Of a stretch of DNA of 64,000 nucleotides, positions 1-64,000 are shown piece by piece. Numbering within the stretch: the first letter of the stretch is position 1; every line of letters begins with the position of its first letter. The notes below the pieces were generated by a model that saw only the letters and a program-made list of their open reading frames with translations, searched no databases and was not told the origin of the DNA. The position numbers and the translations under genes are program-made. Origin of the DNA: Chitinivibrionales bacterium (GTDB lineage: Bacteria > Fibrobacterota > Chitinivibrionia > Chitinivibrionales > FEN-1185); the NCBI GenBank assembly GCA_035516255.1, contig DATJAL010000002.1:124001-188000 (forward strand), in the 5' to 3' direction.

Positions 1-616
1 GAAACACGAACGGCGCCTTCAAGAGACGGATGACGAACGGCGTCTTGCACCCCATTTGCGCGCCGGTAAGCGTAATCGGTTTAAATTCAAAAGCGAAACC
101 GTATTTTTGCGCCAACGCGGCGACGTCGTTTTTATAAAGGGCGCGCTCATCCTTGCATGGGACCACGCGGATCGGCGACCGGGGATGGTGGGTGAGGTAC
201 GTTTTCGGGTTCTGCGCGTCGGGCTCGACGGCCAGCAGCGTTCCCGCCGGGACAAGCACCCGGCCGATTTCGCTGAACACCGCATCGAGTTTTTCAGCGA
301 CATGGTGCAGGGTGTTGATGGACAATACAAGGTCGAAAAAGCCGTCCGGATAGTCAAAACGTTCCGTGACGTCGCCGACTTTTGCCTCCTTGAAGTAACG
401 CTGAGCCACGGCGACGCTGTTCGGCGAAATGTCGATGCCGTACCAGTCGTCCCTTTTAAGGCATTCGTTGACTTGCCCGGTGCCGCAGCCGATGTTGAGC
501 ACACGAACATCATGGGGGACTATTTCATCTATTTTTTTTATAGAGGCAACCGTATATAGATAGGAATGGTGGCCGCGGGCCATTTCGTCGAAGATGTCTT
601 TTTGTTCTGTTTTCAC
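1..616 (-). CDS. Class I SAM-dependent methyltransferase (3' end outside window)
   Basis: Leftward gene cut by the window edge; about 205 codons are visible. The motif I glycine loop reads VLNIGCGTG and is followed by an acidic strand end (GIDIS) and a post-I motif (FDLVLSINTLHHV), which is the Methyltransf_11 layout for small-molecule or glycan O/C-methylation. The start is taken as GTG at 614-616, which overlaps the TGA of the upstream glycosyltransferase (GTGA), so the two are probably translationally coupled. It is the last visible gene of a radical SAM, GT2, methyltransferase operon. The substrate cannot be read from the sequence; a sugar or lipid carrier intermediate is an inference from context. 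Confidence 0.85.
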   Translation of the reverse strand, partial: MKTEQKDIFDEMARGHHSYLYTVASIKKIDEIVPHDVRVLNIGCGTGQVNECLKRDDWYGIDISPNSVAVAQRYFKEAKVGDVTERFDYPDGFFDLVLSINTLHHVAEKLDAVFSEIGRVLVPAGTLLAVEPDAQNPKTYLTHHPRSPIRVVPCKDERALYKNDVAALAQKYGFAFEFKPITLTGAQMGCKTPFVIRLLKAPFVF

Positions 617-1554
617 GGAAGGCGGTTTGTCTCAGAGTTTTTAAAAAGGCCTTTCACGATCCCCCAGCTGTACGGCCAGATGATGACCCAGCGCGCGAGC
701 CAGCGGGTCAGGCCCTTCCATGCGGACTTGAATGCGATCATCCAATGCACCAAGGTGGCCGCTAATATCACACCCGCACAAATTGCTCCCGTATAAAAAT
801 TCACCGGCAGGGAAACCACACTCACCACCATGAGCAAGGCAAGGACAGGAATGCACAGCGTATAATACCACATGAAATTCCTGATGCCCGCGGTCTTCAT
901 CATGATGACGATATCAAATCCCATCATGACCGTCTGGCGCAGGAACCCGAGCAATTCCGCTTTGTAATGATGCCGAGCGATAACGCCGTCATCAAACCAT
1001 ATCTTGTACCCGGCCTCCTGAAGTTTCATGGAAATATATACGTCTTCTGCCGCCATGAGATTGACCTGGAGCCAGCCCCCGATCTTTTTAAGCGCGTCGG
1101 TCCTGAAATAAGAATTCCCGCCGATGACGCCGTCGGTATAGCCGGTTTTTTTTGTTTCAACTACAAACCACATATGATGCAGCCAGCTTGAGAAGTTGTG
1201 CCGGCCTATCATGGGATGAGCGCCGGTGCCCGCCGCCGCCTCGGGTTTTTCCGTGAAAATATTCTTGATGCGCCGCACCCAGTTTTCATCAAGCACGCAG
1301 TCGGTATCGGTAAAAGCGAGGATATCAGTGTTGCAACGATGGAGCGCGGTGTTGCGCGCGTGAAAGAGTTTTATTCCCTCGTTGGGAAGGACTTTAACGG
1401 CGAAATTATGTAAGAATGGCGGCAATGGCTTTGACACGTCATCGAGGATCAAAAAAACGGAATCCGGCTTTTCGGTTTGGCGGGCTATGCTGTCAAAACA
1501 TTCCTGTTGCAGGCTACTGGCGTTTTTAGCAGACAATGCAAGCGTGAGGGTCAT
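613..1554 (-). CDS. GT2-family glycosyltransferase, membrane-anchored
   Basis: 313 residues. The N-terminal half is a GT-A fold: a nucleotide-sugar region near residues 1-60, a TDTDC metal-binding DXD-type motif near residue 105, and an AAEDVYIS (ED) acceptor motif in the middle. The C-terminal third has hydrophobic segments (around residues 235-285) consistent with two membrane helices. It begins four bases after the radical SAM gene's stop and overlaps the next methyltransferase, so this is one operon. It likely transfers a sugar to a lipid-linked or surface glycan at the inner membrane; donor and acceptor are unknown. Confidence 0.88.
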   Translation of the reverse strand: MTLTLALSAKNASSLQQECFDSIARQTEKPDSVFLILDDVSKPLPPFLHNFAVKVLPNEGIKLFHARNTALHRCNTDILAFTDTDCVLDENWVRRIKNIFTEKPEAAAGTGAHPMIGRHNFSSWLHHMWFVVETKKTGYTDGVIGGNSYFRTDALKKIGGWLQVNLMAAEDVYISMKLQEAGYKIWFDDGVIARHHYKAELLGFLRQTVMMGFDIVIMMKTAGIRNFMWYYTLCIPVLALLMVVSVVSLPVNFYTGAICAGVILAATLVHWMIAFKSAWKGLTRWLARWVIIWPYSWGIVKGLFKNSETNRLP

Positions 1555-1558
1555 GGGA

Positions 1559-2602
1559 TTAAATAAAATCCAGTTGTGCGATGTCCTTGATCATCATCTG
1601 GTGCATGAGTTCGTTGTACACGCCGAACCTGCAGTCGAGGACGTTGCATTCAGAAACTTTTATGTTTTTTATGGCGTCCCAGTGCCGCTTTGAGTACCAT
1701 ATTTTTGAAAGCGGCTGCTTGAACAGATTGCCGAAGCAGTGCGTTTTTTTGCGGTGGCGGTAGTAGCAGCAGATAAAAACATCGCCAAGCGCGTCAATCA
1801 TGATCTGGACCGGCGAAAGCCAGCACTTCATGGTAATGTTTGCACGGCGCACGCTGCCTACCACCGACAGCCGCGGGTACTTGTCGGCAAGCCTCGTGAT
1901 GCGCGCCTGGATTTTTTCTTCACTGCGGCCGAGGCCGAGCGATTTGAAGATCCGCACGCTCTTGAATTGCAGAGAATCCACGCAGAGCCTGTTGGCGAGC
2001 GCCGCGGCCTTTTCGATTTCCTTTTCGTTGAGCATTGATACGAGGAACTTGACGCTGAGGGTGACCTTCGAGCGGTATTTTTTCCTGAGCCGCACCAGCG
2101 TTTTAATGTTTGCGATAACGGCATCGAAACCCGAGCGGCCGCTCTTGGGCCGTTTCACCTTGGCATAGGTTTCGGCTGTCGCGGCGTCGAGGCTGATGCG
2201 GATGTAAGAAAGGGTCTTCACCGCGATTTCGGCCAACCTCCCGCTAAGGTTGGTGCCGTTGGTGAGAAGGCCCGCGCTTATCCCCTTTTTTCTCAATCGC
2301 AGCAATGCTTCCCCAAAATACGGATTGAGCGTCGGCTCGCCGCCGCCGCAGAATTCCACGCCCTTGACCCCGATTTTCGCGAGCTGGTCCACCACCGAAA
2401 AAAGCTGTTTCTTCGACATCATCGTCGCGATGTTCCGGTTGTCGTCCTGATATTCGCACCCGGGGCATGCCTGGTTGCAGACATATGTCGGATAGACAAT
2501 AGCGGTGCGTGGGGCCGGCATTTTATGCGCGAGGATATTTTTCGCCGATTCGTAATGGGAAAGGATCCTGGTATGAAGGAGATTAAAAACTGAAACAGTC
2601 AT
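1559..2602 (-). CDS. Radical SAM protein with SPASM-like C-terminal cysteines
   Basis: 347 residues from the chosen start. The 4Fe-4S cluster motif is CNQACPGCEY (C-x3-C-x2-C with Y), followed by GGGEPTLNP, the glycine-rich SAM-binding motif. The C-terminal part carries scattered cysteines (CWLSP, ICCYY, C near the end) like the SPASM/Twitch extension of MoaA/PqqE-type enzymes. I prefer ATG at 2602 because AGGA lies just upstream; an in-frame ATG at 2653 would add 17 residues. It heads the glycosyltransferase/methyltransferase operon and may modify a sugar, lipid or peptide; the exact reaction is unknown. Confidence 0.85.
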   Translation of the reverse strand: MTVSVFNLLHTRILSHYESAKNILAHKMPAPRTAIVYPTYVCNQACPGCEYQDDNRNIATMMSKKQLFSVVDQLAKIGVKGVEFCGGGEPTLNPYFGEALLRLRKKGISAGLLTNGTNLSGRLAEIAVKTLSYIRISLDAATAETYAKVKRPKSGRSGFDAVIANIKTLVRLRKKYRSKVTLSVKFLVSMLNEKEIEKAAALANRLCVDSLQFKSVRIFKSLGLGRSEEKIQARITRLADKYPRLSVVGSVRRANITMKCWLSPVQIMIDALGDVFICCYYRHRKKTHCFGNLFKQPLSKIWYSKRHWDAIKNIKVSECNVLDCRFGVYNELMHQMMIKDIAQLDFI

Positions 2603-2860
2603 GATTCCTCGCGATATTATTTGCCCTGTAAAAATAACACGTGCATGGTTCAAAACGATACGACGGAACGGGTAATTTTCGTCACGTCGATCCCGGATTT
2701 TTTATTTATTTTATTCTGCCAAGCACGGTTTTTGCACGTTATGGCATGAATATATTATATAATTGGAGGATCCTTATTGTCTATATTTAAGAAACGTCCG
2801 GCCATGGTGTTTTCGACGGCCGCTTTCTCCTCAATGGCAAATATCTTGGACAGGAATCAC

Positions 2861-3304
2861 ATGAATATCATCTGCGTGTGCTCGCACGGAGGCCATCTCG
2901 TTGAAATGCTGGAGATCATAGACTGTTTCAAAGGCCATGATATTCATTATTTCACCTACAAGGAGGAATCAACCAAAGACCTGCCCAATGTGCATTTTTT
3001 TGAAAACATCGCATTAAAGCCGTTGTTATTCATTTCGACAATGCTGCGGATAATCAGGCTGTATAAGGCCATAAAACCGAAACTTATTGTCTCTACCGGC
3101 GCAGAGCTTGCTCTCCCCGCTTTTCTGACAAGCCTGCTCTTTCCCGGCGTGCGCCGTATTTACATGGAATGCAGCGCCCAGGTTTATACACCGTCGCTCA
3201 CGGGAAAGCTCGTGTATCCGATCACCCATCTATTTATTGTGCAGTGGGACACCCTTCTGAAGAAATACGGGAAAAAGGCGCGATACGTGGGAGGTCTTAT
3301 TTGA
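2861..3304 (+). CDS. Alg14/PssD-like glycosyltransferase subunit
   Basis: About 147 residues. The N-terminus has the CSHGGHLVEML motif typical of Alg14/PssD/CpsF proteins, followed by a hydrophobic segment (LLFISTMLRIIRLY) and STGAELALPA, the family signature near the middle. These proteins anchor the catalytic Alg13-like partner to the membrane and form a two-chain GT28-type transferase in exopolysaccharide synthesis. ATG 2861 is chosen because AGGA precedes it; an ATG at 2777 in the same frame would add a 28-residue leader not seen in the family. The stop overlaps the next start (TTGA at 3301-3304). Confidence 0.85.
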   Translation: MNIICVCSHGGHLVEMLEIIDCFKGHDIHYFTYKEESTKDLPNVHFFENIALKPLLFISTMLRIIRLYKAIKPKLIVSTGAELALPAFLTSLLFPGVRRIYMECSAQVYTPSLTGKLVYPITHLFIVQWDTLLKKYGKKARYVGGLI

Positions 3305-3804
3305 TTTACGTTACCGTCGGCAATCATTGCCAGGGATTTGAACGTCTGATAAAAGTAGCCGATACTCTGGCCTGCAGGATGACGGAAAAGTTTTTCGCAC
3401 AGATCGGGTATTCCACTTACCTGCCAACCCATATGGAATTTGTGCGGTTCGAACCGTACCATGAATCCATAGAACATATCAGGCAAGCCCGTTGCGTCAT
3501 TTCACATGCGGGAATCGGCACCATCATCAAAGCGAAAAATTATAAAGTGCCCATGGTGATCGCTCCGAGGCGCAAGGCGTTCGGCGAGCATTTCAGCGAC
3601 CATCAAATGGAAATCACGACGAAAGTGACCGACGAGAATCGGCGTTGGATCAGCATTGCCGAACCGCTTAACACACTGGAAACCCTCGTGCGTCAGGCGA
3701 TTGAAAAACGCCCGGTGTGGGATGAGAAAGAAATGGCCGGCCGCGCCGCCATTGTCGCATTGATCAAGGATTTTGTCTGGACGACCGCCGCGGGAAAAGC
3801 CTGA
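3301..3804 (+). CDS. Alg13/PssE-like glycosyltransferase catalytic subunit
   Basis: 167 residues. The start is TTG at 3301, placed after GGGAGG and overlapping the previous stop, which fixes an otherwise ambiguous N-terminus at MIYVTVGNH, exactly the Alg13/GT28 C-domain start. ISHAGIGTI is the UDP-sugar-binding SHAG motif, and RRKAFGEHFSDHQ is the conserved downstream nucleotide-binding region. With the preceding gene it makes a split GT28 glycosyltransferase, as in pssD/pssE and eukaryotic ALG14/ALG13. It ends convergently 14 bases from the leftward methyltransferase gene. Confidence 0.88.
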   Translation: MIYVTVGNHCQGFERLIKVADTLACRMTEKFFAQIGYSTYLPTHMEFVRFEPYHESIEHIRQARCVISHAGIGTIIKAKNYKVPMVIAPRRKAFGEHFSDHQMEITTKVTDENRRWISIAEPLNTLETLVRQAIEKRPVWDEKEMAGRAAIVALIKDFVWTTAAGKA

Positions 3805-3818
3805 ATCCCATGTCGTTT

Positions 3819-4442
3819 CTAGCACGCCTCGTAAATGACATGCATTTCATGATGGGTAAAAAAGCGGCCCAGCCAGGAGAAATTTCCCGGAAAGAAATAT
3901 CGTTTGGCAACGCGGAAACGATCCGGCGGCCATAAGCCGTTGCTTTTGAGGTACGCCTCGGTGACAAAGATCCGGTGCGAGGCATCAAAGGCAAAGCCTT
4001 TCCTTCCGGGAACGACCACAACAATCCTCCGGATGGCGAGCCTGGCGCACGACGAAAAAATTTCGCGGAGAGCCGCAGCGGGATCGGGCATGTGTTCAAG
4101 CACATGCGACAGAACGCAGGTGCGGAACCGGCCGGGATGCAGGGAACGAAATGAGTATTTGTCAATGTCAGGGTCATATAACCGCACCGGAAGTCCGATT
4201 TTTTGACAATGGGCAACCGCGGCCTCGTTGACCTCGAGGCCCAGCGAACCATCGGCAAGGCGGCTCAGCAGCTCGCCGGTCCCGCATCCGACATCGAGCG
4301 CCGGGCCTTCAACTTCACTGAGGAGCCGGTGTAGGTAGCATTGTCGGACAATAGCGCGCAATGCGCCGCGGGGCTTGAGCTGGTACTGCGCATAGGAGTC
4401 GCCGTAGTCGGACGACGTACCGTGAGAACGCGTGTCGTTCAT
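3819..4442 (-). CDS. Class I SAM-dependent methyltransferase
   Basis: 207 residues. LDVGCGTGELL is motif I and LSHVLEHMPDP is the post-I/motif IV region, as in glycan-associated Methyltransf_11/23 proteins. It starts three bases after the stop of the GT2 gene upstream in the same leftward run, so it is probably cotranscribed with it. No Shine-Dalgarno is obvious; translation may be coupled to the upstream gene. The substrate is unknown, with surface polysaccharide likely from context. Confidence 0.85.
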   Translation of the reverse strand: MNDTRSHGTSSDYGDSYAQYQLKPRGALRAIVRQCYLHRLLSEVEGPALDVGCGTGELLSRLADGSLGLEVNEAAVAHCQKIGLPVRLYDPDIDKYSFRSLHPGRFRTCVLSHVLEHMPDPAAALREIFSSCARLAIRRIVVVVPGRKGFAFDASHRIFVTEAYLKSNGLWPPDRFRVAKRYFFPGNFSWLGRFFTHHEMHVIYEAC

Positions 4443-4445
4443 TGA

Positions 4446-5480
4446 TTACTCGTACGCCGCCATTTCGCGCAGCGAGATGGCGAAACGAGAAAACAGTTGT
4501 TTGAATTCCATAGGTCCAATCCTGCGTCGCGATACAATAGAACGCCGTTTTTTCATCATGGATGGAGCCATCCATAATGCGGAGCAATGGGCTTTGATGA
4601 GAATAGTCAAGCCTGTAAAAAACGAATAATTGTCCCTGAAGCGCGAGAGCGCCCCCCGTTTTTTAGCGAGTGACAGCCAGACCTGTAAACAATACCGCGT
4701 CATTGATCCAAAAAACGCCGCGGTAATCGCGGAAACCGGAAAGCTTTTCAGAACAACGCAGATCCTATTGCGTTCAACGTAAAAGGCCTTGAAAGGGGAG
4801 TAGCTTCCCGCGGCTTTTGAATGAATGTGGTAGGCGCGGGCTTGGGGTGTAAACACGCATTTCCAGCCGGCGAGTTGCTGCCGGAATCCGATGTCGGTGT
4901 CGTTGCAGTACATGAAGAAATCTTCATCGTAGGGCCCGATGTCAGCGAGCATCTCCCTTTTGTAAAGGCAGCAGCAGTCGCTCGCGCAAAACACCTCCTC
5001 GGTATTGGAAAAACGCTCCGCGGGCGAAAGGCGGCCGCGCGCGCAGGCAGAGCCGTCGGCGGCGATGCTCAGGCCGCACGCCTCGATGGTGCCGCGCCGG
5101 TCGTACAGCATGATCTTGGAGGCGCACGAGCCGGCCCGGGGAAACGATTCGATGGCGGAAACCATGGCGGCGATGCATTCCCGGTCGAGCACCGCGTCGC
5201 TGTTGACAACCGCAACATACCTACTGTCCGAAAAGGCAATGCCGGTGTTACATCCCCCGGCCCAGCCGGCGTTATAGCCGTTCTTGACGACGGCGACGCC
5301 GGGATGCGCCGTGGCAAGCGCATCCGCGGATCCGTCCGACGAACCGTTGTCCACGACGACGACGGAACAGAACGGGTACGTCTGGCTAAGGCACGAGGCG
5401 GCGCATTCCATCACAATGTCGCCGCCGTTGTAATTCACGATGACGATGAGGACGGTGGCGTTGGATGCTGTGGCGGCCAT
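4446..5480 (-). CDS. GT2-family (rhamnosyltransferase-like) glycosyltransferase
   Basis: 344 residues. It opens with VLIVIVNYNGGD, then VVVVDNGSSDGS, the classic GT2 nucleotide-binding start, and VNSDAVLD is the DXD-like metal motif. DEDFFMYCNDTDIGFR is the acceptor/catalytic (ED) motif of rhamnosyltransferase-type enzymes. C-terminal basic and hydrophobic stretches suggest peripheral membrane association. It lies between scpA and a methyltransferase gene in the same direction, and probably adds a sugar to a cell-surface glycan. Confidence 0.88.
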   Translation of the reverse strand: MAATASNATVLIVIVNYNGGDIVMECAASCLSQTYPFCSVVVVDNGSSDGSADALATAHPGVAVVKNGYNAGWAGGCNTGIAFSDSRYVAVVNSDAVLDRECIAAMVSAIESFPRAGSCASKIMLYDRRGTIEACGLSIAADGSACARGRLSPAERFSNTEEVFCASDCCCLYKREMLADIGPYDEDFFMYCNDTDIGFRQQLAGWKCVFTPQARAYHIHSKAAGSYSPFKAFYVERNRICVVLKSFPVSAITAAFFGSMTRYCLQVWLSLAKKRGALSRFRDNYSFFTGLTILIKAHCSALWMAPSMMKKRRSIVSRRRIGPMEFKQLFSRFAISLREMAAYE

Positions 5481-5527
5481 AGAGGTCTTTTAAAAGAGGA
5501 GGATGTGCCGATGCACATTTCCGATTG

Positions 5528-6316
5528 TCAATTATTCATCGCAGGCTGCTCGGAATCCGGTGCAGGCTCCTTTTCCGGCCGCCTCTTCACGAAGATGCCC
5601 CCGAACTGCGTTTCCTGCCGGAATATGATTTCCTGCATCTTGATGAGCTCCAAAAGGGCCATGAACGTCACCACCAGCACGATCCTGCGCACATCGTCGG
5701 CAAAGAGTTCCTCGAAAGGTATTTCCCGGTCGTGGTCCATCATGCCGAGGATGTGCTCGATGCGGTCATCGATGCGGACCATGTCGTGGGCGATGGTATG
5801 GTGAGACGCGTCGGCGGAGGCGGCACGGTCGAGCACGCGCTTGAACGCGGTGATGAGGTCGAACACCGTGACCGCGCCCGCAACGAGGCCGTCGTCCGCC
5901 TGGGAAAGCGGGGTGACGGGCTCGGCGTTGCCGCGGGTGAAGCTGCCGATCTGTTCCGCCTCAAAATGGCGCAGCGAGAACGCCGCCTCCTTGTATTTCT
6001 TGTATTCGAGGAGCTGGGCGATGAGCTGTTCCCTGTTGTAAATTCCCTCCTCGCCCTGGACCTGTTCTTGTTCCGCGGCCGGCAGCAGCTCGCGCGCCTT
6101 GAGGCGGATGAGCGTGCTGGCCATGTAGAGGTATTCGGCGGCGATGTCGATGTTGAGTTCGCGCATCAGGTCGAGGTATTCGAGGTACTGCTGGGCGATA
6201 AGCGACACCTGGATCTGCGTGATGTCGACCTCGGCTCGGTTGACAAGGTAGAGAAGCAGGTCGAGCGGGCCCTCGAACAGCGACAGCTTCACGAGGTATT
6301 CCTGTTTCACCTGCAT
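5528..6316 (-). CDS. scpA: Segregation and condensation protein A
   Basis: 262 residues, normal length for ScpA, the kleisin of the SMC-ScpAB condensin. The N-terminal FEGPLDLLLYLV and the following helix with EYLYMASTLIRLKAREL are the SMC-neck-binding kleisin signature. The acidic middle (about 80-110) is a linker and the C-terminal winged helix contacts the SMC head (FMALLELIKMQEI). It overlaps the 3' end of ridA by about 10 bases, so expression is coupled. No scpB is seen next to it. Confidence 0.95.
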   Translation of the reverse strand: MQVKQEYLVKLSLFEGPLDLLLYLVNRAEVDITQIQVSLIAQQYLEYLDLMRELNIDIAAEYLYMASTLIRLKARELLPAAEQEQVQGEEGIYNREQLIAQLLEYKKYKEAAFSLRHFEAEQIGSFTRGNAEPVTPLSQADDGLVAGAVTVFDLITAFKRVLDRAASADASHHTIAHDMVRIDDRIEHILGMMDHDREIPFEELFADDVRRIVLVVTFMALLELIKMQEIIFRQETQFGGIFVKRRPEKEPAPDSEQPAMNN

Positions 6317-6687
6317 GCGACGGCCTCGATCTCCACCAGGACGTTCTTGGGCAGGCCGGCCGCCTCGACCACCGACCGCGCGGGCTTCCAGCCGGACAAT
6401 CCCTTCTCGTAAACCGCATTAAAGGCCTGAAAATCAGCCATTGACTTTAGGAAAACGGTTGTCATGACAAGCGCAGACGCATCAAGCGACTGTGAGGCCA
6501 GAATCGCCAGAAGATTTTTCAAGGCTTGTTCCGCCTGTTCTTGAATCGTGCTTCCAACGATCGCGCCCGTTTTCGGATCAAGGGGAATTTGTCCCGAAAT
6601 GAAAATAAGCGGCCCCGTGTCGATTGCCTGGGAATAGGGGCCGATTGGTTGCGGGGCCCGTGGTGTTAGAATGATTTTTTTATCCAT
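6307..6687 (-). CDS. ridA: RidA/YjgF-family enamine/imine deaminase
   Basis: 126 residues, standard RidA length. It shows the family marks PIGPYSQA near the N-terminus, the mid GQIPLDP, and the C-terminal ARSVVEAAGLP and VEIEAVA segments, including the conserved substrate-binding Arg. RidA hydrolyses reactive 2-aminoacrylate and related enamines in the cytosol. An AAGGTG Shine-Dalgarno sits unusually close to the ATG. The gene lies between glmS and scpA and overlaps scpA. Confidence 0.93.
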   Translation of the reverse strand: MDKKIILTPRAPQPIGPYSQAIDTGPLIFISGQIPLDPKTGAIVGSTIQEQAEQALKNLLAILASQSLDASALVMTTVFLKSMADFQAFNAVYEKGLSGWKPARSVVEAAGLPKNVLVEIEAVACR

Positions 6688-6736
6688 TCACCTTTGTTCC
6701 ACTTTGTCGCTTTTACTTTTTCACTCCGCTTCTCTT

Positions 6737-8566
6737 TTACTCCACCGTCACGCTCTTTGCCAGGTTCCTCGGCTGGTCGATTTCGCATTTCCGAACCGCC
6801 GCGATGTGATAGGCGAGGAGCTGGAGCGGGATCACGGATAAAAGCGGGCTCAGCATGGGAATCGTGCAAGGAATGTAAATCACATGCGCCGCGTATTTTT
6901 TGATGTTGGTGTCACCTTCGGTGGCGACCGCTATCACCTTGCCGCCGCGCGCGTTCACCTCCTGGATGTTTGAAAGCACCTTTTCATAAACGCTGTCTTT
7001 GAGCGCGATCACGACGCTGGGCATGTCTTTGTCGATGAGCGCGATGGGACCGTGCTTCATTTCAGCGGCAGGATAGCCCTCCGCGTGGATATAAGAAATT
7101 TCCTTGAGCTTGAGCGCGCCTTCGAGCGCAACGGGAAAATTGTAGGAACGACCGAGGTAAATGAAGTTGTTGAGTTTAGAATAACGCTGGGCGATTTTTT
7201 TAACCGCATCGTTTTGCTTGAGGATCATCTTTATCTGATCCGGGATCTCCATGAGCGCCTTTGCAATGGTGATCCCCTCGTCGTGGGAAATCCTTCTCAT
7301 GCGGCCGAGAAGGAGCGTGAGCAGGGCCAGCACGGTGAGCTGCGACGTGAACGCCTTGGTCGAGGCGACGCCGATTTCCGGGCCCGCGTGCAGATACACG
7401 CCGCCGTGGGTTTCGCGGGCAATGGACGATCCCACCACGTTGCAGATACCCAGCACGGTCGCGCCTTTGTTCGCGGCCTCGCGTAGCGCGGCGAGCGTGT
7501 CGGCGGTCTCGCCCGACTGGCTGATGACGAACACCAGCGTGTGCGGGTCGATGATCGGGTTTCTGTAGCGGAATTCCGAGGCGTATTCGACTTCGACGTT
7601 GACGCCGGCGTGTTCCTCGATCATGTATTCGCCCACGAGCGCGGCGTGCCACGAGGTTCCGCAGGCCGCGATGACGATGCGGTTGATCTGGCGCAGCTGC
7701 TGCAGCACCAGGTTCAGGCCGTCGAGACGGGCCGCGCCCTCGTCGACCAGGAGCCGGCCGCGCATCGCGTTTTTCACGGTCTCGGGCTGCTCGAAAATTT
7801 CCTTGAGCATGAAATGCTTAAACCCGCCCTTGGCAAGCGCCTCGGCGCTGTAGTCGATGTGATGGATCTCGTGCGCTACAATCTTTTTGTCAAGGTCCAT
7901 GGTGGTATGTTCCTGGCGGTTGAGCTCGACAAGGCTTGAATCCTTGAGGTAAATGACCCGCTTTGTATACCGCACGATGGCGCTTGCATCGGAGGCGAGG
8001 AAATATTCGCCGTCGCCGACGCCCACCACCAGGGGTGAACCGCGGCGGGCGCCCACGAGTTTGTCGGGGTTGTCCTTGGCAATTACGGCGATGCCGAAGG
8101 TGCCGTCCACTTCGGAAAGGGCCTTCGACACCGCCTCGACAAGATCGCCTTTGTAATATTTCCCTACCAACTGGGCAAGGACCTCGGTATCGGTTTCCGA
8201 CCTGAATGAGACGCCCTCTTTCGTAAGTTTTTCCTTGAGGATGGCGTAGTTTTCAATGATGCCGTTGTGGACAAGCGCGATTTTATTCGCGGCATCGGTA
8301 TGAGGATGGGCGTTTGCCTCCGACGGCACGCCGTGGGTCGCCCACCGGGTGTGCGCAATGCCGATGGTAGCGCTGTTTTTTACCTTTTTGTCAATAAGCG
8401 CCCGAAGCTGCTCCACCTTGCCCTTGTTTTTCCAGACCTGAATAGTTCCTTTGTCAACAAGGGCAATGCCCGCGCTGTCGTACCCTCTGTACTCGAGCGC
8501 CGAAAGACCGTCAATGAGAACGGGATATGCTTCCCGCATGCCGATGTATCCGACAATTCCGCACAT
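6737..8566 (-). CDS. glmS: Glutamine--fructose-6-phosphate aminotransferase (isomerizing)
   Basis: 609 residues, full length. It has the N-terminal glutaminase domain with nucleophile Cys2 (MCGIVGYIG) and HTRWATHG, followed by two SIS sugar-isomerase domains (SQSGETADT near residue 350, AEGYPAAEMKHGP near 500), and a C-terminal QPRNLAKSVTVE tail that closes the active site. It makes glucosamine-6-phosphate, the first step to UDP-GlcNAc, which fits the nearby glycan genes. AAGGGG precedes the ATG. I looked for a glmS ribozyme upstream and saw none. Confidence 0.97.
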   Translation of the reverse strand: MCGIVGYIGMREAYPVLIDGLSALEYRGYDSAGIALVDKGTIQVWKNKGKVEQLRALIDKKVKNSATIGIAHTRWATHGVPSEANAHPHTDAANKIALVHNGIIENYAILKEKLTKEGVSFRSETDTEVLAQLVGKYYKGDLVEAVSKALSEVDGTFGIAVIAKDNPDKLVGARRGSPLVVGVGDGEYFLASDASAIVRYTKRVIYLKDSSLVELNRQEHTTMDLDKKIVAHEIHHIDYSAEALAKGGFKHFMLKEIFEQPETVKNAMRGRLLVDEGAARLDGLNLVLQQLRQINRIVIAACGTSWHAALVGEYMIEEHAGVNVEVEYASEFRYRNPIIDPHTLVFVISQSGETADTLAALREAANKGATVLGICNVVGSSIARETHGGVYLHAGPEIGVASTKAFTSQLTVLALLTLLLGRMRRISHDEGITIAKALMEIPDQIKMILKQNDAVKKIAQRYSKLNNFIYLGRSYNFPVALEGALKLKEISYIHAEGYPAAEMKHGPIALIDKDMPSVVIALKDSVYEKVLSNIQEVNARGGKVIAVATEGDTNIKKYAAHVIYIPCTIPMLSPLLSVIPLQLLAYHIAAVRKCEIDQPRNLAKSVTVE

Positions 8567-8718
8567 GATTTACCCCTTGACGATAAAGCAATTTGTTTAA
8601 ATTTTATTGATTATAATATAAATGTTTTTAGATCATAGATTTGAGGAATAATCACGCCCTAAACAACCGTATGTGCCATATATTTCACATCGCAAATTCT
8701 GTTCCAATCAAAAGGGGT

Positions 8719-11700
8719 TTAATCCTTTTTAATGGCACAACCGGTCAATTTCTCCAACTTTTCATCAAGACGCTTCTGGGAGACAGGAAAAAGCGTTTTG
8801 ACTTCCTGCTGGGCAAAAAGGGAAATTTTGAATTCTTCAACCATTAACGCGAATTCCAGAATGCCTTTTTGATGTTCTGATGAAGAGGGCGATGCCTGTT
8901 GCAGATACGAGTCTGCCCTTTCCGTATAATCCAGCGCCGTTTTGTGTTTCGGAAGATACTTTCCGATATCGGAAAACGTCCGCTGAATTCTATATGAAAA
9001 TCCCCTGAGATATCTTGGAAAATTGATCACCAGAGTATAATCCGCCGAACCGGTTGATAACAACTCTAAAAATCTTATTAGCTCCCTCGCCAGCTCTCCG
9101 GCGATTTTTACATGGCCTTTTGAGGGATATTTTTTCAGGCTGTTTTTCATCATGGATTGCAAACCTGGATATTCCCGGCCGAAATGTTGAATGCTGGAAA
9201 TGAGTTTGTCCCCGCCCGCAGCGATTTCCCTTTTCACCCTCGCTGCCATTTTTTCAAAATCCGATTTTTTCCAGACGGAAAGTGATTCTTTTCCGAAGCA
9301 ATGGTTTTTAAGAAGATTGAGCAAGATATCTTTTACATCCTTTTTTTTATCAAGGGAAAGCTGCAGCTCCAGGTTTTTCTCAACTTTAATTTCTTTTTCA
9401 AACCAGGCAAGTTCTTTTTCAACCGAAATTTCGAGCAGCTTTTTCACACCGTCCGGATGATAGTTTGCCCGCTCTTCTCTTGAGGTAAAAACGAGGCATT
9501 CCACGGCGCCGCATTTTTCCGCGAGCCCTTTGAACCCGAAAACGGGGAAACCGATTTTTGAGGGAATGACCTCCATGATATCGGGCAAATCCCCAAAATC
9601 CCACGAAAATATGTTTTTTCTTTCCCATTTGCCAATAAACTGATGCCACAACGCGGAATTACCGTTGCTTGCCGTTGCTCCGGCGCCTTTTTTAACCGCG
9701 ATCTTGACCATTAGATGCGGCGGAAGGTCATGGATGGGGAGGGATGAAGGATCAAGCGTGATTCCATTTAATTTTTTTATCGCATCACAGACGGCCGCAA
9801 TAAAATCCTGACCGCAGAAAACAAGCGATGAGGCGATTTTCTGAGCGGTTTCCGGAACAGGTTCCAGCAATTTTTTTATGGATTTTGGAAGATTCCCGAG
9901 GAGATATTGGATTCGAGGCGCGAACAAGCCGGGGACGATCCAGTCAAACACGGTGTCGTTGACATAGGAGAATTCCGATGACGGAACATGCGCCGTGGCG
10001 CCGTCAAGTTCCGAGGAGGGATCGAATTCGTAGGTAATGGGAAAGGCAGCCGCGCCGATGACGACGCTGTCGGGAAAAAGCGCCGCTCGCGCGGTCATGG
10101 CTCCCTTCAGAACGTCTGATTCTTTCATGTAAAGAAATCCGTCCGAGCCGTTTTTATTAACGACCGCGTTCAATTCATGGACGGAGGTGATATTGTCGAG
10201 GCGGCTGGAATAAAACGAATATACCGATTCATCGCCCGCATAAATCCCTCGGGTGCGGAGCTTCTTCTCGACGTCGCTGATGCTATTGCAAAGTTTCTGG
10301 TTATGTTGAAAAAATCCATGATGGGTGCGCAGCTTTCCCGCAACCAGGCCTTCGCGAATGAACACTTCCGCCGCCTCCTTGGGATTAATCCTGCCGTATC
10401 CAACGGTCCTTCCGGCAACAATGACAAGGCCGAAAAGGCTCACCGTTTCCTTTGCCTTGACGCCGCCGGTCTCCTCGTCAAAAAACGGCTCGCTGTACCT
10501 GCGGTTGCACAGATGCGGTGCAACCGCCTCGAGCCACAAGGGATCAATGGACGCGCACGTGCGTGAGTACAGCCGCGAGGTTTCGACAAGTTCCGCGGAG
10601 ACGATCCAATCCGGTTTTTTCTTGAACAGCGCTGAACCGGGAAAGACGAACGCCTTTCGCGCTTTTGCGATATGATAACTGCCGTCCTCGTTTTTATTGC
10701 CGATATGCGAAATAAACCCCGCCGTGATGCAGCAGTGGATCTGCTCATAGGTGACTGCTGGAGATCTTTCAAGGACACCTTCTTTTTTTGTCACCACGCC
10801 CAGGAGCTGCTTATGAATGTCCTGCCATTCGCGCATGCGGACAAATGAAAGAAAATTTTCCTTGCAGAATTTTTTCAGCTGCCCAAAAGATTTTTTTTCA
10901 CGCCGGTCAAATCCGCACGTATTCCATAATTTGAGATAGAAAAGAAAATCAGACATGGGATCGGTGCATTGAGCGTGCGCCGCGTCGGCCGCGTCTTTTT
11001 TGTCCGACGGCCGCACGCGCATGTCCTGGATGCACAGCGCCGAAGCGATCACGGTTATTTCGGGGATGCAGTGCCGGCGATGCGCCTCGATGATCATGCG
11101 CGACAGCGCGGGATCGAGCGGAAAGCGGGCCATGCTCCGCCCGGCGTCCGTGAGATTTCTTTTTTCATCAAGTGCGCCGAGTTCTATAAGCGATGAATAC
11201 CCGTGCGAGACAGCCTGGCGCGCCGGCGGTTCGAGAAACGGAAAATCTTCAATTTTGCCGAGGCGCAACGATGCCATGGAAAGAATGACCTGCCCGAGGT
11301 TGGCGCGCTGGATTTCGGGCATGGTGAATTGGGGCCGCGAGAGCAGGTCCTGCTCCGAATACAGGCGCACGCACACGCCGTCCCGCACACGGCCGCACCT
11401 GCCCGCGCGCTGGGCCGCGCTCGCCTGCGACACCGGCTCGACCGGCAGGCGCGTAATGCCCATGGAAGGGTCAAATCGCTTGACGCGTGCGAGACCCGTG
11501 TCAACAACGTACCGGATGCCGGGTACCGTGATGGACGTTTCCGCGATGTTCGTGGCCACCACAATTTTTTGTTTGTCAATTTTTCTAAATACCGAGGTTT
11601 GGTCGGCCAGCGGCATTCGTCCGAAAAGCGGAACCACGAGGCCGCCGCCGAGCCGCCCCTGCAGAAGGTCCTTGGTTTCAAGAATGTCACGCTCGGTGGG

Positions 11701-12387
11701 CATGAAGACGAGGATGTCGCCTTGATCAGGCTCCCGGAGAATCATGTCAACCGCATCAGCGGCAGCATTGATAAATGAGGCATCGCTTTCGTCGTCCGTC
11801 TTGTCCGGAAGGTAAATTGTTTCCACGGGAAAAAGCCTTCCGGATACCGTAATGACCGGTGCATTGTCAAAGGCCTTTGAAAACAGGGCGGTATTGATGG
11901 TCGCCGATGAGATGACCAGCCGGAGCCCGGGCCGCCGCGGCAAAAGCATCTTGAAATAACCTAGAAGAAAATCGATGTTGAGGCTGCGCTCGTGCGCCTC
12001 GTCGATGACGACGACGTCGTAGCTGTTGAGAAACCTGTCGGTTTGAAGCTCGCGCAGGAGAATGCCGTCGGTCATGAATTTTATTTTCGTTTCCGCCGAA
12101 TCACGATCGTTGAAGCGCACCTTGTATCCCACAAAAGTTCCCAACGCGCAAGAGGCCTGCGAGGCCGCAAAGGCGGCCACCGAAGTCGCCGCAAGCCTGC
12201 GCGGCTGGGTTATGCCTATTTTTCCTTTTTGTCCATATCCTGCTTCAAGGCACAAAAAGGGGAGCTGCGTGGTTTTTCCGGAACCGGTTTCGCCGGCGAC
12301 AATAACGACCGGTGATGACCTCAAGGCGCGGATTATTTCGTCCTTCTTCTCGTAAATCGGCAGGGTTGCTGCAAAAGAAAAATTCAT
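8719..12387 (-). CDS. hrpA: ATP-dependent RNA helicase HrpA-like (DEAH box)
   Basis: 1222 residues from ATG 12387; a GTG at 12450 would add 21 residues without a clear ribosome site. Walker A is GETGSGKTTQLP, followed by TQPRRLAA (Ia), DEAH in VVIDEAHERSL (II), SAT (III), a VATNIAETSITVPG motif and QRAGRCGR (VI). The winged-helix and ratchet regions and the long DUF3418-type C-terminus of HrpA follow. HrpA helicases unwind RNA and rescue stalled ribosomes in E. coli. It lies upstream of glmS, separated by about 150 bases. Confidence 0.93.
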   Translation of the reverse strand: MNFSFAATLPIYEKKDEIIRALRSSPVVIVAGETGSGKTTQLPFLCLEAGYGQKGKIGITQPRRLAATSVAAFAASQASCALGTFVGYKVRFNDRDSAETKIKFMTDGILLRELQTDRFLNSYDVVVIDEAHERSLNIDFLLGYFKMLLPRRPGLRLVISSATINTALFSKAFDNAPVITVSGRLFPVETIYLPDKTDDESDASFINAAADAVDMILREPDQGDILVFMPTERDILETKDLLQGRLGGGLVVPLFGRMPLADQTSVFRKIDKQKIVVATNIAETSITVPGIRYVVDTGLARVKRFDPSMGITRLPVEPVSQASAAQRAGRCGRVRDGVCVRLYSEQDLLSRPQFTMPEIQRANLGQVILSMASLRLGKIEDFPFLEPPARQAVSHGYSSLIELGALDEKRNLTDAGRSMARFPLDPALSRMIIEAHRRHCIPEITVIASALCIQDMRVRPSDKKDAADAAHAQCTDPMSDFLFYLKLWNTCGFDRREKKSFGQLKKFCKENFLSFVRMREWQDIHKQLLGVVTKKEGVLERSPAVTYEQIHCCITAGFISHIGNKNEDGSYHIAKARKAFVFPGSALFKKKPDWIVSAELVETSRLYSRTCASIDPLWLEAVAPHLCNRRYSEPFFDEETGGVKAKETVSLFGLVIVAGRTVGYGRINPKEAAEVFIREGLVAGKLRTHHGFFQHNQKLCNSISDVEKKLRTRGIYAGDESVYSFYSSRLDNITSVHELNAVVNKNGSDGFLYMKESDVLKGAMTARAALFPDSVVIGAAAFPITYEFDPSSELDGATAHVPSSEFSYVNDTVFDWIVPGLFAPRIQYLLGNLPKSIKKLLEPVPETAQKIASSLVFCGQDFIAAVCDAIKKLNGITLDPSSLPIHDLPPHLMVKIAVKKGAGATASNGNSALWHQFIGKWERKNIFSWDFGDLPDIMEVIPSKIGFPVFGFKGLAEKCGAVECLVFTSREERANYHPDGVKKLLEISVEKELAWFEKEIKVEKNLELQLSLDKKKDVKDILLNLLKNHCFGKESLSVWKKSDFEKMAARVKREIAAGGDKLISSIQHFGREYPGLQSMMKNSLKKYPSKGHVKIAGELARELIRFLELLSTGSADYTLVINFPRYLRGFSYRIQRTFSDIGKYLPKHKTALDYTERADSYLQQASPSSSEHQKGILEFALMVEEFKISLFAQQEVKTLFPVSQKRLDEKLEKLTGCAIKKD

Positions 12388-12562
12388 GGCATGCCTGGAA
12401 AGGTCGCGGAAAAAAACACGCGCGGCGGGCTGCGATGCGTCCGACCGCACGTATAAAAATCACTTATGTTGACCTGCGGTAGTAATAATTTTATGGATCT
12501 CCCACCATAAAATGCGTATGAATCCGTAGTATGCATAAAGGAGGGGTGAAGAGAAAAAACTG

Positions 12563-12591
12563 TTGCATTGCCTCGGCACGAGTGATACAAT
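12563..12591 (+). promoter_or_regulatory. Sigma70-type promoter for the response-regulator gene
   Basis: TTGCAT at 12563-12568 and TACAAT at 12586-12591 are separated by 17 bases, close to the TTGACA/TATAAT consensus, and lie about 40 bases upstream of the ATG at 12632. Confidence 0.55.
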
Positions 12592-12631
12592 TTAAAATCA
12601 CCGGGAATGCTTCACAAAGAGGATTTATTGA

Positions 12632-13009
12632 ATGAACCGCAGGCTGGAAGTCGTCGTTGTTGACGATGAGGAACAAATCACCGAGCTCCTGAAGACCTTT
12701 ATCCAATGCATCACGCAGGAAATTCGGGTTCATACCTTCAACGACTCCGTTGACGCGCGGGCATATATCGCCAAAAACCCGGTTGACCTGCTCATCACCG
12801 ACTACAAGATGCCCCGGTACGACGGGCTCCAGCTTATGGAGTCCACCCCCTCTGCCGTGAGAAAGATCATGATCTCCGGATATGTTTCGGAAATTGCCGA
12901 AGAAAAGCTGCAGAAACTCAACGCCACCTTTTTCGAAAAACCCGTTCCCCTGCGCGCGCTTGCGAAAATCATTTCGGAGCAGCAGGAGAGAATCAAGCAC
13001 TCTTCTTAG
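12632..13009 (+). CDS. Receiver-only response regulator (CheY-like)
   Basis: 125 residues, a bare REC domain with no output domain. It has the acidic pair in VVDDEE, the phospho-acceptor Asp in LLITDYKMP (near residue 57), the Thr/Ser switch in MISGY and the Lys in FEKPVP. The truncated length suggests a phosphorelay intermediate or a regulator acting by protein contact. No histidine kinase is encoded nearby. A GAGG ribosome site and a good promoter precede it. Confidence 0.9.
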   Translation: MNRRLEVVVVDDEEQITELLKTFIQCITQEIRVHTFNDSVDARAYIAKNPVDLLITDYKMPRYDGLQLMESTPSAVRKIMISGYVSEIAEEKLQKLNATFFEKPVPLRALAKIISEQQERIKHSS

Positions 13010-13073
13010 GTTGATGCACCGAAGAGATTGTCTTGCGCCCCGACTCACCGTAATCAGGAAGGAATCGGCGGAT

Positions 13074-13412
13074 ATGAATACGCCGGTTGTCATCCTTGTC
13101 GGAAGTCAATTGCTCTATACCGCCGGTGATTTCATGGGCCGGGTGTACATGGCACGCTACGGATTTTGCGCCGCCGCGTTTTTATCGTGGTGGTTTGCCG
13201 TGTATTTCATCATCAGGACCATCGCCATGTTCGGCCAGCTATATGTGTTTACCGCCGTCCCACTCGGAAAAACCATGGCCCTGCTCGGCGCGGTTTCCAT
13301 CATCCTGTCAAACGCGCTGGGCCTGCTGCTGCTCAAGGAGGTGCTTTCTCCGGCCGTTTACATCGGCGTGACGCTCGCCATTGTCGCATTTTTCATATTG
13401 GCGCATACGTGA
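13074..13412 (+). CDS. Small EamA/SMR-like membrane protein
   Basis: 112 residues from ATG 13074, preceded by AGGAAGGAA. It shows four hydrophobic segments (about residues 5-22, 32-52, 58-80 and 88-110) with small residues and a single charged turn (LLLKEVLS), as in half-size EamA or small multidrug resistance transporters. No conserved Glu in helix 1, the drug-binding residue of EmrE, is evident, so transport of cationic drugs is doubtful. Substrate unknown. Confidence 0.65.
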   Translation: MNTPVVILVGSQLLYTAGDFMGRVYMARYGFCAAAFLSWWFAVYFIIRTIAMFGQLYVFTAVPLGKTMALLGAVSIILSNALGLLLLKEVLSPAVYIGVTLAIVAFFILAHT

Positions 13413-13515
13413 AATGCTGCCGTTGGCTTGACAATGAAAAAGGGCCGCGGTTTTTCTACAAGCCGGGCCCCTGTTCCTGAATGTATTGCCTTTGTCAATG
13501 GTGGACTATCGTTTG

Positions 13516-14001
13516 TCAGGCCTTTTTTGTTTCCGCAACAATGTCGCCCAGCCTGAATAGCGAATAGATGATGGACCCGGGGATGCCCGCAATCAGAAGA
13601 ATCGGAATCCACAGCCCGTTGAACCTGGATCGTTTTGCCATGTCGAGTCCCACGAGAATGGTGATAAGGATGTTGACGATCAGCAGCGCCAAAATTCCGG
13701 CCCGGAATATCTTGCGTCCCATCATCATGAAGCGCGGGTGCATCGGACACATTGGCTGGAACCCGCATGCGGGCCCGTTCTGAAACATTGCGCAAGGCCC
13801 CATTCCAGCGCAGTTCCCGTGGCCAGGGCATGCACCCTGCTGCATGCCAAACTCATGCCCGGCCATGCGGGGACACATTCCGGGTGCGGCTTTCTGGATT
13901 GAATCGTGCATCGGGGCCGGAGCGGCAGCGGGTGCCTGGGCCGCGGCCAGACTCATCCATGTTCCAACGACAAGAGCAGAAACAATAGTCATCATGCGCA
14001 T
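13516..14001 (-). CDS. Met/Cys/His-rich secreted-then-membrane protein, possible metal binder
   Basis: 161 residues from ATG 14001, which has AGGAGG upstream; longer in-frame starts lack one. Residues 1-22 form a signal peptide ending in AAAQA. Residues 40-95 are packed with Met, Cys, His and Gly (for example MCPRMAGHEFGM and MCPMHPRFMMM), resembling copper or silver binding segments. Two hydrophobic helices follow at about residues 100-120 and 128-148. No family is recognised; a role in copper handling is inference. It lies just upstream of the tRNA-Asn gene on the opposite strand. Confidence 0.7.
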   Translation of the reverse strand: MRMMTIVSALVVGTWMSLAAAQAPAAAPAPMHDSIQKAAPGMCPRMAGHEFGMQQGACPGHGNCAGMGPCAMFQNGPACGFQPMCPMHPRFMMMGRKIFRAGILALLIVNILITILVGLDMAKRSRFNGLWIPILLIAGIPGSIIYSLFRLGDIVAETKKA

Positions 14002-14154
14002 AAGCGCCTCCTTTTTTAGTTGGCTAGTTTTAAAGGGTTTATGGTTAGACATTATTGTCTGAAAATATGTTTCCGGTATTTGCAATGGGGCGAATACTTT
14101 TGACAATACCGCAAAGGCAATGTATTTTTATCAGGCCTAAAATCTGATGCTTGC

Positions 14155-14262
<108 letters not shown>

Positions 14263-14500
14263 TCCAAAATACTCCCTGAAATGGTTAAATAGGGTCAAGA
14301 AGAGATTTTACACCTTCAAGCAAATTCTGCCCGTACTCCTTCGGACTACTGAGAACTACGGAAATGTGCAAACATATGTGAAAATATCTGGAATGCCAAA
14401 GCGCTCCGGAGGCGTCATGAACGCGTCCGATTGGTTATTGGACTTGCTGGATGCTATTTTATGATGTGGCTAACGACCCTGAGTAAAACAAGGGGGCCTT
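14263..14500. other. attL flank, non-coding
   Basis: No gene seen. The first ~130 bases are a diverged copy of the sequence that follows the right repeat (37900-38027), including the shared segments around GGACTACTGAGAACTACG and AAACATATGTGAAAATATC. The rest holds the leader of the restriction-modification gene with AGGGGG just before its GTG start. Confidence 0.7.
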
Positions 14501-17401
14501 GTGAGTTGTCCTCCAGTAATTCAATCCTTATTATCTCGGTTTACCTCCAATCAAGAATCCTATTCCGCTTCCACCTACAACGAAACCCAACTCCGCCAAG
14601 AATTCCTTAACCCGTTCTTCGAAGCATTGGGTTGGGATGTACCCAATAAACAAGGATTTGCCGAAGCCTACAAAGAAGTAATCCATGAAGACGCTGTGAA
14701 GGTCGGCACCGCAACCAAAGCACCAGATTATTCTTTCCGTGTCGGTGGTACTCGAAAGTTTTTTGTCGAAGCCAAGAGACCATCTGTAAACATCAAGGAC
14801 AATATTGACCCTGCTTTTCAGCTTCGGCGCTATGCATGGTCAGCTAAGCTACCGCTTTCAATTCTTACTGATTTTGAAGAATTCGCAGTTTACGATTGCC
14901 GTGAAAAACCGAACAAAAATGACAAGGCAAGTGTCGGACGTATACTGTACATTCGATTTGAAGAATATGAAAAACGTTGGGATGAGATTGCTTCAATATT
15001 TTCGAAAGATGCAATACAAAAAGGCTCTTTTGACAAATACGCAGAATCCGCTAGGGGCAAGAAAGGTACCTCTGAAGTAGATGATGAATTTCTTGAAGAA
15101 ATCTCGCGGTGGCGTGAACTTCTGGCTCGGAATATTGCAATCAACAATCCGAAACTCAGCCAACGAGAACTAAATTTTGCCGTACAGAGGACAATTGACC
15201 GAATAGTATTCTTGCGGATATGCGAAGCTCGGGGTATCGAGCATTATGGTACACTCTTGGAGCTATTAAATGGCGAAAATGTTTACAAGCGCATCCGTCA
15301 GAACTTCCAAAAAGCGGACGAGATTTATAATTCAGGGCTTTTTCATTTCAAGGATGAAAAGGGCCGGGCTGAACCTCCAGATACGCTAACGCTTTCCCTC
15401 CACATCGATGATAAACCGCTAAAAGACATTATAGAAAACCTGTATTATCCCGAAAGTCCGTATGAGTTTTCAGTTCTCCCAGCCGATATTCTAGGGCAGG
15501 TGTATGAACAGTTCCTTGGAAAGGTCATCCGGCTAACTGCCGGACATCAGGCAAAAGTCGAGGACAAGCCAGAAGTGAAAAAGGCCGGTGGTGTGTTCTA
15601 TACACCTACCTACATCGTCGATTACATCGTTAAGAATACAGTTGGGAAGATAGTTGAAGGAAAAACACCGAAACAGATTGAAAAACTAAAAATTCTCGAT
15701 CCAGCTTGTGGTTCAGGTTCTTTTCTCATTCAGGCATATCAGTTTCTGGCGGATTATCATCGTGACTGGTACATCAAGGACGGGATCGAAAAGAATTCAA
15801 AAGGTAAAGAACCCAAGCTGGTGCAGATTCGTAGCGGCGAATGGCGGCTAAGCACGACAGAAAGAAAGAAAATTTTACTGAACAATATTCATGGTGTCGA
15901 TATTGATTCTCAGGCTGTGGAAGTCACCAAGTTGTCGCTGCTCCTCAAGGTACTGGAAGGTGAAAACGAACAATCCCTGGCTCAGCAAATGACCATGTGG
16001 CATGAACGGGCATTGCCTGATCTGGAAAACAATATCAAGTGCGGAAATTCGCTGATTGGCAGAGATTTTTACGAAGGTGCACAAGAAACCATGGCCTTGG
16101 ATGATACTGAAGATGAGGAACGGATAAAGATAAATGCGTTTGATTGGGATGGAAAACATGGGTTTCAAGAAATAATGAGCAATGGTGGATTTGATGTGGT
16201 AATAGGGAATCCACCGTATGGTGCATCATTTTCAGATGATGAATTGAGCTATTTAATTAATAAATTTCCAATCGCAGATAAGTTCCCAGATAGCTACTGT
16301 ATTTTTATTCTTGAAGGCCTGAATTTATTAAAAACAAATAGTATAATGTCATATATCGTGCCAAACACTTTTTGTGATCTTGAGTCTTGTGATGAATATA
16401 GAAAATCACTGCTTTCTAATGTAACATTTGTCGACCTTTTTCAGTCAGGTTGGGCATTTAAAACCGCAGTAGTTGATACCTTGGTATTCATTCTTGTTAA
16501 AACTCCTTCCAAACCAAATAATAAGATTAAAATTACCGTAGGTCAAAGTAGTTATTTGCGCACAGTTAATTCTTTCCTAAAAAATGATATGATAAAAATT
16601 GATTATAGAAATATGGAAACTGAAAAAGACTTTTTATTACGTGTCAGTAAGAATACAATTCCACTAGGTACATTAGCAACTGTAAGTGCTGGTGTAAAAA
16701 TGTATGAAAAGGGTAAAGGAACACCACCGCAAACAGAAAAGACAATGACTGATAGGCCTTTCTCTAGAAAAGATAAATGTCCTAAAGGCTGGCGAGCGCT
16801 ATATAGAGGTGAGGATGTCGGCAGATATGAGCTCCAACACGAAGGCGAATATGTTAATTATGGCCAATGGTTGGCAGCACCACGTTCCGAGGAATTATTT
16901 AATGCTCCAAAAATATTAATGCGTAGAACGGACTATCGTCTTTTTTCTGTTACGGACAATACATCTTCAATCTGTGTTAATTCTTGTCATGTGATAAAAC
17001 TAAAAGATAATAAATCCAGTCTTCAGTCATATCAATTCTTACTGGGTATTTTAAATTCAAAATTGTTACAGCGTATTTTTGAAATCCAAAATCCTCAAAT
17101 GGTAGACAAAATATTTTCTGAAATAAAGGTAATTTATGTTGAGCGACTTCCCATCCGTCCAATTGATGTTTCCAAAGCATCTGACCAATATTTATTTAAT
17201 AAAATAGTCTCTCTTGTCACTTCCATGCTCGATTTTTATAAAAAGTTTCCACATGTGAAGACCGACCATGAAAAGACTCTTCTTCAACGCCAGATGGATG
17301 CCGCAGATCAAAAAATAGATGAGCTAGTATATGAGCTGTACGGGCTAACGAAAGAAGAAATAAGGGTTGTGGCGGAAACAAGGGAGACGGAATGGCCATA
17401 G
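14501..17401 (+). CDS. Single-chain restriction-modification enzyme (type IIG/Eco57I-like)
   Basis: 966 residues from GTG 14501 with AGGGGG upstream. Residues 20-190 are a nuclease domain of HSDR-N/PD-(D/E)XK type: D76, E90 and K92 lie in the DYSF...VEAKRP motif. The N6-adenine methyltransferase core has GGVFYTPTYIVDYI, DPACGSGSF from residue 400 and the catalytic NPPYG at 570-574. Residues about 690-880 resemble a TaqI/Eco57I target-recognition domain, and the C-terminus is the usual DELVYELYGLT helix. One chain should both methylate and cut its site. Its last codons overlap the SIR2 gene, suggesting one defence operon. Confidence 0.92.
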   Translation: MSCPPVIQSLLSRFTSNQESYSASTYNETQLRQEFLNPFFEALGWDVPNKQGFAEAYKEVIHEDAVKVGTATKAPDYSFRVGGTRKFFVEAKRPSVNIKDNIDPAFQLRRYAWSAKLPLSILTDFEEFAVYDCREKPNKNDKASVGRILYIRFEEYEKRWDEIASIFSKDAIQKGSFDKYAESARGKKGTSEVDDEFLEEISRWRELLARNIAINNPKLSQRELNFAVQRTIDRIVFLRICEARGIEHYGTLLELLNGENVYKRIRQNFQKADEIYNSGLFHFKDEKGRAEPPDTLTLSLHIDDKPLKDIIENLYYPESPYEFSVLPADILGQVYEQFLGKVIRLTAGHQAKVEDKPEVKKAGGVFYTPTYIVDYIVKNTVGKIVEGKTPKQIEKLKILDPACGSGSFLIQAYQFLADYHRDWYIKDGIEKNSKGKEPKLVQIRSGEWRLSTTERKKILLNNIHGVDIDSQAVEVTKLSLLLKVLEGENEQSLAQQMTMWHERALPDLENNIKCGNSLIGRDFYEGAQETMALDDTEDEERIKINAFDWDGKHGFQEIMSNGGFDVVIGNPPYGASFSDDELSYLINKFPIADKFPDSYCIFILEGLNLLKTNSIMSYIVPNTFCDLESCDEYRKSLLSNVTFVDLFQSGWAFKTAVVDTLVFILVKTPSKPNNKIKITVGQSSYLRTVNSFLKNDMIKIDYRNMETEKDFLLRVSKNTIPLGTLATVSAGVKMYEKGKGTPPQTEKTMTDRPFSRKDKCPKGWRALYRGEDVGRYELQHEGEYVNYGQWLAAPRSEELFNAPKILMRRTDYRLFSVTDNTSSICVNSCHVIKLKDNKSSLQSYQFLLGILNSKLLQRIFEIQNPQMVDKIFSEIKVIYVERLPIRPIDVSKASDQYLFNKIVSLVTSMLDFYKKFPHVKTDHEKTLLQRQMDAADQKIDELVYELYGLTKEEIRVVAETRETEWP

Positions 17402-18303
17402 AACTCGTCCCTGATCTAACCAAATTTCCACAGTTTTGTGGTGCCTGCAGGGAGGAGAAGTTAATCGTCTTTGTGGGTGCTGGAGTGTCAGCCCTTTGGG
17501 GATGTAAGAGATGGAAGGATATGGGTGTGGCCTTAATAGATTCCTGCTATAATCTGGGTTTTATAGATTACTGGGAACGCGAAACGCTTGCAAATAAGTA
17601 TTCATCATCACCACGAAGACTAATCACAATCGCAAAAAGTATACTTGGCAGATATTACACACAAGAACTGCAAAAGACAATCGAGCCTAACCGGAAGGAC
17701 AAGTTGCCAAATCTCTTCAAGAATCTATACGAGCTAAATGCAATCTACGTCACGACAAACATCGACAAACATTTTTCCGGCCTGTTCGAAAAGGCGTGCA
17801 TCCATTTCGACCCCAACAAATATGTGCCGTCGATACTGAAGCCAAAAAACATAATCCACCTTCATGGAGTTATTGACAATGAAGATAGTTTAGTCTTGAC
17901 CATTGACGAGTACGTTGGGAGGTACAGAGATAACGATCGCCACAAGCAGCTTTTGGAGCGTATATTCTTGGGCGACGATCAATATTGCGTCTTGTTTGTT
18001 GGATATGGGGCTGACGAGATGGAAATAATTGACTACATGATCGAGAAGTATGGTAGCAAATTGCAACGCTTCATCAATCGCTTATATATTTTGCTGCCAT
18101 TCTTCCAAAATGAAGAACAGCTGTTGCGCTATGAAAAGATGTACTTCTCTCAAGTTAATTTAGAAGTGATACCTTACAACATCAATGCTAGTGGATACGA
18201 TCAGCTGAATGAAGTTATTGAAACATGGCAAAAGGGATTCTCTGATTTCGCCTTGGGAAAAGGTTTCTACCAGTACAATCAACTTATCGAAAGAAACTTG
18301 TGA
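17392..18303 (+). CDS. SIR2-family NADase, defence effector subunit
   Basis: 303 residues. The Rossmann start is FVGAGVS (residues 27-33), then TTNID (121-125, with the NAD-ribose-contacting Asn123), HLHG (156-159, with candidate catalytic His158) and VGYG (203-206). This is the SIR2_2 layout of anti-phage NADases (ThsA, DSR1/DSR2, SIR2-HerA) rather than of deacetylases, since no zinc-binding cysteine quartet is present. The ATG overlaps the restriction gene by 10 bases and the stop overlaps the next gene by 4 (GTGA). In DSR2 an equivalent domain is fused to a large helical sensor; here the sensor-like part is a separate gene. NAD+ depletion is inferred. Confidence 0.88.
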   Translation: MAIELVPDLTKFPQFCGACREEKLIVFVGAGVSALWGCKRWKDMGVALIDSCYNLGFIDYWERETLANKYSSSPRRLITIAKSILGRYYTQELQKTIEPNRKDKLPNLFKNLYELNAIYVTTNIDKHFSGLFEKACIHFDPNKYVPSILKPKNIIHLHGVIDNEDSLVLTIDEYVGRYRDNDRHKQLLERIFLGDDQYCVLFVGYGADEMEIIDYMIEKYGSKLQRFINRLYILLPFFQNEEQLLRYEKMYFSQVNLEVIPYNINASGYDQLNEVIETWQKGFSDFALGKGFYQYNQLIERNL

Positions 18304-21300
18304 GTACGTTGAATTCGGAAGAACAGCAAGTCCTTTCACTGATACAATCCGATGCGGATCAGGCGAGGTATTTTTTTTCTCGTGCCAGGTCATTAAAGTG
18401 GTTTCCTGTGCTAAAGGAAATCGGATATTTTTCCCCAGATAAAGTTCCCTATGACCCAGAGGGGAAGACCCAATTTTGGGATATTTTGCAATATTTGGAA
18501 CGAGTCTCTGAACAGCTACACAGGAATCCTGAGTATGGTGAAGGAGTAATTGGTGTTCTTGAGGACCTTTATAAGTTTTCTCGGGAAAAGAGATTAATCG
18601 ATAACGCCCACATCTGGTGGTATTGCGCAAAGATTCTTCAAAATATTCCCTTCACACTTACCAAAAGGTATTTACCTCCGCACAGACTTCATTCCTGGCT
18701 TACCGTCTGGCTGGAGCATTCGCACATTGTTTTGTCAGACATTTGTAATGGCCTCCTGCCAAAATTGTTGAATGAGGAAGATGCTTGTGAATACCTTGAG
18801 GTAATCATTGACCGAATTCTCAAGATCGAATCTTCTAAAAGGCCAATCAGCAAGAGAGATGTCCTCCTATTCAGGGACTCCTACTGGATTCTCGAAGCTT
18901 TTCAAAAGAACAACGAACTTCTCTGTCAGAAGCTCCCCCTGAACACGATCATGTTGGTCGCTAACAAACTGAAAACCGCTTTGGAGTTTGCCCAACAGAA
19001 GGATGGTCTTCTTGTACCTTTGGGTGAAGATGTCTTCAGAATCGAAGTATGGAGAATCCCGAAGGTGGGATTGGCGCCGGAGGAAATTGGTTTTCAGGAG
19101 GGTTCGGTTGGATGTTGCCTTAAGAAATACACAAAGGATCAAACTGCCAACGTTAACCAAGATAGCCTTTGGACTCTCCATGAGGTTGAGCCGGAAACAC
19201 TTGTCGTCAATCCGTTCTTTGTCGCCACAACGAATAAAGAATCCTTCATTAACAATCTGAAAGCGAACCTACCCTCGGACATAAACTGGAATTCTGACAA
19301 AAATTTCGATAAGAATGTCGATTCGTTGTTCGCGAGCCTTTTTTCTGATTATTCTTACATCCATTTCAAATCCTTGACGAATATTAAGCGCAATTATTCC
19401 AATCGAGCTGAAGAAACGCTGATAATTGTTTTGAGAGATCTTGTGCTAAAACGGTGTGAAATCAATCGCGATGACGGCAAGAGCATATTGGAGGACTTCT
19501 TGGGGAAGGAATATCCCTTTCCGGTCTTTCGGAGACTTGCCCTTCTTTGTGTTGATAGATTCTGGAATGATTATTCAGGTTATCTTGACAGGTTTCTGAA
19601 GCTTGTTTCCCATGCACTTAAAGAACCCCATTATGAAGTGGAACTGTACGACATGTTCACAAACCACTGTCAAGATTTCGATGAGGACGTCATTTTTGAG
19701 ATCAGGAAGCAAATAGGAGCTGTTCATTCTCGATATCCGGAGGAAGAACAAGTTGTCGCATACGAGCAATTCAAATGGCTTTCTCCTTTGCGAGAGCGTT
19801 CAGAATTCAAGACGATGTACGAGGATGCAAAACAGAAGGTCAATCCGAGGAATGGCAAGCCCTACGAGCCTGAACGTTCGGTGACCAGTTGGACAATACT
19901 CGGCCACAAGTCGCCTCTGAACGCCAAAGAAATTCTTTCCATGCCGGTAGCCGAATTTGTTAAATTCGCCAAGGAATTCAAGGGCCAGTTTTCATATCAT
20001 TTCAATCCCGATGATGAACCGGATAAGGTTGGCCTTGCCGATGAGTTTCAAATGGCGGTCAAAACTGATCCTAAAAAATTCACCGCTGAAATTGACGCTC
20101 TGAAGGATTCGGAATACCTTTTCGTAACCCGTTTTTACCATGGGCTAAAGGACGCGTGGAACGATAACCAAGAGATTGAATGGGAAAAAGCACTCAATTT
20201 CGCGATCTCATATTTCTCCGTTGACCCAGACACTTTTCGCAAACAAGTTCGTGAAGAACAGATGAAAGAAGGCTGGGGGCAAACTAGCAATATTTGGCTC
20301 ATAACCGAAATTGCTGACTTAATTAAGGACGGTTGCAAAAGCGATTCGCGTCCATTTGATATTAACCTTTTTGAGCTCATCGAACAGCTTTACCAAAAGA
20401 TACTGCCCATCATTAATGAAAAGCCCGAAGAGGTCAAGCTTGGTGATGCCTTGTTCCATGCTTTAAATTGCACTTTGGGCAAGACCATTTCTTCCTATAT
20501 CTCGCTTAGCTTAAGAATATCGCGGGAGAAAAAGAAAAGAATGGAGGAAAATTGGGGCATACGGAGATATGAGCGATTTTTTAAGAGTGGGATCGATGCG
20601 TATATTTGCTTCGGCGATTACTTGCCGCAAATAAACTACCTCGACCCGGATTATACAAAGAATAAAGTAGCTGAAATTGCCGGCAAGGACGCCGGTGACC
20701 GCGATTGGCAAATGTTCATGGAAGGGTATTTATATGGCGTGCAGGTTTATGGGGATTTGTATTGCTTGATGCGGCCTCATTACGCGAAAGCGATTCAGAA
20801 TAACCTGTTCGGGCAACAGACAGATCAGAGGCTTGTTGAGCACATAGCGTTGGGATACTTGCATTTTGGCGAGCTGCTTCAAGAGAAAAATGCTGATAAT
20901 ACGGGCAGCCTTTTCTGGAAGCTGCTTCTCGATAAGGCTGCACCCAATAAAAAAGAACGGTGGTTAAAGGTTCCAAGTTTCTTCTGGTCCATTACCGCGT
21001 TTCCGGAAAATGGCAAAGAAAAATTTAACGATAGAATCATTAGCTTCTGGAGGTGGACATACGATGAAAGAGAGTGTGTGAAGGAAACTCTCGGCGATTG
21101 CTACAGCTCATTTCTGAGCAAAATGTCAACACTGACGTCAGTGTTGAGCAAGATAGATAGCGAAAATGAAAAATGGCTGCTGCTAAGTGCTCCATTCATT
21201 GACATTGAGCACATTGAGCATAATTCTTCATTCGTGCTGGAAAGGTTCACAAAGTTTGACGACGCGGAAAGCATTACGAGGATCGGTAAAATCCTTCTAA

Positions 21301-21509
21301 AGATTCTGGAAAACACGACGCCAATTTACGATGAAAAGCATATTAAAGAGATTGTCGGTAGAATGTATAAGAACGGCAATCGTGAAGGTGCCGATGCGAT
21401 TTGCAATACCTACGGCAGGCGAGGGATACACTTCCTTAAATCATTGTGGGAAGAAAATCATACAGTTCTTCAGGGTAAAAATGTTCTACACCCAGGAAAG
21501 GGGAAGTAA
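18300..21509 (+). CDS. Large helical protein, candidate sensor partner of the SIR2 NADase
   Basis: 1069 residues from GTG 18300, overlapping the SIR2 stop by four bases. No P-loop, nuclease or known enzymatic motif is visible. The sequence is charged, rich in Leu, Phe, Trp and Lys, and looks all-helical. The N-terminal 90 residues (FFSRARSLKWFPVLKEIGYF, then WDILQYLERVS) match a pattern I associate with large helical-repeat defence proteins. By analogy to DSR2 (SIR2 plus a long helical part that binds phage tail-tube protein) it may detect phage and control the NADase. That role is inference; no family name is certain. Confidence 0.75.
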   Translation: MSTLNSEEQQVLSLIQSDADQARYFFSRARSLKWFPVLKEIGYFSPDKVPYDPEGKTQFWDILQYLERVSEQLHRNPEYGEGVIGVLEDLYKFSREKRLIDNAHIWWYCAKILQNIPFTLTKRYLPPHRLHSWLTVWLEHSHIVLSDICNGLLPKLLNEEDACEYLEVIIDRILKIESSKRPISKRDVLLFRDSYWILEAFQKNNELLCQKLPLNTIMLVANKLKTALEFAQQKDGLLVPLGEDVFRIEVWRIPKVGLAPEEIGFQEGSVGCCLKKYTKDQTANVNQDSLWTLHEVEPETLVVNPFFVATTNKESFINNLKANLPSDINWNSDKNFDKNVDSLFASLFSDYSYIHFKSLTNIKRNYSNRAEETLIIVLRDLVLKRCEINRDDGKSILEDFLGKEYPFPVFRRLALLCVDRFWNDYSGYLDRFLKLVSHALKEPHYEVELYDMFTNHCQDFDEDVIFEIRKQIGAVHSRYPEEEQVVAYEQFKWLSPLRERSEFKTMYEDAKQKVNPRNGKPYEPERSVTSWTILGHKSPLNAKEILSMPVAEFVKFAKEFKGQFSYHFNPDDEPDKVGLADEFQMAVKTDPKKFTAEIDALKDSEYLFVTRFYHGLKDAWNDNQEIEWEKALNFAISYFSVDPDTFRKQVREEQMKEGWGQTSNIWLITEIADLIKDGCKSDSRPFDINLFELIEQLYQKILPIINEKPEEVKLGDALFHALNCTLGKTISSYISLSLRISREKKKRMEENWGIRRYERFFKSGIDAYICFGDYLPQINYLDPDYTKNKVAEIAGKDAGDRDWQMFMEGYLYGVQVYGDLYCLMRPHYAKAIQNNLFGQQTDQRLVEHIALGYLHFGELLQEKNADNTGSLFWKLLLDKAAPNKKERWLKVPSFFWSITAFPENGKEKFNDRIISFWRWTYDERECVKETLGDCYSSFLSKMSTLTSVLSKIDSENEKWLLLSAPFIDIEHIEHNSSFVLERFTKFDDAESITRIGKILLKILENTTPIYDEKHIKEIVGRMYKNGNREGADAICNTYGRRGIHFLKSLWEENHTVLQGKNVLHPGKGK

Positions 21510-21511
21510 TA

Positions 21512-21799
21512 ATGGCTACATTCATGACGCGAGTTGAACTTCATGACGCAACATATATGGATTACGAGTCCCTCCACTCCGCAATGCAAAGGGAGGGCTT
21601 TACACGGACCATCTTGGCAGCTGATGGAAATACCTATATCCTGCCTACCGCCGAGTATTACCGAACTGCGCAATTAACCAAAAACCAAGTGCTCGAAAGT
21701 GCACAACGCGCTGCGGTAATGACAAGAAAAAGATATGCTGTAATTGTGGCAGAGACATCTGGTGTTACTTGGAGCGGCCTCCCAATCGTCAACAGTTAG
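21512..21799 (+). CDS. GhoS/DUF2622-like small protein (Cas2-type ferredoxin fold)
   Basis: 95 residues, starting two bases after the large helical gene with GGGAAG upstream, so it is in the same operon. The pattern TRVELHDATYMDYESLH, GFTRTI, DGNTYILPTAEY and a C-terminal YAVIVAETSGVTWSGLP matches small proteins annotated as GhoS-type, whose E. coli member is a Cas2-like endoribonuclease antitoxin. Whether this one cleaves RNA is unknown. Next to a SIR2 NADase it could restrain or regulate the system; that is inference. Family assignment is from memory of the motif. Confidence 0.65.
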   Translation: MATFMTRVELHDATYMDYESLHSAMQREGFTRTILAADGNTYILPTAEYYRTAQLTKNQVLESAQRAAVMTRKRYAVIVAETSGVTWSGLPIVNS

Positions 21800-21887
21800 T
21801 CAATGAAACGGAACTGTATTCCGTTGCCTAGAAGCAAATTAGGAGAAAAGCGCATTTACAGGAAAAGAACTGGGGGAGGCATAAGCC

Positions 21888-22523
21888 ATGATGGATACTC
21901 TTGTGGTACATGATACTATATTAAAGGTTCTCGACGCTATACAATTAGTAAATGGCGTTTCGAACTTTTATCAGGTTGCCTGGTCTAATCTACTTTGGTT
22001 TATTGGCATTTTTGGCGCCGCAATTGCTATCTGCATTCCTATATTATTTGCCTTAATTCAGAGGCAAACCAACAAGCAATTAGAAAGGTCTTTGCGAGAA
22101 AAAACCGAGAGGGATATGCAAGTAATTCAAGAGTCGGTTACAAAGAAGCTAGCTGAAGTAGATTCCCAATTGTCCAAACATAACCTGAATATTTTAGAGA
22201 TGGAATGTAAGATACTTAGAAACACGGCATACACGCTCCGTGATTTGAAGAACCGTTCTGGAGCATACGAAAATATGGTTTTGGCCGGAATGAGGGCTCT
22301 CTCAATAGAGAACTATAAAATATTAAACGAGGTAGTCAAAAGTCTTTGCAATGAAATAATCCCGTATATGGACGAGGTAGATGCCGGTCTCGTGAAAGAT
22401 CGTGGTGATTTTCTTCCACAGTTAATAACTGAAATGCAAAATGATAGCCGAGAAGATGACAGATATGGGCTTTACATTCAAAGGCTGAAAGAAGCCCTGA
22501 ACTCATCGAAATACCTTCGATGA
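21888..22523 (+). CDS. Membrane-anchored coiled-coil protein, unknown function
   Basis: 211 residues, preceded by GGGGGAGGC. A single strong membrane helix lies at about residues 31-58 (LLWFIGIFGAAIAICIPILFAL), then a charged coiled coil to about residue 120 (RSLREKTERDMQV onwards) and a helical tail. The sequence is not recognised as a family. The layout of a short outside segment, one helix and a cytosolic coil is seen in membrane-tethered accessory proteins of defence systems, but no enzymatic motif is present. It lies 88 bases after the GhoS-like gene. Confidence 0.7.
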   Translation: MMDTLVVHDTILKVLDAIQLVNGVSNFYQVAWSNLLWFIGIFGAAIAICIPILFALIQRQTNKQLERSLREKTERDMQVIQESVTKKLAEVDSQLSKHNLNILEMECKILRNTAYTLRDLKNRSGAYENMVLAGMRALSIENYKILNEVVKSLCNEIIPYMDEVDAGLVKDRGDFLPQLITEMQNDSREDDRYGLYIQRLKEALNSSKYLR

Positions 22524-22550
22524 TTAACCTTGAAATTCCTGGGAACGTTG

Positions 22551-23192
22551 ATGGCCTTCAAGCTTGTTCCAGAACTTCTCTGCATTAGGTGCCTTCGATA
22601 TTTTTCACACTGGGAACATCTGGAAAAAAGCATAAACATTAAATTATCGACCCCCAATCTACGTCACCACCAAAAATATTGTAGATTGCATTTCAAAAAT
22701 CTCGTTTTTGATTCATCAAACTTAAAAATTTATTGTGTGGGACCAGACACACCCCAGAAAGAACGGGATCAATGTGGGCACATTGCCAAAACCATGTGGT
22801 CTTCCGAAGAAGTTCCTGGTGACAAAATCGGGTGGTATGCAAAGAAGAAACTGAATGATGATCTGGGGTATGCCTTTATTCCAGTGTTCAAAGAAAATGT
22901 CGCAGGTATAGCGATTGTTCATAAACGGAAAACCTTTTGTTATTCACTCTCCCGCAAGGAATTTATTTCCGGAGATAAAGATTCAACACCTCGTTGGTGT
23001 GCTGATAAAATCTGGATTTATGAGCCATACCGACGGATGGGCATTTCATCAAGGATCATACATAGTATTGCTCTATATTTTCATGAGGATGTATCAAACT
23101 TAGGATTTTTAACACCTTTTACAGACGCCGGGAAGGCGTTAGCACTTTCATTAATAAAAGATACAATTTTGTTAGCAGCCTCTACTAAATAG
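22551..23192 (+). CDS. ESCO/Eco1-like acetyltransferase with N-terminal zinc-finger-like motif
   Basis: 213 residues from ATG 22551 (GGGAA upstream; a TTG at 22530 would add seven). The N-terminus has C11-x2-C14 and H40-x3-C44 (HQKYC), resembling the zf-C2H2_3 finger of eukaryotic cohesin acetyltransferases, with a longer linker. The C-terminal part has DKIWIYEPYRRMGISSRII and PFTDAGKALA, matching the RIWV...RRKGIA...SR and PTPDGKLFA pattern of the ESCO acetyltransferase domain, including the acetyl-CoA loop R-R-x-G-I. No cohesin exists in bacteria, so the acetylated target is unknown. It is probably cotranscribed with the preceding gene. Confidence 0.68.
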   Translation: MAFKLVPELLCIRCLRYFSHWEHLEKSINIKLSTPNLRHHQKYCRLHFKNLVFDSSNLKIYCVGPDTPQKERDQCGHIAKTMWSSEEVPGDKIGWYAKKKLNDDLGYAFIPVFKENVAGIAIVHKRKTFCYSLSRKEFISGDKDSTPRWCADKIWIYEPYRRMGISSRIIHSIALYFHEDVSNLGFLTPFTDAGKALALSLIKDTILLAASTK

Positions 23193-23221
23193 GAATAAAG
23201 ACAAATTAGGAGGTATTTATA

Positions 23222-23572
23222 ATGTTTAGTAAGACAAAGAAAATTCTAAACGTCCTCTTGGAACACCATAAGTTAACTTGTATAAGTAATAAATTCTCTG
23301 AAGTTCCTATTACCACTTTCCTAATTACCTATGGTAAACTTCAAAAGAAAACCGGAATTGCAATTAACCTCTATAGTATTGGCCCATACCTTGACGATAT
23401 AGCCACCTGGTGCTTCGAAAATGGTTACCCACCACTTAATGCCCTGGCCGTCAACAGCGCGTCGCAAGAACCAGGGGAAGGTTATGATCTTGCCGAAGGT
23501 TGTAGCACAGAAACATGGGAAATTGATGTTGAACGTGTTATAGAATACAGGGGATATCCCACCGTGGTATAA
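23222..23572 (+). CDS. Orphan 116-aa protein next to the ESCO-like gene
   Basis: 116 residues with a strong AGGAGG ribosome site at the right distance. The centre reads YPPLNALAVNSAS then PGEGYDLAEGC, followed by an acidic WEIDVERVIEY tail. I have a vague memory of such LNALVVN/PGEGY motifs in defence-island proteins but no firm family. It follows the ESCO-like gene by 30 bases and may be its partner. No membrane segment or catalytic motif is seen. Confidence 0.65.
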   Translation: MFSKTKKILNVLLEHHKLTCISNKFSEVPITTFLITYGKLQKKTGIAINLYSIGPYLDDIATWCFENGYPPLNALAVNSASQEPGEGYDLAEGCSTETWEIDVERVIEYRGYPTVV

Positions 23573-23632
23573 CAGTCCCTTATTAGTATCATTGTGCCAT
23601 TCATTGCCTCCACCTGATCTGGAAGTTCAGGA

Positions 23633-24208
23633 CTATTCACGTAAAGTTATCCTGTTATCAAACACACCTATTTTCGGAACGCCCTTAATCAGATTGCAAA
23701 TTGCCTGAACACCCTCCTTGCAAGGATCAACCGACTTGGCGTCATAAAACCTTGTTGCGATTAGCTTCGCTACATCCTCGTGTTTCTTTACCGGATGTTT
23801 TTGTGTCAGAAATGCTTCTGCTATCCTAATCTCCTTCCCGTCAAGACTAAGTGATAATTGCTCAAGTAATCTAAGCGCACCCAACAAGACTCCAGCACCG
23901 GCATGGCAATACCATTCATGGTTCCCCTTTTCATCTTTAAATCTTCTTTCAGGATTTCCCTTTTCGCTATCCCCCTTCTGAAGGTGGTAGGTGCTAAGTG
24001 GAGCTTCAATTACCAACAATGGATTCTTTCCGTCTTCGAGGATATTCTTAACCTCCCTTACCATGTCACCAAACGTTAAGTTTTGTCCTTCACCTCCCGT
24101 CACGCAAAATCCACAACTTTTTTTCCTCCTCGAATAGCCCATATCCACGGCAACGATACATTCCCCTGGACGAGGAATTTCCTTTCCTGCAATAAAAATG
24201 GCCGCCAT
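23633..24208 (-). CDS. Possible RNase H-fold (DUF429-like) protein
   Basis: 191 residues from ATG 24208, which has AAGGGG upstream; an in-frame extension to 24310 lacks support. It opens with a strand ending in Asp (IVAVDMGYSRRKKSCGFCV) and has LLVIEAPLS near residue 80, the two acidic strand ends typical of RNase H/RuvC-like folds such as DUF429. RFKDEKGNHEWYCHAGAG in the middle and a late Asp (AKSVDPCKEG) follow. No function is assigned. It is transcribed against the defence cluster, whose last gene ends 61 bases away. Confidence 0.6.
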   Translation of the reverse strand: MAAIFIAGKEIPRPGECIVAVDMGYSRRKKSCGFCVTGGEGQNLTFGDMVREVKNILEDGKNPLLVIEAPLSTYHLQKGDSEKGNPERRFKDEKGNHEWYCHAGAGVLLGALRLLEQLSLSLDGKEIRIAEAFLTQKHPVKKHEDVAKLIATRFYDAKSVDPCKEGVQAICNLIKGVPKIGVFDNRITLRE

Positions 24209-24859
24209 ACCATACCCCCTTGGAAAATTAAAAGGGACGCGACAATCATTCCGCCCTGTTCTAGGGTACTGGCGTACCCGACACGCAAGACGAAAGAAAG
24301 CGCGTCCCACAAGGGACGCAGCCTCCTACTCGTTCTGCGTGTCTAAAAAACCGCCAGTTTTAAGAACAGAACAAAGTAAAAAGATGCAATTTATTCTACT
24401 ATGTCAAATTGCAAATTATGTCATTAGGTAATGTCCTTTGAAAAGAATTTCTCCTATCCTGTAATATATAATGTTCCGTAGCCCCATAAAACACCGTTGA
24501 ATCTTTCAGGAATCTCTTTACTTGAGAGAGTATAAAAAGTGGCAAAAATAACCCTAAAATTGTCTGGTCGAAGGTAGCCAGAACCCCTCGACACCCGCCC
24601 AACCAGTGACTTGTCGGAAAATCACCTTAATTGCCTATTAAATAATGAGTTACGTAAAAATCGGCAAATTTGCCGGAAGGGGGGATACTTGTCAAACCCT
24701 TAAAAAATGATTACTTTATCAGACCCATGAGGGATGTGGGTGAAAAGCCAATCAGATAAGCTAAAAATGGATTGCTTTGCCGACAAACCTTATACAAAAT
24801 AAGCGACCATACTTGACAGAACGTAGTGCAAAAATTGTTTTCTTTCCGGAGGTGCAATT
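24209..24859. other. 650-base structured intergenic region in the element
   Basis: No convincing gene. It contains a GCGTCCC/GGGACGC stem-loop (24302-24319, loop of 4), a GGGTAC/GTACCC stem-loop (24264-24279), a GGGACGC direct repeat (near 24233 and 24313), and a perfect 14-bp palindrome CGGCAAATTTGCCG (24662-24675). The right end carries the TTGACA box shared with 25408. A control region or origin is possible. Confidence 0.55.
24811..24843 (+). repeat. TTGACA box, copy 1
   Basis: ACTTGACAGAACGTAGTGCA followed by AAAATTG and a T run. It is nearly identical to 25406-25440 and lies just upstream of the gene starting at 24860. It is promoter-like (TTGACA at 24813-24818), but no clear -10 hexamer is seen at 17 bases; a shared operator is equally possible. 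Confidence 0.5.
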
Positions 24860-25348
24860 TTGACCAACGAACCAGTCAAGTCCATGAACAAATTCGACCG
24901 TGAGCAAATGAAACGGGCTCAAAATGAGGTTATTCTTCTCAAGAACATCAAGAAGAACCTACCGGCACTCAGGAAGCTCCATAAACAGGTTTGTGATATG
25001 TGGTGGTATGAGGACTTCATCTACCGGTTCTATCATGGTTCCCTCAAAATTTTCGAACGCTACGTACAGACACGGGAAATCGTGGACGCGCTAAGGAACC
25101 TAGCCCCTGAAGGTGTGGAGTTGAACAGCTTGTTCCTGGAAATCATCAACGAGGGTGCTTCCGGGAAAGAATTCAAGACAGAATACAACCAAGATTGGAC
25201 AAAGCATACCCGGCCCATGGTTGAGGCCTTCCTGCATGCTAAGTTTTTCCTGGAAATGGCGATTAAATATGGACAGATTTTGAAGAAACCGGAAGCTTTC
25301 ATGCCCAGCGGGTGGGCGGCATTGCTGTACCTTTATAACTTGAGATAA
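24860..25348 (+). CDS. Conserved helical protein of unknown function
   Basis: 162 residues from TTG 24860, set by GGAGG eight bases upstream. It is an all-helical, Trp/Tyr-rich sequence with WWYEDFIYRFYHGSLKIF in the middle and a conserved-looking end, MPSGWAALLYLYNLR. I recall similar proteins in mobile elements of diverse bacteria, but no function is known to me. It is the first gene of a rightward run that continues with the FtsK-gamma-like gene. Confidence 0.65.
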   Translation: MTNEPVKSMNKFDREQMKRAQNEVILLKNIKKNLPALRKLHKQVCDMWWYEDFIYRFYHGSLKIFERYVQTREIVDALRNLAPEGVELNSLFLEIINEGASGKEFKTEYNQDWTKHTRPMVEAFLHAKFFLEMAIKYGQILKKPEAFMPSGWAALLYLYNLR

Positions 25349-25405
25349 GAACCATGGAAAATCCCCAGATCAGACATAGGTTCGTCCGGTTTCACCAGCC
25401 CCAAT

Positions 25406-25440
25406 ACTTGACAAAACGTAATGCAGAAATTGTTTTTTCA
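25406..25440 (+). repeat. TTGACA box, copy 2
   Basis: Second copy of the box at 24811: TTGACAAAACGTAATGCAGA, AATTG and a T run, with only a few differences. It lies 55 bases upstream of the ATG at 25495, supporting that start and suggesting common control of both genes. Confidence 0.5.
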
Positions 25441-25494
25441 AATATCCGGTCTTTCCGTATCAACTCAAAGCCCTTAGTGGCAACAGGAGGCCTC

Positions 25495-25878
25495 ATGTTT
25501 GGAAAACTTTTAAAACCAAAATCCGTAGACCAAGAGCCGACCAAGAAACCCGCCAAAGAAACAAACACCATTCAGGAACCCGCACCGGCATCAAGCCCGG
25601 TTATACCCCCGGAGAGCCCTGAAACAGGCAAAATCGTCCGGGACAAAATGTTCAACGAGGCCGCACGCTTAGCCGTGGGCCTTGGATACGCGTCAACGCA
25701 TCTTTTGCAGACTAAAATGAAAATCGGTCATACCCATGCCAAAAGACTCATCAGCCAGCTCGAAAAGGAAGGTATCGTTGCATCCCAGGTTGAGAATAAG
25801 GCTCGTGCGGTACTTATGACACCGGAGAAGTTGGAAGTGTTTCTTGGGAAGGCAGGTCAGCAGCAAGCGGAAATATAA
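25495..25878 (+). CDS. Stand-alone FtsK-gamma-like winged-helix protein
   Basis: 127 residues from ATG 25495 (AACAGGAGG upstream). An in-frame start at 25354 would read through the TTGACA box, so it is rejected. Residues 1-45 are a proline-rich disordered linker; residues 47-115 match the FtsK gamma domain (AARLAVGLGYASTHLLQ and GHTHAKRLISQLEKEGIV), the winged helix that reads KOPS in chromosome dimer resolution. No motor domain is attached. It may target element DNA or act as a repressor. Confidence 0.75.
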   Translation: MFGKLLKPKSVDQEPTKKPAKETNTIQEPAPASSPVIPPESPETGKIVRDKMFNEAARLAVGLGYASTHLLQTKMKIGHTHAKRLISQLEKEGIVASQVENKARAVLMTPEKLEVFLGKAGQQQAEI

Positions 25879-25902
25879 ACCTGTTTCGAAGGAGTAAAAA
25901 TC

Positions 25903-26379
25903 ATGAATTACCATCCATCCTCATTTGCCCTGTTCGACCGTCTCCATAAAGATGGCATCAAATATGTCTGCATCGGCGCTTCAGCCATGAAGGCGGGTGG
26001 TAAAATTGTTTGGTCTTCATTCTCCATCGTCCTGAATCCGGATGTTACAAATCAGGACAAATTTATCAAATACCTTACTAAACTCGGCGTTTCCAGGAAC
26101 GATATCAACGACACTGAAGTTCATACCGCAAACATTATTCTTAAGGTCAGCACGCCCCCTGTCGAAATACGGCGGGAATCCAAATACACTCCCAATGATA
26201 AATCCGGAAAAGAAAAACGGATATTTCCGGTAGACTTCCGTCAGCTTTGGGAGAATAAAATAAAAATACCGATTAAGCCCAGGGGGTATTATTTGGCGCC
26301 CAGCCAACAAGACCTGAGCGACGGTCTCGTGCTGGAAAATTATTTGACAAACGTAACCATTCTCAAGAAAATGATTTAA
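25903..26379 (+). CDS. Unrecognised 158-aa protein
   Basis: 158 residues, preceded by GAAGGAG. It is an alpha/beta-looking sequence with FALFDRLHKDGIKYVCIGASA near the start, a charged middle (RRESKYTPNDKSGKEKR) and a tail with VLENYLTNVTILKKM. No motif is recognised. It sits between the FtsK-gamma-like gene and the PcfJ-like gene, all in the same direction with short gaps, so cotranscription is likely. Confidence 0.6.
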   Translation: MNYHPSSFALFDRLHKDGIKYVCIGASAMKAGGKIVWSSFSIVLNPDVTNQDKFIKYLTKLGVSRNDINDTEVHTANIILKVSTPPVEIRRESKYTPNDKSGKEKRIFPVDFRQLWENKIKIPIKPRGYYLAPSQQDLSDGLVLENYLTNVTILKKMI

Positions 26380-26420
26380 TCTGAACGTCCCCAGCACCTT
26401 TACTGCGGGATAAAAATATT

Positions 26421-27863
26421 ATGACAAATACCAAAGAAAATGAAGACAGAATCCGATTCCGTTTTGTTGGAGATGAGTCCTGTTTGTACGTAGACGCCCA
26501 GGAAAACTTCAACACATCTCTCCGATTTTTACCCTGGAAAAAGGGTTTGATCTATGAACGATTCAGTAATAAAAACGGATGGGTTCGGGAGAAAGCCGAT
26601 CCTGGCATACCCCTTATTACCCTTTGTAATGACCACATACTCAAAAAAATATCGGATATTCACCTTAAATCCGGTTCCGGCACATCCATTGATTACCCCT
26701 TAGGGCAACACCCAATAGAAATGTTTGTCAACCTGATACCACAGATCGTGAGGGAACTTGCTGCTCCATTCATTTACCGACAGATTCCACTGCTCCAGTT
26801 TTTCTGCGTCGTCCCTGAGGCTGTTGAGCTTGCCCGGAGCAACCCCGTTCTCTTATGGCTACTTGTTGACAAAATCGCCCAAGAAGAAATTTACCCGGTG
26901 GATTTTCGTAAGGCCGTGCTTACCGATCCAATGAAAATCCTACATACCATCAATAGTGACTGGGACGAGACATCCTTGTCGTTTATTTCCAGGATTTCAT
27001 TTTCGAGATACTCTGAAAATGCCATGAAGACCATTCGGGCATATCTCAAAAAACCCGATTTTATCAGGAGGTTAAGTCCGTTGCATAAAATCCCCGGCGC
27101 TGTTCTGGAACAGGCAATCCACAAACCCAGGATTAAAAATTCTCCGGCATTCCTTCATTTGCTTAGTTCCACAGATGAGTCGGAGTCCCCTCGGAGCCTC
27201 CGCAGAATACTATCTGAAGGCGACCGCCTGATTCGGGAAGCCGGAACCGTTGGTAAGCAACTTGATTTGAAGGAAGTCGAGGAGAGGGTTTTGAAATGCG
27301 GGACTATGGCCCAGCTTAAAAGGCTACATTGGAGATGGCAAGAAATTAAGAACATTCTAAGGATGTCGGAAGAACTGAACGTAAAAGTCGCAGAAGCGGG
27401 CGCACTGGACAAAATGAGCACTCGAGCAATAGGAAAGATTTCTGGCAAATTGATTACTAAGGTAAGGAAAAATAACCGGGGAAATTATCTGAACGGAGTT
27501 CTTGAAAAATACGGCAGTATTATGTTTCCTACCCCGCCGATAAAGGGCAATGAATCTATAGTTTCCATCAGGGACGCGGATGAACTCTACAGAGAAAGTA
27601 TGGAAATGGAACACTGCGTTTCATCCTATGTGGATTCGATAATGCAAAACAAGTGTTATACGTATGCCGTGAAAAAACCTGAACGGGCCACTCTGGAAAT
27701 ATGGCTGGACAAGGATTCTGAAAAATCAGCATTTAATCCCATCCTTGGACAGTTAAAGTTAAAAAAGAACGCTCTTCCATCTATTGAAACATTATCCTTT
27801 GTAAAGGCATGGATAGAAAATACCGGCAAAGTCACTAAAAAATCCCCTTTAGTTTTATCATAG
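26421..27863 (+). CDS. PcfJ-like protein
   Basis: 480 residues. The C-terminal third matches the PcfJ domain found in conjugative and integrative elements: PTPPIKGNESI, then ELYRESMEMEHCVSSYVDSI with a conserved Cys, then YAVKKPERATLEI and a QLK-containing strand. The N-terminal two-thirds is helical and unrecognised. PcfJ was named from the pCF10 conjugation region, and its biochemical role is unclear. Only a weak ribosome site precedes the ATG. Confidence 0.75.
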   Translation: MTNTKENEDRIRFRFVGDESCLYVDAQENFNTSLRFLPWKKGLIYERFSNKNGWVREKADPGIPLITLCNDHILKKISDIHLKSGSGTSIDYPLGQHPIEMFVNLIPQIVRELAAPFIYRQIPLLQFFCVVPEAVELARSNPVLLWLLVDKIAQEEIYPVDFRKAVLTDPMKILHTINSDWDETSLSFISRISFSRYSENAMKTIRAYLKKPDFIRRLSPLHKIPGAVLEQAIHKPRIKNSPAFLHLLSSTDESESPRSLRRILSEGDRLIREAGTVGKQLDLKEVEERVLKCGTMAQLKRLHWRWQEIKNILRMSEELNVKVAEAGALDKMSTRAIGKISGKLITKVRKNNRGNYLNGVLEKYGSIMFPTPPIKGNESIVSIRDADELYRESMEMEHCVSSYVDSIMQNKCYTYAVKKPERATLEIWLDKDSEKSAFNPILGQLKLKKNALPSIETLSFVKAWIENTGKVTKKSPLVLS

Positions 27864-27872
27864 GAGGTGAAT

Positions 27873-29141
27873 ATGCTGTTACGCTCAGTTTTGATTACGG
27901 TCCTATCTACGGTATTTTCGGCCTGGTCGCAATTTAATGCCGATGCCAACACTCTTGCGCTTTACCATTTTGATGAGGGGCAGGGGACTGTGGCAACGGA
28001 CGCATCGTCAAATCACTGGGACGGAGCACTAACGGGGTGCACGTGGGTAAACGGGAGATTTGGAAAGGCGCTAAGTTTTAATGGCGTATCCGATTTTGTG
28101 TCAATAAATCACACTCTCCCAATCAGAAACATTTCCTTTGAATTATGGATTCATTCGACGGATACTATGTCCGGCGGTTTTCCTTTAAACACTTACGGTG
28201 GTTATGACCAAGGATTTGAAATTTTCTTTTCAAAAGACTCGGTCAATTTTTTTACATCTTCCCCGACAGGCACAGATCCCCACGGCACTTTCCCGGACAA
28301 ACAAAGCTGGATTTATCTTGCCGCTACCATAGATAATTCAGACACCATCCGTCTTTACGTAAATGGAAACCTGGTTGATAAGCAATTCGATTGGGCCGTG
28401 AATCGCACTTGGTCTTCATTCTATTTTGGAGCAGTCCCCTTTGGGATGTCAATGACAAATTTCTATAAAGGTATAATTGATGAAGCCCGGATTTCCAGCT
28501 GTGTGAGGACGCCAGCAGAAATCAAAAATGCTTTTGTCACGCCGCCGCCGACCCTTATTTCCGCAGCGGCGAATGGAAGACAAATATTACTCTCGTTTGA
28601 TCAGTTTACAGATACCCCGGCAATTACATTCTCAAATATCGACAGTATTTTCCCGATCTCAGGGGGTCATACGTGGCTTTCGGGGTTCGGTACGATCGAT
28701 AGCGCCATCTGGAATCCACAAGGCACGAAACTTCTGATTACACTGTCCATCGCATTTTCCTCTCCAACAATTTCTATTGGAGATAGTATTTCTTTTTCAC
28801 GCGGCAAAGGAAAAGTTATCCTGACGGGTACGCTCGACCTTCCTGAAGGTACACAATCCTACCTATCCCGAAAACAATCGGTTCCCTGCCTGGAAATCGC
28901 CGGTTCTGTAATCCGTTGTAGTATTCCGGAAATTTACAGAGGCGACAGGATAAAGCTTGGCATTTCCGATCTTTCCGGAAGGGTGGTATTATCGTCAGAA
29001 ATTGCTACGGCCAACAGTGGATATTTCACATGCCAGTTACCCAAATTACCTAGGGGATGTTTTGTATTGTGCTTGAAGGTAGGACATGAATTTTACAGAT
29101 CAATCAAGTTAATAGGGGTAAATGATAGCGGCCGGAAATAA
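27873..29141 (+). CDS. Secreted LamG-domain protein with sorting-type C-terminus
   Basis: 422 residues from ATG 27873 (GGAGG six bases upstream; a GTG at 27867 overlaps that site). A signal peptide covers residues 1-20. Residues 25-205 are a LamG/concanavalin jelly roll (LALYHFDEGQGTVATDASS, GKALSFNG, FELWIHS, YVNGNLVDKQ), then a middle region (TLISAAANGRQILLSF) and a C-terminal beta-rich tail with LSGRVVLSS, as in the type IX-like tails of this genome. It is an odd cargo for a mobile element, and follows the PcfJ gene by nine bases. Confidence 0.8.
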   Translation: MLLRSVLITVLSTVFSAWSQFNADANTLALYHFDEGQGTVATDASSNHWDGALTGCTWVNGRFGKALSFNGVSDFVSINHTLPIRNISFELWIHSTDTMSGGFPLNTYGGYDQGFEIFFSKDSVNFFTSSPTGTDPHGTFPDKQSWIYLAATIDNSDTIRLYVNGNLVDKQFDWAVNRTWSSFYFGAVPFGMSMTNFYKGIIDEARISSCVRTPAEIKNAFVTPPPTLISAAANGRQILLSFDQFTDTPAITFSNIDSIFPISGGHTWLSGFGTIDSAIWNPQGTKLLITLSIAFSSPTISIGDSISFSRGKGKVILTGTLDLPEGTQSYLSRKQSVPCLEIAGSVIRCSIPEIYRGDRIKLGISDLSGRVVLSSEIATANSGYFTCQLPKLPRGCFVLCLKVGHEFYRSIKLIGVNDSGRK

Positions 29142-29507
29142 TATAGCGGGGGTAGGAAGAAATGACATTTTAACACTAGTATTTTATATATCATCGGTGT
29201 CTAGTGAAATGTTTTTTTGGAGTGTATGAAACGGAGAAATCAAGAGGCTTGTAGGGTAAGAAGGAGCCTTGAGGGGTGACAATGATTTGAATCGAGGGGG
29301 GGGATATATTCTTTGGAAAACGCATATATATATGGAGAATATATCAGGATAGCAATTTGCCGGGCAGTGAAGAAATATTTTTGAAGGCTCGAACAGACCT
29401 AATTAAAATTATAACAAACGGTAGTTAGGCTCGATTGAAAATTTGCCCGCCAGTAAAGGTTGTCCTACCCAATATCCCGAAATACCTCAACCTCCTAAGG
29501 AAACCCA

Positions 29508-29546
29508 TTCCGTGTTCCACAGATTTATACGGAACGGAACACGGAA
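29508..29546. repeat. GTTCC/GGAAC inverted repeat, left of the replication module
   Basis: TTCCGTGTTCC (29508-29518) and its exact complement GGAACACGGAA (29536-29546) are 17 bases apart, with an extra GGAAC between them. A related structure lies at 33889-34010 on the other side of the replication genes. Confidence 0.65.
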
Positions 29547-29547
29547 C

Positions 29548-29577
29548 AAAAAAAGGGGGTACATAAATAGTACCCCC
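29548..29577 (-). terminator. Rho-independent terminator (leftward)
   Basis: GGGGGTAC (29555-29562), loop of 7, GTACCCCC (29570-29577). Read leftward the hairpin is followed by seven T, so it ends transcripts coming from the replication module. Confidence 0.75.
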
Positions 29578-29739
29578 AGTGGCTTGCTGTGTCATTTACC
29601 ATTCTAAAGTGTTTCGGCTTGAGCCAGGAACAGAACCCTATCTAAATACCGCCCCCTGTTTTTGAGTGTCTTCTTGATACCTTTCCTTTTGCAGAAAATA
29701 CCACCGACTTTATGACTTTTACTCGACATATATATTTAC

Positions 29740-30063
29740 CTACCACTTTATACAATCGCCGGTATCACAAGGGCAATAAGAGGTATGATCGGTCATAAAA
29801 TATCCTAATGGCCCCGATCCTGAAAGTTTACCCCTATAAATTATATTTCTCTGCAACATTTTCTGAAAAGCCCTTTTAACCCAAACTTCTGTAATTTTTA
29901 AGAACTTGATAGCCTCTTTCTGGGTACAACCAGGATGATTTATAATATATGCGGTTGTTTTATCACATACTTCGTCTATGTAAGGCTTCCTTTCAATAGT
30001 AGGATTTTCCCTATCATCGACAATTACTTTAGCATTAACGGTTGAATTGTTTTGGATATCCAT
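29740..30063 (-). CDS. Small winged-helix/HTH protein
   Basis: 107 residues, preceded by AAAGGGTGG. Residues 25-85 look like a winged helix (YIINHPGCTQKEAIKFLKI then KRAFQKMLQRNIIYRG), close in pattern to the C-terminal HTH of the RepA-like helicase next door (NPGCKQRDAIEALGG). A Cys-rich tail (CPCDTGDC) may bind metal. It is the last gene before the terminator, downstream of the primase and helicase, and is possibly a replication regulator. Confidence 0.65.
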   Translation of the reverse strand: MDIQNNSTVNAKVIVDDRENPTIERKPYIDEVCDKTTAYIINHPGCTQKEAIKFLKITEVWVKRAFQKMLQRNIIYRGKLSGSGPLGYFMTDHTSYCPCDTGDCIKW

Positions 30064-30186
30064 ATAAAATCCACCCTTTCTTTTGGTTGTGATATTTTGC
30101 TTATAACATTTTTACAAAATATAGAGTAATCTGAACCAGCCAGGAGCGCCGAGGGCACGCTCCGATGGTGGTTCTGGGTTTCAAAT

Positions 30187-31317
30187 TCAGGCAATATAGT
30201 AACCTTTATCACCCCCTTCGCGTTTTTCATGTACAATGGTTTTGTCCCGGACAGCAATCTGGAAAGATTTATTCACGGCATTTTTCGGCACCGTTCCTCC
30301 CAAGGCCTCAATTGCATCACGCTGTTTGCAACCGGGGTTCTCCTTTACATAGCGGAGCACGGCCTCCATTGGCCCATTGCCAATTATATCCTTTTCGTCA
30401 ATTTGAACGAATCGGGGATATTGTAGTGATACGGAGAAGGGCTCAAAACACTTACACCGGTTGTTCTTGGGATTGCCAACCTCAATAACGCGATTTCCAT
30501 TGCAATCAAGCCCTTTACCTTTAAAGGTCATGACCCAGCGGGCATTGTCGGTATACGACGATGCCCCGCGTACCATCGAGCTTCCAAAGTCCCCAGAGGT
30601 CATCCGGGAGAGTTTGTTGGTGTGGGAGATTATAAGAATACTTGCACCTGTCTGGTCGCGCAATTTCGACCATGTTTCCATCTCCGCACCGCCAATAGCA
30701 TTGTCGTTTTCATCCGCTTTACTCGCCTTTGTGCGGGTGTCCATGACAATGAGCTCGGGCCTAATCAGGTCACATGTTGCCTGTAAGCGCTGAAAAAGGA
30801 CGGTTCCATTGCCGTCACCATTGATAAAAGTTTCATTTGAACCGGTCAGCGCCCTCTCACGTGGCAGCACAAACAACCCTTCGGTGATCGCGGTCAATAT
30901 CCTCTGCTTCGCCACATCAGGCGCGTCATTACCTGTAATACTGCGCCTGATTAATGAGAGTAACCGGCGATGCAGGTCGGGCATATCGTCTTCGAGATTA
31001 CAATAGAGAACTTTCCGGCATTGCATTATGGGAAGAGTTCCGAGCCAATTGGTTGGGCCAATGACACTAAAGCAAGCCAGCCGGATACTGAGGTCAAGGG
31101 CTGCAAGCGATTTGGCGATTCCTCCCTCCCCTGCAAACACACCCACAATCCCTTTGGGTAAAACACCGTCAATTAGATACTGGACAGGATCGGGCTCGGT
31201 GGTCAAGAGGGTATCGACACGCAATTCTGTAGGATTCCATGGTTCAACCAATAGTTGGTTGTCTGCTCCTGCCTGTTGATCGAGCACGGAATCTGTGATT
31301 TTTTCGAGAGTACTCAT
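30187..31317 (-). CDS. RepA/AAA_25-like replicative helicase with C-terminal HTH
   Basis: 376 residues. RecA-fold ATPase: Walker A-like FAGEGGIAKSLAALDLS (residues about 60-77, with an E-G-G-I-A-K-S variant), LYCNLEDD (catalytic acidic pair) and LIVMDTRTKAS (Walker B), then ILIISHTNK (motif with His) and WVMTF. This is the hexameric RepA/AAA_25 type of plasmid and satellite helicases. The C-terminus is a winged helix. Its ATG overlaps the primase stop by four bases (ATGA, 31314-31317), so both are coupled. Confidence 0.85.
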   Translation of the reverse strand: MSTLEKITDSVLDQQAGADNQLLVEPWNPTELRVDTLLTTEPDPVQYLIDGVLPKGIVGVFAGEGGIAKSLAALDLSIRLACFSVIGPTNWLGTLPIMQCRKVLYCNLEDDMPDLHRRLLSLIRRSITGNDAPDVAKQRILTAITEGLFVLPRERALTGSNETFINGDGNGTVLFQRLQATCDLIRPELIVMDTRTKASKADENDNAIGGAEMETWSKLRDQTGASILIISHTNKLSRMTSGDFGSSMVRGASSYTDNARWVMTFKGKGLDCNGNRVIEVGNPKNNRCKCFEPFSVSLQYPRFVQIDEKDIIGNGPMEAVLRYVKENPGCKQRDAIEALGGTVPKNAVNKSFQIAVRDKTIVHEKREGGDKGYYIA

Positions 31318-32354
31318 GCGGCACTCCTTTCCTGAGATAGGCGAAGACCTATCGGTCTTTGCGTCCTAGCTAAATCCTTGATTGCCTCGATGGAAAGAGA
31401 CATAAGCTCGGGTTCCGAGAGCGGGATTTTATAAAGTCCCGAAGACCCGTGGCGGCTGTTTGGGGAACGAACAAGACTCGTACAGGAGTAAATCGCATCG
31501 TCAATAATCTTGTGCGACCGACCCTGTTTGTCAAGGTAGGTATTGTCCGAATCAGGTACTACCGGCTCCGTAATTTTTTTAACAAAATTCCGGATCAGAC
31601 AGGGCGTGTTCTGGTAACGCCCCAGCTTCTTGAGTTCCGGTGTGTAGAACATGATGTGGAATCCCTTGTTCCCGCTAAAAAAGGGATGTATGTGATAACG
31701 GGGAATTCCAAATTCGATCAGTTGGTTGTAAACCCGGCACGCTATTTCCTGGGCCTTGTTCAGGTTTTCACTATAATCAATGTCAATGGTCGGATGCTTT
31801 AAATCAACTGGGCCTGTGTACCCGGCAACCTTACCACCGCTCTTCGTCACGTAGGCAAGTAACTCGGTAGAGTGTAAATAGTGGGAGTAAAAACAGTCAA
31901 CAGCACTTGGATCACCATAGTAATCCGGGGTCTGCCTGAATGCCTTGAAACGGGACAGGCTTATGCGGTTGTACAGCCCGCCTTCCACAATTTCCCGGTA
32001 TATAAACCAAGTAGGGTTTGCTTGGTTCATTAAAGGTGAATTTTTCTTCCATGGGAGGGAAACGCTTGTTCCCCCCGGAAGAGAAAATTCTAATAGACGC
32101 CGTAACGCTTGCCGGTAGGTGAGGCAATGTAATTTCATGAGAAAACTGATGGCACTTCCACCTCGCTCGCTCCCATCCAGAATAGAATGGTCGTACCACA
32201 CAGGACCCTGCGCTACAAAGGGTTTGCTCTTGTGACGCCCTGTAAAGGGTGAATCTGCCCGAAAAGTATCACGGCTTTTGACAAGCCGACATCCATTGAG
32301 TTGCTGAGACCAGAAAAGACCCCAGTCAACGCAATCCTGAAACTTTTGCTTCAT
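31314..32354 (-). CDS. Archaeo-eukaryotic-type primase with N-terminal zinc-free insertion
   Basis: 346 residues from ATG 32354 (AGGAGG upstream; a longer frame to 32471 crosses a terminator hairpin and is rejected). The N-terminal 120 residues resemble the CHC2-like fold of mobile primases (FRADSPFTG, WYDHSILDGSERGGSAISFL) but the zinc cysteines are not evident. The C-terminal half has the AEP/PrimS motifs: DIDYS (metal ligands), FSGNKGFHIMFY (sGxKGxHxx) and SLVRSPNSRHG. It probably primes element replication with the RepA-like helicase. Confidence 0.82.
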   Translation of the reverse strand: MKQKFQDCVDWGLFWSQQLNGCRLVKSRDTFRADSPFTGRHKSKPFVAQGPVWYDHSILDGSERGGSAISFLMKLHCLTYRQALRRLLEFSLPGGTSVSLPWKKNSPLMNQANPTWFIYREIVEGGLYNRISLSRFKAFRQTPDYYGDPSAVDCFYSHYLHSTELLAYVTKSGGKVAGYTGPVDLKHPTIDIDYSENLNKAQEIACRVYNQLIEFGIPRYHIHPFFSGNKGFHIMFYTPELKKLGRYQNTPCLIRNFVKKITEPVVPDSDNTYLDKQGRSHKIIDDAIYSCTSLVRSPNSRHGSSGLYKIPLSEPELMSLSIEAIKDLARTQRPIGLRLSQERSAA

Positions 32355-32448
32355 AAAACCTCCTGCAAATCTGTTAGTATGTGCGGAATTGCGCATACAA
32401 CCAATGAGGAGGTAGGGGGTGTGTGGAATAAAAGGATGTATTAGAAAC

Positions 32449-32475
32449 AAAAAATGCCCTTTTCGGGGCATTTTA
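32449..32475 (-). terminator. Rho-independent terminator (leftward)
   Basis: AAAATGCCC / GGGGCATTTT stem with a short loop; read leftward it is followed by a T-rich run. It lies just past the stop of the 423-aa gene and upstream of the primase start, separating two transcription units. Confidence 0.7.
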
Positions 32476-32498
32476 AAGGGTTTTATGGAGGTGACTAA

Positions 32499-33770
32499 TT
32501 ATTCCGTGGAATCTTCGTGGAATTTTTGACTAATGTTTTTTTGGGTATGATTGTCATCATTTTCCCAATTAGAATAGTTCTCGAATTCCTGTTTAATGAA
32601 ATCCTTGTCGCTTTCTTTCTTATTTGAAGAGTTAATTTTAGTGACACAATGAGAATAAAGATTACGAGAGTGCTTTCGATATCCTTTTGGAGAGTCCCAA
32701 AAAGATTGATTTATTTTAGATGAATCAACACGAAAAATCAATTTTCCTTTTCTATCAATAATTGCTGAATCTATACCAAATTTTCTGGTAAATGCCTCAT
32801 TAACATCAGACCTCTGTCCTGTGTTTAATTCCTTACCACAAAATGCAGCCAACACCTTGTACCATCTTGTTGTTGGTATAGTTTTTTTGGGATTAGAACA
32901 TTGCGGGAGGTCCCTATAGGTGACATCAATAGTTTTTCCTGAATTTTTAAGATGAAATCGAAGATAGGTATCATCGTGAGTTTTAAATTTTTGATGCTGA
33001 ACTTGCTCGCCAATGGCCCTGGGAATACACTCGACAAGAGCCACTTCATCCCACTCTCTGATTCTTGGCTCACCATCTCTTGAATTATTTTCCATGTTCC
33101 ATTTCCTGCAAAGAACTTCCAGATTAAACCAAGTGTTCTTCTTAATCATTCCCGAAAATATTTCATCAATTGGGGAAATACCACTGGATGCAACAATTTC
33201 CGGAACGTCAAGACTAATTTCTCGAATTTTTGGAAAAGCTCGAAGAAATGCCTCTCCAATGAGACGTTTGTGGTGTGCAATTTTGAGAATTCCGTCTCTT
33301 TTTAATACTTTTAGTTGATATGGACTGTGCTTGTCCTTTAGCAGATCGGCGATATACTTGAAATTGTCTTCCTTGAATTTCCATTCAGCCGGGAACCCAA
33401 GAAAACCATCAGGGTATTGATTTTTGTTTTTTTTGGAATCTATTCGGTAGATACATAAGATTTTTTCCTGAAATTTCCCTTGCAAATTTAGAAAAGATTG
33501 TAGGGCTGTGGGAGCGTCTCGTGTGATATCATATCCATGTCTGGTAGAAATTTCTTCAAGTTCGTTGCGAAAATAATAAAACATTCCTTTAAGCCCTTTA
33601 CAACAACAGTCCAAATCCTTCCGAAATATTCCCAAAGCAATAGCAGTAAGAGCGCGATAAAATTGCCAATTATCATTAAATCGATTTTTGTTTCTCACGC
33701 GGGAAATAAATTCCCCCTCGTCTTTATCAGTGGTCGAGTCTTTAATAGGTTTATCTTTTTCGTTGTCCAT
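32499..33770 (-). CDS. Unrecognised 423-aa protein of the replication module
   Basis: 423 residues from ATG 33770 (GGGGTTACA upstream). Basic and acidic with few hydrophobic runs; no P-loop or metal motif is visible. Landmarks are RALTAIALGIFRKDLDCC near residue 45, KRLIGEAFLRAFPKIREI near 175 and a polar Asn/Lys/Asp-rich tail. Its own terminator follows, so it is a separate unit. Position between the palindromes and the primase suggests an origin-binding or replication-initiation protein, but nothing in the sequence proves this. Confidence 0.65.
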   Translation of the reverse strand: MDNEKDKPIKDSTTDKDEGEFISRVRNKNRFNDNWQFYRALTAIALGIFRKDLDCCCKGLKGMFYYFRNELEEISTRHGYDITRDAPTALQSFLNLQGKFQEKILCIYRIDSKKNKNQYPDGFLGFPAEWKFKEDNFKYIADLLKDKHSPYQLKVLKRDGILKIAHHKRLIGEAFLRAFPKIREISLDVPEIVASSGISPIDEIFSGMIKKNTWFNLEVLCRKWNMENNSRDGEPRIREWDEVALVECIPRAIGEQVQHQKFKTHDDTYLRFHLKNSGKTIDVTYRDLPQCSNPKKTIPTTRWYKVLAAFCGKELNTGQRSDVNEAFTRKFGIDSAIIDRKGKLIFRVDSSKINQSFWDSPKGYRKHSRNLYSHCVTKINSSNKKESDKDFIKQEFENYSNWENDDNHTQKNISQKFHEDSTE

Positions 33771-33888
33771 TGTAACCCCCAAACTTAAAAGTTTCCAGAA
33801 ATAAGATTATACCCATCCATCTGGAAAATGCAACAAGCAACCTCCAAAACCAACTATTTCCACAATCACGTAAAAAACCAATTACACC

Positions 33889-33908
33889 GTTCCGGAACGT
33901 TCCGGAAC
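33889..33908. repeat. Tandem palindrome GTTCCGGAAC x2
   Basis: Two perfect 10-bp palindromes back to back, a likely binding site for a dimeric protein. The same half-site GTTCC/GGAAC recurs at 33971-34010 and 29508-29546. Confidence 0.7.
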
Positions 33909-33970
33909 AACCCTTAGGTACAATAAAACTTACAGGGAGTGTCCTCTAAACGCTCCCTGAAGTGAGTACC

Positions 33971-34004
33971 GTTCCGTGTTCCATAAATTTAAATGGAACG
34001 GAAC
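33971..34004. repeat. GTTCC/GGAAC inverted repeat, right of the replication module
   Basis: GTTCCGTGTTCCAT and ATGGAACGGAAC around an AT-rich centre; the left arm and centre closely match the site at 29508, and GGAAC recurs just after it. Confidence 0.65.
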
Positions 34005-34130
34005 AGGAACACCCCTTTCAAACACACATCAAAACCTTTATGACCATCCCGTAGGCTCCTCAAGAATCCTCATCCCTTGTCAAATTATAAATAATAAAGA
34101 GAGCCTTCACAAATCACAAAGGAGTTTTTT

Positions 34131-34481
34131 ATGGAAAGCGAATCAACACTTATCCCCAAAAGTACTGCAAGTCAGCCCGAAAGCCCAAAAGAGGAAGCCG
34201 CCAAAGTTGGTGAGACATCGGCCTGTAAGGAGCCTATCTCTGCAGAAAATAGGGTGGTAGAGTCACCGAAACCTGCTCCAACCTCAAGCGAGGTAGTGGA
34301 TGGAGATTTCCTGACCGCCCCCCAGCTTGCCCGGAAGCTTAATGTCTCCCTCAAGGCAATCCGGAAATGGAGCCTTTCCGGCAGGTTGATGTACGTCAAA
34401 ATGGGTAGGTTGGTTAGGTATTACTGGCCGGAAATAGAGAAGCGGTTACTGACAGGGAGGTTACTGTCAGAAAAGGAATAA
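34131..34481 (+). CDS. Excisionase-like helix-turn-helix protein
   Basis: 116 residues, AAAGGAG upstream. The first 60 residues are a polar Pro/Glu/Ser-rich tail; residues 62-108 are an excisionase/MerR-type winged helix (FLTAPQLARKLNVSLKAIRKW then GRLVRYYWPEIEKRL). Such Xis proteins bend att DNA and steer the integrase to excision. It ends 62 bases before the integrase gene in the same direction. The long disordered N-terminus is unusual for Xis. Confidence 0.78.
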   Translation: MESESTLIPKSTASQPESPKEEAAKVGETSACKEPISAENRVVESPKPAPTSSEVVDGDFLTAPQLARKLNVSLKAIRKWSLSGRLMYVKMGRLVRYYWPEIEKRLLTGRLLSEKE

Positions 34482-34543
34482 ATACTTGACAAAAAGTATT
34501 TCAAAGATTTTTTTTGAAAGTGAATTTTTAGTAAGGAAATATT

Positions 34544-35659
34544 ATGGGTATCAGAAAGAGTGAAGCTGGAGTTAGGCCCGTTGGTGCTGACCGCTGGAGG
34601 GTTACTGCCCGGATTCGTGTAAATAGGAAAATCAGACAGAGGCAAACTACCTTCAAGGGAACAAAGGAACAGGCCAGGGATCTCCACGCCTTGCTTAAAA
34701 AGGAACTCCGGGAAGGAAAAAGTGACCCATCTCCCTTTCTTCCGACGACCATTCAGAAATTTGGAGACCTCCTGAAAATTCACTTGGATAAACACGATCA
34801 GTGTTCACCTACATATCTGGCAAAGATAAGACATGTGGCCGATGAGCTGGGGGAGATCGACATCCGGTTCTTTCCGGATAGATTCGAAAACTACCTACAT
34901 AATCTCAGGGGGACTAAATCACAGCGAACCCATAAAATGCGATCGAATGCGACGATCAATAGGGTGATTGAAATTGTCAGAGCCGTGTACAATACCGGTA
35001 TAGCTCTTGGATTAATTGAAACCAACCCGATTACAAAAATCAGGTTTCCACGCCTTAAGGAGTTACCCAGGGATGTCATTCTGAGTGAACTGGATAAACA
35101 AAACCTCCTGAACGTCATTGACAAAGAAGCACCTCATCTGTCAGCCATAGTAAGGTTTGCCCTTCAGGTGCCATGCCGCAGGTCAGAGCTCGTCAAGATG
35201 CGGAAGGAAGACCTCGACCTCATTCACAACGCTATCCGGGTTAAGGCTGAGAACTCCAAGAATGACAAGGGCTGCTGGAAACCGATTCCACCAGACATGA
35301 TAGACTACTTCAGAAACCTACCCAATGAAACCGACTACCTTTTTTATCGGAAAGATGAAAACACGACTCCTGGGACTACGATTCTAACGGGTCTTGGGGA
35401 CTTTCACAGAGCATGGCGGCGTTGCTTAAGGTTAGCTAAGCTGGATAACTTCCGGTTTCATGACACGCGCCATTGCAGTGCGTCTGCATTAATTAATAAC
35501 GGTACTCCGGAACAGGTCGTGATGGATGTGGCGAACTGGAAGACTAATATGCTGAGGAAATACTATCACAGGGAGCCAATTCAGTCGTTGAAACTGATAA
35601 AATTCAACCCGGCACCCGCGAGCGAAAAAACAATCGAAAGAATAGCGGCGAGTGTATAA
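34544..35659 (+). CDS. int: Tyrosine-type integrase
   Basis: 371 residues. An N-terminal arm-binding region (about 1-60) and SAM-like core-binding domain (65-160) are followed by the catalytic domain with Arg212 (PCRRSEL), a Lys near 234, His306 and Arg309 (HDTRH), a Trp at 332 in place of the usual second His, and the nucleophile Tyr340 or 341 (LRKYYH). It most likely recombines the 77-bp tRNA-Asn repeat. A TTGACA precedes it at 34493 and a long T run follows. The gene ends convergently with the RES gene. Confidence 0.92.
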   Translation: MGIRKSEAGVRPVGADRWRVTARIRVNRKIRQRQTTFKGTKEQARDLHALLKKELREGKSDPSPFLPTTIQKFGDLLKIHLDKHDQCSPTYLAKIRHVADELGEIDIRFFPDRFENYLHNLRGTKSQRTHKMRSNATINRVIEIVRAVYNTGIALGLIETNPITKIRFPRLKELPRDVILSELDKQNLLNVIDKEAPHLSAIVRFALQVPCRRSELVKMRKEDLDLIHNAIRVKAENSKNDKGCWKPIPPDMIDYFRNLPNETDYLFYRKDENTTPGTTILTGLGDFHRAWRRCLRLAKLDNFRFHDTRHCSASALINNGTPEQVVMDVANWKTNMLRKYYHREPIQSLKLIKFNPAPASEKTIERIAASV

Positions 35660-35703
35660 ATTAGCTGGCTTTTAAAAATGGTGAAAAAGAATGGTATTTT
35701 ATC

Positions 35704-36681
35704 TTACAGGCTGTTCAATAAAGTCTTCCGATGCTGATAGACAACTGGCGTTCCCACTGCCTCAATATTGTTAATATCCCATTTGAAAAGGACAAGATTT
35801 TCGTGATAGGTCTTGGAGCTTTTAAATTTTATTCCGTCATATCCCATCATCTTAGCGACATCTGCAATAAACCTTGGAATAAAGTATTCTGGTTTCCATC
35901 CGCTGGAGAGTGGTGTTTTATTTATGGTGTCGCAATGGACCAAACCAAAAGCAATTTCATCAAATCCGTCAGGTACTTCTGGCCAGGTTCCATCAGGAGC
36001 TAAATCGAGAATATCCTTTATTCCTTTTATTCTGAATTCCTGAGTCCACACCATTCCCTCGTCAGAGTCCAACGCTTCTGTCGCCGCGCATTCTTTTGAC
36101 CGGGACAAGTAGAAAACCGGCTGACCAAAATGGTTAAACCTACCCTCTGGAATTTCTACCTTATCTGGATCGGGAGGCATCATATCAGATGGACTGAATA
36201 TTACACTGGAATTTACCTTTCGAGAACGATACCATTTTTCATCTAATATTTTGCTCTTTGGAAAATTATTTATGGAGTTAATGATTGTCTTGCCCAGTTC
36301 ATGAGAGCACCCCAAATAGGGAAATTTTTGTAAAAAGGCATAAAAATCATCAAATCGAGATTTGTTTTTCTCTTGCCATTGGTCAGATTGCATTTCAAAG
36401 TTTCTCTCCCATTTGGACTTTACTCCGATTGTGCAAAATATGTCAAGTGAAGAACCACAGAAGGGGCATTGAATACGAGAAGCTACTTCTTCCCTATATT
36501 CTTTAGGAACTTCGCAATCGTTGAAAACATCTTCCCAATCTACTTCAACCCCATGAATCCAGATTGTGTCCCCACCATCCCATGGTTGGCAAGTATCACA
36601 ATACGCGACTTCTTCTTGAACGGCGATAGTAAATTTTTCGAGAAGATCGGGGTCAAGTTCGGCTTGACTTTTACTCTTCAT
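35704..36681 (-). CDS. RES-domain protein with HEPN-like N-terminus, putative NAD+-consuming effector
   Basis: 325 residues. Residues 1-150 contain two Cys pairs (CDTCQPWDGG; CPFCGSSLD) and a helical HEPN-like segment, as in HEPN/RES N-terminal domains. Residues about 165-310 are a RES domain: DMMPPDPDK, GRFNHFGQPVFYLS (the conserved Arg and Tyr), ECAATEA with the Glu, then KGIKDILDL. RES proteins such as MbcT break NAD+ by phosphorolysis and are usually checked by an Xre/MbcA antitoxin, which I do not see here. It may be an abortive-infection effector or toxin. Confidence 0.82.
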   Translation of the reverse strand: MKSKSQAELDPDLLEKFTIAVQEEVAYCDTCQPWDGGDTIWIHGVEVDWEDVFNDCEVPKEYREEVASRIQCPFCGSSLDIFCTIGVKSKWERNFEMQSDQWQEKNKSRFDDFYAFLQKFPYLGCSHELGKTIINSINNFPKSKILDEKWYRSRKVNSSVIFSPSDMMPPDPDKVEIPEGRFNHFGQPVFYLSRSKECAATEALDSDEGMVWTQEFRIKGIKDILDLAPDGTWPEVPDGFDEIAFGLVHCDTINKTPLSSGWKPEYFIPRFIADVAKMMGYDGIKFKSSKTYHENLVLFKWDINNIEAVGTPVVYQHRKTLLNSL

Positions 36682-36761
36682 TCTGCCTCACCGGGGACGA
36701 ATGCAGAACTCTACCTGCAATTACAATTTTTAGGTATCTTAGCAAAATGATGTAATCCAAC

Positions 36762-36986
36762 TTAACTGAACCGTCTTCCAGACCTAATTTGATCTGCTAT
36801 TTCACACAGAAGATCGGCCACAGAAATCGACCTGTTGTCGTCCATAATTTCAACTACAATTTCCCCAACAATTCTTTTTCCTGGCGAAGGAGTTGGAACA
36901 TCGTTGTCAGAAAGGAGATCGGTGGGGTGAATAATACCGGATTCGGTCCCATCCGCATACAGTTTGTGTTTCACGGTCATTGGCAT
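36762..36986 (-). CDS. Small protein upstream of the RES gene
   Basis: 74 residues with AGGAGG upstream. A short beta-rich start (TVKHKLYADGTESGIIHP), a Pro-rich linker and a helical end (SVADLLCEIADQIRSG). It is not an Xre or MbcA protein. It precedes the RES gene by about 80 bases in the same direction and is a candidate antitoxin or cofactor; function unknown. Confidence 0.55.
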   Translation of the reverse strand: MPMTVKHKLYADGTESGIIHPTDLLSDNDVPTPSPGKRIVGEIVVEIMDDNRSISVADLLCEIADQIRSGRRFS

Positions 36987-37045
36987 AAAAGCCTCCTGTT
37001 TTGTTATGAAAGAACCTTTTCGAAATTAGTAACTGTCCTTAATGT

Positions 37046-37489
37046 TTATTTACCCGCCCTTCTTCTGGGGAGAATTTCGCCTTTGTTAAGCCTCTCTGCC
37101 CCGGCATTGTACACATTCAAGAATGACTGCAGACACTCTTGATATTCTTTTACCTGATTCATCGTGTTGGACTTGTCTTTAGAAAGGAGCAAACCCCTAC
37201 ATTCATCCTGACAACGGGTTGCTTCTCGCATAAGTGTGAGCACCTCTGTCTCCGTCATATTGGCCTGCGAGATCCTATTCATCAAGTTTTTCGCACGACG
37301 ATCTAAAAACTCGCGGGGGCTCTCGCCTTTTTCGGGCACCCGATCGAACAATATAGGCAGAGCAATGTTCAGTGCCTCCTCGATCACGGAAGACATTGAG
37401 GCGCGTGGCCCTAGACGTGTTGCCAGATAGGTAACGTATTGCTGAAGTAAATCCTCGGCCTCTGGTGAAAGGGTTACAGTAGTTCGCAT
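37046..37489 (-). CDS. Ribbon-helix-helix protein
   Basis: 147 residues from ATG 37489 (AAGGAG upstream; an ATG at 37504 overlaps that site). Residues 1-45 are a ribbon-helix-helix: MRTTVTLSPEAEDLLQQYV and SMSSVIEEALNIAL. The rest is helical. Probably a DNA-binding regulator, perhaps of the small gene and RES gene downstream (57 bases away). Confidence 0.7.
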   Translation of the reverse strand: MRTTVTLSPEAEDLLQQYVTYLATRLGPRASMSSVIEEALNIALPILFDRVPEKGESPREFLDRRAKNLMNRISQANMTETEVLTLMREATRCQDECRGLLLSKDKSNTMNQVKEYQECLQSFLNVYNAGAERLNKGEILPRRRAGK

Positions 37490-37822
37490 ATATTTCTCCT
37501 TCATTTAATAATACGATTGATGCAATATTGATGGTATAGTAATAATATAATATGTTTGACAAAAAAAGTCAAGTCAGTATTTATATTTTGAAAAGAACGG
37601 TTCATACAGATTATCAACAGGAGGTAAGGTGGATTATAACCTTTAAATTTCTTGGTAGTATTATTTAAGGATAGACTTACCAGAATTGGGCTTTTGAAAT
37701 GTTTAAACAATTATTTCGAGCGCAAAATGTGAAAGGAATGTGAAAATATCACACACAGATTTAAATATTTAAATATTCAAGGAAATATAAGAAAGACAGA
37801 TTTTAGATATATTCTCTGAGGT
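37490..37822. other. AT-rich right end of the element, non-coding
   Basis: About 330 bases of very AT-rich DNA with no convincing gene, between the ribbon-helix-helix gene and the right repeat; arm sites for the integrase would be expected here but I cannot identify them. Confidence 0.5.
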
Positions 37823-37899
37823 CTGTTAACCACCGGGTCGGGGGTTCGAATCCCTCCACTCCAGCCAATTTATTATATCTCCCCAACATTCCTGAATAC
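37823..37899 (+). repeat. attR core: right copy of the 77-bp direct repeat
   Basis: Exact copy of 14186-14262: the 3' half of tRNA-Asn with CCA and 32 following bases. It lacks the 5' half of the tRNA, so it is not a tRNA gene. Similarity to 14263-14390 continues to about 38027. Confidence 0.92.
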
Positions 37900-38056
37900 C
37901 CCGAAATACTCCCTGAAATGGTTAAATAGGGTCTAAAAGAAATTTTACACTTCTAGGAAAATTCTGCCACTACCTCTTCGGACTACTGAGAACTACGAAA
38001 ATGTGCAAACATATGTGAAAATATCGGGAAGTAGGGGACAGCTAGGCATAGAAGGA

Positions 38057-38213
38057 TGATGCCTTCTCGACGCGCTATCGACGCGATGCTGTCTTCGCCT
38101 TTGAGGCCTTCCAGAATGATCCGAATCTTGTCATCTGAGGAAAACTTTCGGCGGGTTTGACGACGAATCTCTCTTACAACTGCTTCCGGTTCCTGCTTAG
38201 TCTTGGGTTCCAT
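38057..38213 (-). pseudogene. Truncated IS3-family transposase OrfA
   Basis: The first 52 codons of an IS3/IS911-type OrfA survive with a good ribosome site (GGGAGG): a basic start, then RRKFSSDDKIRIILEGLKGE and SIARREGI of the helix-turn-helix. The frame then runs into att-flank sequence, so the transposase is cut off. A TGGTCCACTTTCC end-like sequence lies at about 38275. Confidence 0.75.
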
Positions 38214-38295
38214 TCATTACCTCCCTTTGGTAATCAAATATACCCAAAACCATCTTTTGATTTATTCTATTGACTGGTCCACTTTCCGCTGACGG

Positions 38296-38448
38296 CGCAC
38301 AGCAAGCGAGGCCGACTGGAACATCACCGAACGCCTGAAAGAGGCCGGGAAGCTGCTGGAAATACCGCTGCTCGATCACATCGTAATTGCCGAAACCACC
38401 AGCGTTTCGCTGAGAGAGACTGCAAGGTGGGGTTGCAGTACCACATAG
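38296..38448 (+). pseudogene. radC: RadC (JAB-domain) C-terminal remnant
   Basis: About 50 codons without a start: SEADWNITERLKEAGKLLEI, PLLDHIVIAET and SVSLRE match the end of RadC family proteins (S-x2-D-x3-T-x2-L, LLDHI, SL-x-E), including the final JAMM Asp. The upstream part is missing, apparently cut by the IS3 end next to it. Confidence 0.72.
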
Positions 38449-38551
38449 AAAATAAGCTGCAAGATTTAATCGGTAACGTCAACCTGTTCAGGAACACGGT
38501 TGAATGCTTGACCCACAGGACGCCAGAGTTGCTTCCTGCGGCAAGGAATAT

Positions 38552-39502
38552 TCATTTTGTCATTATGATTCTGCGACTGATAGTAACATCCCCGGTTTGA
38601 ACGCAGAGAACCAGAATACCACTCTGGCGCAAGGGCGCGTTCAATGCAAACGAATGCATTCCTTTGTCAAGAGTACCGGCAAAAACTTTTTGAACCATGC
38701 GCCCCTGTAGATCGGTAAGCACGACATAAACCGGCAATGGGCACGGCAAGCAAAACGAGGAAGTTATGCATGAGGAATTCCTCGAAACGGTAATACCGGA
38801 CCCGGAGAAAAGCGTCTGGGCATTCCCTTTAAGCACTGCCGCGGGGTATTCACGGCTGACTAATTTCCAAGTTTCTTGATAACCGAACCCGAACCAACCT
38901 TTGCTGATTGCAATATACGCCTCAATAGGTCCTATTGAATCGCCCAATATAAAGGATATATACGTTGGGAGTTTTTCTGAAAAGCTGGTCGATATAGGTG
39001 AAGGCGATACAGTATTCATTTCCATAGAGGGAACCGTTTTCTTCGCCGCAAGGTCCTTGCTCTGGAACGTGATGGTTGTATCTATCAGGGACAATCCTGC
39101 GGGCAACGGCAAATTCGGATCGTGCACTGCAATTGGACTCGTATCATTGAGAAATGAGATATCATTTCCTTTCTGAATAAGGAGAACCGTATCTATCGTG
39201 ATCCGGGGTGGAGCAAAAACGCTATCGTACCCGGGTGTAGTAATCGAGGTCAGGGAACGGCGGGCAAGACTTCGTGTCTGTTTGACGGCCACCGCCACGG
39301 TTGACATTGTCGCATAAACTCCCGCCATTTCCCATATTACAGTACCGCTGTCCCGGGTTACAGGAGCATTTAATACCGCCGGCTCATATACCGATTGAAA
39401 AGAAAAAGTCCAGCTATTTCCCGTTTCGATTGGAAAGTAATCTGCTGCGCTGCATAGTACAGACGCGGACCACACCAAGCAGAATAGAAGTGACTTTTTC
39501 AT
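38552..39502 (-). CDS. Secreted protein with sorting-type C-terminal domain
   Basis: 316 residues, AAAAGGGG upstream. A signal peptide (residues 1-18) is followed by a beta-rich body (YFPIETGNSWTFSF) and a C-terminal ~75-residue domain ending in ISRRIIMTK, with DLQGRMVQKVFAG in the middle, the pattern of type IX-like secretion/anchoring domains (turn-G-R-x-V, then G-x-L-x-L, final basic tail). The central part is not recognised. Probably secreted or surface-attached. Confidence 0.72.
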   Translation of the reverse strand: MKKSLLFCLVWSASVLCSAADYFPIETGNSWTFSFQSVYEPAVLNAPVTRDSGTVIWEMAGVYATMSTVAVAVKQTRSLARRSLTSITTPGYDSVFAPPRITIDTVLLIQKGNDISFLNDTSPIAVHDPNLPLPAGLSLIDTTITFQSKDLAAKKTVPSMEMNTVSPSPISTSFSEKLPTYISFILGDSIGPIEAYIAISKGWFGFGYQETWKLVSREYPAAVLKGNAQTLFSGSGITVSRNSSCITSSFCLPCPLPVYVVLTDLQGRMVQKVFAGTLDKGMHSFALNAPLRQSGILVLCVQTGDVTISRRIIMTK

Positions 39503-39926
39503 ATGCCACCCCTTTTGTTAATTTTTATTGTCAATTTAACTGATAGGTAATTGCTTTTTTAGCGAGCGGGTGGGCGTATAAGGAGAATTTCTGTACAGAC
39601 GCTCACTTTCCCACCGTTTTTCTGGTCCAGCTGTCTTCCGGCGACCTACCTCCGTTGAGAGTATACGATTCCGCACACTACCTTGTCAACGTTGGTAAGA
39701 CTGGCGGTGTGGCTTCCAAGTGTGCTGCCCCTGTTGCGGGAATTTCACTCACTTGGGTGGAATTGGGAAGAAGCAGGCTCCCGAAAAACAGGGCTTTTGA
39801 TTTAACCCTGGCGATATAATAATGTATGTCTTCAAAAGGTTATGGACAGGTGGTCGTCTAAATCAAGAGATGGTTTTAAATAAGGCGGCTTTAATCATGG
39901 CGGGTAATTTACGGCGGATAGAATTA
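39503..39926. other. Intergenic region with a start-less open frame
   Basis: No firm gene. On the plus strand an open frame of roughly 85 codons (about 39556-39813) without a start codon encodes a protein-like stretch containing FPTVFLVQLSSGDLPPL and TWVELGRSR; it may be a gene remnant or chance. Confidence 0.35.
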
Positions 39927-40781
39927 TTACTGCAATACCCTGTGCATTTTAAGCCGGCGGGAGCGGGAGGAATGCCTGAGCCTGCGGAGCGCTTTTTGCT
40001 TGATCTGACGAATCCGTTCGCGCGTGAGGTTCAACCGCTGGCCGATCTGGTCAAGGGTGAGCGGAATTTCCACGCCGATGCCGAAATAGAGGCTGATGAT
40101 CTCTTTCTCGCGGCACGTGAGGGTGTCGAGGGCTATGTTGATCTCCTTATGCAGCGAAACCTCCATGGCGCTGTCGTCGGTAAGCTCCGGGGTTTCGTAC
40201 TGAAGCAGGTCGAGACGGTTGCTGTCTTCACCCACCTGGAGCGGGGCGTCGAGCGACAAATGGGTGTTGCCGATCCTCATGGTTTCCCAGACTTCTTTTT
40301 CGCCGATGTTAAGCTCGCGCGCGATTTCCTCGACGTTGGGCATCCTGCGGGACTTCTGTTCGAGCTTGCTCTGCGCCTTGCTGATCTTATAGAAGGTGCC
40401 CACGCGATTGAGGGGAAGCTTGACAATACGCGACTGTTGGGCCAGCGCCTGCAGAATCCCCTGGCGTATCCACCACACCGCGTAGGATATGAACTTGAAA
40501 TTCTTCTTTTCGTCAAACCGCTTGGCGGCCCGGATAAGGCCGAGGTTCCCCTCGTGGATAAGGTCGGAAAGGGGCAGGCCCTGGTTCTGATAATTGCGGG
40601 CCACAGAAACGGCGAACCTGAGATTCGCCTTCACCAGTTTTTCGAGCGCCTCGCTGTCTCCTTTATGGATGCGGCGGGCCGTCTGCGCCTCCTCTTCGGC
40701 GGAAAGGGTCTTGTTCTTGCCGATTTCCTTGAAATAGAAGGCAAGGGAATTTTCTTCCAAAAGGACCTGGCTTTTCTTCAT
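39927..40781 (-). CDS. rpoD: Primary-type sigma-70 factor (short FCB form)
   Basis: 284 residues from ATG 40781; ATG 40814 would add 11 residues. It lacks region 1.1, as the Bacteroidota primary factor does. Region 1.2 (LAFYFKEIGKNK), region 2 with KFISYAVWWIRQGILQALA, region 3 (PNVEEIARELN) and region 4 helix-turn-helix (LTRERIRQIKQKALRRLR) are all present. It should direct RNA polymerase to TTGACA/TATAAT-type promoters such as those at 41417 and 44252. It lies between decayed tRNA repeats, which is odd for a core gene. Confidence 0.9.
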   Translation of the reverse strand: MKKSQVLLEENSLAFYFKEIGKNKTLSAEEEAQTARRIHKGDSEALEKLVKANLRFAVSVARNYQNQGLPLSDLIHEGNLGLIRAAKRFDEKKNFKFISYAVWWIRQGILQALAQQSRIVKLPLNRVGTFYKISKAQSKLEQKSRRMPNVEEIARELNIGEKEVWETMRIGNTHLSLDAPLQVGEDSNRLDLLQYETPELTDDSAMEVSLHKEINIALDTLTCREKEIISLYFGIGVEIPLTLDQIGQRLNLTRERIRQIKQKALRRLRHSSRSRRLKMHRVLQ

Positions 40782-40889
40782 GGCGTCCGATCTTGCCGTG
40801 CCGGGGGGCGGCATGAGGCTATAAGAAGATGAAAATGTTCTATTGTGTTTAGAAAAGCGCCCCGATCAATTTTACGGGGAACGCATGTT

Positions 40890-41306
40890 TTATTCCCTTT
40901 TATGGTTTCTCCAATTACCGACCCTGCTCTCGGAACCGCATTTGTAACAAATCAAGGTCACCTCATCGCTGACAAACCGCCTGATCGGTTGTCCTACCGC
41001 CTGTGGACTATCGGTAAATCTTGCCTTGTAGTTCTCCGTAGCGCTGACCGAGCCGCCGCATACGGGGCATTTCAATATTCGTGAGGCAAGGGCCGCCAGC
41101 AATTCAAGGTCCGGACCGGTGCCCGTGCCGGTGACGCTGAAATTTCGAAACGTCGCCGATCTATGCGCTTCATCTTTTAATACCTCGTGATACCTGGGGT
41201 TATCAGACAGCCAGGCCTTGACCAAATTATCGAAAGGCAGGTCGCTTTCCGGAAAAACCACACTGGCCTCGGGATCGACGGATACGCACGGATTCCCCAA
41301 ATTCAT
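40890..41306 (-). CDS. Zinc-ribbon protein of unknown function
   Basis: 138 residues from ATG 41306 (AAGGGAG upstream; an ATG at 41342 is weaker). The first 80 residues are unrecognised (acidic, FDNLVKAWLSDNPRYHEVL). CPVCGGS and CYKCGSES form a four-Cys zinc ribbon in the last 60 residues. No partner is evident. It precedes rpoD in the same direction by about 110 bases. Confidence 0.7.
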   Translation of the reverse strand: MNLGNPCVSVDPEASVVFPESDLPFDNLVKAWLSDNPRYHEVLKDEAHRSATFRNFSVTGTGTGPDLELLAALASRILKCPVCGGSVSATENYKARFTDSPQAVGQPIRRFVSDEVTLICYKCGSESRVGNWRNHKRE

Positions 41307-41416
41307 GAATTTCTCCCTTGATAACAATATATGTGAGGCCATGTATGCCGTTTAAAGCCAAAGGCAAAGAATCCACTGTTCCCAACAACATAAGGAGGGA
41401 AGAAGGCTTTGCAGTA

Positions 41417-41446
41417 TTGACAAAATAGTAACAAACATTGGATAAT
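41417..41446 (+). promoter_or_regulatory. Sigma70 promoter, copy 1 of a duplicated leader
   Basis: TTGACA (41417-41422) and GATAAT (41441-41446), 18 bases apart. The surrounding 55 bases (41411 to the AGGTAACC box) are almost the same as upstream of 44321. Confidence 0.7.
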
Positions 41447-41483
41447 AAGCAAAGAAATAGGTAACCATGGAAAGGAAGATTCC

Positions 41484-42692
41484 ATGAACGATTTCCAAAA
41501 ACGGGCAATCTGCCTGTGTATCCTTGCATTGATCTGCACTTCCTTCGGCCAGTCGCATTGGACGCTTAAGAAACCTGTTCCCGCGAGCAGCAATCTTTTC
41601 GCCGTGACATACGGGAAAAACTGCTTCGTGGCTGTGGGGCAGGACAGCGTCTCATCCGGCATCATCTATACCTCCACGGACGCTTCCACGTGGACGCAAA
41701 CGCTGAAGACCGCCACACTGTTTGACGGCGTGGCCTACGGAAGCAACTGTTTTACGGTGGTGGGGGCGGGCGGAGTAATCTATTCTTCCTCCGACGGATT
41801 GACCTGGACCCAGCAAGCTTCCGGGATAACCGAGAACCTGAGCGCGGTGGACTTTTGCAACGGCCGGTTCGTGGCCGTGGGAGGCACGGACACCGGTTTA
41901 TGCACGATTCTGTCCTCGGCAGACGGCTCGGCATGGACGATGAAAGTCTTGCAAGCCATCGACTGGCTGTATGGAATCACCTTCGGAGGCGGCCTCTACG
42001 TTGCAGTCGGCAACGATGTGCAATCGGGTGAAGGCATTATTTACACATCACATGACGACTCAATTTGGTTCGGGCAGAGCATCCCGGTCACCAACCGGCT
42101 CCTCACGCCAGCATACGGCAGCAATGCCTATGTGGTGGTCGGCACCGGCAGCACGTTCACCTCGCCCGATGGGTCGACTTGGACCAAACTCGCGTCCGGC
42201 ACGTCAACCCCGCTGCGCGGCCTCACCTTTGCCGACAGCCTGTTCGTGGCGGCCGGATACTTCGGTACCATCATCACTTCGCCCGACGGACAGACATGGA
42301 CACAACATTCCACGGGCACGTACCAGATGCTCCGCAGCGTCACGTTCGGGGACACCATGTTCGTTGCGGTGGGTGACAGCGGCACGGTGCTCACATCCAG
42401 CAGTGACGCCACCGGGACGATGCGGCATGACCTGTTGAGGACTGAGAATAGCGAACTCACAATCCGCATTGTTAACAGCGGTGTCATAGCGGAATTCCCG
42501 GTAGCGCGTTTTTGTGGAATCGTGAAGATGGAAGTGTTGGACATTCAGGGAAGGTTGGTTTATCAAAGCCTTTTTGAAGCGAAAAAAGAACAGGTGCGGA
42601 TACCGGTGAGGAAATTGCCGGAAGGAGCGTATTTGTTGTCGGTTACTGGAAAGACCGGGCGGCTCACTGGGCGATTCATATTGACAAAGTGA
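41484..42692 (+). CDS. Secreted beta-propeller-like protein with sorting-type C-terminus
   Basis: 402 residues, GGAAGG upstream. Signal peptide 1-23. Residues 30-310 are about seven repeats of the form FVAVG..G.I..S.DG.TWT..SGT..L..V.YG, as in BNR/photosystem-stability-type propellers. Residues 325-402 are the beta-rich tail ending TGRFILTK, with DIQGRLVYQ. Probably secreted or surface-attached; ligand unknown. Confidence 0.82.
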   Translation: MNDFQKRAICLCILALICTSFGQSHWTLKKPVPASSNLFAVTYGKNCFVAVGQDSVSSGIIYTSTDASTWTQTLKTATLFDGVAYGSNCFTVVGAGGVIYSSSDGLTWTQQASGITENLSAVDFCNGRFVAVGGTDTGLCTILSSADGSAWTMKVLQAIDWLYGITFGGGLYVAVGNDVQSGEGIIYTSHDDSIWFGQSIPVTNRLLTPAYGSNAYVVVGTGSTFTSPDGSTWTKLASGTSTPLRGLTFADSLFVAAGYFGTIITSPDGQTWTQHSTGTYQMLRSVTFGDTMFVAVGDSGTVLTSSSDATGTMRHDLLRTENSELTIRIVNSGVIAEFPVARFCGIVKMEVLDIQGRLVYQSLFEAKKEQVRIPVRKLPEGAYLLSVTGKTGRLTGRFILTK

Positions 42693-42890
42693 GAAATACA
42701 CTGCATGGATTGATGAATGTGTGTTACTTACGGTGCGTCCACCAACAAGAGGTACAGAAGTCATTTTGCGGCTCTACGCAGATTCCGTCAGCGCCCGCGT
42801 GGGATACCGATTAAACGCGTGAAAAGGCGCGCTGCGGATTCAGGTTGATGAATCCACAGCGTTCATCTAAAAATTGAAAGCCGGACCAAA

Positions 42891-43898
42891 CTACCGTCCG
42901 ACAAGAAACCGCGATTCCGAAATGATCCCGTTATGCTCCATTTGCAGGAAATAAACGCCGGGAGACAACTTGCGAAGAGGGAAGGATTGCGATTGCGTCC
43001 CTGAGGCCAGGATTTTTGTTAAGGTTTTACCCACCAGTTTCCCCCTGCAATCGATTATGGAAAAGGACGTTCTCCCAGGCTGTGTCAAGGCGAAAAGGGC
43101 AACAAGCATGTTCTGCGCGAACCTGATCTTAAGGCCCTGTTCCCCATGTCCCGCCACGGTCTGCATGACATTTGCCGGGGCCTGGAGATCGAATTGCATC
43201 CAGTCCATGTTCCAGCTTCCGTCTTTGAAGGTCAGCTGTATAACCTGCAATCCGGTATCGAGCATCACGGAATCGACATTTTTGGTCACGCTCCAGGAAT
43301 GCCAGACTTCGGGACATCCGGAGGGGAGCGGCGTGTCAACCGGCATATTTCTTATCGAATCAATTTTAACCTGCTGGCCGTCATAATAGGTGAGCGTCTG
43401 GAGATTCGGTAAATAGGCGTTTGCCTCGTGAAAACTGACGTAATACATGCCGGCGGTGTTGACATGAACGGAATATTTCTCCCACTCACCCGGATCGCCG
43501 TTGGTATAGTAGGTGGATGGAAGGATCCAGGCCAGATGCCAGAAGCCTGTCTCGTGCTGACCCGGGTTTGACCCGAAAATGAAGTCATTGCCTCCGAACG
43601 CCTGCATGCTTACGATAAAATCGGCCTGGATCTGCTGACCGGCTGCGTTCAAACGCATTGATCCGCCCGAATTGGAATTTCCCGGGTAATGGAATCCCAC
43701 TCCCTCGCCGCCCGAGTCGAAAAATACGCACAGGACCCTCCCCGGAATTTGCTGGTAGTGTCCCTTGAGCGTGTCGCAGCAATAGGGTTTGCCGGCATAT
43801 CCCGCCGGGATCGCCGCATTGGCGGAAGACCAAACAGAAAGCACGACCAGAAGCGACAATCCAACCACGGGCCGCTTTGAAACAGAAAAAGGCTTCAT
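42891..43898 (-). CDS. Secreted carbohydrate-binding-like protein with sorting-type tail
   Basis: 335 residues, AAAAGGGGGG upstream. Signal peptide 1-28 (VWSSANA). The body has FDSGGEGVGFHYPGNSN and WEKYSVHVNTAGMYYVSF, the CBM6-like pattern common in cellulose/hemicellulose-binding proteins, and VMLDTGLQVIQLTF. The C-terminal 75 residues form the sorting-type domain (PGVYFLQMEHNGI, final FLVGR). Probably secreted or surface-bound; a catalytic domain is not seen. Confidence 0.75.
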   Translation of the reverse strand: MKPFSVSKRPVVGLSLLVVLSVWSSANAAIPAGYAGKPYCCDTLKGHYQQIPGRVLCVFFDSGGEGVGFHYPGNSNSGGSMRLNAAGQQIQADFIVSMQAFGGNDFIFGSNPGQHETGFWHLAWILPSTYYTNGDPGEWEKYSVHVNTAGMYYVSFHEANAYLPNLQTLTYYDGQQVKIDSIRNMPVDTPLPSGCPEVWHSWSVTKNVDSVMLDTGLQVIQLTFKDGSWNMDWMQFDLQAPANVMQTVAGHGEQGLKIRFAQNMLVALFALTQPGRTSFSIIDCRGKLVGKTLTKILASGTQSQSFPLRKLSPGVYFLQMEHNGIISESRFLVGR

Positions 43899-44320
43899 GA
43901 TCCCCCCTTTTGTTTATGTAATGATCATAATATAAATAGGAAAAGGCCAAAATTCAACGGTCCGGAGGCTATGGAGATGAGGCTCGCAACCGACGGCAAA
44001 GTCCCATGAATAGGCTTGTGGAACTTTGTCAAGAGGACGGGGAAGGTGTTCCGTCTCCGTAATCAGGTTGTGCCAGCATCCCTTGCGACTGAAGCAATCT
44101 TCAAAAAATTGAAAATAGGTGTGAAAACAGTTCAGGTAGTGTCCTGACAAAACCGGCGAAATCGATTTTGTCGATATACAATTAGCACATTTGCAACATG
44201 GCCTTTCTTACTCTTCCTACGCGCCTATGCCTGCGTGCGCAAACCGCAGTATTGACAAAACAGTAACAAAGACCGCATAATGAGCAAAGAAGTAGGTAAC
44301 CCAGCTAAAGGACATTCGCG
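43899..44320. other. Intergenic region with duplicated leader
   Basis: No gene seen. The right end (44247-44302) repeats the leader of the 41484 gene. A GAAATCGATTT segment near 44158 recurs at 47370 (GAAATCGATTTCGTCCACAT), of unknown meaning. Confidence 0.5.
44252..44281 (+). promoter_or_regulatory. Sigma70 promoter, copy 2 of a duplicated leader
   Basis: TTGACA (44252-44257) and CATAAT (44276-44281), 18 bases apart, in the same ~55-base leader found before 41484. Confidence 0.7.
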
Positions 44321-44674
44321 GTGCGTCCACATTTTTTCACCCGCCTTGCCGTGCTTTCCCTTTTTATTGCTTCCCTGTCCTGCTACACCCGTTTTGGGAG
44401 AACGGAGGAACCCGGAGAATCCGTGATTTACCCCAAAGGGATCGATCCGTCTTTGATCACGCCAGGTCAACCTGCTTGGATTTTCATTGCTTCCATTCCG
44501 CCTGTGGCCGAGGTGTACATGGACAGCACTTTTGTGGGCAAGACAAACATTCAGAAAATAAAGGTGACCTCCGGCAGGCATTCAATTAAAATTGTGAAAG
44601 GCGACAAATCGTTCAAGGTCAACATGGTTTTCAAGGAGGGCGACAACGCGTCGGAGCTTTTCGAACTGCGGTAG
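44321..44674 (+). CDS. PEGA-domain lipoprotein
   Basis: 117 residues from GTG 44321. A signal peptide with lipobox ASLSC (lipid-anchored Cys near residue 21), then a PEGA-type domain (ASIPPVAEVYMDSTFVGKT, IKVTSGRHSIKI). PEGA proteins occur in cell envelopes as beta domains of unknown binding role. The promoter is the duplicated one. Confidence 0.78.
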   Translation: MRPHFFTRLAVLSLFIASLSCYTRFGRTEEPGESVIYPKGIDPSLITPGQPAWIFIASIPPVAEVYMDSTFVGKTNIQKIKVTSGRHSIKIVKGDKSFKVNMVFKEGDNASELFELR

Positions 44675-44686
44675 GTGCGGCAAGGA

Positions 44687-44773
44687 TTAAAAAACCGGGT
44701 CGGACTTCGAATCCCTCCATTCCAGTTATTCCCCATACATCTGAATACTCTGACCTCCTAAAATGGAGGGCAT
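44687..44773 (+). repeat. Decayed tRNA-Asn 3' end plus flank (remnant 3)
   Basis: TTAAAAAACCGGGTCGGACT, TCGAATCCCTCCATTCCAG and then TTATTCCCCATACATCTGAA align with the 14186 repeat and its flank, with several mismatches. No 5' tRNA half is present. Confidence 0.7.
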
Positions 44774-44836
44774 TCTACAAGATTAAGCACATTGCACGAT
44801 AATTCCCGAGAACAACCAAATCGAACTTGCGTGATC

Positions 44837-45619
44837 TTATTTCATTTTTTCAATTTTGTCATTCAGCTCCCGTAGTTTCTCTTTTATCTCCTCGATGTCG
44901 CGTGCTTCGATATCCTGCGAAGGGCCTATGAACAACCCGGCCATAAAGGCGGTGAAGGTGCTGAACAGCCCCATGCCCGAAATCAATAAAAATATCGAGA
45001 GGATCTTCCCGAGTGGCGTGACCGGGTAGGCGTCACCGGCTATGGCGCTCGAAGACATCGCCGAGAACGCCCATAAGATGGCGTCGATGGATGTTCTTAT
45101 GTGGGATTGGGGGGTCGTCTCAATGTACAGTATCAGGGTGCTTGACACTATGAGCATAAGAAAGGAGGTCAATCCCGCCGTTACCAGCGTCCCGGAGGCC
45201 TTGTCTTTAAACAGGTATTGCAGCAGCATCCGGAACGATTTGAGCATCCTCAGCAGCCGGACCATCCGTACAAGCCTGCCCCACCTGGTGAACCCGATCG
45301 CCGGAATGCTGGAAATGAGATCGATCCATCCCCATTTCAGGAAGTAATTCAAGCGGTTCTTGCTGGTCACCATTTGAAAAGTGAAGTCGATGAGGAATAC
45401 GGCGCACACCACAAGATCGAATGCGTCAAGCAGCTTGGATACGGCGATCGGGGGCTTGAGGACTTCTTGGACAAACACGGCCATCAGGGAATAAATCGAA
45501 AGTACCAAGACCGCGATTTGGAAGGGAGTCACCTTATTTGATTCAGGACGCCTCGCATCGCCTTTACGCTTTTGATCTGGAATGTTCTGGAGATTTTTCT
45601 TATCTTCGTATTCCATCAT
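44837..45619 (-). CDS. Voltage-gated-type cation channel with altered selectivity filter
   Basis: 260 residues. Six hydrophobic segments (S1-S6), with an S4 of repeating Arg (RLVRMVRLLRMLKSFR) and a pore helix FSAMSSSAIAGDAYPVT. Canonical potassium channels have TVGYG here; the filter is instead SAIAG, so ion selectivity is uncertain. S6 (ILSIFLLISGMGLFSTFTAF) and a charged coiled C-terminus follow. No cyclic-nucleotide or RCK domain. It lies between two decayed tRNA repeats. Confidence 0.8.
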   Translation of the reverse strand: MMEYEDKKNLQNIPDQKRKGDARRPESNKVTPFQIAVLVLSIYSLMAVFVQEVLKPPIAVSKLLDAFDLVVCAVFLIDFTFQMVTSKNRLNYFLKWGWIDLISSIPAIGFTRWGRLVRMVRLLRMLKSFRMLLQYLFKDKASGTLVTAGLTSFLMLIVSSTLILYIETTPQSHIRTSIDAILWAFSAMSSSAIAGDAYPVTPLGKILSIFLLISGMGLFSTFTAFMAGLFIGPSQDIEARDIEEIKEKLRELNDKIEKMK

Positions 45620-46020
45620 GCCATACCCAATTTGCTAGAGATGGTATTTTTTAAAGGTTGTGACCAGGAATATTTGCAATCAAATTAATAACTACATTCC
45701 TGTTTGTTTAGTGTGATAAAACGATTTTAAAACGTTTACCACTTGGTCGGCGGTTCGAATGTCTTACGTTTTTAACTCATTAATAATATATCCTTCACAA
45801 CGTAATACCTTAAAATAATTTTTGAAATGGTTTAATGACGTCTGACGGCACTTGGCTCGTGGCTCATTTCCTGAATACCCTGAAACGCATCATGCATGAA
45901 AGAAAACAAATAATTAAAAGCATGTCTTTTTAAAGATTTGACATGAGGCTTCCGGACAGGGTAATTTTTAATCCAAGCGTGAGCAATCAACACTTGCAGA
46001 ATTCACAGAAGGCGGCTGGC
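45620..46020. other. Intergenic region containing a tRNA-like remnant
   Basis: No gene seen. It holds remnant 4 (45733-45845) and the leader of the S41 protease gene. Confidence 0.5.
45733..45845 (+). repeat. Decayed tRNA-Asn 3' end plus flank (remnant 4)
   Basis: GTTTACCACTTGGTCGGCGG, TTCGAATGTCTTA and, downstream, TAATATATCCTTCACAACGT and TTGAAATGGTTTAATGACG align in order with the 14186 repeat and its flank, more diverged than remnant 3. Confidence 0.6.
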
Positions 46021-47343
46021 ATGCGCTTGCGAAACTTTTCTTTAATAGGCTCTCTGGCTCTTAGTATGTGTCTCCTCCAAGGCTGCACCTCTCCCACCAC
46101 CTTCCGGAGTCAAGAACGAATCTCGCAGGAATATCTTTTTGCCGCCGAGTTTCTTTATACTTTTTTCATTTTTCCGGATAGTCTCCCCAAGGACACCTTT
46201 GGTTTCAGTTCTCCCGAGGCACTCTATAGCTCCGTCAAGGAACGGTGGACCTTGTATTTTCCGCCGGACAGCGCAAAAATGTTTCTGAACGACCTGACGA
46301 CTCAAACGGTAGGCATGGGAATCATGCTGGACTCCGTGTCAAAAGGGTATTTGATAAAACAGGTTTTTTCCAATTCTCCCGCCCAACGCGCTGGCCTTAT
46401 AAAGGGGGACATCATTGATTCGATCAACGGGGTTTCAGTTGCAGGGGCAAGCTACGATAGTTTCACCACTATCGCCGAAGGCAACGCCGGGGACATCAGA
46501 AAACTCGACCTTCTGCGGAATGGCGGAGAAGTGAAGATCACGTTGGTTCTCGGAGCGTATTTTGCCCCGTCTGTATTCACGGATTCTCTGGATTCGACCA
46601 CGGCCTACATCTATCTGTCGTTTTTCTCCTCTGAAACGGATTTGCCCGGCGGGACCGCGGAGGAAATGGACAGTGCGCTTGCCGCAACGGCATGGGCTCC
46701 GTACACGGTGCTTGATCTGGAAGGGAATCCCGGCGGCGATATGGACCAATGTGTCGGCGTGTGCGGAGAGTTTGTTCCAAACGGAACTAAGATCATAAAG
46801 ATCCACGAACAATTGCTTGACACAATATCGTGGACCGTATCCACGGTCGACACCTTTCTTGTGTCGTCGCTTCCGGACCATGCGCTTCAAAGGAAATTTG
46901 TCGTGCTTGTCGACAGCAACACCGCGAGCGCGGCGGAGATTTTCACTTCGTGCATCATGAGCAACAGACCGGATATCAAGACCGTGGGCACGCGGACTTT
47001 CGGAAAAGCCAGGGGGCAAGTGCTGAATATAACGCCGGATTCGGCGCTTGTTAAAGTGACGTTCGCGCTGTTTACGCCGATACTCGGCCCCCAATATGAC
47101 CTCGTTGGGATCGTTCCTGCCATCACCATACCTTCCGATTCGAGCGCGATCACAGTCGCAGAGGCGCTCATCTCCCAAAGTGAAGGGACTGCGCTGGCGA
47201 AACGTCCCGCGGTTTCAAGGACAATCGCGGCTGATCGGATAATTGCCTTGCGTCAAGAGTTCAATCACAGAAGGACGGAGCCGCTTGCATACAAGAAGAT
47301 GCGGGTGTCCCCACAAACCCGTTCAGGTTATTACAAGCACTAA
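46021..47343 (+). CDS. S41-family C-terminal-processing protease, lipoprotein
   Basis: 440 residues from ATG 46021; a start at 45943 would place 26 residues before the signal peptide. Lipobox LLQGC, then a PDZ domain (GIMLDSVSKGYLIKQVFSN, GLIKGDIIDSINGVSVAG) and the S41 domain with DLEGNPGGDM, the catalytic Ser in SNTASAAEIF and the Lys in TFGKARGQ. Such proteases trim C-termini in the envelope. A mobile-locus remnant lies just upstream. Confidence 0.88.
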   Translation: MRLRNFSLIGSLALSMCLLQGCTSPTTFRSQERISQEYLFAAEFLYTFFIFPDSLPKDTFGFSSPEALYSSVKERWTLYFPPDSAKMFLNDLTTQTVGMGIMLDSVSKGYLIKQVFSNSPAQRAGLIKGDIIDSINGVSVAGASYDSFTTIAEGNAGDIRKLDLLRNGGEVKITLVLGAYFAPSVFTDSLDSTTAYIYLSFFSSETDLPGGTAEEMDSALAATAWAPYTVLDLEGNPGGDMDQCVGVCGEFVPNGTKIIKIHEQLLDTISWTVSTVDTFLVSSLPDHALQRKFVVLVDSNTASAAEIFTSCIMSNRPDIKTVGTRTFGKARGQVLNITPDSALVKVTFALFTPILGPQYDLVGIVPAITIPSDSSAITVAEALISQSEGTALAKRPAVSRTIAADRIIALRQEFNHRRTEPLAYKKMRVSPQTRSGYYKH

Positions 47344-47801
47344 AGTCGCGGTGCTTTCAAAGCCGAAGAAATCGATTTCGTCCACATCCCGAAAGAACGA
47401 TACTAAAAGAAAAGGCTTAATTTTAAATCTTACCGAAATCTTACTTGACTTGACTCCCGGCATTTTTTATTTGAATACCTTAAAATGGTGCGGGAGTCAG
47501 CAGCCTCTGCGAGTAGAACCGCCGCCTCCCGGTGCGTTGCACATGTAGGGCATGCACAGACGCGTGAGCATATTTTACCGCGATTTTTTCCATCAATTCA
47601 AGCCTCATGCAATTGGCCCTGCGTTGCTGAAAAACCAATTCCTTGTCCATTTAAAAATTTGCACAGGGGGTGACCGGACTGTTATTTCGTCAACATAAAA
47701 ATGTAATAATCAATATTGCTTTAAGGAAATAAAATCCATGTGTTAATGTTGTATTTGTCAATGCGTCAAATGACCACCATTCATCCAAGGGAGACCGTTT
47801 T
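47344..47801. other. Intergenic region, nothing firm
   Basis: No gene seen. Around 47465 a TTTGAATACCTTAAAATGGT segment weakly resembles the tRNA-flank repeat, too short to assign. A GAAATCGATTTCGTC segment recurs near 44158. Confidence 0.4.
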
Positions 47802-49184
47802 ATGCGTTTTTCATCAGTTTGTTTCTGTGTTGCGTCCGCTTTTTTGATATTGACAAACACGGTTTCAGCCTCTGTCACGATAGCCCCGAACGACAGCGCC
47901 ATCCAGTATTTCGGCCGCTTTGACATGGCCAATCCGCTTCAGCCGCGCTGCGAGTGGACCGGGTCGCATATCAAGGTCGCCTTCACCGGAACGTCCGTGG
48001 CCGCAACGGTCGTGAGCAACGGCAAGGTCTATCTCGACATCATCATCGATTCCGTGGTGGTGAAGGTCGATTCGGTCACCGCCGTCGAGCGCAGCCTCGT
48101 GTGCGCAACAGGGCTGGCAAACACAACCCACCGGCTTGTCCTGTATGTCCGTTCGGAGGACGGCGTTCTCACCTTTAAAGGCCTGACGCTTGACAATAGC
48201 GCGACCGCGGCCAGCCCGGGCCCGTGTCCTGCGCGCAAAATAGAGTTTATCGGCGACTCGTATACCGTCGGGTATGCCAACGAAGCGACCAACAGCGGCG
48301 TCTGCGCCTACACGTACACCGTCGCCCCGGTCACGGACAACTACCGGTCGTGGGCACCGCGCGCAGCGCGGGCATGCAGCGCGGAATACATCGAAGTGGC
48401 GAAGTCGGGATGGGGAATGGTCCGGAACTGCTGGACGCCCGCGACATCGGATTCCACCATCGGCACGCTGTATCTGCGGACGCTGGTCAACAGCAAAACG
48501 CCGCTTTGGAATTTCGGGTCATGGAAGCCCGATCTGGTGTGCATCGGCATCGGCACGAACGATTTCACGAACTGCAATCCGGGCAGTCCCGCGACGCAGC
48601 TTGCCGATTCCGCCAATTTTGTAAACGCCTTTTGCGGCTTTCTTGACACGGTCCGCAGCCGTTACAGCGGTGTCAAGATCATGCTCAACGTTCCGACCGC
48701 CCGCGCACGGGTGGAAAATTGCGTGCGGCAGGTCGCGGCCGCGGAGCGCGCCAGCGGTAAAACGGATGTTTTTTATTCCCAATGGCAATGGGACACCGCG
48801 AGCAATTCCATGTGCTGGCACCCGAACGTGTATCAGGATTCGCTCGTGGGGACGGCCATGGCCGATTCGATCATGAAATTTATGGGATGGAACGGCACCG
48901 GCACGGCAAGTCCCGCCGCAGCGATGCGGTCGGCTTCGGCCGCGAAGTCGCTCGTCGTTCGCCGGGTGAGCGGGAACGATTTTGTCGCGGATGCCTCCGA
49001 CGGTTCCGCGCTGGACGGTCCCGTGTGTCTCTACCGGCTCAACGGGGAGCAGGTGGCGGTTCTTCATGCGCAAGGCACGCGCGGCGTTCGCGCCGTTTAT
49101 TGCCCGTCTGTCAAGGGTGTCGTCATCGTTGTCGCAAAAAGCAACGGCGTACGTTTTATGAGCGCCCCGCTGCCGTTGTATTAG
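47802..49184 (+). CDS. Secreted SGNH esterase, carbohydrate-esterase-family-2-like
   Basis: 460 residues, AAGGGAG upstream. Signal peptide 1-23. Residues 25-140 are the CE2-type jelly-roll (IQYFGRFDM, WTGSHIKVAFTG). The SGNH fold follows: GDSYTVGY (nucleophile Ser, near residue 150), a Gly in AKSGWGM, GTNDF (Asn), and WHPN (catalytic His, near residue 345). Such enzymes remove acetyl groups from xylan or mannan. The last 80 residues resemble the sorting-type tail in part (VCLYRLNGEQVAVL). Polymer degradation fits the other secreted proteins. Confidence 0.85.
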   Translation: MRFSSVCFCVASAFLILTNTVSASVTIAPNDSAIQYFGRFDMANPLQPRCEWTGSHIKVAFTGTSVAATVVSNGKVYLDIIIDSVVVKVDSVTAVERSLVCATGLANTTHRLVLYVRSEDGVLTFKGLTLDNSATAASPGPCPARKIEFIGDSYTVGYANEATNSGVCAYTYTVAPVTDNYRSWAPRAARACSAEYIEVAKSGWGMVRNCWTPATSDSTIGTLYLRTLVNSKTPLWNFGSWKPDLVCIGIGTNDFTNCNPGSPATQLADSANFVNAFCGFLDTVRSRYSGVKIMLNVPTARARVENCVRQVAAAERASGKTDVFYSQWQWDTASNSMCWHPNVYQDSLVGTAMADSIMKFMGWNGTGTASPAAAMRSASAAKSLVVRRVSGNDFVADASDGSALDGPVCLYRLNGEQVAVLHAQGTRGVRAVYCPSVKGVVIVVAKSNGVRFMSAPLPLY

Positions 49185-49284
49185 GATTGTTTAACAGCGG
49201 ACGGGCGCTTAGGGCATGCATTGCAGGCAATGGCGTTTTCCCTGGGGGATCAAGCCGTATCGGCTCATTTAAAAAGGTAACCGA

Positions 49285-50560
49285 AGGCTCAAAGTCGTCG
49301 TCTCACAAATGAGGTAACCAAGACTTGTTTGAAAATGGCTTTGAGTTTTCGTTCTATTGCATCTTTGAGAGAAAATGGATTCAGTTCTGTATGGATTTTG
49401 CTGAGTTGCATTTTCTTTTCTTGTGAAACATCGGGAGAATTCATTACTCGTTGAAATGGAGTCAGCGGATCATCGTAGGCTTTTCGGTAGCGGCTGCCGA
49501 TACGGGTTTTGGAAAGTAATTTGACTGAAGGGCAAAAGTGGTTTTGGTAGAGAGACCACTGGTTGGCATACAGGTCATTGATAAGTGGGACGAGGGCAGG
49601 ATTGTTGATGCGGTCATAGCCGAGCAGGTGGCGAGGGTGTGCCCAGTTTTTCTGTTCGACATGAGCGTTGTCGTTTTTTTTGTAGGGGCGGGAGCGAGTG
49701 AGACCAACAGGTTTTTTCCGGTCAGCGAAGTAGCGCACGAGGTGGTAGTTGAGAAATTCGGAACCATTGTCGCAGTCAAAGCCGAATAATTCAAAGGGCA
49801 GGTTATGCTCGATATCTTTGACTTGCCCTACAACGTCATCGGCGCCTTTGTTCCAGACAGCGCGACATTCGGTCCAAGCAGTATGGATATCGGTCATAAT
49901 GAGGCTCCAGACGAAGTCACCTGCAAGGCTGTTGCCGCAGTGAGCGACCGTATCGGCTTCCATGAAACCGGGGCGGGTAATGTCCCAATTGTCAGTGCGG
50001 ATGGGGATCTGGTTACGCAGCATTGAGCCTGGTTTGGTGCCACTGAGTCCTTTGCGGTAGCGAGCACGCAGAGGCTTAAGCACACGATCAAGGGTTGGTC
50101 TGCTGATAGCGAGCAGTTTATCATGCACCTCAGCAGCAAGGCGGCCAAAGGATTGCTCGTAGAACGGCAGCCAGAGCGGTATGGCAGCTTTCAGTCGGTA
50201 GGAGCACATGAAATCAGTGGCTCTCCAGATGCCCAGAATGGCCTTGAGAAAAACGGGGTCAGAGTAGTGGGATTTTCTGCCGCGTTTGCGCTTTCGGCAC
50301 CAGAGGGATTGATGCAGAAGCCTGATGGCGTATTTGCGGTTGTAACGACAGACGGCGCAGAATTCATCGAGGATGTGCTTCTTGTCCTTGCGGGAAGCTT
50401 TTTGATAACGCTCTTGAATAGCCTGTCGATAAGCATGTTTTTCTTTGTGGCCCATAGGAGATAACCCCTTTCTGCTTGGGTTACCTTAATTATGAGCCTA
50501 CGAATTAAAAACAGTATGTATCCGATAGGTATTCGGTTACATTTAATTTGAGCCTACGCG
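49285..50560. mobile_element. Insertion sequence with DDE (rve) transposase
   Basis: The transposase gene 49289-50455 is flanked by related ends: left AGGCTCA followed by GGTAACCAAG (49285-49325), right (read leftward) AGGCTCA followed by GGTAACCCAAG (50475-50500), with a second right-end copy AGGCTCAAATTAAATGTAACC at 50535-50557. The exact ends and target duplication are not certain. Confidence 0.65.
49289..50455 (-). CDS. DDE integrase-core (rve) transposase
   Basis: 388 residues, apparently intact. An N-terminal helix-turn-helix (KHILDEFCAVCRYNRKYAI) and the rve catalytic domain: MEADTVAHCG (first Asp), DCDNGSEFLN (second Asp), and the Glu in KNDNAHVEQKNW. The domain order is like IS481/ISNCY-type transposases. 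It moves the IS by cut-and-paste or copy-out. AGGGG lies upstream near the right end repeat. Confidence 0.9.
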   Translation of the reverse strand: MGHKEKHAYRQAIQERYQKASRKDKKHILDEFCAVCRYNRKYAIRLLHQSLWCRKRKRGRKSHYSDPVFLKAILGIWRATDFMCSYRLKAAIPLWLPFYEQSFGRLAAEVHDKLLAISRPTLDRVLKPLRARYRKGLSGTKPGSMLRNQIPIRTDNWDITRPGFMEADTVAHCGNSLAGDFVWSLIMTDIHTAWTECRAVWNKGADDVVGQVKDIEHNLPFELFGFDCDNGSEFLNYHLVRYFADRKKPVGLTRSRPYKKNDNAHVEQKNWAHPRHLLGYDRINNPALVPLINDLYANQWSLYQNHFCPSVKLLSKTRIGSRYRKAYDDPLTPFQRVMNSPDVSQEKKMQLSKIHTELNPFSLKDAIERKLKAIFKQVLVTSFVRRRL

Positions 50561-50631
50561 ATAAACGGGCCGCATAAGAAATTAGTGGCAATTTGCAAAG
50601 TAAGGAATTTATAATTACTAAGGGACAGAGA

Positions 50632-51126
50632 ATGTCGCGGATGAAAAAATACATCGGATTTCTTTCTGTTGCAGTGCTCGCCGCTGTGCTGGTGCTGTGC
50701 GGCTGCATGAACACGTATGTTTTCTCCAGCAGGATCGCCATCGCGGCCATGCCGTCCAGAATATTCGGCGTCGTGACCGATTTCGAGAACTACCCAAAGC
50801 TGTGTCCCGAATTCCACAAGCAGGTGAACATCGTTTCGAAGGCAAGGGAAGGCAAGGGCGTTGTTTTTGAAACCATATCGGAATTCAAAGGGTTCATCTC
50901 CAGAAGCAGGTGGGAGGCGGTGGAGTGGGAAAAAGACAAAATGCTCAGGCTTGAGAACCCCACGTACGGCACCATCATCATCCTCATCAACCAGATCGAC
51001 TACAACACCAGTGAAGAAACGATGATCGTGGTGACCAAGATTCCAGACAATTATAAAAATGAGATCTTCGGAATTTACGAAAAGGAAATGAAGGCGGTGA
51101 AGGAAAAGAGCGAACAGGCGCAGTAA
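50632..51126 (+). CDS. Lipoprotein with START/polyketide-cyclase-like (SRPBCC) fold
   Basis: 164 residues from ATG 50632 (AAGGGACAG upstream). Signal peptide with lipobox LVLCGC; the SRPBCC domain (residues 35-155) has IAAMPSRIFGVVTDFENYPKL and WEKDKMLRLENPTYGT, like COQ10/RatA-type proteins that bind hydrophobic ligands. No partner is evident. Downstream of the IS, it is in the envelope-gene region. Confidence 0.75.
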   Translation: MSRMKKYIGFLSVAVLAAVLVLCGCMNTYVFSSRIAIAAMPSRIFGVVTDFENYPKLCPEFHKQVNIVSKAREGKGVVFETISEFKGFISRSRWEAVEWEKDKMLRLENPTYGTIIILINQIDYNTSEETMIVVTKIPDNYKNEIFGIYEKEMKAVKEKSEQAQ

Positions 51127-51369
51127 CTGCACTGTTGGTTTTGTCGGAGTAATTTTCTGGTGGGAGAAGCATCCCCCTCGCTTCAGCCTCCTCGGCCTCC
51201 AGCCTGCGGTGTCTTCCGCTAGCCCCTCCCGGGTGCAGCCGGGTGCTGGCCGCAGCAAGATTCAACCTTCCGCCGGGCGCACCCGCGAGAGCAGCAATTG
51301 TTCGGGTTTAAAGTGATTATTGATTTCCGGTAATCAATTTATCTTTTTTTCATTTATTGTTGCTTCAGC

Positions 51370-52083
51370 ATGAATAAAACGCATATCACAGGCATAATTT
51401 TCATCATCTTTGCTTCATGCACCGTCCATCCGCCGCTCACGCTTGACACCGCGCGTGCCACACTCGCGCCGGTTATTTCAGCTGACTCAATCAAGTCAGT
51501 GACGGGAAGCGGCGAAATCCTTCTTGCGCAGAACGGCGAGCAGCTTTCGCTGAGTTTCGACCTTGCCTGGCAGGGCGATGCGTCGTTCAGCGCGCAGTTT
51601 TACGGCCCCATGGGCATGAACCTCGCCTCGATAAAGTCCGTCACCGCCACGCGCTGGCTATTGCAGGCCGGCGATTCGCAATATACCCAGGCACCCTCGC
51701 AGAACATCCGCGTGGGCAGTGGTTTTCTGGAATATCCGCTGACGTGGGCCGAGCTCGTGGCCGCGCTCACCAGCCGCTTTCCCTGCCGTTCGGACCTGTC
51801 GTCGCGGCCTGACTCCATGTACATTGACAAAAAAGGCATCCTGCTGTTGTGGCGGGGGAGAAGCTATGCCGGCCGTTCGGTTGATATTTCGGCGCTCGCG
51901 GATAATAAAACATATCGTTTGGCCGAAATCATTTATCAAGGAACTAAAAACAGGTGCGAAGAATTGATTTTCTCGGGTTTTTCCAAGGGGAGCGCCAAAG
52001 AAATTAAATTTGTTTCTTCAAGCGGCAATTATTTTTATGTTAAATATCACACGCTGACCATCCGCACCCGGAAGGCATCCTGA
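51370..52083 (+). CDS. Lipoprotein, LolB/DUF4292-like
   Basis: 237 residues. Lipobox FASC. Beta-strand-rich, with GSGEILLAQNGEQLSLSFDLAW and ASFSAQFYGPMGMNLASI, similar to LolB/LolA-fold DUF4292 proteins that move lipoproteins to the outer membrane. Cotranscribed with the PorV/PorQ-like gene, which starts two bases after its stop. The exact family is not certain. Confidence 0.7.
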   Translation: MNKTHITGIIFIIFASCTVHPPLTLDTARATLAPVISADSIKSVTGSGEILLAQNGEQLSLSFDLAWQGDASFSAQFYGPMGMNLASIKSVTATRWLLQAGDSQYTQAPSQNIRVGSGFLEYPLTWAELVAALTSRFPCRSDLSSRPDSMYIDKKGILLLWRGRSYAGRSVDISALADNKTYRLAEIIYQGTKNRCEELIFSGFSKGSAKEIKFVSSSGNYFYVKYHTLTIRTRKAS

Positions 52084-52085
52084 AC

Positions 52086-53105
52086 GTGGTAAGAAAAATC
52101 CTGTGTGCCGCATGCTGCGGCCTGTCTCTGTCCGCTCCTGTCTTTTCACAGTACGACATGGCCGGCACGACGGCATTTCCCTTCCTAAATCTTGATTACG
52201 ACAGCCGCACCATTGCGATGGGCGGCGTGTCCGTTGCAATGCCGAATGATTTATACGGTATTACCTATAACCCCGCCGCAGCCGGCTATATCACCAAACG
52301 AGAGGCGGCGTGCGGATTCCGTTCCATTGTCGATGATGTCTGGGGCGCGCCGCTCGGGTTTGCCATGCCTTATTTAAATCTTGGGGTGTTCAGCATCCAT
52401 CTCGTGGACGTGTCCTTCGGCTCGCTCAAGGAGCAAGTGGAAAACGTCGACGGCACCCCGCTCCAAACCGGCGTTACATGGAATTCGTATGCGATCGTGG
52501 GTGGGCTTTCATGGTCGAAAATCGTGTGGGAAAACCTGTCGATCGGCGGCACGCTCAAAGGAGTGCACCATTACATCGGGAGCAGCACCAGCGAGCATTA
52601 CTCGGCCGACGCCGTTGCCGTGCAGGCGGGAATGCAGTACCGGTGGCTGAATTCGCGGGTGATTGCCGGACTCGTTCTCGACAACGCCGGCTTGATGGTC
52701 GCGGAATACTCTGACCAGACTGAAGACCTCAAGCTGCCGCTCTCGGTTTCGGCCGGGGTTTCCTACTCGCCGGTGTATGTCCCGAGCCTCAGGGTCGGCC
52801 TCGATCTGCAGCAGCCTGCCGACGGTTTTCTCATCTACAAGCTGGGCGCCGAGCTCGCGGTTTACAAAAAGTATCTGCTTGTCCGCGCCGGATACTCCTT
52901 TGCCGAGCCCGACCTCGAGGCGCAGCTCAAAGTGCTCAGGGGCGAGAGCAACGACAATTACCAGAAGTCAAATTGGGCAGGTTTTTCCTTCGGCGTCGGC
53001 ATCAACGCGCCTATCGGCATTTCCGACGTGGGGATCGACGCCGCACTACAGCTGCGTGACGACATTGATCCAGCGTTTTCATTGAGTTTACTGGTAGGAT
53101 TCTGA
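52086..53105 (+). CDS. PorV/PorQ-like outer-membrane beta-barrel protein
   Basis: 339 residues from GTG 52086. Signal peptide 1-21 (APVFSQ). RTIAMGGVSVAMPNDLYGITYNPA is the PorV/PorQ (UPF0164) start; repeated amphipathic strands follow and the end is FSLSLLVGF with C-terminal Phe. In type IX secretion PorV shuttles cargo to the attachment complex. Finding it with sorting-tail proteins supports such a system here, though no other Por genes are in the window. Confidence 0.8.
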   Translation: MVRKILCAACCGLSLSAPVFSQYDMAGTTAFPFLNLDYDSRTIAMGGVSVAMPNDLYGITYNPAAAGYITKREAACGFRSIVDDVWGAPLGFAMPYLNLGVFSIHLVDVSFGSLKEQVENVDGTPLQTGVTWNSYAIVGGLSWSKIVWENLSIGGTLKGVHHYIGSSTSEHYSADAVAVQAGMQYRWLNSRVIAGLVLDNAGLMVAEYSDQTEDLKLPLSVSAGVSYSPVYVPSLRVGLDLQQPADGFLIYKLGAELAVYKKYLLVRAGYSFAEPDLEAQLKVLRGESNDNYQKSNWAGFSFGVGINAPIGISDVGIDAALQLRDDIDPAFSLSLLVGF

Positions 53106-53205
53106 AAGACAGCGGCCAGGATCCGGCGGTCGGAAATCAGCGGTCAGCTGGACAAATTCCAATATTTTTCGATTCTGCAATCTTCAATTTACCTTCTACA
53201 ATCCT

Positions 53206-53709
53206 TCACTGTCTGCTCAATGTTCGGGCAATGGTTATTTCCCATATGCCTATGCCCACGGTGATGCCGCCAAGGGTGACCAGGGAAAGGGAGAAGGGGA
53301 GTATATCCTGCTTTTCCAGAATTGCAGCGCCCGCGATCACGGCAAGGACTCCTGCCGAAATATTGTAGATTCCCATTGCCCTATGAAAATTCCCCAAACT
53401 GCGGAACATTTGCCGGGCGTTTTGAGCGAGGCTGTCGCGGGAAGACGGGGCCTTGAAAAGGGCGAGGGAATCTGCTGACGATTTTTGGCGCGTGTTCGAA
53501 GCCTTGCTCTGCGCCGGAGCCAAAGGCTTTTCCACAGAATCTTCAATTGCGAGCAATGAATCTGAGGATGGTGTTATTTGTTTATCGGCGGCGGCCCTGC
53601 GGGAGGAGGAGTCCTGCTTGGCGGAAGTGGTTGCCGCAAAAGTTGAAACGGCAGGGAAAGCGAAAAAAATCACAGAGAAAAGAAATAGTATTTTCCTGCA
53701 ATGCCGCAT
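53206..53709 (-). CDS. Secreted-signal and two-helix membrane protein
   Basis: 167 residues from ATG 53709 (a TTG at 53712 is adjacent). Signal-like start, a Ser/Ala/Lys-rich disordered stretch (residues 27-90), then a helix and two membrane segments near the C-terminus (IYNISAGVLAVIAGAAIL; LSLVTLGGITVGIGIWEI). No family recognised. Confidence 0.65.
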   Translation of the reverse strand: MRHCRKILFLFSVIFFAFPAVSTFAATTSAKQDSSSRRAAADKQITPSSDSLLAIEDSVEKPLAPAQSKASNTRQKSSADSLALFKAPSSRDSLAQNARQMFRSLGNFHRAMGIYNISAGVLAVIAGAAILEKQDILPFSLSLVTLGGITVGIGIWEITIARTLSRQ

Positions 53710-53754
53710 CAATGGAAAATCTCTTTTTCCACGAAAGAGGAAAAGCTGATTTTA

Positions 53755-54141
53755 TTAAATATCCTCAACCAGTTTCCTGAGCCCGGATTTTTCGAATTGC
53801 ACTAAAATACGCGTTGGAACACCTTTGTCTTTTCCCACAACAAGGCCTTTGTCCTTGAATTTCTTGTGGGTTATTGTTTCTCCTATAACATAATGATTTT
53901 TTGGGATATAGTCCCGGGTCGGACAGTCTTTTTTAACAGCTTCTTCCGAGGCGAGAAGGTCTTTCCCGGAATAGCAGAAGGTTTTACGGCATTTTGTGCA
54001 AAAATATTCAAAGGTCGCTTCTTTATCCAGCAATCTGCCGTTGCCCGCAATGCTTCTGTCGAGTTGTGCCGGAAGGGTTTTCTGGCAAAAACGGCAGTAG
54101 GCGGTAAGGTCGGCAACAGGTGAAAAGGACGGGGATGCCAT
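53755..54141 (-). CDS. Zinc-ribbon protein with CarD/Tudor-like tail
   Basis: 128 residues, AAGGAGA upstream. The Cys pairs CRFC and CTKC form a zinc-binding N-terminus; the C-terminal 45 residues (YVIGETITHKKFKDKGLVVG, RILVQFEKSGLRKLV) resemble the CarD N-terminal/UvrD C-terminal Tudor-like domain that binds RNA polymerase. It may act in transcription regulation; inference. Confidence 0.65.
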   Translation of the reverse strand: MASPSFSPVADLTAYCRFCQKTLPAQLDRSIAGNGRLLDKEATFEYFCTKCRKTFCYSGKDLLASEEAVKKDCPTRDYIPKNHYVIGETITHKKFKDKGLVVGKDKGVPTRILVQFEKSGLRKLVEDI

Positions 54142-54309
54142 GGATTCTCCTTATCTTAAGATGATTATTACCAGTTTCTTGTATCTTTTTGAATTTAAAA
54201 CTCTTGATGGAAATTAACTTATGGCACCTTTACATTGCAAGAATAACCTTGCTGTCCTTGACCGGGTACTATCATATATTTTCTTAGCGGATTTAAAATG
54301 GAGGGGCTT

Positions 54310-55245
54310 GTGCGCGTTGTTTTCATGGGATCGTCCGAGTTCGGCATTCCGGCCATCGAAGAAATAACGAAAAAGGGTCATTCCATTGCCGGAATAGTGA
54401 GTACGCCTGCGCGCGAAAAGGGCCGTGGACTGGCGCTTGCGGATTCTCCGGTGGTTGAATTTGCCCGCCAAAAGGGACTGTCGCCCGTTTTTACTCCCGA
54501 AAAACTCTCATCAGACTCTTTTGCGGAGGAATTGAAAAAAACCAAGGCTGATGTTTTCATCGTCGTCGCATTTCGCATTCTCCCAAAAACCGTTTTCAGC
54601 ATTCCGCCCCTCGGCACCTACAATATACACGCGTCGCTTCTCCCGCGATACCGGGGACCAGCGCCGATCCAGCGCGCCATTGCCGCGGGCGAAACAGAAA
54701 CCGGCGTAACCATTTTCCGCATCAACCAGGGAGTGGACACCGGCGAAATGGTTCTCTTAAAAAAAACCACCATTGCGGATGATGAAACGACGCCGGAATT
54801 AAGCGGACGCCTCTCAAAGCTCGGGGCCGAGGCGCTTGGCGAAGCGCTGGAGCTTATCAAAGAGGGGAAAACGAAGTTCATCGTCCAGGATGATTCACTG
54901 GCATGCGGCGCGCCAAAACTATTGAAATCCGAGGGGAAGATTTCATGGGACATGGCCGCCCCAGAAATTTTCAACAGGATCAGGGCGTTCAAGCCGTTTC
55001 CCGGCACGTTCACGTTTCTCGATCACCTGCGCATCGGCATCGAGTGGGGAATTCCTGTCGGTACCGGCGCCGCGCGTGCCGTCGAAGCCGGCACGGTGTA
55101 TGAGATCGGCGCCGACGGATTTGACGTGCAATGCGGATCGGGCAGACTCAGAGTGCTTAGGGTGAAACCCGAAGGAAAAAAATCCATGCCTGCCGCGGAC
55201 TTTGTTCGCGGCAGGGGAATATCCCAGGGAACGAGGTTCTCATGA
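54310..55245 (+). CDS. fmt: Methionyl-tRNA formyltransferase
   Basis: 311 residues from GTG 54310, chosen because GGAGGGG lies six bases upstream; ATG 54298 would add four residues. Formyltransferase domain: VVFMGSSEFGIPAI, NIHASLLPRYRGPAPIQ with the catalytic His and Asn, GVDTGEMV, and the C-terminal tRNA-binding domain (KSEGKISWDMAAPEIFNRIRAF). It formylates initiator Met-tRNA. The stop overlaps the rsmB start (ATGA). Confidence 0.96.
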   Translation: MRVVFMGSSEFGIPAIEEITKKGHSIAGIVSTPAREKGRGLALADSPVVEFARQKGLSPVFTPEKLSSDSFAEELKKTKADVFIVVAFRILPKTVFSIPPLGTYNIHASLLPRYRGPAPIQRAIAAGETETGVTIFRINQGVDTGEMVLLKKTTIADDETTPELSGRLSKLGAEALGEALELIKEGKTKFIVQDDSLACGAPKLLKSEGKISWDMAAPEIFNRIRAFKPFPGTFTFLDHLRIGIEWGIPVGTGAARAVEAGTVYEIGADGFDVQCGSGRLRVLRVKPEGKKSMPAADFVRGRGISQGTRFS

Positions 55246-56567
55246 ACTCCCGCGGCATAGCGCTCCGCATCCTCCAGGCTTGGGACAAAAGGCCGGGCAT
55301 TCTCGACAACGCGATCGACCGCGAACTGTCACAGAGCTCCCTTGACCACCGCGACAGGCGCTTTGTGTTCGAACTGGTGAACGGCGTCGTGCGCCGCCGT
55401 CTCACGCTCGACCATGTGCTGGGCCAATTCGTGCAGGACCCGGCCGTGCTTCAAAACCAGTATATCATGCGCATTCTGGAAATCGGTGCGTACCAGATTT
55501 TATACATGGACCGCGTTCCGGACCACGCAAGCGTCAACGAGTCGGTGAACCTCACGCGGCTGGCAAGGCGCACCATGCACAGCGCGGGCCTGGTGAACGC
55601 CACGCTGCGCGCCATGATCAAGGACCGAAAGCGCATCAAACTGCCTGACCCGCAAAAAGACCTCGGGCAGCGGCTGTCCGTTGAATTTTCCCATCCCAAA
55701 TGGATGGTCTTGCGCTGGCTTTCGAGGCTCGGCCTGACGAAAACAAAACTACTGCTGTCGTTCAACAACGAGAGACCCGACATCTTTTTACGCCGAAAAC
55801 TCCACGGTCTCTCGAGGCCGCAGTTCGAAACAGAGTCAAAGGAATTTTGCGACAGCGCCGGCGGATACCTCAACCTCTATTACAAGCTCAACAGGCAGGT
55901 CATGCCCGAAACGCTCCCGCTTTTCAAGGAAGGCGCGTGCACGGTGCAGGCGCCGTCGTCCGGATGGGTGGTCGCCCTGCTTGACATTACGCAAAACGAC
56001 CGGATGCTGGATGTGTGCAGCGCGCCGGGAGGAAAAAGCGCGCTTGCGGCCGAATTGACCGGCGGCAGCGGCGCGGTTGTCGCATGCGAATTGCGCAAGA
56101 ACCGCATGAACGCGGCCATTGAAACGGTGCGGCGGCTCAGGCTTGCCAACGTGCTGCCGTGTTTGTGCGACGGCGTGTCTCTGCCGTTTAAATCCGGCGC
56201 ATTTTCCAAAGTGCTGCTTGATGCGCCCTGCTCCGGCACCGGCGTTCTTCACCGGCATCCCGAAGGCAGGTGGATAAAAGGGGAGAGCGACATTCCGCGG
56301 CTGGCCGCGCTCCAGAGAAAACTTCTGGATGCGAGCGCCGCCATTGTCGCAAAAGGCGGGGCGATGGTGTATTCGACCTGCTCCCTGGAGCCCGAGGAAA
56401 ACGAACAGGTGGTTGAAGGATTCTTGAAAGACCATGCCGAATTCGCGCTTGAAAAGCCGCCGGCCGCGATTCCGGAAACGTTTGTGGATATGAAGGGGTA
56501 TTTGCGGATCACGCCGTGGGAGCATAGGATGGATGGTATGTTCGGGGCGAGGTTGAAGAAATTGTAG
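55242..56567 (+). CDS. rsmB: 16S rRNA (cytosine-967-C5)-methyltransferase RsmB
   Basis: 441 residues. N-terminal NusB-like domain (RGIALRILQAWDKR, DRRFVFELVNGVVRRR) and the m5C methyltransferase: MLDVCSAPGGKS (motif I), LLDAPCSGTGVLHRHPE (motif IV with its Cys) and VYSTCSLEPEENEQVV (motif VI with the catalytic Cys). It methylates C967 in 16S rRNA. The fmt-rsmB order is usual. Confidence 0.95.
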   Translation: MNSRGIALRILQAWDKRPGILDNAIDRELSQSSLDHRDRRFVFELVNGVVRRRLTLDHVLGQFVQDPAVLQNQYIMRILEIGAYQILYMDRVPDHASVNESVNLTRLARRTMHSAGLVNATLRAMIKDRKRIKLPDPQKDLGQRLSVEFSHPKWMVLRWLSRLGLTKTKLLLSFNNERPDIFLRRKLHGLSRPQFETESKEFCDSAGGYLNLYYKLNRQVMPETLPLFKEGACTVQAPSSGWVVALLDITQNDRMLDVCSAPGGKSALAAELTGGSGAVVACELRKNRMNAAIETVRRLRLANVLPCLCDGVSLPFKSGAFSKVLLDAPCSGTGVLHRHPEGRWIKGESDIPRLAALQRKLLDASAAIVAKGGAMVYSTCSLEPEENEQVVEGFLKDHAEFALEKPPAAIPETFVDMKGYLRITPWEHRMDGMFGARLKKL

Positions 56568-56646
56568 ATTGCGGAATGAGGATTGCTGATTGAAAGAAAA
56601 AAAGTATCAATAAAAAGCTGTCATGCGAAGAAAGGAAGAATTAAAA

Positions 56647-56862
56647 ATGAAGTGGATTGAAGCTCTACTTTCTGACATAGCTGATTTGCTTGGATGGCTT
56701 TTTAAATCATTTCCAGCTATATTTTCTTTATTGGCTATAGCCGGAATTTTATTATGGATATGGGGCCATGGATTATATCAAAAAATTGGGTTTACTGCCT
56801 TCTTTATACTTGCTATCGGCTTTTTTTGGGTGTTATATCGTGAGCAAAATATTGAGCCATGA
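56647..56862 (+). CDS. Small two-helix membrane protein
   Basis: 71 residues from ATG 56647 (AAGGAAG upstream; ATG 56623 would add eight residues). Two membrane helices (PAIFSLLAIAGILLWIWG; IGFTAFFILAIGFFWVLY). Base use is much more AT-rich than its neighbours, so possibly acquired. No family recognised. Confidence 0.6.
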   Translation: MKWIEALLSDIADLLGWLFKSFPAIFSLLAIAGILLWIWGHGLYQKIGFTAFFILAIGFFWVLYREQNIEP

Positions 56863-56994
56863 GAGATATGCTAAAACATTTAATTGGCTTTTTTAAAATT
56901 CATAATAAAAATTCCCTTGTCTTTTCCCCTCTACATCAATACAATTAAATCATACCACTCATTAACATCGTAAAAAACCCTGAAAGGAATTTTC

Positions 56995-57342
56995 ATGAAG
57001 TACGAAATCGAAAACAAGGGCCCGTTCAAGATGATCCACATCATCGGCAACATCGACTCCGAGGAGAACACGAAAAAGCTTGACGACGACATCTTCAACA
57101 GCATCAAGGCCGGGCACCACCATTTTGTGTTCAACCTCGAGAAGACCACTTACCTCGACAGCGCGGGCATCAGCATCTTCATCCACTGCCTGTGCGACGT
57201 GCAGGAAAACAAGGGCTCGGTGTACATCATCGCCAAGGACAACCAGGTGCGAAAGGTGCTCGAGATGGTGGGCATCGACCGCCTGATGAAGACCTTCAAG
57301 TCTGAGGAGGAGTTCATCAAGGCACTTAAAGTAAGTGTCTGA
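56995..57342 (+). CDS. STAS-domain anti-sigma-factor antagonist-like protein
   Basis: 115 residues, AAAGGAA upstream. SpoIIAA/RsbV-type STAS domain with the phosphorylatable Ser in TYLDSAGISIFI. Such proteins switch sigma factors or signalling modules on release from an anti-sigma kinase. No kinase is adjacent, so the partner is elsewhere. Confidence 0.88.
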   Translation: MKYEIENKGPFKMIHIIGNIDSEENTKKLDDDIFNSIKAGHHHFVFNLEKTTYLDSAGISIFIHCLCDVQENKGSVYIIAKDNQVRKVLEMVGIDRLMKTFKSEEEFIKALKVSV

Positions 57343-57562
57343 CGAACCATTTTCCTGCTTTGTCAAACTATAGTCCATAATTATCCTTATGGCGGTGAAG
57401 GCCCCCTGGGGGTGCGGGCTTCCACAGCCTCCTTTTATAAAATCCAAAATAAATCTACGGGGTTGGCGCTGGGGGCGATGATAAAAAGGGAATGGTGGTT
57501 GACTTACGCCAAGCCTTACGCGACTGGGGAACGCCCAACTCAATTTTATAATTCAACAAAAA

Positions 57563-58981
57563 TCAGAAATACATGTCCAGATACAAATACAGCGACGGCA
57601 CCGCATAAAACGGGGTGTGGTACGGATCGCTGGTTCCCGGAACGTTCCAGACGATGTCGAAGCAGAGGCTGCGGCGGACGGTCGGCGCTATGATGCGGAA
57701 ACCGGTCCCGGCGCCGCCGCCGTTTTCGCGGATGCCCATGGGATGCCGTATGTCGTGCCAGATGTGTCCGGCGTCGCCGATGACCGCGCCGTCAACGCGG
57801 AAATAAAAGTCCCTGAACATGTCGTTGATATATCCGAAAACCCCGTTCCTGAAGGCATCGTTGAGATTCGAGAAAAACCAGGCATCAAAGGTGGGCGTTG
57901 TCCAGAGCGGAAACCGGTACTCCGCGGAAAGAATAACGTAATCGTTCATTTCGTAGGAACGGCCGAAATAATTCGCGGGGTACCCTCTCACGCTGCCGTC
58001 GCCGCCCATGTACAGGTTCCGGTATGGACCCGCGTCGTTGGAGCGGAGCAGGGCCTGGAGCCGGTATGCCATGACATTGCTCTGCCAAAAGCCCTGGTGA
58101 TACAGCCTGAAATCGGAGTACAGCTGCAGATATCTGAGATATTGCGTGTACATCGCATTGGTAAAGGCCTGCGACAGGAAGTTCCAGCCACTCGTGGGGT
58201 CGAACGACCTGTTCCGCTGGTCGGTGGTGAACCCCAACACAAACGTCGCCTCCGAAAACGATGTGATGAGATTGTTTTGCGGAACGCTGTCTATCCGGTT
58301 GTACGACCCGCCGAAGGCGGCGTAGATGCGCGAATCCGCGGGCAGTTTACGTGAAAATGACACTTTTCCGTTTGCCACTTTCCGCTGTCGCGGCTCACCC
58401 AGGTCCGGGGATTCGTTGTAGTCAACGGTTACCCCGGCGCCATAGGGGGACGGCAGAAACGGCTTGCTCCACGAAATGCCGATGCCCCGTTCGGTCCAGA
58501 ACGTTCCGCGAATCGAAAGGGTCTCAAACAGTCCCCTGAAATTGTACAGCGACATCCCGAGCCTCATCTTCCACCAATAGTCGCTCGTGTCGCCGTAAAC
58601 GCCCTTGCTGTAATAAAAGGAATAGTCAGGCTGGACGGACAGAAGTTCCTTTACAAGCACATATACGTACACGCCGTCTTTCTTACGGATATTGAACACC
58701 TTGACGCTGGAGAAAAGATCGGTGTTCATGAGCTGCTTCTGGCCGGCGGCGGTGCGGGCAGAATCGAAAACGGCGCCGCTGTCGAGGTGGAGATACATCC
58801 TGAGAATCCGCGACTGGGTGATGAGGTTCCCGTTGATGGTGATGGAAACGATGGTGTCGTTTTCCGGCACCGGACCGATGGTGTCCTTGGGCGGTTCGGG
58901 AACCGTGTCCGCTTTGACAGACAGAAAAACCAGCAGCAGCGCGGCAAGCGGCGGGATAAATGTTGCTGAAAAACGGTTCAT
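57563..58981 (-). CDS. Omp85/BamA-family outer-membrane protein
   Basis: 472 residues. Signal peptide 1-24, one POTRA-like domain (residues 45-115, IVSITINGNLITQSRILRMY) and a surface-antigen-type barrel with the GDGSVRGYPANYF motif (the conserved lid motif of Omp85) and a Phe terminus. It is shorter than BamA (five POTRA), so it is more like TamA/ShlB-type or a specialised Omp85 assembling or exporting a protein. Confidence 0.82.
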   Translation of the reverse strand: MNRFSATFIPPLAALLLVFLSVKADTVPEPPKDTIGPVPENDTIVSITINGNLITQSRILRMYLHLDSGAVFDSARTAAGQKQLMNTDLFSSVKVFNIRKKDGVYVYVLVKELLSVQPDYSFYYSKGVYGDTSDYWWKMRLGMSLYNFRGLFETLSIRGTFWTERGIGISWSKPFLPSPYGAGVTVDYNESPDLGEPRQRKVANGKVSFSRKLPADSRIYAAFGGSYNRIDSVPQNNLITSFSEATFVLGFTTDQRNRSFDPTSGWNFLSQAFTNAMYTQYLRYLQLYSDFRLYHQGFWQSNVMAYRLQALLRSNDAGPYRNLYMGGDGSVRGYPANYFGRSYEMNDYVILSAEYRFPLWTTPTFDAWFFSNLNDAFRNGVFGYINDMFRDFYFRVDGAVIGDAGHIWHDIRHPMGIRENGGGAGTGFRIIAPTVRRSLCFDIVWNVPGTSDPYHTPFYAVPSLYLYLDMYF

Positions 58982-59152
58982 CGGCTGATAGTGGTTAAGG
59001 TGGTCCGCCCCTCGGGCGGCATACTCAGGAAGGTGGAATACGATTTCACTGCGGATCGCCGCTGGCAGTCCATGCTAAAAGTGCTCTTACTAAAAAAAGA
59101 AAATTGTCCTTAGTTAAAATCCCGGCATTCATGTCCATACATGGTAAAAAAA

Positions 59153-59536
59153 GGGAAAGAAGATCCGTAAGCCGGGTTCTGTTCTAGCAATCATTTATCT
59201 GGCCGGCGCCTGCGCGCCGGCATTGAGCGACCTACCCGAAGGAATGGGAGACGGACAGCCTCCGCGCCCTTGCGGGCGCCTCCTCCATGCTTGGTCTTGC
59301 ACCGGATAGGGTTTTTCAGCCATGCCGCGTTGCCGCCGCATGCGGTGGGCTCTTACCCCGCCTTTTCACGTCTCACTCCGCGCCGGGATTGCTCCAAGCG
59401 CGGGGCGGTCTGTTCTCTGTGACACTTTCCGTGCGCGGGTGACCCGCGCCCCCTGCTTGACGAAGGGTATCCTGTCCTGCGGTGCCCGGACTTTCCTCTC
59501 CGGCAGAGCCGGAGCGATTGCCCGATCTTCTTTCCC
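59153..59536 (-). ncRNA. rnpB: RNase P RNA
   Basis: About 384 bases read leftward. The P1 stem pairs GGAAAGAAGATC with GATCTTCTTTCC; the 5' half has GAGGAAAGTCCGGGC (CRI core) and the 3' half has ACAGAACCCGGCTTA (CRV) with the GGTAGGTCG and TAAG core elements. A T-run after the 3' end suggests termination. It processes tRNA 5' ends as the catalytic part of RNase P. Confidence 0.93.
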
Positions 59537-59796
59537 TGCTGTAAAATAATCGATGCAGCAATACCGTGTCATATACGTCGTTGGGATGAAAGATATTCTC
59601 CCCTTTGTAATTTAATAAGGGACGATTATAAATATAAGGGCAACTGAAAGCGGCGGAAAATCTGTCGCTCACTTCATTTTATAGTGTGAGTTAACCGGTA
59701 TAATAAACTAATTTTACTAAGAGAGCGCCTTTTTTTATTTTAATGAAGAGGTATCTTATCGCTGGAACCATGAAATAAGGTTAAAAGGGGAGCATT

Positions 59797-62700
59797 ATGA
59801 AGATCAGTGGGGCGGGTGTTCGCGCATTTTTCTTTTTAATTTGCATCGCATCAGTCACGGCGTATGCCGATATGACGCTGGACCAACTCATCAAGTCGAA
59901 GAAGTATTCCGACGCCGTCGCCTATGCCGACGCAAAGCTTCCCTCCACGGCGCGCACCGCCGATGTCTGGGTGAAGATCGGCATCGCCAACGAGGAACTC
60001 GGTACCACCGAAAAGGCGCTCGCGTGCTTCCTGGTCGCCTCGCGTATGGACGTGAAAAGCTACGACGCCCAGCTCGGCATCGCGCGCGTCTACAACAAAC
60101 TCAACCAGCCCGACAATGCCTTGACTTTTGCCAAAAAGGCGATGGACCTGCAGTCGACCGGCGAGGCAAGCTGGGAATACGCCAAGGCGTGCATGGCGCT
60201 CAAGAGGCCGGCTGATGCGCAGGAGGCCCTCGAAAAGGTCATTCAGTCCGACCCCAGCAACGCCGCGGCAAGCCGCGGGCTAGCCGAGATCTACTGGCAG
60301 CAGAAGGAATATAAAAAGGCGATTCCCCTTTTAAAAGTGGCCTACGCCTCCAATCCGAACCCTGAGGACGCATACAAGATTGGCCGTTCCCTGCTTGAGT
60401 CAAACAAGATTGATTCAGCGATTTTTTATTTAAAAGAGGCCATTTCCCGCAATCCCAACTTTTACGCCGCCAACCTCGACCTGGCCCGCGCGTATTTCCT
60501 TAAAGACAAGTTCCTTGCCGCGGCCAACGAATATGAAAAGGTCGCCGACAAGGTGAGGCTGTCGGCCATGGACCAGTACAACCGCGCCATATGCCAGGAG
60601 AAAACCGGCAGCATGGACGCGGCGCTCAAGGCCTACCGCGCAGCCGCCGACGCCTTCGGTCCCGACAAGTCTCCCGAAGCCACCACCGCGCACCTCAAGG
60701 CGGGAAACGCCGACCTCGAAAAAAAGAATTACGAGTCGGCGCTCGTGCATTTCCGTTACATCGCGGCCGCTGATTCCGAGGGCACAAGGGTGCCCGAAAT
60801 ACAGTTTCTCCTCGCCGATGCGTACAGCGGTGCGGGCAACATGCCCAAGGCGATCGCATGCCTCGAAAAGGCGCTCGCCACCGACAACAAGAACGTGGAG
60901 GCGTACGCCCGGCTGGCCGACCTGTACCAGAAAAGCGGTGCGCCCGACAAGGCGCGGCAGATTTACGAAAAGATAACCACCATTAACCCGAACGATCCGA
61001 AGATATTCATCACGCTCGGCGATTACAGCCTCAAGTCGAAGAAATACACCGACGCGCTCAGGTACTACGAAAAAAGCTACATCATCGACAAGAACGTCAA
61101 GGCGGCGGCCGGCATGTCTGCGGCGGCGGCGGCCCTCGAGCAGTGGGACAAGGCCATTGACGCGGCGGAATCGGCGATACGGCTCGATCCGTCCCTCATC
61201 GAGCCGAGGGTGGTGCTGTCGAAGGCGTTTTTACGCAGCGACCGTTACAAGGAGGCCAAGGAGCAGCTCGATTTTCTCGTGGGGAAAAAGCCGTTCGACG
61301 TGGAATACTGGAAGCAGCTCGCGTACTGCTACAAGCAGCTCAACGACCCGGTCAACATGTCGTACGCCGACAAGAAGATCGTGGAGATGGACAAGACCAA
61401 CGTCGAGTCGCGCCTGCGCCTGGGCGCGTACCTGCTCGCGCAGCGGGAATACAAGCAGGCGTTCGACATTTACAAAGAGCTTTCGGTGCTCACCCCGCAG
61501 AACCCCGAGGTGTTCAAAAGCCTCTACGAGATCACGCTTAACAGCGGTGACAAGGCCATGGCGGCCGGCTATCTCAAGAAGTACATCGCCTTCAATCCCA
61601 ACGACGCGGTGGCGCAGCGCAACCTGGGGAACCTCTACTACGAGGTGAAAAACTACGACGCGGCGCTCATGGCGTTCCGTGCCGCGATCAAGCTTGATCC
61701 GACCATCAAGGGCGTTTACAAACCGTATGCCGACATCGTGATCGCCAAAGGGCTCAAGGAGGAGCTGGCGACCGCGCTCGCCGGCGCGGTGAACGCGGGC
61801 GAGGCCGACGGGAACATGTATGCCATGCTCGGCGGTGTGTACCAGAAACAGGGTCTCTGTCCCAAGGCGATAGAGCTCTATCAGAAGGCGCTTGCCAAGG
61901 ACCCGAGGAACATGCCCGTGATCTCCGGGCTGGCCCAGTGCCAGGCCAGGGTGGGCGACGTGGACGGCGCCATCGTGTCGTACGAGCAGGTGCTCGCGCT
62001 CAACGCAAACGCGATTGACGAATACAAGGCGCTCGGCGAGCTGTATATGAAGCGGAACAAGGAAGCCGATGCCGTGGGCGTGTTCAAGAAATACCTTGAC
62101 AAGAGGAGAGACGACTCGAGGGTGGCCCGGGCGGTGGGCGAGTACGCCTACAAACAGAAGAACTACGACGAGGCGGCGCGCTATTTTGCCATGGTGACCG
62201 GCGAAGACACCCGTCAGCCGGATTTCCTGATGCATTTCGGCCAGGCGTGCTATTTTGCCAAGAACTATGTCCGGGCATCGGCGCTCATGAACCAGCTTGC
62301 CCTGCTGACACCGCTGAACGCCGAGGTGTTCAAGACCCTTTACACCATCGCGCTGCAGGACAGCACGCAAAAGGGCCAGGCCGCCGGGTACCTCAAGAAA
62401 TATGTCGCGCTGAAGCCGAGCGATGCGACCGCCCAGCGCACTCTGGGTGACATGTGCTACGATCAGAAGGACGCCAGCGGCGCGCTCACGGCGTACCGCA
62501 AGGCGATCGCGCTTGACCCGACCGTCAAAGGACTTTACAAGCGGTATTTCGAGCTGGCGACCGCGCTGGGAATCCAGACCGACATCGCCGCGGCGCTTTC
62601 CGGCGCCATCAACGCCGGCGAGGCCGACGCAGGCATGTACGCGGCGCAGGGGAATTATTACGAGCGGCAGGGCGCCTGCGCCAAGGCGATTCCGATGTAT

Positions 62701-64000
62701 CAGAAAGCGCTGCAGTCGGATCCGAAGAACACGGCCGTGCTCATGGCGCTTGCCGGCTGCCAGGTGAAAATCGGCGCGATGACCGAGGCCTCGGTCACCT
62801 ACGAGCAGGTGCTTGCGCTCAACCCGGCCGACGCACGCGTAAATAAGATGCTCGGCGACATGTATCTCAAGCAGGGCAAAAAGGACCAGGCGATCAGCGT
62901 TTACAAAAAATACCTCGACAAGCAGCCGAAAGACTACGAGGTCGCGTACATCGTCGGCGAGTTCGCCTACACAAACAAGAATTACGACGACGCGTACAGG
63001 TACCTGGGAATGGTGGTGGGAGACCAGGCCCGCACCGCGGCGTTCCTCGGTATGTACGGGCAGACGTGCTTCCAGAAAAAGGACTTTGCAAAGGCGAAGG
63101 AACTGTACGGCGAGCTCGCCCTTCTCACGCCGCAAAACGCCGAGGTGTACAAGACGCTTTACACCATCGCCTCTCAGGACCCGGAGCAGAAGGGCGCCGC
63201 GGCGACCTATCTCAAGAAATACACCGCGCTCAGGCCCAACGACGCCGGGGCGCAGAAAAATCTCGGCGATCTCTTGTACGAAAGAAAAGATTTCCCCGGT
63301 TCGCTGGCGGCGTACCGCAAGGCGATCGCGCTTGACCCGGCGGTCAAGGGAATTTACAAACGGTATTTCGAAATGGCCTCTGCGCAGGGGCTCACCGAAG
63401 ATATAAGCGCGGCGCTCAAGGGCGCCATCGCCGCGGGCGAGGCCGACGCCGGCATGTACAACATCCAGGGCATGCACTACCAGAAGGCGGGCATGTACCC
63501 GCAGGCCATCCAGATGTTCCAGAAGGCGCTTTCGAGCGATCCCAAGAACACCGCCATCCTCATGGCGCTCGGTTCCTGCCAGGTGAAGGCCGGTAGCATG
63601 ACCGAGGCCGCGGTCACCTACGAGCAGGTGCTGGAGGTCAACCCGCAGGACATCGGCGTGTACAAAATGCTCGGTGAAATGTACATCCAGCAGAAAAAGA
63701 CCGACCAGGCGCTTTCGGTGTACAAGAAATACCTTGAAAAGCAGCCCAAGGACTATGCGGTGGCGTATTGGATCGGGGAAGTGGAGTATCACGCGAAAAA
63801 TTACGACGAAGCCGCGAAGTATTTCGCCATGGTCGGCGGCGAGGAGGCGCGGAAAACCGCCTTCCTGAACATGTACGCCCAGACGTGCATGCAGAGAAAA
63901 GACTTTACCAAGGCCAAGGAGCTGTACCACGAGCTTGTTTTGATCGAGCCGGCGAACGCCGACATCTTCAAGGCGCTGTACGACATGGCGGTCAAGGACA
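59797..64000 (+). CDS. Giant TPR-repeat protein, open at window end
   Basis: At least 1401 codons with no stop to the window edge; AAAAGGGGAGC upstream. Signal peptide 1-23 (TAYA), then almost continuous tetratricopeptide repeats (for example KAIPLLKVAYASNPNPEDAY). From about 61500 a 272-273-residue super-repeat (close to eight TPR units) recurs, at 61501, 62317, 63136 and 63955, with GEADAGMY-type loops in each. It is probably a periplasmic or outer-membrane scaffold. The C-terminus is not visible. Confidence 0.88.
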   Translation, partial: MKISGAGVRAFFFLICIASVTAYADMTLDQLIKSKKYSDAVAYADAKLPSTARTADVWVKIGIANEELGTTEKALACFLVASRMDVKSYDAQLGIARVYNKLNQPDNALTFAKKAMDLQSTGEASWEYAKACMALKRPADAQEALEKVIQSDPSNAAASRGLAEIYWQQKEYKKAIPLLKVAYASNPNPEDAYKIGRSLLESNKIDSAIFYLKEAISRNPNFYAANLDLARAYFLKDKFLAAANEYEKVADKVRLSAMDQYNRAICQEKTGSMDAALKAYRAAADAFGPDKSPEATTAHLKAGNADLEKKNYESALVHFRYIAAADSEGTRVPEIQFLLADAYSGAGNMPKAIACLEKALATDNKNVEAYARLADLYQKSGAPDKARQIYEKITTINPNDPKIFITLGDYSLKSKKYTDALRYYEKSYIIDKNVKAAAGMSAAAAALEQWDKAIDAAESAIRLDPSLIEPRVVLSKAFLRSDRYKEAKEQLDFLVGKKPFDVEYWKQLAYCYKQLNDPVNMSYADKKIVEMDKTNVESRLRLGAYLLAQREYKQAFDIYKELSVLTPQNPEVFKSLYEITLNSGDKAMAAGYLKKYIAFNPNDAVAQRNLGNLYYEVKNYDAALMAFRAAIKLDPTIKGVYKPYADIVIAKGLKEELATALAGAVNAGEADGNMYAMLGGVYQKQGLCPKAIELYQKALAKDPRNMPVISGLAQCQARVGDVDGAIVSYEQVLALNANAIDEYKALGELYMKRNKEADAVGVFKKYLDKRRDDSRVARAVGEYAYKQKNYDEAARYFAMVTGEDTRQPDFLMHFGQACYFAKNYVRASALMNQLALLTPLNAEVFKTLYTIALQDSTQKGQAAGYLKKYVALKPSDATAQRTLGDMCYDQKDASGALTAYRKAIALDPTVKGLYKRYFELATALGIQTDIAAALSGAINAGEADAGMYAAQGNYYERQGACAKAIPMYQKALQSDPKNTAVLMALAGCQVKIGAMTEASVTYEQVLALNPADARVNKMLGDMYLKQGKKDQAISVYKKYLDKQPKDYEVAYIVGEFAYTNKNYDDAYRYLGMVVGDQARTAAFLGMYGQTCFQKKDFAKAKELYGELALLTPQNAEVYKTLYTIASQDPEQKGAAATYLKKYTALRPNDAGAQKNLGDLLYERKDFPGSLAAYRKAIALDPAVKGIYKRYFEMASAQGLTEDISAALKGAIAAGEADAGMYNIQGMHYQKAGMYPQAIQMFQKALSSDPKNTAILMALGSCQVKAGSMTEAAVTYEQVLEVNPQDIGVYKMLGEMYIQQKKTDQALSVYKKYLEKQPKDYAVAYWIGEVEYHAKNYDEAAKYFAMVGGEEARKTAFLNMYAQTCMQRKDFTKAKELYHELVLIEPANADIFKALYDMAVKD

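Follow-up and report, generated by a model that had tools for sequence, protein, structure and literature searches.

Whether a bacterial mobile element may carry an enzyme of the ESCO/Eco1 type is the question raised by a 213-aa open reading frame in a 64,000-nucleotide window (the whole stretch of DNA analysed here) from a Chitinivibrionales bacterium. Bacteria are not known to have cohesin, and an earlier note on this DNA had read the frame as a relative of the eukaryotic cohesin acetyltransferases with a zinc-finger-like N-terminus. Our data suggest instead, with a probability of roughly 0.55, that the protein is a diverged acyltransferase of the GNAT fold and belongs to the cargo of an integrative element; its sequence marks it as a divergent GNAT and does not establish it as a cohesin acetyltransferase. 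The frame itself is genuine, as had been claimed, and is a real gene: given the local base composition, 213 codons would stay free of stops by chance with a probability of about 2e-6. It is co-oriented with the 95-aa, 211-aa and 116-aa ORFs around it (Table 1), with 28 bp between the end of the 211-aa protein gene and its ATG. The 116-aa protein contains a PPLNALAVNSASQEPGEGY segment and matched no family in a Pfam scan.

Table 1. Features of the integrative element and of the 213-aa gene within it (positions in the window).
Feature	Position	Strand	Remarks
tRNA-Asn gene, integration site	14155..14230	+	
Left attachment repeat	14180..14330	+	Overlaps the tRNA-Asn 3' end
Type IIG restriction-modification enzyme	14501..17401	+	PDLC03604 E 7e-203; Eco57I
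SIR2 domain gene, N-terminal part of split Dsr1	17392..18303	+	Dsr1 E 5e-74; SIR2_2
C-terminal part of split Dsr1, 1069 aa	18300..21509	+	Dsr1 E 5e-96
95-aa ORF upstream	21512..21799	+	GhoS-like match, weak (E 0.043), no other
211-aa protein	21888..22523	+	N-terminal hydrophobic segment, then coiled-coil-like (by eye)
ORF under study, 213-aa GNAT-domain protein	22551..23192	+	ATG at 22551, stop at 23192; in-frame TTG at 22530
Cys/His-rich N-terminus, codons of C11-x2-C14 ... H39/H40-x3-C44	22581..22682	+	Possible metal site; ESCO spacing absent
Codon of H124	22920..22922	+	Aligns with Esco general base E491; His in the Streptomyces relative too
GNAT motif A, DKIWIYEPYRRMGISSRIIHSIALYF	23004..23081	+	Residues 152-177; predicted to bind acetyl-CoA
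C-terminal motif TPFTDAGKALA	23112..23144	+	Residues 188-198; Streptomyces relative has STPISDAGLNLA; resembles ESCO SDPTPDGKLFA
116-aa ORF downstream	23222..23572	+	AGGAGG ahead of ATG (strong ribosome-binding site)
Tyrosine integrase of the element	34544..35659	+	PF00589 E 1.6e-17
Right attachment repeat	37819..37967	+	Direct repeat, ~150 bp

The proposed location on a mobile element was borne out, the gene lying inside an integrative element of ~23.6 kb (14180-37967; GC 0.426 vs 0.53 in both flanks) that is inserted at a tRNA-Asn gene, is bounded by ~150-bp direct repeats, with the tRNA-Asn 3' end repeated exactly at 37842-37863, and encodes an AAA_25 protein and a primase-like protein (PF01896) as well as its integrase. 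To the right of the element (44703-44724) the tRNA-Asn 3' end recurs a third time, with 3 mismatches, perhaps as a second or older attachment scar. The defence system Dsr1, which is one protein of ~1227 aa in the PADLOC model, is here divided between two genes with a 4-bp overlap. The 213-aa gene had been placed beside a SIR2 NADase, which holds in a loose sense: the two share the element, the SIR2 gene ending 4.2 kb upstream. The element also holds a RES-domain protein (35704-36681; PF08808, E 5e-9) and a 152-aa neighbour (37046-37504), which are possibly an NAD-consuming toxin and its partner.

Sequence comparison identifies the C-terminal half of the 213-aa protein (about residues 100-213) as a GNAT domain, with a homologous domain in a protein from a Streptomyces plasmid. 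Motif A of the GNAT superfamily (beta-4/alpha-3, R-x-x-G-x-S/A) is present at residues 152-177, where profile alignment also places it, with D152 aligned where GNATs usually have an acidic residue in beta-4 and KIWIYEPYRRMGISSR at residues 153-168. Comparison with ten GNATs by hhalign gave 81% over 98 columns, against 17-38% for bacterial proteins that join a zinc finger to a GNAT-like domain (zf-GNATs) and 3% for ESCO. Generic GNAT models in Pfam, including Acetyltransf_1 (PF00583), did not match the protein even at E<=10, no family was matched in NCBIfam and PADLOC scans, and a PHROGs scan returned a weak acetyltransferase match and nothing else. The ESCO-like order that had been described for this half (RIWV..RRxGI..SR, then PT/DxGKxxA) is present as KIWI....RRMGISSR ... 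TPFTDAGKALA (residues 153-198); the whole window has this motif pair a single time, against an expectation of none.

A Pfam scan up to E 10 returned PF13880 as the sole match to the protein (14.4 bits, E 0.034), but the curated cut-off of 22.8 bits was not reached and PF13878 was unmatched. On the same PF13880 model, four of ten control GNATs score 12.0-16.1 bits, via motif A alone or nearly so; the alignment extends to the PxxDxGK motif in the 213-aa protein (profile 8-62) and in the Streptomyces protein (7-59). Against an ESCO profile built from three PDB sequences (the sequences as deposited), motif A of the 213-aa protein scores 47.0, compared with a mean of 28.4 (sd 5.2, max 44.3) for 55 unrelated GNATs, and the best local alignment to this profile spans KIWIYEPYRRMGISSRIIHSIALYF only. 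The ESCO affinity is thus slight, not decisive, and confined to the cofactor-binding motif. The Esco-invariant catalytic residues are E491, S527 and S566 in mouse Esco2 (PMC7300003). Their positions are taken in the 213-aa protein by H124, D152 and L187, in an alignment whose part before residue 150 is weak, and the chemistry would therefore differ from that of Esco even if the fold were close. The AlphaFold model of the protein alone (mean pLDDT 34) is too poor for fold comparison.

The N-terminal half had been likened to zf-C2H2_3 on account of a C-x2-C ... H-x3-C arrangement. These residues do exist (C11-x2-C14 and H40-x3-C44), and residues 1-99 contain 11 Cys and His vs 3.6 expected; a loose CxxC...[HC]x3-5[HC] pattern arises in 7% of same-composition shuffles. 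The spacing of the ESCO finger, taken here as the C2H2 of PF13878 (C-x2-C-x11-14-H-x3-4-H), is absent from the N-terminus, PF13878 gave no match to the protein at E<=10, and the N-terminal 99 residues matched nothing. Residues 1-60 score no better than shuffles against ESCO, residues 1-99 and 1-152 gave Z of about 0 in shuffle tests vs ESCO and bacterial zf-GNATs, and Z ranged from -1.2 to 1.2 vs ESCO, bacterial zf-GNAT and combined profiles. The hhalign scores of this half likewise fall inside the shuffle range, and the pairwise scores of residues 1-99 are not distinct from those of control GNATs. The shuffle test can detect a real relation, because ESCO2, run as a positive control, gives Z 5.4-6.8 on the bacterial zf-GNAT profile. 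MAFFT aligned the N-terminal half colinearly with ESCO, but this alignment was rejected as evidence, the shuffle tests giving Z of about 0. A metal site is possible from the residues present, but the claimed zf-C2H2_3-like N-terminus finds no counterpart in PF13878, in the ESCO spacing or in the shuffle scores. What survives of the ESCO/Eco1 identity is thus a bacterial GNAT, borne on a mobile element, whose motif A is faintly ESCO-like (47.0 vs max 44.3). The data do not support an enzyme of ESCO/Eco1 type that has the ESCO finger: the N-terminal half is not alignable above chance, and the residues at Esco-invariant positions differ.

The closest relative came from tblastn against 72,556 plasmids (7.3 Gb), which returned one match at E<=10, a Streptomyces GNAT (E 3e-3; OG414_RS01635, WP_331730883.1) on a plasmid of Streptomyces sp. 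NBC_01174. The two C-terminal domains align with a score of 103 and a shuffle Z of 16-18, the latter partly selected too, as WP_331730883.1 is the best match of a large database; the score exceeds those of all 65 control GNATs (top 74), three of which were chosen by a profile including the 213-aa protein and are high by selection. The GNAT C-terminal domain is alike at 33% over 69 aa ungapped, with D152, H124 and TPxxDAGxxLA common to both proteins, whereas the Streptomyces protein has a recognisable CxCGM...HxxHH finger region and its N-terminal half is not alignable with that of the 213-aa protein above chance. No closer relative was found in phages, IMG/VR, plasmids or 167 other genomes of the phylum, and a pattern search of 84,980 species genomes gave nothing closer than WP_331730883.1. 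Several candidates were discarded: a genome-contig match (57% over 30 aa) was a chance match within an unrelated protein, two viral pattern matches were chance and outside any GNAT frame, and six matches from a two-sequence profile, aligned at motif A, proved to be ordinary GNATs or proteins of no relation.

The search prompted by the reading of this protein as a bacterial ESCO led to a bacterial family that joins the ESCO zinc finger to a GNAT-like domain. On plasmids and on a Mu-like phage contig there are proteins in which a PF13878 finger scoring above cut-off precedes a GNAT-like domain, so that the premise of a purely eukaryotic ESCO-like architecture does not hold. A consensus probe returned 140 records from the plasmid collection, mostly Pseudomonas megaplasmids but also Agrobacterium, Neorhizobium, Rhodovastum and others (only the returned database matches were taken as evidence). 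Four of five scanned finger-bearing members score 29.5-35.3 bits on PF13878, a family described as the zinc-finger of acetyl-transferase ESCO, and so pass its gathering cut-off of 27; most scanned members also have a GNAT match, mostly weak. A seven-member profile searched against the PDB placed two finger-bearing ESCO chains at the top (E 0.002 and 0.0036), via the finger alone, and hhalign of the family with ESCO was good in the finger only (88.6%, 28 columns), the middle region giving Z 0.2. The finger is thus common to ESCO and the bacterial zf-GNATs, and kinship of the catalytic halves is indicated only at the level of the GNAT superfamily. The AlphaFold model of the IMG/VR phage zf-GNAT (pLDDT 39.6) is too poor for fold comparison. 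We found no paper on these bacterial proteins in the literature searched.

By profile comparison (hhalign 95-96% over 156-183 columns) the Streptomyces WP_331730883.1 is a member of this family, to which the 213-aa protein appears tied through its GNAT half only. The GNAT domain of the latter scores weakly against seven core members (45.1, about third in a ranking together with 55 unrelated GNATs), the family profile does not recover the protein in its own genome, and scans of the phylum and relatives with PF13878 and zf-GNAT family profiles brought up no convincing member. Several family genes have defence neighbours. A finger-less relative adjoins GajA and GajB (Gabija) on an Agrobacterium plasmid (L024:2923-6260), zf-GNAT genes adjoin GajB (Gabija) on a second Agrobacterium plasmid (L025:2233-6187) and MzaB on a Rhodovastum plasmid (L023:2230-6339), and a cytosine methyltransferase lies near the Streptomyces gene. 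On an IMG/VR contig (L035:54-4624) a zf-GNAT accompanies a Mu-type transposase and an AAA/TniB-like protein, a setting that would correspond to the early genes of a Mu-like phage; the contig also has a tape-measure-like ORF. Relatives of this GNAT type that lack the finger (~333 aa, annotated hypothetical) were also seen on Providencia and Klebsiella/E. coli plasmids (L030:1886-2887 and L031:1658-2659).

These results bear on several other accounts of the protein. It may be a full but fast-diverged zf-GNAT of ESCO architecture, with a degenerate finger, a linker helix and a GNAT domain that acetylates lysines on a DNA-associated protein. The link of its GNAT half to the finger-bearing WP_331730883.1, the colinearity in MAFFT of CxxC...HH, KIxxVxPxxP, LGYxF, VxG, IWI....RR and PxxDxG, and a motif A that scores higher on ESCO than that of any of 55 unrelated GNATs all point this way, but the N-terminal colinearity is at chance level in every shuffle test, the ESCO finger spacing is absent and the family profile misses the protein in its own genome; we regard this account as unlikely, while giving it real weight. 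An ordinary GNAT acting on a small molecule (polyamine, antibiotic or amino acid), its ESCO look being a superfamily signal, is somewhat less likely again. It would explain why hhalign favours generic GNATs over zf-GNATs and ESCO, why generic GNATs reach equal PF13880 scores and why motif A has the canonical R-x-x-G-x-S/A form, yet it sits poorly with the failure of generic GNAT Pfam models to match even at E<=10 and with a best relative, by far, that is a finger-bearing protein.

A small mobile-element GNAT whose gene is followed, 29 bp further on, by a short ORF also recalls the TacT-type toxins of toxin-antitoxin pairs, which would acetylate aminoacyl-tRNA and stabilise the element; as toxin models were unmatched and the neighbours include no ribbon-helix-helix/DUF1778 or other antitoxin family, we consider this very improbable. 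That the protein is a true ESCO acquired from a eukaryote by horizontal transfer is scarcely credible: PF13880 is indeed its sole Pfam match, but the closest relative is bacterial, the Esco-invariant catalytic residues are not kept and the similarity to ESCO is below that to WP_331730883.1.

For the preferred reading, a divergent GNAT carried as element cargo, we infer the mechanism beyond the GNAT domain itself. Acetyl-CoA would be bound through the R161-R-M-G-I-S-S loop, D152 and/or H124 (both common to the Streptomyces relative) could act as the base deprotonating the amine, and an amine, most likely that of a protein, would receive the acetyl group. The N-terminus, rich in Cys and His, probably serves as a diverged module for docking substrate or nucleic acid and may bind metal. 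Against this reading count the lack of any close relative in the plasmids, phages, IMG/VR and 167 genomes searched and an N-terminal stretch of 99 residues that matches nothing. In its most likely role the enzyme would assist or regulate the element or its defence genes, with protein or small-molecule acetylation as defence-island cargo the most likely activity; it is the location of the gene, and that only, which suggests a function in defence.

The 213-aa protein alone is of modest significance, as one more divergent GNAT among integrative-element cargo. Bolder, and in our view distinctly doubtful, is the proposal that it represents, in degenerate form, a prokaryotic lineage of zinc-finger-GNATs ancestral to ESCO/Eco1, and that this lineage acts in bacterial mobile elements by acetylating a protein bound to DNA, perhaps an SMC-like or a defence protein; if true, this would give cohesin acetylation a phage/plasmid-conflict ancestry. 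The wider result is the weightier one, namely the plasmid and phage-contig proteins that unite an ESCO-type finger with a GNAT-like domain, some of them encoded next to Gabija and Mza genes, which form a concrete set for testing the origin of cohesin acetylation.

Compared with known systems, the 213-aa protein resembles ESCO1/ESCO2/Eco1 (PF13878 + PF13880; PDB 5t53, 6sp0, 5n1u) in the IWV....RRxxIxSR order and the C-terminal P-x-x-D-x-G-K-x-x-A, but it has no matching zinc finger, carries H124, D152 and L187/T188 where Esco has E, S and S/D, and has a motif-to-motif distance four residues shorter. With generic GNATs (PF00583) it shares motif A and, by profile comparison, the predicted fold, whereas it lacks a PF00583 match and its N-terminal half has diverged. 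The bacterial zf-C2H2_3 + GNAT proteins (among them WP_080843353.1, WP_162530561.1 and WP_078465789.1; annotated 'C2H2-type zinc finger protein') are similar in having a Cys/His N-terminus followed by a GNAT-like domain, IW[IV]....RR and a C-terminal Px[ST] motif, and a location on mobile elements, several adjoining defence genes; they differ in their canonical ESCO-type finger above cut-off, their YDFxQW and GAC.F motifs, an often present extra 200-aa N-terminal domain, and a C-terminal PPLSxAM in place of the TPFTDAGK of the 213-aa protein.
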